Assembly: GCA_017539165.1 (NCBI GenBank)
Contig: JAFYHN010000082.1
Coordinates: 1-34,099, forward strand
Length of the DNA: 34,099 nucleotides
From: Eubacterium sp.
Lineage (GTDB): Bacteria; Bacillota; Clostridia; Lachnospirales; Lachnospiraceae
Direction: 5' to 3'
The notes under the pieces are model-generated. The model was not told the origin of the DNA, did not search any database, and saw only the letters and a list, made by a program, of their open reading frames with translations. The stretch's first letter is position 1, and every line of letters starts with the position of its first letter. A program made the position numbers and the translations under genes. Below are positions 1-34,099 of the stretch, one piece after another.

Positions 1-1
1 G

Positions 2-1513
2 AATGTAATGGTTACACCAGGAGGAAAGTCTGTAAACTTTGGACAGTCAAATACATATGCAGTATATAAGAATGTAAACTTCTCAAAGGGAGCATCTAAG
101 TTTATTGTAAATGTAAAATCCAAATCAGCAGGAGTAATGGAGATTTGGATCGATGGAAAAGATACAACAAAAGGTAAAAAGGTAGCTACAGTAAGAATAG
201 GAGCTACAGTTGATACAGTAACAGTCAATGCATTATCAGAGATAACTGGAGTGCATGATGTATACTTCGTATCAACAATGTACGGAGACGGAACTACACT
301 TGATTCCTGGAAGGTAGAAGCTGGCCAGGGAACAGTAGATCCTGGTACAACTCCGGTAGATCCAGGAACAACTCCGGTAGATCCTGGACAGACTACAACT
401 ACTGTAAATCCTTATAATTTAAATCAGGCTGAGACATCCACACTTTGTGATGGTGCAATGATAAATCCGACAAAGACTTCTGTAGTACTTAGTGATAAGG
501 GATATGTTCTTGTACAGGATATAGTATTTGATAGTGGACTTTCAGGATTTACACTTTATGCTAGTTCTTCTGCACCAAAGGTTAAGTTAAATGTTTATCT
601 TGATAACGATCCAACACCAATAGCTACAACTGATGTAGGACTTGATGCTACTAAGGGAACATGGATTAAGATCAATTCAAACGTTACAGGAAAACATTAT
701 CTGTACTTTGAAGCACAGGGTGGACAAGTAGTATTTGATGCTTGGCAGGCTATATCTGCAAGTGGCACAACTCCAGTAGATCCAGGCCAGACTACAACTA
801 CAGTACGTCCTGTAATTGTTAGTGATCCTTATTCTAAGGTTGAAGCTGAGACAGGTGATAACAATAAGTTAAGTGCTATGGTAACACCTAATAAGCAGGC
901 AGTAGGAATTTCTGCTAATGGATATATAGCATGGAATGCAGACTTTACTGATGGTGTTTCTTCAATAAAGGTTAAAGCAGAATCATCACCAAAGAGTGTT
1001 CTTGAGATCAGATTAGGTTCACCTGATGGTGAAGTGATCGGAAAGGCTGATATAAGCACATCTTCAGAAAAGACTATTACGATTTCTAAGACTCTTGAAG
1101 GTAGAAAGAACTTATACTTTGTAAATACTACTGCAAGTACGAATTTGATACTGGATTACTGGATCGCTGCAAAGAAGCAGTCTACAGTAACTCCTCCTCC
1201 AGTAGTAGACCCACCTGTAGTTGATACAGGATTGAAGCTTTCATACACAACAAATGCATGGAACGGTGGTTTCCAGGTTAACTTCGTTATTACAAATAAT
1301 TCTGGAAAGCAGGTTTCAAATTGGAAGCTTAAGATCAAGAAGAGTGATATTAATATGACTCAGAACTGGTGTGTAAATGTTGCACAGCAAGGTGATTACT
1401 ATGTGATTACTCCAATGTCATATAATTCAACACTTGGTAATGGTGAATCTATTACATTTGGTATGGTTGGAAGTGGAACTCCAAACAGTACGTTCAATTA
1501 TGTATTTGAGTAA
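2..1513 (+). CDS. Secreted multi-CBM polysaccharide-binding protein, C-terminal part (CBM6 x3 + CBM2)
   Basis: The frame is open to the left window edge, so this is the 3' part of a larger gene. Three modules of about 110-120 residues follow one another, each with a similar opening (MVTPGGKSVNFG, AMINPTKTSVVLS, AMVTPNKQAVGIS) and a similar end (LDSWKVE, FDAWQAI, LDYWIAA). This fits CBM6-type beta-sandwich modules that bind plant polysaccharides. They are joined by Pro/Thr/Asp linkers (PVDPGTTPVDPG). The last ~95 residues (AWNGGFQVNFVITNNSG, then WKLKIKK and ITFGMVGSG) resemble a CBM2 cellulose-binding module. A catalytic domain (glycoside hydrolase, lyase or esterase) probably lies upstream but cannot be seen. 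No cell-wall anchor follows the CBM2. A hairpin terminator lies 45 bp downstream. The family calls come from motif recognition; CBM6 could be a related CBM family. Confidence 0.82.
   Translation, partial: NVMVTPGGKSVNFGQSNTYAVYKNVNFSKGASKFIVNVKSKSAGVMEIWIDGKDTTKGKKVATVRIGATVDTVTVNALSEITGVHDVYFVSTMYGDGTTLDSWKVEAGQGTVDPGTTPVDPGTTPVDPGQTTTTVNPYNLNQAETSTLCDGAMINPTKTSVVLSDKGYVLVQDIVFDSGLSGFTLYASSSAPKVKLNVYLDNDPTPIATTDVGLDATKGTWIKINSNVTGKHYLYFEAQGGQVVFDAWQAISASGTTPVDPGQTTTTVRPVIVSDPYSKVEAETGDNNKLSAMVTPNKQAVGISANGYIAWNADFTDGVSSIKVKAESSPKSVLEIRLGSPDGEVIGKADISTSSEKTITISKTLEGRKNLYFVNTTASTNLILDYWIAAKKQSTVTPPPVVDPPVVDTGLKLSYTTNAWNGGFQVNFVITNNSGKQVSNWKLKIKKSDINMTQNWCVNVAQQGDYYVITPMSYNSTLGNGESITFGMVGSGTPNSTFNYVFE
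335..402 (+). repeat. Short tandem coding repeat for Pro/Thr/Asp linker
   Basis: Three near-identical units of about 24 bp, each encoding VDPGTTP or VDPGQTT, make up the linker between the first two carbohydrate-binding modules. A single related unit (TTPVDPGQTTTTV) recurs near 769-807 between the second and third modules. Linkers like this are usually flexible and often glycosylated, and the DNA repeat could change length by slippage. Confidence 0.75.
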
Positions 1514-1557
1514 GTTTTATAACTGAAAAAGTATTATAGATTCATATGATAGGATAG

Positions 1558-1583
1558 AGCCAACTTGCGAAAGCAGGTTGGCT
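1558..1583 (+). terminator. Hairpin terminator after the CBM protein
   Basis: An 11-bp stem (AGCCAACTTGC against GCAGGTTGGCT, one G-U pair) closes a GAAA tetraloop and is followed by a short T-rich run. It ends the CBM gene 45 bp after its stop codon. Confidence 0.8.
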
Positions 1584-1687
1584 TTATTCAGTTATGGCGG
1601 TATAATTACATTAATCATAATCGACATCGATGAGGTCTTTTTATAAACTGATTGAGTATTTTGTATATTGAATTGGAGGAATGTATT

Positions 1688-1939
1688 ATGCAAGACTGGA
1701 ATCATGATGGGGATCAGGATTATTGGGATGACATATATTTTCAGGAGAATATTGAACGTGATGACCAGACGGACAAATACAGTCTGCCTATCGGTTCGAA
1801 AAAACACCGTTCGACAGGGTTTCCATTCCTTGTAAGAATGATAGTAGTCAGTCTGGTTGTGGGGATTATTGGCATATTCAATGAATTGGTAGGCGTTATT
1901 ATTCTTATATTATGGGTAATATATGAGATATATAACTGA
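1688..1939 (+). CDS. Small acidic membrane protein with Asp-rich calcium-loop-like N-terminus
   Basis: This 83-residue protein starts at 1688, where GGAGGA sits 7 bases upstream; an in-frame ATG at 1652 has no ribosome binding site. The first ~15 residues are very acidic (DWNHDGDQDYWDD) and look like an EF-hand or dockerin-like loop, although position 8 of the loop is Gln rather than a hydrophobic residue. Residues ~25-50 are polar. The C-terminal ~35 residues are hydrophobic (FPFLVRMIVVSLVVGIIGI and a second stretch), consistent with a membrane hairpin or one long membrane segment. The function is unknown. Short proteins starting with a DWN-DGD motif occur in other Clostridia, as far as I recall. 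It is followed 43 bp later by the lipoprotein nuclease. Confidence 0.7.
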   Translation: MQDWNHDGDQDYWDDIYFQENIERDDQTDKYSLPIGSKKHRSTGFPFLVRMIVVSLVVGIIGIFNELVGVIILILWVIYEIYN

Positions 1940-1982
1940 TAACATTTTTATGCTTAAGATGTCTTTTTAAGGCGTATATTAT

Positions 1983-3071
1983 ATGAAAGTAGTTAATAGA
2001 AAAATAAAACTTATATTTTGTATGATTCTATGCTTTGCGTTAATAGCTTGTTCTATATCAGGAGAACGAGTGATTGAGCAGATTAATGATCATACAACAA
2101 CTGAAAATACTACGACGGAGTTGACCACAGAATCAAAGACGGATTTGATCACGGAGTTGTCTTCTGAACATACAACAGAGACGAAAACAGAGATAACAAC
2201 TGAGACAACTACAGAAGGGGTTTCGGTGTCACCTGATTTTGATCTGTCAGATATCCCTCCGTATTCAGGTAAGGCATATATTACGATAAATGATAATGTG
2301 CCTTTCTTTTCTGATGCAGAAAAACAGACTGATGACATTTTCGAGATGTACAGTGATCTTGATGATTTTGGAAGATGTGGTGTGGCTTATGCCAATCTCT
2401 GCAAGGAACTTATGCCAACGGAGGAACGAGGTGAGATAGGGGATATCCGACCTTCAGGGTGGCATACAGTTAAGTATAATGAATTGATAGATGGGAATTA
2501 TCTATACAACCGTTGTCATCTTATTGCATACAGCCTGGCAGGAGAGAATGATAATGTTAAGAATCTCATCACCGGAACGAGAAGTTTGAATCAGGAAACT
2601 ATGCAGATATTTGAACTTCGTGTTTTGGAATATCTCAGGTCACATGATAATCATGTATTGTACAGGGTTACGCCCAACTTTAAGGGGGATGATCTAGTTG
2701 CTTCCGGAGTTCAGATGGAGGCGTATTCTATAGAGGATCAGGGACAGGGAATCTGTTTCAATGTTTATTGTTACAATATCCAGCCGGGGATCAGTATAGA
2801 CTATGCAAATGGAGACAGTTGTGTTGACAGTGATCTGGCTGAATCCGAGGCTACTGAATCTGTGGCTACCGAAACTGTGATTTCCAGATCCGTGAATGAA
2901 GATGAAGCAAATGTATGTGATTATATAGTCAACACAAAATCCGGAAAGATCCATCTGCCCTCCTGTTCAGGAGTTCAAAAGATGGCTGAACATAATAAGA
3001 TGTATTATTCAGGTACTATCGATGAACTAAAACAGATGGGATATGTGCCTTGTAAGCTTTGTAATCCGTGA
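1983..3071 (+). CDS. Lipoprotein DNA/RNA non-specific endonuclease with C-terminal Cys/His domain
   Basis: The 362-residue precursor has a lipoprotein signal (hydrophobic stretch, lipobox LIAC with the lipidated Cys at 23), so it should be anchored on the outer face of the membrane. Residues ~33-75 are a Thr/Ser/Glu spacer. The nuclease domain (~90-275) carries YNRCHLIAYSLAGE followed by NLITGTRSLN and VLYRVTP. This is the beta-beta-alpha-metal type related to EndA/NucA, with His in the NRCH motif as the likely catalytic base in place of the usual DRGH. After a Ser/Thr/Glu spacer, the last ~50 residues (IHLPSC, then VPCKLCNP) form an Ada-like metal-binding domain with a His/Cys pattern. Likely roles are extracellular nucleic-acid scavenging or DNA uptake. 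The ribosome binding site is weak (AAGG about 12 bases upstream). Confidence 0.85.
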   Translation: MKVVNRKIKLIFCMILCFALIACSISGERVIEQINDHTTTENTTTELTTESKTDLITELSSEHTTETKTEITTETTTEGVSVSPDFDLSDIPPYSGKAYITINDNVPFFSDAEKQTDDIFEMYSDLDDFGRCGVAYANLCKELMPTEERGEIGDIRPSGWHTVKYNELIDGNYLYNRCHLIAYSLAGENDNVKNLITGTRSLNQETMQIFELRVLEYLRSHDNHVLYRVTPNFKGDDLVASGVQMEAYSIEDQGQGICFNVYCYNIQPGISIDYANGDSCVDSDLAESEATESVATETVISRSVNEDEANVCDYIVNTKSGKIHLPSCSGVQKMAEHNKMYYSGTIDELKQMGYVPCKLCNP

Positions 3072-3104
3072 TATAAACTTCTTGTTTTTGTTGTTATTTC
3101 ATAA

Positions 3105-3133
3105 TTGACACATATTAATCACTATGCTAATAT
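3105..3133 (+). promoter_or_regulatory. Sigma-A promoter with extended -10 for the LRR surface protein
   Basis: TTGACA (3105-3110), a 17-base spacer and TAATAT (3128-3133), with a TGC extension just before the -10. This near-consensus promoter overlaps the first in-frame ATG (3124), so translation must start further down, at 3217. The transcript should begin near 3140, giving a leader of about 77 bases. Confidence 0.8.
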
Positions 3134-3216
3134 TTAACGAACGTTATAAAATGGTGTTTTATGACGAAAATAAAAGTAGTACTCGAAGGATAAGAGTGAT
3201 AAGGGGAGAGTTAAGT

Positions 3217-5460
3217 ATGAGAAATATTAGAGGTAAAGTCGCTAAGCTTATGGCTGGTTGTCTTGCTACGGTAATGACAGTAGGTGGTGGAATTACCGCT
3301 CCGTTCAGTGGTATTGATACGGTTGAAGCTGCAGGTGCCAAGTCTGTAACGATTAATGAGGATAATTTTCCGGATCCGAACTTTAGGGCAGTGATATCCG
3401 GAAGAGATTATGACCGTGATGGAAATGGTATCCTAAGTGCCAGAGAGATTGGGCTGACTTTGAATATATACTGTGAGGGTATGGATATAAAGTCTCTGGA
3501 TGGAGTAGAGTATTTCACTAATCTTCAGGGGCTTTGGTGTAAGGATAACCAGATTGAAACTATGGATATCAGCCATAACAAAGACCTCCGTGGTTTATGG
3601 TGCTCTGGAAATAAGTTCACTTCACTTGATCTGTCAGCTAATAAGGAATTAGTCTGGGTTTATTGCTATGACTGTAATATAAGTTCCTTGAATGTAAAGA
3701 ATAATCCTAAGATGGAATTCATAGAATGTAATACCAATCCTATTAAGACTCTGGATGTAACTCATAATCCTGAGCTTACGCACCTCACATGTGGCTCTTG
3801 TGAGCTTACCAAGCTTGATCTAAGTAAGAATCCTAAACTGGCTCATCTGGATGCATTTAGAAATAAGTTAAAGAAACTTGATGTGACAAATAATCCGAAG
3901 ATGAAGCGACTGGATATCTGGGATAATCCTGGGCTCGGTAGTATAAATATCAGTAATAATCCCGGTCTACAGTATTACAACTGCGCACATAATGATGTCA
4001 GTATGATAGATGTCAGCAATAATCCTGAACTGACCAAGCTGATCTGCAGTTATAATCATATCAAAAAAATGGATATATCCAAGAATTCTAAACTGGTTTA
4101 TCTGGACTGCGCAGTCAATAGTATAAGTTCGCTTGATCTGAAGAATAATCAAAAGCTTCGCTTTCTGCAGGCATTTACAAATGACTTCAAAACGCTGAAT
4201 ATAGGTAACAATCCTTTCCTTATAAAGACGTATAAGGAAGGTGTGAAAAAGAATGAATATGCTGTATGCAAGGGGCATTCCTGGACGATAGATTATGGAG
4301 GAGATACATCTACCGGAGGAGATAATATTCTCTTCCTTTGCTTTGACGATAAGGTGACTCTTAAATCAAAGTCCACAGGTACAGTTTCTGTTGAGGAAAA
4401 GTATTCTGATCTTGATTCTGGTGTGTCTGAGAAAGACCTGGTAAAGCGAGAGCAGCTCGTAAAGACTTTGTATGAGATGGCAGGCAGTCCAAGTGTCAAA
4501 GGTCTGAAGAGCAGATTTACTGATGTGAAGTCAGGTTCTTCATATGAGAAAGCTCTGCTCTGGGGGGAGAAGAATGCTATCTGTGTAGGTTATCCTGACA
4601 TCACTTATAATACATTTGGAGTTGGCAAATGGCTAACAAGACAGGACCTTGTCTTTATGCTCATGAGATATTCTGAAGTTAAGGGATATAAGAGGGCGAT
4701 TGACTTCGGTAGAAGTGATGATTATATAGATTATTATGATATCGACTTTGACCATTGGGAGGCAGTATGCTGGTCAGCTACATGGAACATACTCGAAGGT
4801 AAGGGCAAGGTTGGAGCACCGAAGGAAGAACAGAAGTTTGATCCTTATGGAAGAGTGACTAAGACCGAACTTAAAGCAACTGTTAAGAGGTTGTTAGAGG
4901 TAAATGGCATCTCTGGTACATCTACTGGTGATAAGCCAAAGAAGGATGACAGCAATACAGGAAAGAATTACATCAGTACTGAAAAGGTTAAAGAGAAACA
5001 GCTTAAGACAAACCTGTTTATAGCCGATAAGAAAACAGGAAGCAAGTTCAAAATCATAAAGGTCAATAAGAAGAATGGAAAAGTAGTTGGCGGAAATGTT
5101 TCTTATATGGCTTCATATAATAAGAAATGTACGAAAGCTACTGTACCTGGTACCGTTAAGATTGCTGGTGTGAGATTCAAGGTGACAGAGGTTAATAAGA
5201 ACGCATTTAAAAACTGCAAGAAGATAAAGTCTGTCAGCATAGGAACTAATGTTACAAAGATAGGTGCAAATGCATTTAACGGATGCAGTAAGCTTAAGTA
5301 TGTTGTTATTAGAACAAAGGGCCTGAAGAGTATCGGCAGCAACGCATTTAAGGGAATCAGCTCAAAGGCTAAGTTTAAAGTGCCTAAGAACAAACTTTCT
5401 AAGTATTCTAAGATGATCAAGAAAGCGAAGGCGCCGAAGACATCTAAGATAACTAAATAA
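3217..5460 (+). CDS. Secreted LRR protein with EF-hand-like loop, SLH-like region and BspA-type tail
   Basis: The start at 3217 has GGGGAGAG upstream and begins a signal peptide (MRNIRGKVAKLMAG through VEAAGAK); the mature protein is extracellular. The precursor is 747 residues. After an EF-hand-like loop (DRDGNGILSARE) come about twelve leucine-rich repeats of ~21 residues (LDLSKNPKLAHL and similar, ~85-335). Residues ~400-565 resemble S-layer homology domains (REQLVKTLYEMAG, LTRQDLVFMLMRY, VTKTELKATVKRLL), which in other proteins bind cell-wall polymers. The last ~145 residues (TEVNKNAFKNCKKIKSVSI, IGANAFNGCSKL, NAFKGISSKAK) are a BspA-like LRR_5 block. This block is closely similar to the end of the 1732-residue protein at 19186-24384. 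The role is probably adhesion or surface display, and no enzyme domain is visible. Confidence 0.83.
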   Translation: MRNIRGKVAKLMAGCLATVMTVGGGITAPFSGIDTVEAAGAKSVTINEDNFPDPNFRAVISGRDYDRDGNGILSAREIGLTLNIYCEGMDIKSLDGVEYFTNLQGLWCKDNQIETMDISHNKDLRGLWCSGNKFTSLDLSANKELVWVYCYDCNISSLNVKNNPKMEFIECNTNPIKTLDVTHNPELTHLTCGSCELTKLDLSKNPKLAHLDAFRNKLKKLDVTNNPKMKRLDIWDNPGLGSINISNNPGLQYYNCAHNDVSMIDVSNNPELTKLICSYNHIKKMDISKNSKLVYLDCAVNSISSLDLKNNQKLRFLQAFTNDFKTLNIGNNPFLIKTYKEGVKKNEYAVCKGHSWTIDYGGDTSTGGDNILFLCFDDKVTLKSKSTGTVSVEEKYSDLDSGVSEKDLVKREQLVKTLYEMAGSPSVKGLKSRFTDVKSGSSYEKALLWGEKNAICVGYPDITYNTFGVGKWLTRQDLVFMLMRYSEVKGYKRAIDFGRSDDYIDYYDIDFDHWEAVCWSATWNILEGKGKVGAPKEEQKFDPYGRVTKTELKATVKRLLEVNGISGTSTGDKPKKDDSNTGKNYISTEKVKEKQLKTNLFIADKKTGSKFKIIKVNKKNGKVVGGNVSYMASYNKKCTKATVPGTVKIAGVRFKVTEVNKNAFKNCKKIKSVSIGTNVTKIGANAFNGCSKLKYVVIRTKGLKSIGSNAFKGISSKAKFKVPKNKLSKYSKMIKKAKAPKTSKITK

Positions 5461-5552
5461 ATTAATGATTTTTGTAGCCCTAATATGTTATCATAGAACT
5501 TGACTCCGTGTGAGTTGAATTTGAAGAGTAACTATGTTTTGGGAGGTTCAAA

Positions 5553-6014
5553 ATGAGTGAAGTAAAAGAGACTCCTATAGATGTAAGATATGTAAATGTG
5601 GATGATGCTGAAGATGTTTGCAGGATATGTTGTGACGATCTGGGATATCAGTGTGATAAGTATCTGGTTAAAGAGAGGATAAGTCAACTTGATACGGCCA
5701 GGGAAGCTGTATTTGTAGCAGTCGCAGATGATAGGGTAGTCGGATATATTCATGTTGAGAAGTACAATACCTTATATTTTGAGCCGATGGCGAATATTTT
5801 AGGGTTGGCAGTCAGTTGGACATACAGAAAGAAGGGAATCGGTAAGCTTCTTATTAATAGAGCGGAAAAATGGTCCGTTGATAATGAGATAGCTCTTATG
5901 AGACTTAATTCCGGTTCCAGCAGACATGATGCACATGAGTTTTACAGACATCTGGGGTATGGTTCTGAAAAAGAACAGATCAGATTCGTTAAGAGAATCG
6001 AAGGAATAGAGTAG
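5553..6014 (+). CDS. GNAT family N-acetyltransferase
   Basis: A 153-residue single-domain protein with the GNAT acetyl-CoA pyrophosphate loop RKKGIGKLL (Arg92 to Leu100, pattern R-x-x-G-x-G) preceded by strand ANILGLAVSWTY. The C-terminal half has a typical FYRHLGYG segment. It should transfer an acetyl group from acetyl-CoA to an amine; the substrate cannot be told from sequence. The start is supported by GGGAGG 8 bases upstream. It is a single gene ended by a strong hairpin and faces the polyphosphate kinase gene tail to tail. Confidence 0.9.
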   Translation: MSEVKETPIDVRYVNVDDAEDVCRICCDDLGYQCDKYLVKERISQLDTAREAVFVAVADDRVVGYIHVEKYNTLYFEPMANILGLAVSWTYRKKGIGKLLINRAEKWSVDNEIALMRLNSGSSRHDAHEFYRHLGYGSEKEQIRFVKRIEGIE

Positions 6015-6020
6015 AGTATT

Positions 6021-6062
6021 AAAAGTCCGAAATCGATAACTAAATATCGGTTTCGGACTTTT
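6021..6062. terminator. Bidirectional terminator between GNAT gene and PPK2 gene
   Basis: A 17-bp stem (AAAGTCCGAAATCGATA against TATCGGTTTCGGACTTT, one G-U pair) with a 6-base loop, flanked by an A-run on the left and a T-run on the right. It can therefore stop transcription from both converging genes. Confidence 0.88.
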
Positions 6063-6107
6063 ATTCTATATATTTTTATTCTATATATGTATTACGCTAT
6101 AAATGGA

Positions 6108-7592
6108 TTAATCTAATTCTGCAAGTTTTTTCTCGATAGCCTTTATTATGATCTTCAGAGCCTTGACTCTGGCGTACTTCTTATCATTTGATTCGAGGAT
6201 ATACCATGGGGCAAACTTGGTGCTTGTTTTCTGGATCATCTCATTTACTGCCTGCTCGTACTGATCCCATTTTTCTCTGTTGCGCCAGTCCTCATCTGTT
6301 ATCTTCCATTGTTTTTCAGGTGTGTTCTGTCTGTCAGTAAATCTTTCCAGCTGAGTGTCTTTATCAATCTGAACCCAGAACTTGATCACTACGGCATTCC
6401 AGTTGATCAGTTCCTTTTCGAATTCATTTATCTCGTTATAAGCACGCTGCCAGTCATTTTCAGAACAGAATCCTTCAAGTCTTTCTACCATTACACGGCC
6501 GTACCAGGTGCGGTCGAAGATTGCTATATGGCCATCTTTAGGTAGACGTCTCCAGAATCTCCATAGATAATGGCGAGACTTCTCGGCGGGTTCCGGGCTG
6601 GCAATAGGATGAACCTCGTACCCTCTAGGGTCGAGCGCAGCTGCGATACGTTTGATATTTCCACCCTTTCCGGCGGCATCCCAACCTTCGTATGCGATTA
6701 TCACAGGTATCTTCTTGTGATAGAGCTCGTTGTGCAGTTCGCCCAGCCTTGCCTGTAGTGCATCCAGTTCCTTCTTGTAAGCTTCATCTGTCATAGACTT
6801 ATCCAGAGATATATCAGCAAGCTTCTTAGTTGCTTTGAGTGGAAATGTATTCTGAAGCAGAGGAGCTTTCTGTTTTGCTTCTGCGTTTGCGAGAGCAGTG
6901 TCGATGCTTGCGATTAGAATTTCAGTAACCTGGAGTTCGGCCCATTTCTTGGCGGAAGAGTCGATGAAGTACCATGGTGCCACAAATTGATTTGTAGCTT
7001 CTATATATTCGTCGAATACATCAAGACATTTGTCATAATGCTTGTTCTGCCACTTATCATTATCGGACACACGCCACTTGGTATAAGTGTCGCTTTCCAG
7101 TTCCTTCAGCCTTTTCTTCTGTGTCTTCTCATCTATAAGGAAGAAGAACTTTACTACCAGATAGCCGTTATCATTCAGCGTGCGCTCAAAACGCTTGATG
7201 CTCGTGAGCTGTTCCTTGTATTCTTTCTGATCGATCTCTCCGTGAAGATAGTGGGATGTTACTTCGCCCATCCAGCTGCCGTCGAAGAATGAAAACTTAC
7301 CGGCTGACGGAATTCTTATAAAGTATCTGTATAGGAATGGACGTCTTGTTTCATCGCTGGTTGGTTCAGTAAGAGTCTCAACCTTGAAGAAACGAGGATC
7401 CATATTTTTGATGACTCTGCCGAGAACGCTTCCTTTACCGGCGGCACCCCAACCGTCGAATACGACAAGAACCGGAAGATTCTTCTCTTTAACCATCATC
7501 TGTCTTACTGCAAGTTCTGTTCTGGCATTTTCCAATCGCTCAGTGAGTTCCTCGTCAGAGGGCTTCTCATCCTTAACCCATTCTTTTAACAT
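6108..7592 (-). CDS. pap: Two-domain PPK2, polyphosphate:AMP phosphotransferase
   Basis: A 494-residue protein made of two PPK2 domains, the length and layout of polyphosphate:AMP phosphotransferases, which convert AMP to ADP with polyphosphate as donor. Both halves have a Walker A loop: GWGAAGKGS (47-55) and GWDAAGKGG (303-311). The C-terminal half has the intact Walker B segment FDRTWYGR (359-366). The N-terminal half reads FDGSWMGE (103-110), where the conserved Arg after Asp is Gly, so it is partly degenerate. The start at 7592 is chosen because GGAGGT lies 7 bases upstream of it; the longer frame from 7631 would place that site inside the coding sequence. It is transcribed alone and divergent from pgaC. 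Whether AMP, ADP or both are accepted cannot be settled from sequence. Confidence 0.88.
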   Translation of the reverse strand: MLKEWVKDEKPSDEELTERLENARTELAVRQMMVKEKNLPVLVVFDGWGAAGKGSVLGRVIKNMDPRFFKVETLTEPTSDETRRPFLYRYFIRIPSAGKFSFFDGSWMGEVTSHYLHGEIDQKEYKEQLTSIKRFERTLNDNGYLVVKFFFLIDEKTQKKRLKELESDTYTKWRVSDNDKWQNKHYDKCLDVFDEYIEATNQFVAPWYFIDSSAKKWAELQVTEILIASIDTALANAEAKQKAPLLQNTFPLKATKKLADISLDKSMTDEAYKKELDALQARLGELHNELYHKKIPVIIAYEGWDAAGKGGNIKRIAAALDPRGYEVHPIASPEPAEKSRHYLWRFWRRLPKDGHIAIFDRTWYGRVMVERLEGFCSENDWQRAYNEINEFEKELINWNAVVIKFWVQIDKDTQLERFTDRQNTPEKQWKITDEDWRNREKWDQYEQAVNEMIQKTSTKFAPWYILESNDKKYARVKALKIIIKAIEKKLAELD

Positions 7593-7758
7593 ATGCGTAC
7601 CTCCCATTTTTTGTGTGGTCGTTTTTGTCATCTTTTTGGTCGTTAGTAAATGCTTCTAATACTGTTATAGAACAATTAAGCAAAAAAGTACATATCCTTT
7701 GACAGTTTTCGCGTTTTTTTCTGTGTTTTTGTCCATATACAAAGCGTTATAAAGTGAC

Positions 7759-7764
7759 TATAAT
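7759..7764 (+). promoter_or_regulatory. Possible -10 box for pgaCD
   Basis: A perfect TATAAT lies 53 bases before the pgaC start in the divergent pap-pgaC gap. No good -35 sits at the right distance, so this is a weak call. A TTGACA at 7699-7704 lacks a matching -10. Confidence 0.3.
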
Positions 7765-7816
7765 CACAGCCAAGGGAAGTTAAAAAAGTATTATAGGTAA
7801 ATTATGGGGGGCAATC

Positions 7817-9076
7817 ATGAACGTTTTATTCAAAACGATTGAATTGTTTGTTTTTTGGTACCCGGCGATCATGTCAGTAGTGTGGATTGCAGGTGGTATT
7901 ATCTTTTATATGTGTATTGAACGAGGTAATCCATTACCTCTCTATAAGACGCCGATGGTGTCCATTCTTGTTCCGTGCTTTAATGAGGCGGATACGATTG
8001 AGAATACTGTTAAGCGTCTGTCTGAGATGAAATATCCCAATTACGAGATAATAGTAATAAATGACGGTTCTTCCGACAACACTTCTGAGATCGTTACGGG
8101 TCTTGTCGATAGGTATCCGAACCTAAGATTTATCGATCTGAAAGAAAACTGCGGTAAGGCAAATGCCCTCTATCTAGGGCTCATCGCATCTAAGGGTGAG
8201 ATTCTTCTTGGAGTTGATTCAGATTCTTATGTAATGCCTGATGCGCTTAACTATATGGTTCCACATTTCACTAACAGATTTAACGGTGAAAGAGTAGGAG
8301 CTGTTACGGGAAATCCACGAGTAAGAAACAGAAGCTCACTGCTTGCAAAGATTCAGCTCTGCGAGTATTCAAGTATCATAAGTCTTATCAAGAGAACTCA
8401 GAGAATCTGGGGTAAGGTTATGACTGTTTCTGGTGTTGTGGTTGCGTTTAGAAAGAGAGCACTTGTAGATGCTGAGCTTTGGGACCGGGATATGATCACT
8501 GAAGATATCGGTGTAACCTGGAAGCTTGAGAAGAAATTCTGGGATATTCGATATGAGCCGAGAGCACTCTGCATGATGCTTGTGCCTGAAACGGTAAAGG
8601 GACTTGCTAAGCAGAGAGGCCGTTGGACAAGTGGCGGAATGGAGATTCTCCGACGTCATAACAATATTTTTACTAACTGGAAGGAACGTCGTCTATTCCC
8701 GGTTTATATGGAACAGCTGCTATCTATACTCTGGTCCATATGCTGGCTGATAATGGTAAATGTAATCCTGTATCATCTGATAGTGGATGGAAATTATATT
8801 CAGATGCCTTACATCTGGAAGAGTCTGTTCTTATCGTCTGTATGTCTGATACAGTTCAGCGTGGCCATGCTTCTGGACAAGAAGTACGATCCGCATCTTT
8901 TAAAACATAGTGTTGCTGCAATATGGTATCCGTTCTTTTACTGGTATATAAATGCGCTCCTTGTTATCAAATCGCTTCCAACACTGTTTAAGAATAATAA
9001 GAAACTGGCTGTATGGAGCAGCCCCGATAGAGGAATCGGAGTTAATAGTGAATTAAAAGAAACGGCGAAAGTTTAA
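7817..9076 (+). CDS. pgaC: Family 2 glycosyltransferase, PNAG synthase-like (PgaC/IcaA)
   Basis: A 419-residue integral membrane glycosyltransferase with the processive GT2 signature: Asp83 in INDGSS, DSD at 134-136, TED at 228-230 and QRGRW at 266-270. One membrane segment precedes the catalytic domain (~10-32) and several follow it (~288-380). PgaC/IcaA enzymes polymerise UDP-GlcNAc into poly-beta-1,6-GlcNAc and export it. The PgaD-like partner follows directly (12 bp to the chosen start), which supports PgaC over hyaluronan or cellulose synthases. The start has a GGGGGG site about 7 bases upstream. No PgaB/IcaB deacetylase is encoded in the window. Confidence 0.82.
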   Translation: MNVLFKTIELFVFWYPAIMSVVWIAGGIIFYMCIERGNPLPLYKTPMVSILVPCFNEADTIENTVKRLSEMKYPNYEIIVINDGSSDNTSEIVTGLVDRYPNLRFIDLKENCGKANALYLGLIASKGEILLGVDSDSYVMPDALNYMVPHFTNRFNGERVGAVTGNPRVRNRSSLLAKIQLCEYSSIISLIKRTQRIWGKVMTVSGVVVAFRKRALVDAELWDRDMITEDIGVTWKLEKKFWDIRYEPRALCMMLVPETVKGLAKQRGRWTSGGMEILRRHNNIFTNWKERRLFPVYMEQLLSILWSICWLIMVNVILYHLIVDGNYIQMPYIWKSLFLSSVCLIQFSVAMLLDKKYDPHLLKHSVAAIWYPFFYWYINALLVIKSLPTLFKNNKKLAVWSSPDRGIGVNSELKETAKV

Positions 9077-9088
9077 GTGGTGATCGAT

Positions 9089-9580
9089 ATGTCTGTAAGT
9101 AATAAAGACAATGGGTCTCTTCCACAAAAGGTCGATTATGATCTTGATTCACACTTGATACTAGGCAGACAGAAGAAATGGAAGAAAATCATTGAATGGA
9201 TAATAACTATAATTGGATGGCTGATCATGCTGATGTATGTCTCGTATGTCATTTACGGGAACATTGCTCTGGGTAACGGATGGGATGTTCCGGATATTGG
9301 CGTGTTCAGCAAAGATATGCTTTTGGAAGTAGATAGATACTATATTATTCTATTTGCCTTACTTCTGCTTTGTTTGCTTGGATTTATTCTGTGGAAGAAG
9401 TACAATCGTAAAAGATTTGGTTCATTTCACAGACGCGAATTCAGACCGGAGGTTAGTACTGAAGAGATAGCAGAGAAGTTTGGACTTTCCGAAAAACAGG
9501 TGGTAGCAATGCAGTCAGACCGAATCACAGTACTCGAACACAATATAATACCGGAAGACATGGGCATAGGAAAAAAATAG
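9089..9580 (+). CDS. pgaD: PgaD-like membrane partner of the PNAG synthase
   Basis: A 163-residue protein with two membrane segments (WIITIIGWLIMLMYVSYVIYG and IILFALLLLCLLGFILW) followed by a soluble tail, EEIAEKFGLSEKQVVAMQS then RITVLEHN. This tail matches the end of PgaD proteins, where an ELA-x-FGL helix precedes a V-x-H-like segment. PgaD binds PgaC and is needed for glycan synthesis; in some bacteria the pair is activated by cyclic-di-GMP. The ATG at 9089 is preferred, with AAGTGGTGAT as the ribosome binding site; a GTG at 9077 would directly abut the pgaC stop. The gene ends at a strong hairpin. Confidence 0.72.
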   Translation: MSVSNKDNGSLPQKVDYDLDSHLILGRQKKWKKIIEWIITIIGWLIMLMYVSYVIYGNIALGNGWDVPDIGVFSKDMLLEVDRYYIILFALLLLCLLGFILWKKYNRKRFGSFHRREFRPEVSTEEIAEKFGLSEKQVVAMQSDRITVLEHNIIPEDMGIGKK

Positions 9581-9600
9581 ATTTAAACGACATGGATTTT

Positions 9601-9634
9601 AAGTGGTACGATAGGTGGATCGTGCCACTTTTTT
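9601..9634 (+). terminator. Terminator after pgaCD
   Basis: A 12-bp stem (AAGTGGTACGAT against ATCGTGCCACTT, one G-U pair) with a 6-base loop and a T6 tail, starting 21 bp after the pgaD stop. Confidence 0.88.
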
Positions 9635-9656
9635 GGTGGTTTTATGAAGGTATTGG

Positions 9657-9665
9657 TGTTACAAT
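9657..9665 (+). promoter_or_regulatory. Possible extended -10 promoter for the oxidoreductase operon
   Basis: TGT directly followed by TACAAT makes an extended -10 box about 70 bases before the first start codon and downstream of the pgaCD terminator. No clear -35 is visible, which extended -10 promoters can tolerate. Confidence 0.4.
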
Positions 9666-9735
9666 GGAGTAGGGTTTTTGAATAGGGAAGAAGCAGTTTT
9701 TCAGACGTTTATATAAGAGGAGGGAAGCGCGTATA

Positions 9736-11160
9736 ATGTATGATGTGATTATCATTGGAGCGGGTGTTACGGGCTGTGCTATAGCGTGGCAGCTTTCCCG
9801 GTATGACCTCAGCACGGTGGTCATAGAAAAAGAAGGTGATGTATGCGAGGGAACCAGTAAAGCCAACAGTGGAATTGTTCACGCTGGTTTTGATGCTGTT
9901 CCCGGGACCATGAAAGCCAGGATGAATGTAAGGGGAAATGAACTCATACATAAACTGTCCGAAGAGCTTTCATTTGCATTCAGAGAGAATCAGGCTATGG
10001 TCCTCTGTTTTGATGAAGCAGATATGGGTAAGCTTCGTGAACTGTATAACAGAGGCGTAAGGAACGGAGTTAAGGGTATCAGTATTATCTCAGGTGATGA
10101 GGCCAAGGCTCTTGAGCCGGCGCTAAGCGATAATGTTGTGGCTGCCCTTCTGGCTGAGACGTCGGGTGTGGTATGTCCTTTTGAGATGACAATCGCATTT
10201 GGTGAAGCGGCCTATATAAATGGAACAGAGTTTATATTTGATACAGCTGTCACTGGAATAAAAAAGACGGCAGACGGATTCGAGGTTGAAACATCCGGCA
10301 CTAAGACGGGTTCACCTGCAACTTATGATGGAAGTATCATTATAAATGCAGCCGGTGTATATGCGGATGCAATCCACAATATGATATGTTCTTCAAGGAT
10401 CAGTATAACTGCAAGAAAAGGAGAGTATCATCTTCTTGATAAAGAAGTAGGAGACACTGTCAGTAGAACTATATTCCAGCTTCCGACAAAGTTGGGCAAA
10501 GGAGTTCTGGTTACCCCTACGGTACATGGGAATCTTCTCGTAGGACCTTCAGCGGAGAATCTGGAAGATAAGGAGAATACGGCTACCACTTCAGAGATTC
10601 TTGCTGTATTAAAAGAGAAAGCATCTCTATCGGTTCCGAATATTCCGTTCAATAAAGCAATCACCAGTTTTTCCGGACTTCGTGCTACAGGAGAGACAGA
10701 CGACTTCATAATAGAAGAGTCGGAGGTCGCTGGATTTATAGATGTTGCAGGAATTGAATCTCCCGGACTTACGAGTGCCCCGGCTATCGGAGAATATGTA
10801 GCGGAGATAGTTGGTGATATTTATAAAAAGCTAAAAGGAAGTATGCCGGCTGAGAAAGAAGGCTTTATAGATAAAAGAGAAGGATTGGTACATTTTGCTT
10901 CGCTTTCCAAGACAGAGCAGAATGAACTTATAAAGAAGGATTCATCCTATGGAAGCATAGTCTGCAGATGCGAGAGTGTGACGGAGGGTGAGATAAGAGA
11001 TGCAATCAAGAGACCACTTGGTGCGAGGACGCTGGATGGCGTAAAGCGGCGCACAAGAGCAGGTATGGGACGTTGTCAGGCGGGATTCTGTACTCCTAAG
11101 GTTATGATGATACTTAGTGAGGAATTGGGAATCCCAATGGAACAGATTGAGAAAAACTGA
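9736..11160 (+). CDS. FAD-dependent glycerol-3-phosphate dehydrogenase-like oxidoreductase with BFD [2Fe-2S] domain
   Basis: The 474-residue protein begins with an FAD-binding Rossmann motif (IIIGAGVTGCAIAWQLS) and a DAO/GlpA-type fold. It ends in a bacterioferritin-associated-ferredoxin-like domain with four cysteines (410 and 412 in CRCES; 447 and 452 in GRCQAGFC) that should bind a [2Fe-2S] cluster. This layout is that of GlpA-like dehydrogenases, which oxidise glycerol-3-phosphate to dihydroxyacetone phosphate. Another hydroxy-acid substrate (for example 2-hydroxyglutarate) is possible. It is the first gene of a three-gene operon with a pyridine-nucleotide oxidoreductase (9-bp gap) and a DUF1667 protein. 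GAGGAGGG lies 11 bases upstream of the start. No glycerol kinase or facilitator gene is nearby. Confidence 0.83.
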   Translation: MYDVIIIGAGVTGCAIAWQLSRYDLSTVVIEKEGDVCEGTSKANSGIVHAGFDAVPGTMKARMNVRGNELIHKLSEELSFAFRENQAMVLCFDEADMGKLRELYNRGVRNGVKGISIISGDEAKALEPALSDNVVAALLAETSGVVCPFEMTIAFGEAAYINGTEFIFDTAVTGIKKTADGFEVETSGTKTGSPATYDGSIIINAAGVYADAIHNMICSSRISITARKGEYHLLDKEVGDTVSRTIFQLPTKLGKGVLVTPTVHGNLLVGPSAENLEDKENTATTSEILAVLKEKASLSVPNIPFNKAITSFSGLRATGETDDFIIEESEVAGFIDVAGIESPGLTSAPAIGEYVAEIVGDIYKKLKGSMPAEKEGFIDKREGLVHFASLSKTEQNELIKKDSSYGSIVCRCESVTEGEIRDAIKRPLGARTLDGVKRRTRAGMGRCQAGFCTPKVMMILSEELGIPMEQIEKN

Positions 11161-11169
11161 GGTGGTCGT

Positions 11170-12435
11170 ATGAGAGAATTTGATCTGATAGTTGTCGGCG
11201 GTGGACCTGCAGGAATGGCTGCGGCTGTTGCGGCAAGAGAAAAAGGACTTGAGAATATAATCATATTCGAACGTGATCAGGTGCTGGGGGGCATTCTGAA
11301 TCAGTGTATTCATAACGGATTCGGTCTTCATACATTTAAAGAAGAACTGACCGGTCCGGAGTATGCAGAGAGATATTATAACAAGGTGTGCGAACTTGGC
11401 ATACCTTATGAAACGGGAACGATGGTTCTTGATATAAGTGACGATAAGATTGTGACAATACTCAGTCCGGAGCGTGGAGTGGAAGAGGTTAAGGCTCAGT
11501 CAGTTGTTCTTGCCATGGGCTGTCGTGAAAGACCGAGAGGTGCTCTTGGAATTCCGGGCTTCAGGCCTCAGGGCATCTATACTGCCGGTACTGCTCAGCG
11601 TCTTATCAATATTGATGGAGTGATGCCAGGTAAGGAAGTTGTGATCCTTGGCTCTGGTGATATAGGTCTTATCATGGCCAGAAGAATGACTCTTGAAGGT
11701 GCACATGTGGCTGCAGTATTCGAACTCATGCCATATTCAAATGGTCTTAACAGGAATATAGTTCAGTGTCTCGAGGATTATGGGATTCCGCTTCTTCTTA
11801 GTCACACGATCGTTGATATAAAAGGTAAAGAAAAACTCGAGGGTGTTGTTGTTGCTGAAGTTGACGGCGGTAAGCCGATACCGGGAACAGAAGTTTTCTA
11901 TCCGTGTGATACGCTTCTTCTTTCATGTGGTCTTATTCCCGAAAATGAACTCTCAAGAAGCTGCGGTGTCGACATCAATCCGCTGACCAACGGACCGCTC
12001 GTTGATGAAAAGCTTGAGACAGACATGGACGGAATATTTGCGTGCGGAAATGTCCTCCATGTTCATGATCTTGTAGACTTTGTTTCTGCTGAAGCAAAGC
12101 TTGCTGGAGAGGGAGCGGCAGACTATGTCATGAAAGGAATAGGAAGATCTGATGATAAGTCTTCTGAGGATATAAGCCGTTTTGTTCCAGGAAATGGAGT
12201 CAGATATACGGTGCCGAATACATTTCACAGAGACAACATCTCTGACCTTCATATTAAGTTCAGGGTTACGGGAGTTTATAAGAAGTATTCCATCGTCGTC
12301 AGGAGCGGCGAGCGTGAACTTATGAGAAGAAAGACGATGGTACTTATTCCAAGTGAGATGCAGGATGTGCTGATCAAGGAGAGTCTTCTTCGTGAAGCTG
12401 AAGGCGATATAACTGTATCCGTTGAAGCAGATTAG
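11170..12435 (+). CDS. NAD(P)/FAD-dependent oxidoreductase, partner of the GlpA-like protein
   Basis: A 421-residue flavoprotein with two dinucleotide-binding motifs: GGGPAGMAAAVAA near the N-terminus for FAD, and ILGSGDIGLIMARR near 160 for NAD(P)H. The second FAD contact is ACGNVLHVHDLVDFVSAEA near the C-terminal third. No redox-active CxxC pair of the thioredoxin-reductase type is seen between the two motifs. In the conserved three-gene arrangement it probably passes electrons between the substrate-oxidising subunit and NAD(P) or another acceptor. GAGGTGG overlaps the end of the preceding gene, which suggests translational coupling. Confidence 0.85.
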   Translation: MREFDLIVVGGGPAGMAAAVAAREKGLENIIIFERDQVLGGILNQCIHNGFGLHTFKEELTGPEYAERYYNKVCELGIPYETGTMVLDISDDKIVTILSPERGVEEVKAQSVVLAMGCRERPRGALGIPGFRPQGIYTAGTAQRLINIDGVMPGKEVVILGSGDIGLIMARRMTLEGAHVAAVFELMPYSNGLNRNIVQCLEDYGIPLLLSHTIVDIKGKEKLEGVVVAEVDGGKPIPGTEVFYPCDTLLLSCGLIPENELSRSCGVDINPLTNGPLVDEKLETDMDGIFACGNVLHVHDLVDFVSAEAKLAGEGAADYVMKGIGRSDDKSSEDISRFVPGNGVRYTVPNTFHRDNISDLHIKFRVTGVYKKYSIVVRSGERELMRRKTMVLIPSEMQDVLIKESLLREAEGDITVSVEAD

Positions 12436-12484
12436 CATGTGCTTGTTGGATATGATTAGAGAATAGTGTAGAAGGGTGTTTACT

Positions 12485-12835
12485 ATGAATAAAGAATTTG
12501 TATGTATATGCTGCCCTATGGGATGTAATCTGAATGTAGAATTATCTGACACGAATGAAGTGATCTCAGTTTCAGGAAATACGTGTAACAGAGGAAAGGA
12601 ATATGCGGTTTCCGAAGTTACTGCTCCTACAAGAATGGTTACCTCGACAGTCAGGACTATGCAGAACGTTAGTGTTCCAGTTAAAACAAAAGATCCAATC
12701 CCGAAGGGTAAGATATTTGAATGCATGGACGCTATTAAAAAGGCAAAGGTTGAGCTTCCGGTAAAGACAGGCGATGTCCTTATTAAAAACGTTGCTGACA
12801 CAGGTGTGGATGTTATCGCTACGCGAAGTTTTTGA
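12485..12835 (+). CDS. DUF1667 cysteine-rich protein, third subunit of the oxidoreductase operon
   Basis: A 116-residue protein with a cysteine cluster at 7, 9, 10 and 14 (CICCPMGC) and a further Cys34 (NTCNRG), which together could bind an iron-sulfur cluster or metal. The rest (TAPTRMVTSTVR, VPVKTKDPIPKGKIFE) matches the DUF1667 family, repeatedly found beside GlpA-like and NAD(P)/FAD oxidoreductases in Clostridia and Thermotogae. Its exact biochemical role is not established to my knowledge; an electron-transfer subunit is the natural inference. The ATG at 12485 has AAGGGTG 6 bases upstream, while the GTG at 12476 would overlap that site. No terminator hairpin follows. Confidence 0.8.
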   Translation: MNKEFVCICCPMGCNLNVELSDTNEVISVSGNTCNRGKEYAVSEVTAPTRMVTSTVRTMQNVSVPVKTKDPIPKGKIFECMDAIKKAKVELPVKTGDVLIKNVADTGVDVIATRSF

Positions 12836-12862
12836 TCGGATTTGCACGGTTTTTATTTGAAA

Positions 12863-12891
12863 GTGACAAATATATCTAAATGTGGTATACT
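12863..12891 (+). promoter_or_regulatory. Promoter of the Hsp70-GrpE fusion gene
   Basis: GTGACA (12863-12868), a 17-base spacer and TATACT (12886-12891), with TGG just before the -10 (extended type). Transcription should begin near 12898, giving a leader of about 39 bases. No CIRCE element or other long inverted repeat lies here. Confidence 0.72.
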
Positions 12892-12936
12892 CCTAACTAG
12901 GTTTACACAAAATATTGCTGATATGGAGATCTGGTT

Positions 12937-14352
12937 ATGGGAACAATTATTGGGGTACATTTTTGGAACAGAATTGCACGACTTTGCTTCTGTGACGCAG
13001 AGTCTGTAAGTGTAGCTGAAGTTAATCTTCCTTCAGATATCAAACGTCTCGATATAGCCGCAAATGAATATGCACTTAAGAAGGCATTTGAGGTTATCGA
13101 TGAATTTCTCAAGGAGAAAGCAGGGATAAGCAACTACTCGCTCGTCATTGCGATTTCTGACGATATGGGGCTGAAGGAGATTCAGGGGATATATTCTGCG
13201 GCTCGTGAATTCGGGGTTAATGTTGTGAGAACAGTAACCGAGACATTAGCCATGGCTTACTTCTCATATGTTGAATACGGTCTTGGTGGAAATGCCCTTA
13301 TGGCATTTGTTTCTCCTGCAAAGCTTGGAATATCTGAATATTATCTGGAACAGGGGATAGTTGAGAAACTTGATACCTACTTCGCTGGAAGATGGAATGG
13401 ATCGTCTCTCGGAAAGAGTGAGTTTATCCATTCATACAGTGATAAGATATTTGATGCGACTGCAGCTGATTATGTGATATGTTCTGGAACTATGGAGCGA
13501 AGTCTCGACTTTGATTTTGCTCTGAAGAATTATATCAAGTCTTCAGGTACATTTATCAACAAGAACATCGAACTTAAAGCTATAGATAATCAGTGCGTTA
13601 TCGAGGGAATCGGATTCATATGCGGTAAGCTCGAAGGAAGAACGGCTTTCCAGGGACTCGCAGCTATCGATTCGGCTTCACCATACGAGCTTATTCTATC
13701 GGTGAACGGAGAGATGTATCCGCTGCTTGATTCGGAGACAGTCGTTCCGATTAAGAAAACGATTGAGATCAACAAGTTCCCTGAGCCTGTTCGTTCATTT
13801 AACGAGATTAAGCTTTTCGAATACAGGAAGAAGGAATTCGTGCTTGTTTCGGATATTCATGTATCTAAAGATAAGCTCGAGGAATTCTACAAGAAGGCTT
13901 CGACTGTTAAGATCGAGGTTGACGATGACAAGAAATTAACGCTGACATTTGTCGATATTCAAAGTAGAAGTGAGTATGTGATAAATGTACTCGAAGCTTC
14001 TGCACAGGATGATGCTCTGGAGGAGAAAGAGGAAGATGTTCCTGGATTTATCACGAAGATGCTTCCGATAATCGACAATCTGGAGTATGCTGCAAACTAT
14101 GCAAAGGATGATGACAGTCCGTATACACAGGGTATCGTTCAGTCATATAATAATGCTGTTGAGATACTTAAGAAGAATGGAGTTGAGATCATACATGGCG
14201 AAGGTGAGCCATTTGATTACAATTTCCAGACAGCAGTAGCGCATGTAACAGATGTTGATCTGCCGGACAATATCGTTAAGCAGGTTATGCAGGCAGGATA
14301 CGTCTATAAAGGCAAGGTTCTAAGACCAGCGTCAGTCGTGGTTGCGAACTAG
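12937..14352 (+). CDS. Degenerate Hsp70-like protein fused to a C-terminal GrpE domain
   Basis: This 471-residue protein reads as a shortened Hsp70 followed by GrpE. The start MGTIIGVHFWNR aligns with Dna[13 protein letters not shown], but the phosphate loop is gone. TETLAMAYFSYVEYGLG (~101-117) aligns with Dna[13 protein letters not shown], and LMAFVSPAKLGISEYYLEQG (~121-140) with the second phosphate motif, where DLGGGTFD is lost. CVIEGIGFICGKLEG (~220-234) matches Dna[16 protein letters not shown]. Residues ~245-350 look like the substrate-binding beta domain. After an acidic linker (~354-370), residues 371-471 align end to end with residues 118-219 of GrpE in this window (MLPIIDNLE, AGYVYKGKVLRPASVVVAN). 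Most of NBD lobe II, the SBD-alpha lid and the GrpE long N-terminal helix are missing. ATP hydrolysis is unlikely. It has GGAG 8 bases upstream, its own promoter and a terminator. The function is unknown; it may be a chaperone co-factor. Confidence 0.8.
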   Translation: MGTIIGVHFWNRIARLCFCDAESVSVAEVNLPSDIKRLDIAANEYALKKAFEVIDEFLKEKAGISNYSLVIAISDDMGLKEIQGIYSAAREFGVNVVRTVTETLAMAYFSYVEYGLGGNALMAFVSPAKLGISEYYLEQGIVEKLDTYFAGRWNGSSLGKSEFIHSYSDKIFDATAADYVICSGTMERSLDFDFALKNYIKSSGTFINKNIELKAIDNQCVIEGIGFICGKLEGRTAFQGLAAIDSASPYELILSVNGEMYPLLDSETVVPIKKTIEINKFPEPVRSFNEIKLFEYRKKEFVLVSDIHVSKDKLEEFYKKASTVKIEVDDDKKLTLTFVDIQSRSEYVINVLEASAQDDALEEKEEDVPGFITKMLPIIDNLEYAANYAKDDDSPYTQGIVQSYNNAVEILKKNGVEIIHGEGEPFDYNFQTAVAHVTDVDLPDNIVKQVMQAGYVYKGKVLRPASVVVAN

Positions 14353-14395
14353 TACTTCATTAGTATATTTTATATTGTTCTAAATATGACAGTTG

Positions 14396-14440
14396 AAAAA
14401 GTATGACAGTTGAAATCAGATTTCAACTGTCATACTTTTT
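14396..14440. terminator. Perfect 20-bp bidirectional terminator
   Basis: A perfect 20-bp stem beginning AAAAAGTATGACAG and ending in the mirrored T-run, with a 5-base TCAGA loop. It separates the Hsp70-GrpE fusion from the convergent uxaC. Thirteen bases of the left arm (ATGACAGTTGAAA) also occur directly upstream at 14386-14398. Confidence 0.92.
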
Positions 14441-14471
14441 TAATCAGGTAAATATTATGTAAACTAAGAGG

Positions 14472-15905
14472 TTATATACCAAAGTATCTCTTTGCGTTGT
14501 AGTAGGAGATTCCTTCAACAATCTTCTTGAGTGAGTTTTCGTTGTTAGGATATTCGCCGTATTCAACCCATTCGCCTATCAGATTGCACATGATTCTTCT
14601 GAAGTAATCATGGCGTGCATAGGATAGAAATGATCTCGAATCAGTCAGCATACCAACGAAGTTTCCTAGTATACTGAGACTTGCACATGAACGCATCTGT
14701 TCCTCCATGCCATCCTTTGAATCGAGGAACCACCATGCAGCTCCCATTTGAATCTTTCCGGCTATCTCAGGTGACTGGAATGCCCCAATACAGGATCCAA
14801 TAAGATTGAAGTCACTGTGGTCGAGAGAGAAGATGATAGTCTTAGGGAGTTCATCTGTTTTATCCAGTTCAGAAAGTAATCTTGCCAGTTCTATTCCGCA
14901 GGAACTCTTCGCAATGATGTCATAACCTGTATCTGGTCCGACAGTTTTGAACTTTTGTTCATTTACATTTCTAGTAACCGAATAATGTAGTTCCATAACT
15001 ATATTCTCTCGGTGATATATCTTACCGAGTCTGAGAAGTATAAAAGTCTGGTACTTATCGATCTCTTCATTTGAGAGTTTTTCTCCATTCATTGCTTTCT
15101 TGAAAACTGTATCAGCTTCTTCTTCAGAGCAACGTGAAAATGGAATGTAATCAAGTCCGTGATCGCTTGCTTTGCAGCCTTTTTCTTTAAAGAATAGTAG
15201 TCTCTTCTCCAATGCATCTACAACATCAACTGCAGTTTCGAGAGATGTTTCACCAACTGATCCTGCAAGCTGTTGGATATATTCTCTGAATCCATCTTTA
15301 TTTATATTGATGGCTTTATCTGGCCTGAAAGAAGGTCTTACCTCAAACTTCACATCAGGATCAGCGGCTATCTTATCATGCCACTCGAGGCTGTCGACAG
15401 GGTCATCTGTTGTTCCGACAAATGAAACATTTGACTTCTCAATGATTCCACGGACTGTGTATGAAGGATCATTTTGCAGAATGTCAGAAGTTTTATCCCA
15501 TACGGCTTTGGCATTATCTGAAGTCAGAGCCTCATTTATTCCAAAATACTTCTTCAGCTCGAGATTGCTCCAGTGATACATCGGATTACCGATGGAGAGT
15601 TCGAGAGTATCAGTGAATCTGAGAAATTTCTCGTAAGGATCGACATTTCCTGTAATAAGATTCTCATCTATTCCGTTAGACCTCATAAGACGCCACTTGT
15701 AATGGTCTCCACTGTATGTTCCATCTGGCTGTTTGCCGCCGAGCCAGATCTCTGAAATGTTATCAAATCTTTTATTTTCATATATTTCTCTGGGTGATAA
15801 ATGACAGTGATAATCAATAATAGGCAGATTCTCTGCATAAGAGTAGAAGAGTCTGACAGCTGTCGGATTCTTCAGCATAAAATCTTCGCCCAGAAATGTA
15901 TTCAT
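14472..15905 (-). CDS. uxaC: Glucuronate (uronate) isomerase
   Basis: The 477-residue protein is the usual length of UxaC, which converts D-glucuronate to D-fructuronate and D-galacturonate to D-tagaturonate in the cytoplasm. The N-terminal PIIDYHCHLSPREI (metal-site HCH at 33-35) is the family signature of this amidohydrolase-fold enzyme. Other typical stretches are WHDKIAADPDVKFEVRPSFRPD and ELHYSVTRNVN. The start at 15905 is chosen because GAAGGAGG lies just upstream; the longer frame from 15968 would run through the operator and promoter. It is divergent from the LacI-type regulator and shares with it a 14-bp operator motif. The kinase and aldolase for later steps lie beyond the regulator; the oxidoreductase and dehydratase are not in the window. 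Confidence 0.93.
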   Translation of the reverse strand: MNTFLGEDFMLKNPTAVRLFYSYAENLPIIDYHCHLSPREIYENKRFDNISEIWLGGKQPDGTYSGDHYKWRLMRSNGIDENLITGNVDPYEKFLRFTDTLELSIGNPMYHWSNLELKKYFGINEALTSDNAKAVWDKTSDILQNDPSYTVRGIIEKSNVSFVGTTDDPVDSLEWHDKIAADPDVKFEVRPSFRPDKAININKDGFREYIQQLAGSVGETSLETAVDVVDALEKRLLFFKEKGCKASDHGLDYIPFSRCSEEEADTVFKKAMNGEKLSNEEIDKYQTFILLRLGKIYHRENIVMELHYSVTRNVNEQKFKTVGPDTGYDIIAKSSCGIELARLLSELDKTDELPKTIIFSLDHSDFNLIGSCIGAFQSPEIAGKIQMGAAWWFLDSKDGMEEQMRSCASLSILGNFVGMLTDSRSFLSYARHDYFRRIMCNLIGEWVEYGEYPNNENSLKKIVEGISYYNAKRYFGI

Positions 15906-15940
15906 ATTACATCCTCCTTCGGGATAACCCTCACTATTTT

Positions 15941-15954
15941 TGTAAGCACTTACA
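15941..15954. promoter_or_regulatory. LacI-family operator at the uxaC promoter
   Basis: TGTAAGCACTTACA: 6-bp inverted arms around a 2-bp centre, identical to the site at 16053-16066. On the minus strand a TTGACA (15983-15988) and a TACAAA -10 (15959-15964, spacer 18) put the uxaC transcription start near 15952, inside this site. Binding would block initiation. The LacI-type protein encoded next door is the likely ligand-responsive binder. Confidence 0.78.
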
Positions 15955-15958
15955 TTTA

Positions 15959-15988
15959 TTTGTATCATTTGTCTGATAAACTTGTCAA
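15959..15988 (-). promoter_or_regulatory. uxaC promoter
   Basis: Read on the minus strand: TTGACA, 18 bases, TACAAA. The -35 lies inside a perfect 13-bp palindrome (AACTTGTCAAGTT, 15979-15991) that could be chance or a second protein site. The -10 matches consensus at only four of six positions. Confidence 0.55.
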
Positions 15989-16015
15989 GTTGTTTATTTA
16001 CTGGATTTTTTCTAC

Positions 16016-16044
16016 TTGATTTTTTGAGAATAAAGATTTATTAT
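16016..16044 (+). promoter_or_regulatory. Promoter of the LacI regulator-kdgK-kdgA operon
   Basis: TTGATT (16016-16021), a 17-base spacer and TATTAT (16039-16044). Transcription would begin near 16051, directly in front of the operator at 16053-16066, so the operon is probably autoregulated. Confidence 0.68.
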
Positions 16045-16052
16045 GACAAATA

Positions 16053-16066
16053 TGTAAGCACTTACA
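16053..16066. promoter_or_regulatory. LacI-family operator at the regulator promoter
   Basis: Second identical copy of TGTAAGCACTTACA, 112 bp from the first, placed just after the predicted start of the regulator transcript. Two sites one on each divergent promoter suit joint repression of uxaC and of the regulator-kdgK-kdgA operon. Confidence 0.78.
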
Positions 16067-16085
16067 CAATGTTATGAGGTTTGGT

Positions 16086-17090
16086 ATGAATATATATGAT
16101 ATAGCCAAAATGGCCGGGGTTTCTATCGCAACAGTTTCAAGAGTTGTTAATGGAAGTCCTAAGGTCAGTGAGAAAACTAGAAAGAGAGTTCTTGATATTA
16201 TAGATGAGTACGGTTACACGCCGAATGCATTTGCCCAGGGACTTGGTCTGAATACGATGCATACAATAGGTATCTTGGTTCCGTCCATCTCAGATATGTA
16301 TATGGCAAATGCCGTTTTCTATCTGGAACAGTCCCTGCATGAGAGAGGATATGAGTGTATCCTGAGCTGCAGCGGTTATCAGGCTGCGCAGAAGGAGTCA
16401 CATCTTCAGATGCTTTTATCGAAGAAAACAGATGCACTTATACTGGTTGGTTCAACCTATGCCGGATCAGATGAAAAGACTCATAATACAGATTATATCA
16501 AGAGAGCTTCGGAAGAGGTTCCTGTATTTCTGATAAATGGACTTGTGAAGGGTGATAATATATTCTGTACTGCTACAAATGACAGACAGGCTATATTTGA
16601 GGCAACGACAGGTCTGATTGAAAGCGGCAGGAAGCGAATCCTGTTCATGACAGATTCAAGGTCTTACAGTGCAAAACAGAAGAAAAAGGGTTATTACGAT
16701 GCGCTTAAGGCGGCGGGACTTACACCAGATAAGGATTTGGAAGTATTCATCCAGAATGATGTCGATATCGTTCGAAGAATGATGGAAGAATACGATAAGA
16801 TGGATGTCGATGCGATCGTATCCACGGATGACGCTATGGCTATCGGTGCTTTAAAGTATATGCTTCAGAAGGGAAAGCGTGTTCCTGATGATGTGAGCAT
16901 TATAGGCTATAATAACTCTTCGCTATGTATATGTACCACACCAGAGCTTACCTCTATAGATAATAAAGTCGAGCTGGTATCGAAGAATACTGTGGACAGA
17001 CTTATAGCGGTTCTGCAGGGAGAGAAGAAAGTCTCTCATAAACAGATATTTGACTGCGAACTAGTAAAAAGAGAAACAACGAGCTTTTGA
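16086..17090 (+). CDS. LacI-family transcriptional regulator of uronate genes
   Basis: A 334-residue repressor of standard LacI length. The N-terminal helix-turn-helix (MNIYDIAKMAGVSIATVSRV, then VNGSPKVSEKTRKRVL) binds DNA. The rest is a periplasmic-binding-protein-like sensor domain (TIGILVPSISDMYMANAV near the start, VDAIVSTDDAMAIGALKYM and DVSIIGYNNS later). The start at 16086 has TGAGGT just upstream and gives the family's usual N-terminus; the ATG at 16074 would overlap that site. The position between uxaC and kdgK-kdgA and the two flanking operators indicate that it controls uronate catabolism. The inducer is probably a pathway sugar or 2-keto-3-deoxygluconate, but this cannot be read from sequence. 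Confidence 0.9.
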   Translation: MNIYDIAKMAGVSIATVSRVVNGSPKVSEKTRKRVLDIIDEYGYTPNAFAQGLGLNTMHTIGILVPSISDMYMANAVFYLEQSLHERGYECILSCSGYQAAQKESHLQMLLSKKTDALILVGSTYAGSDEKTHNTDYIKRASEEVPVFLINGLVKGDNIFCTATNDRQAIFEATTGLIESGRKRILFMTDSRSYSAKQKKKGYYDALKAAGLTPDKDLEVFIQNDVDIVRRMMEEYDKMDVDAIVSTDDAMAIGALKYMLQKGKRVPDDVSIIGYNNSSLCICTTPELTSIDNKVELVSKNTVDRLIAVLQGEKKVSHKQIFDCELVKRETTSF

Positions 17091-17129
17091 ACGGCTTTTA
17101 GACAATAAATGAACCAACAGGAGGATGAA

Positions 17130-18227
17130 ATGGAACTGAATTTAAGAAAGAAGGAAGAGTGTACATTTGATGCGGTTAGTCTTGGAGAAGTTATGCTGAG
17201 ACTTGACCCGGGTGAAGGCAGAATAAGAACCGCAAGAAGCTTCAGAGCATGGGAAGGTGGCGGAGAGTATAATGTCATCCGTGGTCTCAGAAGATGCTTT
17301 GGGCTTAAGACAGCAGTTATAACTGCATTTGCCGATAACGAAGTAGGAAAGCTTATGGAGGACTTCATACTTCAGGGCGGAGTTGATACTTCTCTTATCA
17401 AATGGATGAAGACAGACGGAATCGGAAGAGTATGCAGAAACGGACTCAACTTTACAGAGCGTGGTTTCGGCATAAGAGGTGCTATAGGTTGCTCTGATAG
17501 AGCCAATACAGCAATATCTAAAGCAACTCCTGCTGATTTTGATTTTGAATATATATTTGGTGAGCTTGGAGTAAGATGGCTTCATACAGGTGGAATATAT
17601 GCAGCTCTTTCTGAGCAGAGTTCAGAGACTGTCATTGAAGCTATCAAGACAGCGAAAAAATACGGAACTATAGTTTCATATGATCTGAATTACCGTCCTT
17701 CAATGTGGAGTGCTATCGGCGGTCAGGCTAAGGCACAGGAAGTCAATAAGGAGATCGCTAAGTACGTTGATGTAATGATTGGAAATGAAGAAGACTTCAC
17801 AGCTTGTCTTGGATTTGAGATAGAAGGAAATGACGAGAATCTGAAAGAGCTTAATCTTGACGGTTATAAGAAGATGATAAATGAAGCTGCAAAGACTTAT
17901 CCGAACTTTAAGGTCGTTGCAACTACACTTAGAACTGTAAAGACAGCTACTGTAAATGATTGGAGTGCTATATGCTGGGCAGACGGAGAGATATATAAGG
18001 CTGCACAGTATGATGGTCTTGAAATCATGGACAGAGTAGGCGGTGGTGATTCATTTGCCTCAGGTCTCGTATTTGGCCTTATGGAAACAGGGGATCCAGA
18101 GAAGGCTGTTAACTATGGTGCAGCTCATGGCGCACTTGCTATGACAACACCTGGTGACACAACGATGGCAAGCAGATCAGAAGTTGAAGGCATAATGAGT
18201 GGTGCAGGAGCCAGAGTAAAAAGATAA
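17130..18227 (+). CDS. kdgK: 2-keto-3-deoxygluconate kinase (PfkB family)
   Basis: A 365-residue PfkB-family sugar kinase. The N-terminal substrate loop (GEVMLRLDPGEGRIRTARS, then GGGEYNVIRGL) and the C-terminal signature DRVGGGDSFASG, with Asp as catalytic base, are intact. Its neighbours uxaC and kdgA make 2-keto-3-deoxygluconate the likely substrate, giving the 6-phosphate for KdgA. AGGAGG lies 6 bases before the start at 17130; the ATG at 17109 would place that site inside the gene. The spacing is 39 bp after the regulator and 28 bp before kdgA, so the three form an operon. PfkB kinases for other sugars look similar, so the substrate call rests mostly on context. Confidence 0.87.
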   Translation: MELNLRKKEECTFDAVSLGEVMLRLDPGEGRIRTARSFRAWEGGGEYNVIRGLRRCFGLKTAVITAFADNEVGKLMEDFILQGGVDTSLIKWMKTDGIGRVCRNGLNFTERGFGIRGAIGCSDRANTAISKATPADFDFEYIFGELGVRWLHTGGIYAALSEQSSETVIEAIKTAKKYGTIVSYDLNYRPSMWSAIGGQAKAQEVNKEIAKYVDVMIGNEEDFTACLGFEIEGNDENLKELNLDGYKKMINEAAKTYPNFKVVATTLRTVKTATVNDWSAICWADGEIYKAAQYDGLEIMDRVGGGDSFASGLVFGLMETGDPEKAVNYGAAHGALAMTTPGDTTMASRSEVEGIMSGAGARVKR

Positions 18228-18255
18228 TTTGTGAAGATTAGGAGTTATTATAAAA

Positions 18256-18897
18256 ATGAATAGCAAGAAGACAGAAGAGGTATTTAAGAGATTCTCAGAA
18301 ATCAGAATAATACCCGTAGTTGTATTAAATGACACTAAAGATGCACTTCCTCTAGGAAAGGCACTTATGGAAGGTGGACTTCCGGCTGCTGAGGTAACAT
18401 TTAGAACAGAGGCGGCAGAAGAATCAATAAGGATAATGGCTGAAAACTATCCGGATATGTTGGTCGGAGCTGGTACAGTCATAACTAAGGAACAGGTTGA
18501 TAAGGCAGTTGCAGCAGGTGCAAAGTTCATCGTATCTCCGGGATTTGATCCTGAGATAGTTCAGTACTGTATTGATAAGGATATTCCGGTTTGTCCAGGA
18601 ATACAGACACCTAGTGAACTGATACAGGCTGTCAAGATGGGACTGGACCACGTAAAGTTCTTCCCGGCAGAGAATGCAGGGGGCCTCAATATGATAAATG
18701 CCGTAGGCGCAGCTTTCCCAGGAATAAAGTTCATGCCAACTGGTGGAATCAATACTAAGAACGTTGTGGATTACCTTAAGTCAGACAGAATCTTCTGCTG
18801 CGGTGGAAGCTGGATGGTCAAGGGTGATATGATCAAAGAAGGTGCTTTTGACAATATAAAAGCACTTGTTTCAGAGGCTGCTGCGATAGGCGCATAG
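18256..18897 (+). CDS. kdgA: 2-dehydro-3-deoxyphosphogluconate aldolase (KDPG/KHG aldolase)
   Basis: The 213-residue protein has the full KDPG aldolase pattern: RIIPVVVLND, the Glu of PAAEVTFRTEAA, LVGAGTVIT, KFIVSPGFDPEI, CPGIQTPSEL, the Schiff-base lysine in HVKFFPAE, and MPTGGI. It splits 2-keto-3-deoxy-6-phosphogluconate into pyruvate and glyceraldehyde-3-phosphate, the last step of uronate breakdown. It is the last gene of the regulator-kdgK-kdgA operon and is followed by a terminator. AGGAG lies 11 bases upstream of the start. Confidence 0.94.
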   Translation: MNSKKTEEVFKRFSEIRIIPVVVLNDTKDALPLGKALMEGGLPAAEVTFRTEAAEESIRIMAENYPDMLVGAGTVITKEQVDKAVAAGAKFIVSPGFDPEIVQYCIDKDIPVCPGIQTPSELIQAVKMGLDHVKFFPAENAGGLNMINAVGAAFPGIKFMPTGGINTKNVVDYLKSDRIFCCGGSWMVKGDMIKEGAFDNIKALVSEAAAIGA

Positions 18898-18931
18898 CTT
18901 ATAGATGTAAAAATGTATTATTATATATAAC

Positions 18932-18980
18932 AAAAAGTGGAATTCAGAGTTGTAAATATGCTCAGGATTCCACTTTTTTT
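18932..18980 (+). terminator. Terminator after kdgA
   Basis: A 12-bp stem (AAAAAGTGGAAT against ATTCCACTTTTT) with a 23-base loop and a T7 tail, 35 bp after the kdgA stop. Confidence 0.82.
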
Positions 18981-19041
18981 GCATGATTTATTAATAGATC
19001 ATATATGTTTTTTACAAGGGTAACGTTGGTTCACTTATTGC

Positions 19042-19071
19042 TTGACAATCATAAATGTGTGATAGTAAAAT
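19042..19071 (+). promoter_or_regulatory. Promoter of the 1732-residue secreted protein
   Basis: TTGACA (19042-19047), an 18-base spacer and TAAAAT (19066-19071). The leader would be about 108 bases long and includes an 8-bp inverted repeat (TGCTTTTG at 19099-19106, CAAAAGCA at 19131-19138). Confidence 0.65.
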
Positions 19072-19185
19072 TTACTTATATTGGCGACTAATGGGTTATG
19101 CTTTTGTTAAAAATGCACAAAATATTGAGGCAAAAGCAGCAGAATGAAACTGATGTTTGTTAGTGAGTTGTGAGGAGGTAAAGGG

Positions 19186-22100
19186 ATGAAGATAAGAAGA
19201 ATGTTGCTGTCTCTTCTGGTTTCCGTCGGCATGATCATCGGAACGTTTTCTGGGGTGCCGGTTCAAGCGTCTGAGCCAAAGCTTGTTTTGGCTCGAGAAG
19301 ATGGATGGAATGAAGGAGAGAATAAACCAAACAAACCTGAAGATGAAGCAGCTTATTCAGATGAGTTTGATATGGATGTTAAAGAGAATATCCATATTTA
19401 TATCGGTACGTCTATTAATGATGCGGTTAAAGCAAAGCAATTAGACAGTATAACCATAAAGTATAAGAATGGTGATGAAGCTGATTATGATATATCTCCT
19501 TTTATATCTGGAAGAGATGATGAGACTGGTGAAGATATTGTACCTGATGAAGGATTCTTCAATCTCAGGATTGATAATTGCGGAGAATATACGATTGAAT
19601 ATGGAGAAGCTTCTGCAACAATTCGTGTTAATATGCCTAAGTATGGCATCTATAGTTCTGAGGACTGTGAATTGAAGGATTTAATTCCAGTGGAAGATGG
19701 AAGAATTCGTTTCTCTTCTTCTAAGGAGTCTACTTTCTATGCTCATTTGAATCTGGGAACATGGACTGATGATAAAGGTGAGATTCATGATGTTGAGCCT
19801 GAAGAGTTTGAATTTTCTGTTGATGTACCTGAAGAATTTAGTGAATCTAAAATAAATGACAGAACATGGAAGATTACCATTCCATCGGGGATAATAGATT
19901 GGAAACATGTTGATCTTAAGTCGACTATTAAGTGGGAAAAGGATGGTGCTCCTGAATATGATGGAAGGGGTATAGATTTTCAACCTAAGTTCTCGGGGCT
20001 TGTAGTTTGTTGGGATGATAATGGCAGATTCCGTGATACCCCTGATGATTACTGCAAAATATTTAATGAAGTGCCTGTTAAGACACATAGAAGACTTAGT
20101 GTAGCAATGATGGATGAGGATGAAGCAGGTGATTCTGTTGTCAAGCCATTTACGGGTACTCTGACATGCGATAATAAAGCAGTTACAATAAATAAATCAA
20201 AAGACAATGATAACGAAGTAGACGGTCTATATGATTTTGATATTTCGACATCTGGAACATATACAATAAAGGCTGAAGGTGTTCAGGACAACGCAACTGT
20301 CACATTGAATGTTTCATTAACAAGAGCGGGTATTTATACTTCGGCAGAACCTTCAGAAGATACTCTTGTATGTTCTGAATGGGACAGATTGATTATAAAA
20401 GAAGGCACGAAGTATTACATCATTCCTAGATCTTTTGATGATGAGTATGAAGTTAAAAAAGTAGAGATTAATTTTGCTTCTGAACTAGGAAAAGACAAAT
20501 ATACTTGGGAAAAAGGAAAAAACTCTGGTGATCCGATATGTGAACTCGTAGTCGATAATCTGGTTGATTACGAATTAGGTGATGCTATATGTATCGATAT
20601 AGAATTTGAAAGAAAAGACAATCCTGATGACTGTTATCGTTTTAATACTCGAATTAATGTACTGAAAAGCCGTGAAGGAATGCTTGTTTCTGGCTGCTGG
20701 TATGAAGATGATTTTCGACAGGATGTTAATGATTTTTCTAAGCAAAGCAGTGCAGTCACATTCTGGGATACAGGTATTTGTCTTGGAATTGCTGCAGAGA
20801 TAGACGGGCAGAATATTATAACGCCTATAACAGACATATCTAAACTTGATATAGTTAGAATAGTTGATGGCGAAGAAACAACAGTTTCATCTGATGTGGC
20901 GCATTTAAATAATACATATGAATCCTGGGATGATAAACAACAAAAGGATATAGAAAAGAAGACTCAACCTGGTGTTTATAGATTAAGAATCGAAGAGCCA
21001 GGTGAATATAGAATCAAATACAAAAACGATTCTGATCCTATGTTTGTCACTATATATGTAGATGATCCTGCAGGAGCATATTATACAGATAAGCCAGAAT
21101 CTGGGAATGCTATGAAAAACATCATAAACCCAAATAAAGACGAGAATTTTGAATATGATGAGAATAATAGAACATTCTACTTTGCTTTCAGACCAATACA
21201 GGAAAAAGACGATAAAGGAACAGTAATAAGAAAGTATGCTTATGGTAATGGCCAGACTGAAGAACGACAAGATGGAAATGGTAGAAATTATAATGCAGCT
21301 ATTGAATCAAATGGATTTGTTCTATGTAAAAACTATCACGATGACGAGAAGAATATAGATGTATTAGAACCTATTGAAGATTCTGATTATGCTTTGATTG
21401 AAAAAATACAAGAAAATATAGGTGAATATGAGGTTTATAAGGTCACACTGGGAGAAACTTATGATGGATGCGGCCTTATGACAAGACTTGTTAAGAAGAA
21501 ACTCGAATGGAAGGGAAACGGATATTCTGACCAGTATTTAGATGATGGATGGGATGATTTCTATATAAATATTAAAGAGAAAAGATCAGGTCTAATGATA
21601 GGCTGGTTAGATGGAGAGTCCTTCCCGGAAGATTTAAGCAAATTTGATAAAACGAAAGATCTAGATATCTGTTGGGAACATCGTGTTGCGATGGGAATGT
21701 TTACAGAATCCGAAAATGGAGATAGCGTTACCCCTATCACTGGAACTCTTTCACTTACAGATAAAGCCGGTAAACCTGTTGATGATAATGCATCTATTTC
21801 TGAAATTGGTAATGGTATATATAAATTTAAAACATCTGTATGCGGCCAGTATAAAGTTACATATACCACTGACGATGGTGAATATTCTGCTTATATTTTC
21901 TCAAAACTCCCGGATATAGCATTTTATTCAAGCAATGTTCCATCTGATCTGAATATAGTGAATTCTGGAGCTGAAGAATACATATATGAAAAGGGAGATA
22001 CTTATTATCTTTGTCATAATATAAATGAATGGCAGTTAAAGAATAAACTAGATAGTATAACTGTAAGTAGTCCTAGCTTTGAGGAGGAAAATGTCAAAAA

Positions 22101-24384
22101 TTATAAAGCTTCTGAACTTATAAATAATAATGTTTTGGATGAAATAGTAATAACTGATGATATGGAGGAAGCATATTATAGGATTACTTTAAACTGGAAA
22201 GATAATGGACATGAACAGAAAGACTTCCATTTTATGAAGGCGGCTGACGGTTTTGCTGTTGGATGGCCGGGCAATAATGATGTATGCAGTACTAATCCGA
22301 AGGATTATCAGGAACAGATTCATGTGAATGTGCGCTGTCATGAATGGAGAACGTTTGCTAATATTTCTATAAATGATGAGGGTGAGAAGGTAGTGGAGCC
22401 GATTGCGGCTACTGATATTAACCTTGCTAAATTCGAGATTACAGATATTGAAGGCAATAATGTTGATCCTGAAGAAGCTTATATAAAATTTGCTAATAAA
22501 GACGGATCTGATCTTGATGGTATCTTTGAGTTATATTTCAAAAATCCTGGAATATATAGGGTTTACTATGGCGATGAGTATGTAACAGTCAGAGTTGCTT
22601 TCGTTGAGGTGGCATTTGCTAATAAAGAAGGTACATATAATGAAAAAGACTATGAGATATTAAGTGATGATTTATTTACAGCAGTTATGCAGCCTGTAGA
22701 TGAAGAGGATTTCTATATTGCGACGTTTGATGGCTCAGGTATGGGTGAGAATTCATATAATAAGGCTACGATTACTGGAATAAAAGCTGATAATGGCATT
22801 GATAAGTATTTTAAATGTATGATAAGTGCTGACGGTTCTAGTGCTTCGGTTCATGTTGATAGGGAAATCGGAGCTAATAGAATAGAATTTGAAGTTACAT
22901 ACAAATGTATAGAATATGAGAAAAATGATTCTACATATGTTCCAAGAGGAGATGGTTGGGATGGAAAAGATACTTTCGCAATTGAAATTCCAGAAGATCC
23001 TAGAGAGCTGATTGAAATAGGTAACGATGTTAGCTGGAATTATGAAGAACCGTTCATATTTGATAATGAAGAAAAAGGTGTTGAACTCACTGGCTTTGAT
23101 GAGGAATCAGCTAAGTTTATTGACGTAACTTATACAGATAATAAGAAGACCGATATAGGTAAGTACACTGCTAAGGCTGAGCTTAAGATTAAGGATGATT
23201 ATAAGACAGAATACAAACTACCTAGACAGATTCCAGAGGAACTGACCAGTCTTGAGTGGGAGATTGTAATTCCGCTAAATATCAAGGGTCTGATAGATGG
23301 TATCAATGCGCTTCCTGACAAAGATAAGATCAAAATAACTGATAAAGCAAATATTGAATCAATCAGAAAATCTTATGATGTTCTGAAGGATTTCGAGAAG
23401 GCAGTAGTTGGTAAAGATGTACTTAAGAAACTGACCGATGCAGAAGCAACAATAAAGGATATTGAAAAGAATGCTAAAGATGCAGAACAGAAGGCAACGG
23501 ATGATAAGCTGGCGGCAGAAAAAGTAAATAAGCTTATAAATGCACTTCCAGCTGCTACATCAGTCAAGACTACGGATGAAGCGAATATTAAGGCTGCAAG
23601 AACTGCATATAATGCATTGACCGCTGATCAGAAAAAGCTTATAAGTGCAGATGTCCTTAAAAAGCTGACAGATGTTGAGTCTGCCCTGGATAAATTAAAG
23701 AAGAACGAAGAGAAGCCAAAGAAATTACTTAAGGTTGGAGATAATATTGTTGATTCAAATTCGAAGGCAACTTATAAGGTTCTGGTTGTCGGAACCAAGT
23801 CGAAATCCGGAGAGGTCAGTATTGTAAAGCCGAATGATGCTAAGGTAAAGAAGTTCAGTATTCCAAAGAATATCTATGTTGATGGTGTTACTTATGCAGT
23901 AACTGAGATAAGCGCTAATGCATTTAAAGGAAAGAATCAGCTTACTACTGTTACAATTCCTGCAACTGTAACGAAGATTGGTAAAAATGCATTTTATGGT
24001 TGTAAGAAGCTTAAGAAAGTCAAAGTTCCGAATATAGTTACATCAATTGGAGTAGGTGCGTTCCAGAACTGTACTTCACTTACTCAGGCTACGCTGGGTA
24101 AAGGAATTACTGCTATACCGAATGACGCTTTTAGTGGCTGTAAGAAACTGACCAGTATCGTGATTCCGGTGGAAGTTAAAACTATCGGTAAGCGGGCATT
24201 TTACGGATGCAGTGCTCTGAAGAATATAACAGTGAAGACGAAGAAGCTTAAGAGTGTCGGAAGTAATGCTTTGAAGGGAATCAGAAAAGATGCTGTTATA
24301 AAGGTTCCGAAAGCTAAAGTTAATGATTACAGGAAAGTATTTAGGAAGAAAGGACAGGCAGCTACGGTCATGGTTGTCGGTTAG
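19186..24384 (+). CDS. Giant secreted repeat protein with BspA-type LRR tail
   Basis: The 1732-residue precursor starts after GAGGAGGTAAAGGG and has a signal peptide (MKIRRMLLSLLVSVGMIIGT to VQAS), so it is extracellular. Residues ~65-1240 hold about five related modules of 220-300 residues. Four of them open with FSGLVVCW (269), REGMLVSGCW (496), RSGLMIGW (800) and ADGFAVGW (1020). Each contains a segment such as GEYRIKYKNDS or GQYKVTYTTDDG, usually followed by a Tyr-Thr/Ser-rich stretch (GIYTSAEPS). I do not recognise this module. Residues ~1366-1425 and ~1444-1505 are two helical repeats of FIVAR-like type (LINALP, AY--L, VLKKLTD). From ~1514 to the end is a BspA-type LRR_5 domain (ISANAFKGKNQL, IGKNAFYGCKKL). 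It is homologous to the tail of the protein at 3217-5460. No LPXTG anchor is present; adhesion or wall association is an inference. Confidence 0.82.
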   Translation: MKIRRMLLSLLVSVGMIIGTFSGVPVQASEPKLVLAREDGWNEGENKPNKPEDEAAYSDEFDMDVKENIHIYIGTSINDAVKAKQLDSITIKYKNGDEADYDISPFISGRDDETGEDIVPDEGFFNLRIDNCGEYTIEYGEASATIRVNMPKYGIYSSEDCELKDLIPVEDGRIRFSSSKESTFYAHLNLGTWTDDKGEIHDVEPEEFEFSVDVPEEFSESKINDRTWKITIPSGIIDWKHVDLKSTIKWEKDGAPEYDGRGIDFQPKFSGLVVCWDDNGRFRDTPDDYCKIFNEVPVKTHRRLSVAMMDEDEAGDSVVKPFTGTLTCDNKAVTINKSKDNDNEVDGLYDFDISTSGTYTIKAEGVQDNATVTLNVSLTRAGIYTSAEPSEDTLVCSEWDRLIIKEGTKYYIIPRSFDDEYEVKKVEINFASELGKDKYTWEKGKNSGDPICELVVDNLVDYELGDAICIDIEFERKDNPDDCYRFNTRINVLKSREGMLVSGCWYEDDFRQDVNDFSKQSSAVTFWDTGICLGIAAEIDGQNIITPITDISKLDIVRIVDGEETTVSSDVAHLNNTYESWDDKQQKDIEKKTQPGVYRLRIEEPGEYRIKYKNDSDPMFVTIYVDDPAGAYYTDKPESGNAMKNIINPNKDENFEYDENNRTFYFAFRPIQEKDDKGTVIRKYAYGNGQTEERQDGNGRNYNAAIESNGFVLCKNYHDDEKNIDVLEPIEDSDYALIEKIQENIGEYEVYKVTLGETYDGCGLMTRLVKKKLEWKGNGYSDQYLDDGWDDFYINIKEKRSGLMIGWLDGESFPEDLSKFDKTKDLDICWEHRVAMGMFTESENGDSVTPITGTLSLTDKAGKPVDDNASISEIGNGIYKFKTSVCGQYKVTYTTDDGEYSAYIFSKLPDIAFYSSNVPSDLNIVNSGAEEYIYEKGDTYYLCHNINEWQLKNKLDSITVSSPSFEEENVKNYKASELINNNVLDEIVITDDMEEAYYRITLNWKDNGHEQKDFHFMKAADGFAVGWPGNNDVCSTNPKDYQEQIHVNVRCHEWRTFANISINDEGEKVVEPIAATDINLAKFEITDIEGNNVDPEEAYIKFANKDGSDLDGIFELYFKNPGIYRVYYGDEYVTVRVAFVEVAFANKEGTYNEKDYEILSDDLFTAVMQPVDEEDFYIATFDGSGMGENSYNKATITGIKADNGIDKYFKCMISADGSSASVHVDREIGANRIEFEVTYKCIEYEKNDSTYVPRGDGWDGKDTFAIEIPEDPRELIEIGNDVSWNYEEPFIFDNEEKGVELTGFDEESAKFIDVTYTDNKKTDIGKYTAKAELKIKDDYKTEYKLPRQIPEELTSLEWEIVIPLNIKGLIDGINALPDKDKIKITDKANIESIRKSYDVLKDFEKAVVGKDVLKKLTDAEATIKDIEKNAKDAEQKATDDKLAAEKVNKLINALPAATSVKTTDEANIKAARTAYNALTADQKKLISADVLKKLTDVESALDKLKKNEEKPKKLLKVGDNIVDSNSKATYKVLVVGTKSKSGEVSIVKPNDAKVKKFSIPKNIYVDGVTYAVTEISANAFKGKNQLTTVTIPATVTKIGKNAFYGCKKLKKVKVPNIVTSIGVGAFQNCTSLTQATLGKGITAIPNDAFSGCKKLTSIVIPVEVKTIGKRAFYGCSALKNITVKTKKLKSVGSNALKGIRKDAVIKVPKAKVNDYRKVFRKKGQAATVMVVG

Positions 24385-24408
24385 AAATAGTATGGTCTAA
24401 AATTCAGA

Positions 24409-24437
24409 TTGCTTATAAGGAAATATTTGGTTATAAT
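24409..24437 (+). promoter_or_regulatory. Promoter of the LURP-one-like gene
   Basis: TTGCTT (24409-24414), a 17-base spacer and a perfect TATAAT (24432-24437), 52 bases before the start codon. No terminator hairpin is visible between the preceding giant gene and this promoter. Confidence 0.75.
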
Positions 24438-24489
24438 GTTTCATAGTATTACGTTTGTTTGGAACGTTTAATCAGAAGGGGACAGGAAT

Positions 24490-24987
24490 ATGCCAAAACT
24501 ATTTATTAAAGCTCAGGACTTGGAAGAATACGATTCTGTAAAGATATTTAACGAAAGAGGTAAGGAAGTTTATTATACAAGGGATGACTTTATCGCAACA
24601 GGTCATCGTATCAAGCTATTTCTTGCTGATACAATAAATGAATGCGGATATGTGCAGGAGAAGTATACACGTGATGGTGTTGCATTTGAATTTGCTGCCA
24701 GAGATAAGTTCGGATCTGTCGAACGTGATAACAGAACTTCTCATCAGAGATATCGTATAGATTACGAAGAGGGATGGGAGATCGAAGGTGATGCTGTTAT
24801 ATGGCAGTATGTAGTATACGGTGGTACTCTTGAGGTTATCAAGGTGTCTAGCCAGCAGTATCTTATTCCTGGTCAGGCACTGAATATGTGTCAGACATAT
24901 ATACTTGATTTTGCAGTTGATTCCGATATGCTTATCGGTCTGGCATTTGTACTTGCAATATATGCACTTAACAAGTATCAGTATTAA
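24490..24987 (+). CDS. LURP-one-related (YxjI-type) protein
   Basis: A 165-residue protein with the pattern of LURP-one/YxjI proteins: an N-terminal LFIKAQDLEEYDSVKIFNER, a series of beta strands each followed by a short turn (GKEVYYTRD, WEIEGDAVIWQYVVYGG), and a C-terminal hydrophobic helix (MLIGLAFVLAIYAL). The fold is related to the Tubby/scramblase 12-stranded barrel with a central helix. The helix is the buried core in that family, so it need not be membrane-spanning. The cellular role of bacterial members is not established. AGGGGACAGG lies just upstream of the start. It has its own promoter and terminator. Confidence 0.75.
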   Translation: MPKLFIKAQDLEEYDSVKIFNERGKEVYYTRDDFIATGHRIKLFLADTINECGYVQEKYTRDGVAFEFAARDKFGSVERDNRTSHQRYRIDYEEGWEIEGDAVIWQYVVYGGTLEVIKVSSQQYLIPGQALNMCQTYILDFAVDSDMLIGLAFVLAIYALNKYQY

Positions 24988-25030
24988 GAAATTCGGTAAA
25001 TGTCTCACTATATATTAAGCAATTACAGGG

Positions 25031-25064
25031 TCCTCTGATGCAGAGATGTGTCAGAGGATTCTTT
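25031..25064 (+). terminator. Terminator after the LURP-one-like gene
   Basis: An 8-bp stem (TCCTCTGA against TCAGAGGA) with a 12-base loop, followed by a T-rich run (TTCTTTTTTCTT). Confidence 0.8.
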
Positions 25065-25107
25065 TTTCTTGATTTTTTTCGGATTCTATTATAGATTATT
25101 AGCTGTT

Positions 25108-26079
25108 ATGAGTGATAGAAAAAAAAGAGAAAAACTAGTTTTTAGAAATACAATACTCCTGTTTCTGACAGCTATCATCTGGGGAACCTCATTTGTTGCA
25201 CAGTCAGCAGGAATGGAATATATAGGACCTTTCACATTTAGTGTTATAAGATATGTATTAGGTGGAACTGTACTGATCCCGGTTATTATATTTTTAAGGA
25301 AAAAACAGGAAAAGCCTGCGGATCTGATGCTTTCTATCAAGTATGGTTTGGGTTGTGGTATAATTCTGTGTGCTGCAAGTAACTTTCAGCAGATGGCCAT
25401 GCTTAAAGCTTCTGCAGGAAAAGCCGGATTTATCACAGCGCTATATATCATTCTTGTTCCGATACTCGGAATATTCATGAGAAAGAAAACATCACCGGTT
25501 ATATGGCTGAGCGTTCTTCTGGCAGTTATCGGTCTGTATTTCCTCTGCATTGGAAGAAGTGGGAATTATAGATTTGAAATGTCAGATTTAGAGCTTCTGA
25601 TATGTTCGCTGCTTTTTTCATTTCATATTGTATATGTAGATTATGCTAATTCAAAAGGTGTTGACGGAGTAGTGATGTCATCGACTCAGTTTTTTACAGC
25701 TGCCGTGGTAAGCGCGTTTTTCGTGGTTCCAGTTGATGTCTGTATATACGATATGATACCAAGAGTGGAACTGATCAAGGCTGCGCTTCCGGCACTATGT
25801 TATTCTGGTTTTATGGCATGTGGAGTTGCATATACACTTCAGATAGTCGGACAGAATGAAGTTAATCCGACGGTTGCGTCACTTATCATGAGTCTTGAAT
25901 CCGTTGTGTCCGCTATATCGGGATTTGTTATTCTCCATCAGGAGCTCACCGTTGATGAAACGATGGGATGCCTGATCATGTTTGCGGCTATCATATTGGC
26001 AGAAATGCCATCAAGCGCCAAGTATACCCGAAGAAAAAGAACGGCGCATAAAAAAGAACTAAAAGAAAGATTGGAATAG
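25108..26079 (+). CDS. EamA/DMT-family transporter
   Basis: The 323-residue protein has two EamA repeats and about ten membrane segments ([19 protein letters not shown] first, [17 protein letters not shown] last). EamA proteins are drug/metabolite exporters or amino-acid permeases; the substrate is unknown. The ATG at 25108 gives the usual family N-terminus. Longer frames would begin inside the terminator hairpin at 25031-25058. No clear ribosome binding site is visible upstream. The stop codon lies only 2 bases before lepA, which suggests that lepA translation is coupled to this gene. Confidence 0.85.
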
Positions 26080-26081
26080 AT

Positions 26082-27896
26082 ATGTCACATTTGGATCAAA
26101 AAAAGATAAGAAATTTCTGCATTATTGCTCATATTGATCATGGTAAGTCAACACTTGCAGATCGTATCATTGAGATGACGGGTACACTTACCGAACGTGA
26201 GATGCAGGCACAGGTCCTCGACAACATGGATATCGAGCGTGAGAGAGGAATCACGATAAAGTCGCAGGCTGTTCGTATCATTTATAAGGCAAAGGACGGT
26301 GAGGAGTACATTTTAAACCTGATCGATACTCCGGGACACGTGGATTTTAACTATGAGGTTTCTCGTGCGCTTGCTGCTTGTGAGGGAGCGGTCCTCGTAG
26401 TAGATGCTGCTCAGGGTGTTGAGGCTCAGACTCTTGCGAATGTATATATGGCGATAGATCATAATCTGGAAGTTTTCCCGGTTATTAATAAGATAGATCT
26501 TCCTTCGGCTGAACCTGAGAGGGTTAAGAATGAGATTGAAGACGTTATCGGAATTATCGCCGATGATGCACCGCTTATCTCAGCTAAGAGTGGAATCAAC
26601 ATCGAAGCAGTTCTCGAAGCGATAGTTGAGAAGATACCGGCTCCTACAGGAGACAACGATAAGCCTTTTAAGGCTTTGATATTCGACAGTCTTTATGATT
26701 CGTATAAGGGTGTTATCATATTCTGCCGAGTATTTGATGGAAATATCAGAAAAGGTTCACGTATCCATATGATGGAGACGGGAGCAGAGGCTGATGTCGT
26801 TGAAGTTGGAATCTTCGGAGCGGGACAGTTTATTCCGCAGGAAGAGATCAGTGCAGGAATGGTTGGATATATAACAGCGTCTCTTAAAAATGTAAGAGAT
26901 ACTGAAGTAGGTGACACAGTTACAGATGCTGATAACATGTGTGAAGAGGCACTTCCTGGATATAAGAAAGCTCGTCCGATGGTTTACTGTGGAATCTATC
27001 CAGAGGATGGTGCAAAGTATCAGGAGCTTAAAGAAGCGCTTGAGAAGCTTCAGCTTAATGATGCAGCACTTTTCTATGAACCAGAGACCAGTGTGGCTCT
27101 TGGATTTGGTTTTAGATGCGGTTTCCTTGGACTTCTTCATCTTGAGGTAGTGCAGGAAAGACTTCAGAGAGAATATAATCTTGATATCATTACAACAGCT
27201 CCTTCGGTTGTATATAAGGTACATAAAACAGACGGTGAGATCATAGAGCTTACCAATCCATCGAATCTTCCTGATCCATCAGAAATCGAATATATGGAAG
27301 AGCCTATGGTTGATGCGGAGATAATGGTTACATCGGAATTTACCGGAGCTATCATGAAACTCTGCCAGGAGCGAAGAGGAATATATCAGAGTATGGAATA
27401 TCTTGAGGAGACGAGAGTGCTTCTTAAGTACGAACTTCCACTTAATGAGATCATTTACGATTTCTTTGATGCTCTCAAATCCAGATCAAGAGGATATGCT
27501 TCATTTGACTATGAACTTAAAGGATATACAAGATCCAAGCTTGTTAAACTTGATATCCTTATTAATAGAGAAAATATCGATGCACTTTCATTTATCGTTT
27601 TCCAGGATTCAGCATATGAGCGAGGAAGAAAGATGTGTGAGAAACTCAAGAAAGAGATTCCAAGACATCTCTTCGAGGTTCCTATTCAGGCTGCTATCGG
27701 TGGAAAGGTCATCGCCCGTGAGACTATAAAAGCTCTGAGGAAAGATGTCCTTGCCAAGTGTTACGGTGGTGATATATCGAGAAAGAAGAAACTTCTTGAG
27801 AAACAGAAAGAAGGAAAGAAGAGAATGCGTCAGGTTGGATCTGTTGATGTTCCACAGCAGGCATTCATGTCAGTCCTTAAATTGGATGAAGAATAG
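26082..27896 (+). CDS. lepA: Elongation factor 4 (ribosomal back-translocase)
   Basis: A 604-residue translational GTPase of usual LepA length. The G1 motif [10 protein letters not shown]2 RGIT, G3 DTPGH, G4 NKID and G5 SAKSG are all present. The EF-G-like domains III-V and the LepA-specific C-terminal end ([18 protein letters not shown]) follow. EF4 acts on stalled or mis-translocated ribosomes. It sits in the common Firmicute order lepA-hemW-hrcA-grpE-dnaK-dnaJ. The ribosome binding site is weak (TTGGA in the end of the preceding gene), consistent with translational coupling. Confidence 0.97.
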
Positions 27897-27949
27897 AAAA
27901 ACTTATAGCAGTAAATGCTTTGGGGCTGTAAGTTTTGGGGGATGGGTTT

Positions 27950-29155
27950 ATGAAAAGACCGCTTAGTTTATATATTCATATTCCGTTTTGTAAACGGAAA
28001 TGCATTTATTGCGATTTTTTATCATACGCAAATGTACCGAATGCTAAACAGATTCAGTATATAAATGCACTTATGAGTGAGATACGTATGTACAAACCAT
28101 TTGCCGACAGATATAGTGTGAAGACTATATATATCGGTGGTGGAACACCTTCTGTCATGGATGAGGCTATGATAGGAAAGGTACTAGATACTGTTTTTCA
28201 TATCTTTAAGGTAGACAGATTTCCAGAGATAACTCTTGAGGTTAATCCGGGAACAATCAAGTATACCGATATGATCAGTTATAAGGAATACGGAATCAAC
28301 AGACTCTCGATAGGTCTTCAGTCAGCTGATGACAATATGCTCAAAATGCTTGGCAGAATTCATAACTATGAGGACTTCGTTCAGGGATATGAATTTGCAA
28401 GAAGAGCTGGTTTTGCAAATATCAGCGTAGATATTATGAGTGGGCTTCCTGGTCAGGATACACATACGCTGGTTGATACACTTACAAAGGTGACAGAGCT
28501 CGGACCAGAGCACATTTCCGTATACTCGCTTCAGGTTGAAGAGGGAACACCACTCTTCGATAGAAAAGATCTGATCGATATGATCCCGGACGAGAACATG
28601 GACAGAAGCATGTATGCCATGACGAAGAAAGTTCTGGCTACCTCGGGATATAACAGATATGAGTTTTCAAACTATTCGAAGCCAGGATATGAGAGCAGAC
28701 ACAATATAGTTTACTGGACCGGTGGACAGTATATCGGACTTGGACTTGGTGCTTCTTCATTCTTTAAGGGTGAAAGATTCTCTAATATAACTAATCTGGA
28801 TAACTATATTGAAATATGTGAGGACATCCGTGAGGAACTTACCAAGGATACAGACAGAGTTCGTCTTTATGAATCTGCAGCATCTATTCTCAGGACAAAT
28901 GTGGAGACAATCTACAGAGAGGCTAGAATGGAAGAGTTTATGTTCCTCGGCCTCAGGATGACGGCTGGTGTTAGCAGACATGAGTTCAGAAACCGTTTCG
29001 GACGAGATATATTTGAGGTATACGGCGAGGTAATAAATCATTATGTCGGTACGGGTTATATGAACTTTGATGATGACAGAGTATGGCTTACAGACAACGG
29101 GATAGATGTCAGCAATTATATACTTGCAGATTTTATTCTTGATAAAAATCAATAA
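27950..29155 (+). CDS. hemW: Radical SAM protein HemW (heme chaperone, formerly HemN-like)
   Basis: A 401-residue radical SAM protein with the cluster-binding motif C-x3-C-x2-C at Cys14, Cys18 and Cys21 (FCKRKCIYC), the GGGTPS motif and a long HemN-like C-terminal domain. Proteins of this group next to lepA and hrcA are HemW, which inserts heme into respiratory proteins, rather than coproporphyrinogen dehydrogenase. Heme use in this organism cannot be judged here. The start at 27950 follows TTGGGGGATGGG; a further in-frame ATG five codons upstream lies in this site and is less likely. Confidence 0.9.
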   Translation: MKRPLSLYIHIPFCKRKCIYCDFLSYANVPNAKQIQYINALMSEIRMYKPFADRYSVKTIYIGGGTPSVMDEAMIGKVLDTVFHIFKVDRFPEITLEVNPGTIKYTDMISYKEYGINRLSIGLQSADDNMLKMLGRIHNYEDFVQGYEFARRAGFANISVDIMSGLPGQDTHTLVDTLTKVTELGPEHISVYSLQVEEGTPLFDRKDLIDMIPDENMDRSMYAMTKKVLATSGYNRYEFSNYSKPGYESRHNIVYWTGGQYIGLGLGASSFFKGERFSNITNLDNYIEICEDIREELTKDTDRVRLYESAASILRTNVETIYREARMEEFMFLGLRMTAGVSRHEFRNRFGRDIFEVYGEVINHYVGTGYMNFDDDRVWLTDNGIDVSNYILADFILDKNQ

Positions 29156-29172
29156 CAGACATAGTTTTACCT

Positions 29173-29205
29173 ATGGGATCGGGCTTTAAATCCGGTCCCA
29201 TTTTC
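29173..29205 (+). terminator. Terminator after hemW
   Basis: A 10-bp stem (ATGGGATCGG against CCGGTCCCAT, one G-U pair) with a 9-base loop and a short T-run, 18 bp after the hemW stop. It separates hemW from the heat-shock operon. Confidence 0.78.
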
Positions 29206-29276
29206 TATTTATAGAAAATGTAGAAGAATTCTTGTGATTTTTAATAAAAAATGCTTATAAAATTGATTAAAATTCC

Positions 29277-29305
29277 TTGACATAGCATTTCAGAGGGTGT
29301 ACATT
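29277..29305 (+). promoter_or_regulatory. Promoter of the hrcA-grpE-dnaK-dnaJ operon
   Basis: TTGACA (29277-29282), a 17-base spacer and TACATT (29300-29305). Transcription would begin near 29312, just before the CIRCE operator. The -10 is imperfect (four of six). Confidence 0.65.
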
Positions 29306-29316
29306 AATAGAAGTAA

Positions 29317-29343
29317 TTAGCACTCGTGGTTTTTGAGTGCTAA
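29317..29343. promoter_or_regulatory. CIRCE operator (HrcA binding site)
   Basis: A perfect CIRCE: TTAGCACTC, nine bases, GAGTGCTAA. It overlaps the start of the transcript and lies 34 bases before the hrcA start codon. HrcA dimers bind this element and repress the operon at normal temperature. Confidence 0.97.
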
Positions 29344-29377
29344 TAACATTAAAAATTTTATAAAGGATGGTGAGATT

Positions 29378-30445
29378 ATGGGACAAGACTTTGAATACGA
29401 TCTTGACACCAGAAAACAGACCATCCTCAGAGTGATCATTTCCAACTATCTGGAAACAGGAGAGCCTGTGGGTTCGAGAACTATTTCAAAGCTTTCTGAT
29501 CTGAACCTCAGTTCTGCTACTATCAGAAATGAGATGGCGGATCTCGAAGAGCTTGGATATATAGTTCAACCTCACACTTCTGCCGGACGTATTCCAACGG
29601 ACAAGGGCTACAGATTCTATGTAGACAAGGTCATGGGGGAGAAAGAAGAAACGGATAAGAAGCAGGGTGCACTTCTGGAGAGAGTTGATAAGCTTGAATC
29701 GCTTCTCATGCAGGTTGCGAAGGTGCTGGCATACAATACACAGTATGCAACAATGGTTACTACGCCACAGTTGAGAAACAAGCAGGTCAAGTTCATACAG
29801 CTTTCACAGGTAGATGATGAAGAGCTGGTTGCGGTTATCGTAGTTGGCGAAAATATCGCCAAGAACCAGTTAATCAAGGTTTCAAGACCTCTGTCGAATG
29901 AGGAAGTGTTGAAGTTCAATATACTTCTTAATACATTTCTTCAGGGAATATCGGTCGAGCAGATAAATCTTGAGCTCATGCAGACTATGAAGAAACAGGC
30001 TGGAGAGTACGCTGATATACTCGAAAGAATATTTGAGGGCATAGTCGATGCCGTTAAAGAAGCCGAGGAAATGAAGATTTACACGAGTGGTGCTTCCAAT
30101 ATTCTTAAGTTCCAGGAACTTAGTGACATGTCGAAGGCAACGGCACTGCTTGAAACATTTGAGGAGCAGACGGGTCTGAATGAACTGGCTGACAAGACTC
30201 TGAAGTCTGAGGATGAAGAGCATAACATTCAGATTTATATCGGTGATGAAGCTCCCGTACAGAACATGAAAGACTGTTCTATCATTACTTCGACTTATCA
30301 GCTTCCGGAAGGGGCAAAGGGTACCATAGGTATCATAGGACCGAAGCGAATGGATTATCGCAAGGTTGTGAGTACTTTAAAGACTCTGACGGATGAACTA
30401 GATAACATTTTCCGAAATAAAGAAGACCAAAGGGGTGAAAGCTAA
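29378..30445 (+). CDS. hrcA: Heat-inducible transcription repressor HrcA
   Basis: A 355-residue repressor with the N-terminal winged-helix segment (TRKQTILRVIISNYL, EPVGSRTISK, SSATIRNEMADLEELGY) and the typical PHTSAGRIPTDKGYRFYVD. The C-terminal GAF-like domain and dimer region follow. It represses this operon through the CIRCE element and is itself controlled by it; GroEL usually modulates HrcA activity. The ATG at 29378, after AAGGATGG, is chosen; an upstream in-frame start at 29333 lies inside the CIRCE itself. The stop codon abuts the grpE start. Confidence 0.97.
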   Translation: MGQDFEYDLDTRKQTILRVIISNYLETGEPVGSRTISKLSDLNLSSATIRNEMADLEELGYIVQPHTSAGRIPTDKGYRFYVDKVMGEKEETDKKQGALLERVDKLESLLMQVAKVLAYNTQYATMVTTPQLRNKQVKFIQLSQVDDEELVAVIVVGENIAKNQLIKVSRPLSNEEVLKFNILLNTFLQGISVEQINLELMQTMKKQAGEYADILERIFEGIVDAVKEAEEMKIYTSGASNILKFQELSDMSKATALLETFEEQTGLNELADKTLKSEDEEHNIQIYIGDEAPVQNMKDCSIITSTYQLPEGAKGTIGIIGPKRMDYRKVVSTLKTLTDELDNIFRNKEDQRGES

Positions 30446-31105
30446 ATGGCTAAAAAAAGTATGAGCGACAAGCTGAGAAATATTAAAGAAGGGGAGATCG
30501 TTCCGGTTGAACAGAAGATTACTTTCAACGAGGGTGAAGAGACTCCTGGAACATCAGCTAAAATCGAAGAAGAAATCACTATAGGACCAGAGATTGATCC
30601 TGATGCAGCCAGACCGAAACCAACACCAAAGAAAAACAGACGTGGTGGTAAAGCGATTCAGGCAGAGCTTGAGAAGCAGAAAGAACTGGCTGAAGGCAAT
30701 AAAGAAAAGTATACGAGACTCCTTGCTGAGTTTGACAACATGAGAGCTCGTAACGAGAAAGAGAATTCTCAGATGGGTGATAAAGGTGCGATGGAGGCAA
30801 TTGAGAAGATTCTTCCGGTTATCGATAACCTTGAGAGAGCTCTTGAGAATATCACTGAAGAAGATAAGACTCCTTTTGAAGAAGGTGTCGAAAAGATATA
30901 TAAGCAGCTTATGGACACGCTCAAGGATATGGGTATTGAGCCGATGGATGCCGTAGGCGGTGAATTCGATCCAACATATCACAACGCAGTTATCCATGTA
31001 GAGGATACAGAAGTCGGTGATAACTTAGTTGTAGAAGAAATGCAGAAGGGCTACATGTTTAAAGACCAGGTGCTCAGACACGCAATGGTTAAGGTGGCAA
31101 ATTGA
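30446..31105 (+). CDS. grpE: Nucleotide exchange factor GrpE
   Basis: The 219-residue protein has a charged, poorly conserved N-terminus, a long helical dimerisation segment (AIQAELEKQKELAEGNKEKY, then TRLLAEFDNMRARNEKE), a four-helix-bundle region (KILPVIDNLERAL) and the C-terminal beta-wing (EFDPTYHNAVIHVED, GYMFKDQVLRHAMVKVAN). GrpE releases ADP from DnaK. Its coding sequence abuts hrcA with AAGGGGTG as ribosome binding site in the hrcA end. Its C-terminal ~100 residues also align with the C-terminus of the Hsp70-like fusion at 12937-14352. Confidence 0.97.
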   Translation: MAKKSMSDKLRNIKEGEIVPVEQKITFNEGEETPGTSAKIEEEITIGPEIDPDAARPKPTPKKNRRGGKAIQAELEKQKELAEGNKEKYTRLLAEFDNMRARNEKENSQMGDKGAMEAIEKILPVIDNLERALENITEEDKTPFEEGVEKIYKQLMDTLKDMGIEPMDAVGGEFDPTYHNAVIHVEDTEVGDNLVVEEMQKGYMFKDQVLRHAMVKVAN

Positions 31106-31106
31106 T

Positions 31107-31216
31107 TGAAACATTACTTTGTAATGTTTCATGATTACAAAGCAACAAAACAGGACTTGCGAAGCAAGGCAGATTTGTTGCTAGACTAAGTCATACATTA
31201 CGAAGTAATGTGTGAC
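31107..31216 (+). other. Three hairpins between grpE and dnaK
   Basis: Three inverted repeats lie in the 154-base gap. The first is a perfect 11-bp stem (TGAAACATTAC, TTT, GTAATGTTTCA) at 31107-31131. The second is a 9-bp outer stem (AGCAACAAA at 31141, TTTGTTGCT at 31174) with an inner CTTGC-GAA-GCAAG at 31156-31168. The third is a 12-bp stem (GTCATACATTAC, GAA, GTAATGTGTGAC) at 31190-31216. ACATTAC and GTAATGT occur in both outer hairpins, so arms can also pair across, enclosing the middle one. None has a T-tail, so simple termination is unlikely. Confidence 0.75.
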
Positions 31217-31238
31217 AGGATTACATTTAATTAGATAA

Positions 31239-33107
<1,869 letters not shown>

Positions 33108-33125
33108 TCAAAAGGGTGACTGATT

Positions 33126-34099
33126 ATGGCAGATGAAAGAAGAGATCTTTATGAGGTTCTTGGAGTTTCCAAGAATGCTACAGATAATGAATTAAAGAAA
33201 GCATATAGAGTTCTCGCCAAGAAATATCATCCAGACGCTAATCCGGGAGACAAAGAGGCAGAGGCTAAGTTCAAGGAAGCATCCGAGGCTTATGCCATCC
33301 TTTCAGATCCGGATAATCGTAAGAAGTACGATCAGTTCGGCTTTGCTGCATTCGATCAGAATGGTGGTGGAGACGGTGGATTTGGATTCGACTTTGCTGA
33401 CATGGGAGATATCTTTGGAGATATCTTCGGTGATATGTTCGGTGGCGGCTCACGTACAAGACAGTCAAATGGTCCTGTAAAGGGAGCAGATATCAGAACT
33501 ACTGTTCGTGTTACATTTGAGGAGGCTATCTTCGGTACACAGACAGAGATAGAGCTTCCGCTTAAGGATGAGTGTCCTGTATGTAAAGGTAGTGGTGCTC
33601 AGCCGGGTCATCCACCAGAAACTTGTACAAAGTGTGGTGGAAAAGGACAGGTTGTGTATACACAGCAGTCTCTGTTCGGTATGGCAAGAACAGTTCAGAC
33701 TTGTCCTGATTGTAACGGTAGTGGTAAGATCATTAAGTATAAGTGTTCTAACTGTGCCGGTTCAGGTTTCGTAAAGAGTAAGAAGAAGATTCAGATAAAG
33801 GTTCCAGCAGGTATTGATAACGGACAGTCTATCAGACTTCGTGAGATGGGTGAGCCTGGTATCAATGGCGGTGAAAGAGGAGATCTTCTTGTAACTGTTC
33901 TCGTGGACAGACATCCTGTATTCCAGAGACAGGCATACGATATCTATTCTTCAGAACCTATTTCATTTACACAGGCAGCGCTTGGTGGAAAGGTTCAGCT
34001 GAATACTATCGATGGTCCTTACAGTTATGATATAGCTCCTGGAACTCAGACAAATACAAAAGTTAAACTTAAGGGTAAGGGTGTTCCTACACTTAGAAA
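33126..34099 (+). CDS. dnaJ: Chaperone DnaJ (Hsp40), 3' truncated by the window
   Basis: The frame is open from 33126 to the window edge, covering 324 codons. It starts with a J domain ([20 protein letters not shown], then [11 protein letters not shown] with the HPD motif). A Gly/Phe-rich stretch ([14 protein letters not shown]) comes next. Four zinc-binding CxxCxGxG repeats follow: [24 protein letters not shown] and CSNCAGSG. After these, the C-terminal substrate-binding domain has begun ([13 protein letters not shown]). DnaJ delivers substrates to DnaK and stimulates its ATPase. AAAGGGTG is the ribosome binding site. About 50-60 residues are probably missing beyond the edge. Confidence 0.97.

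Follow-up and report, generated by a model that had tools for sequence, protein, structure and literature searches.

The window (the whole stretch of 34,099 nucleotides of DNA that was analysed) contains a gene in which a reduced relative of Hsp70 is joined to the head domain of the nucleotide exchange factor GrpE. Among the genomes surveyed this architecture is real, conserved and confined to one genus; the Hsp70 and GrpE ancestry of the two halves, the loss of the ATP-binding motifs, purifying selection and coexistence with a canonical GrpE are likewise observed. Since it lacks defining features of each family, the protein is not a full GrpE, nor is it a full Hsp70. The reading that we find likeliest is that of a dimer acting in trans, in which a nucleotide-free, lidless Hsp70 relative carries a stalkless GrpE head, and we would put its probability at roughly 0.4; a scaffold role is the main rival.

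The gene is a single, intact open frame of 471 codons with an ATG start, so that the continuous frame joining a DnaK-like protein to a GrpE domain, first proposed in a sequence-only reading, is indeed there (Table 1). Its nucleotide-binding-domain (NBD) core was delimited by a collinear hhalign alignment to 26 Hsp70s from residue 50 and by a MAFFT alignment for residues 1–50. This is followed by a region aligned with the substrate-binding β domain (SBD-β), a linker and the GrpE head.

Table 1. Coordinates of the fusion gene, its parts and related features (window positions unless a locus is named).
Feature	Position	Strand	Basis or remark
Whole gene, pseudo-Hsp70–GrpE fusion, 471 aa	12937..14352, stop included	+	Frame, relatives, dN/dS 0.064 against L004
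Reduced Hsp70 nucleotide-binding-domain core, residues 1–245	12937..13671	+	hhalign, MAFFT, motif counts; boundary approximate
SBD-β-aligned region (Hsp70 substrate-binding β domain), residues 246–352	13672..13992	+	hhalign; no lid helices after it
Short acidic linker, residues 353–368	13993..14040	+	Replaces lid and GrpE stalk
GrpE head, residues 369–471	14041..14349	+	PF01025, PDB GrpE chains, column counts
Promoter-like site GTGACA-17-TATACT, TG before second hexamer	12863..12891	+	Consensus match only
Terminator-like hairpin, 25 pairs, U-rich 3′ arm	14392..14444	+	−34.5 kcal/mol, z −8.0
CIRCE operator ahead of hrcA	29317–29343		0 mismatches
Canonical GrpE, same genome, downstream of hrcA	30446..31105	+	Pfam
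dnaK, after canonical grpE	31260–33107		
Stand-alone mini pseudo-Hsp70	L161:877–1932	−	Also L163–L174
Longer pseudo-Hsp70–acidic linker–GrpE fusions	L038:711–2768, L039:4937–6958	+	
Second, shorter Hsp70 (582-codon frame) after 1262-codon frame	L155:1557–7060 (contig C95, window's genome)		

The C-terminal part is plainly derived from GrpE. Pfam PF01025 matches residues 348–470 over model positions 40–164 of 165 with 97 bits (cut-off 25.8, E 1.3e-27); none of the 25 NCBIfam models listed, from 29 that matched, reaches its own cut-off. The earlier alignment of residues 371–471 with residues 118–219 of the canonical GrpE was borne out, residues 369–471 being 42% identical to that protein (30791–31102, E 6.8e-19). 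Three significant bacterial PDB GrpE chains (4ani_A, 1dkg_A and 3a6m_A) match from residues 363–369 on, and the alignment of E. coli GrpE with the fusion begins at about its residue 88. The head comprises the short helices of the four-helix bundle and the β-wing. By alignment, the long helical stalk that precedes the head in GrpE is absent, and the residues ahead of the head align with SBD-β.

The head is also the best conserved part of the protein, with 28 of the 37 invariant columns of alignment A2 falling within residues 377–469 (A2 and profile A4 comprise all but one of the 37 proteins of 471-residue type, the exception being L029 from genome G167, which is identical to L026 at 462 of 469 positions). 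When 35 fusion rows (L042, with an insertion in the head, was left out) were set beside 30 canonical GrpEs of the genus, P97, D100, G122, A156, V157, Q175, G177, Y178, R186, V190 and V192 (E. coli numbering) were identical in 30/30 and 35/35 rows. The R104 column is Arg in all 30 canonical rows and Tyr in all 35 fusion rows. H154 is kept in four fusion heads and changed in 31 (Gln in 30); none of the 35 retains E173 (34 have Val) or M189. Because of these four changes the DnaK-facing surface of the head may be altered. According to one study, G122D disrupts the interaction with DnaK, and the stretch I91–D110, which contains R104, is listed as touching DnaK (PMC12915176).

These columns bear on the main rival, in which the head would have no exchange activity and would serve as a dimerisation or scaffold module for two pseudo-Hsp70 arms that bind a specific client or regulator independently of ATP. 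Such a role would fit the missing stalk, and likewise the uniform Tyr at position 104 (L037, a divergent fusion, also has Tyr there; the longer fusions L038 and L039 have Phe, with H154 and E173 retained in the heads of these two) together with the other replacements at positions fixed in canonical GrpE. A mini pseudo-Hsp70 without the GrpE part exists in 13/61 genomes, and for that reason seems to function independently. However, conservation of the head goes further than dimerisation alone would seem to require, and G122 and β-wing residues are retained; we consider a scaffold a serious but somewhat unlikely alternative to action in trans.

Kinship of the N-terminal half with Hsp70 had been read from its order, and here single sequences and profiles gave different answers. 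Searched singly against Pfam and PDB chains, the fusion protein had no significant Hsp70 match; of 36 N-termini put through Pfam one at a time, one gave a hit to PF00012, with E no better than 0.11, and the subfamily profile A4 matched no chain among PDB sequences. Taken alone, the single-sequence outcome would refute the fusion as first proposed, but the relatives of the protein reverse it. L037, a divergent fusion from G155, passes the Pfam HSP70 cut-off (25.0 against 20.6 bits, E 7.1e-6) with its residues 214–340 on model positions 363–485, the SBD-β-aligned region of Table 1, and in NCBIfam it touches the DnaK model with E 1.8e-6, although its score falls well short of the cut-off set for that model. 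The N-termini of L037 and the 471 type align with a hhalign probability of 99.7, and in a separate search they match at 22% identity (E 1.4e-14); E-values from pairwise hhalign refer to one profile and not to a database. The stand-alone relative L161 also passes the Pfam cut-off, with 26.4 bits.

When the 471 type and its relatives were combined in one profile and compared with the 26 Hsp70s (25 of 30 loci plus the window's DnaK, the latter duplicated by L103), the probability was 98.6% and the score 125.4 over 303 collinear columns, running in DnaK order from NBD through hinge to SBD-β; 60 column shuffles of this profile scored at most 23.5. The N-terminal 350 or so residues do, then, follow DnaK in shortened and diverged form. 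The 471-type subfamily alone scored 38.7 against Hsp70 (probability 33), the best of 100 shuffles reaching 32.8. The profile of the stand-alone family gave probabilities of 95.8 with the 471 type (292 columns), 94.0 with Hsp70 (284 columns), 17.3 with L037 and 89.6 with L038/L039. The links of L038/L039 are weaker and uneven (hhalign probability 5.5 with A4 and 1.3 with L037). There was no Pfam HSP70 match in L038, L039 or L043, and profile A5, built from the L038 and L039 N-termini, gave two chance-level matches to PDB sequences and touched two DnaKs of the family (E 2e-4 and 3e-4) and one unrelated signalling-type protein (8e-4). Another actin-like fold was considered and rejected: MreB (15 of 16 loci) aligned over 48–63 columns with scores of 26.8–41.0, the combined profile giving 41.0 over 63 columns, as against 272–303 columns and 38.7–125.4 for Hsp70. 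In one of these comparisons the GrpE control set numbered two sequences. We conclude from the profiles that Hsp70 ancestry of the N-terminal half is established through its relatives.

What this half has lost is the machinery for nucleotide. The three ATP-binding motifs (phosphate-1, phosphate-2 and adenosine) occur in 0/40 fusions and 0/13 stand-alone relatives, as against 25, 26 and 26 of the 26 canonical Hsp70s, the third nucleotide motif scored being of the GGSTR type. All 36 rows have His in the column of Asp8, and all 36 retain Glu171 and Gly342 (DnaK numbering). By alignment, subdomain IB is shortened and the IIB region and α lid are gapped or unaligned, and about 245 residues stand ahead of the SBD in the fusion, where DnaK/Hsp70 has about 385. 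The Hsp70 half therefore appears to have lost its ATP-binding site. In addition, the V436 column of the DnaK peptide pocket is Asp or Glu in 28/36 rows, which, in a weakly aligned stretch, argues against a normal hydrophobic pocket.

GrpE is described as opening DnaK by touching IA, IB and the hairpin of IIB (PMC10825016). Since the ATP motifs are absent, IB is short and IIB is absent, the fusion's own Hsp70 half would have no evident nucleotide to exchange and should not be a docking site for the head in the known way; the exchange partner should be another protein. Self-exchange within one chain is accordingly disfavoured, and the proposal of a chaperone served by its own exchange-factor domain did not hold up: given 0/40 ATP motifs, a short IB, no IIB and a stalkless head, it looks unlikely.

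The 471-type fusion was found without internal stops in 37 of the 61 genomes of the genus, two of them single-contig (G153 and G155, the latter also carrying L037), and in 20 of 31 high-quality genomes (at least 90% completeness, at most 5% contamination). Because related genomes share the fused order, an artefact can be dismissed. Comparison of the window gene with L004, whose protein is 90% identical, gave a dN/dS of 0.064 for the whole, 0.070 over residues 1–352 and 0.057 over the GrpE head, and both halves are therefore maintained; in the pair L005–L007 dS is saturated, so that there is no overall ratio, and the head alone gives 0.071. That the gene is a product of misassembly or misannotation, or a pseudogene in decay, might have been suspected from the empty single-sequence searches with the N-terminus, but the 37 genomes and the overall dN/dS refute this, and we give it practically no weight.

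Beyond the genus, profile A4 was run on 299 genomes of the family (two from the genus, the window's own among them, and 297 from other genera); its one match was the window's own genome, and no fusion was found in the 297. A GrpE search of the family led to inspection of a further 21 genomes with more than one match, a lone GrpE fusion elsewhere being detectable only by the profiles. Other long GrpE-bearing frames in the family (L085–L088) are by eye unlike the Hsp70 fusions. Three of these loci, from three other genera (L086, L087 and L088), hold gene clusters for a protein that by eye resembles a metallo-β-lactamase, a diverged GrpE-like protein and an Hsp70, and in L087 the metallo-β-lactamase-like and GrpE-like parts lie in one 801-aa frame. 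The four matches that carry names are metagenome-assembled, two from Eubacterium sp. (water buffalo rumen) and two from uncultured Lachnospiraceae. A phage or plasmid origin was also considered: residues 1–352 gave no match in either collection.

A separate canonical GrpE is present in 25 of the 37 fusion genomes (in two as partial genes) and in 19 of the 20 high-quality ones, one of these 19, G186, having a fragment only; the fusion is therefore an addition to the canonical GrpE and not its replacement. In the fragmented genome G186 an AroA-like frame (by eye; L082:344–1585, plus strand) runs into the last residues of a GrpE, which may be a misassembly. On a GrpE tree of 31 genomes, itself weak, genomes with and without the fusion interleave by clade, a pattern compatible with early origin and losses. 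In the tree built from the heads, L037 groups with the 35 fusion rows on a single branch (98/95), and L038/L039 lie among the canonical rows on long branches that the program flagged as unreliable. A single origin of all fusions therefore does not follow from it. Both trees have few columns and open forks.

The fusion has relatives within the genus. The stand-alone mini pseudo-Hsp70 (about 352 aa) has no GrpE and no ATP motifs and a well-conserved SBD-β region. At E < 1e-50 it is found in the 13 genomes mentioned, together with the fusion in six and in two copies in G165, the second of which was left out of our set of 13. In the 299 family genomes its profile, A6, had matches in 284, none better than 2e-9, and among the matches listed these were mostly DnaK-sized frames. 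Longer fusions of 674–686 aa, whose acidic linker spans some 200 residues, occur in a further two of the 61 genomes (G160 and G185), and a similar gene lies downstream in both. A separate observation was made in G161, where a degenerate GrpE-like frame of 425 aa is followed by two Hsp70-like genes (L081:3596–8746).

In the window the fusion gene sits between a DUF1667 gene (12476–12835) and a glucuronate isomerase gene on the opposite strand (14472–15968). A promoter-like site upstream and a strong hairpin after the stop (Table 1) suggest that it is transcribed alone; eight such promoter-like sites lie in the region, with 5.5 expected from shuffles, and a separate consensus scan did not list the hairpin. 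The canonical hrcA, grpE and dnaK genes are 15–19 kb away. Heat-shock control of the fusion by HrcA was rejected: scanning with the CIRCE motif gave no site near the gene, the sites in the window being the perfect one before hrcA and one with three mismatches at 3176. The perfect site overlaps the TTG start listed for hrcA (29333), so that the true start is probably further downstream. Elsewhere in the window (19186–24384), a 1732-codon protein has a weak C-terminal match, far under cut-off, to a leucine-rich-repeat adhesin model.

In the surroundings of 38 fusion genes, 410 frames in all, queries with DnaK, GrpE, DnaJ and the second Hsp70 found nothing but the fusions, apart from the window's hrcA operon (gene picking left out the fusion frame itself in L043, L044 and L047). 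An operon partner was not supported, since gene order is conserved only within subclades. The subclade neighbours, assigned in L127, L132 and L045 by inspecting the sequence and not by profile, are a zinc transporter with a tRNA methyltransferase, an SbcCD-like nuclease pair, and NAD synthase with MiaB and MutS.

In the reading that we favour, the GrpE head would dimerise as usual through its short helices and dock on the NBD of a genuine Hsp70, most likely DnaK, where it would open the cleft or compete with the normal GrpE. The two pseudo-Hsp70 arms would occupy the place of GrpE's stalk and tails, and their β domains would hold a client or partner, thereby bringing client and exchange head to DnaK together. 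Dimerisation, DnaK binding, exchange activity and client binding are thus what we infer for the fusion. Action in trans is favoured by the conserved head with G122 kept, by the lack of a docking surface on its own chain and by strong purifying selection on both halves. Against action on DnaK count the replaced head residues at R104, H154, E173 and M189, the missing DnaK-system neighbours outside the hrcA operon and the missing CIRCE before the gene, and the acidic V436 column, weakly aligned as it is, also tells against the trans reading; the lost stalk and changed R104 speak against full GrpE function.

The partner might instead be the second, shorter Hsp70, to which the fusion would be dedicated. 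The window's genome encodes one directly after a frame whose start is J-domain-like by eye, and an altered head surface would fit a different partner. However, the same query also matches frames of this size class where the genus lacks the fusion (G150, G154, G163, G164, G179 and G194 are examples), so that the two are not coupled, and HscC-type Hsp70s are not known to need GrpE. We think such a partnership improbable.

A further possibility is that the stalkless head is a decoy or brake, occupying DnaK without promoting client release and so tuning the DnaK system. The head is kept, and the stalk and tail that are lost are, in two studies, the parts tied to client release (PMC10803776, PMC12915176). 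For M. tuberculosis GrpE the first of these studies reports that basic residues of the stalk mattered most and that stalk-patch mutants lost most refolding activity, head-contact mutants having modest or no effect (PMC10803776). A decoy would, however, leave the conservation of the pseudo-Hsp70 half (dN/dS 0.070) unexplained, and we attach little weight to it beside the trans-acting dimer.

Set against known systems, the fusion shares with GrpE (PF01025) the head, with P97, D100, G122, R186 and Q175-x-G177-Y178, and differs in having the pseudo-Hsp70 in place of disordered tail and stalk and Tyr at R104. With DnaK/Hsp70 (PF00012) it shares the collinear order of NBD core, hinge and SBD-β, and differs in its short IB, in IIB and lid that are absent by alignment and in ATP motifs absent from 40/40. 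A comparison with the eukaryotic Hsp110/Grp170 is plausible: there too a relative of Hsp70 is joined to an Hsp70-exchange function, putative in the fusion. Hsp110 keeps a working nucleotide site, needs ATP and is not known to have a GrpE domain; the exchange part of the fusion would be the GrpE head, and its lost motifs leave it without the intact nucleotide-binding domain that is the docking interface of Hsp110. According to a 2025 review, Hsp110 is a holdase and an exchange factor that exchanges through an NBD–NBD interface (PMC12987570). GrpS of Myxococcus xanthus resembles the fusion as an extra GrpE homologue beside another GrpE, but is described with a conserved GrpE domain, no Hsp70 half being mentioned in the available part of that paper (PMC10313047).

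The sequence-only reading had known of no described system of this kind, and our search agrees: in the titles, abstracts and text passages of open-access papers that were examined, no description of an Hsp70–GrpE or DnaK–GrpE fusion, or of a degenerate Hsp70 with GrpE, was found. To that extent the domain architecture is undescribed. The 2025 review presents Hsp70s as keeping one domain plan, and GrpE as sharing tail, stalk, short helices and β-wing across kingdoms (PMC12987570). This family breaks both rules in one chain, pairing an Hsp70 devoid of nucleotide motifs and lid with a GrpE that lacks its stalk, and it is conserved across much of the genus beside a normal system. A bolder view, which we hold only tentatively and think rather unlikely, is that a line of miniaturised ATP-free Hsp70 relatives arose in this Lachnospiraceae genus and that at least one branch of it acquired the head of a GrpE. 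The outcome would be a bacterial counterpart of Hsp110 assembled from other components, with a client-holding arm and a head that would serve DnaK in trans. If the head still acts on DnaK, an Hsp110-like machine would have been reached here independently, and the fusion would offer a natural experiment on what in GrpE serves exchange and what serves client release; if it does not, the genus would harbour a lineage of pseudochaperones.
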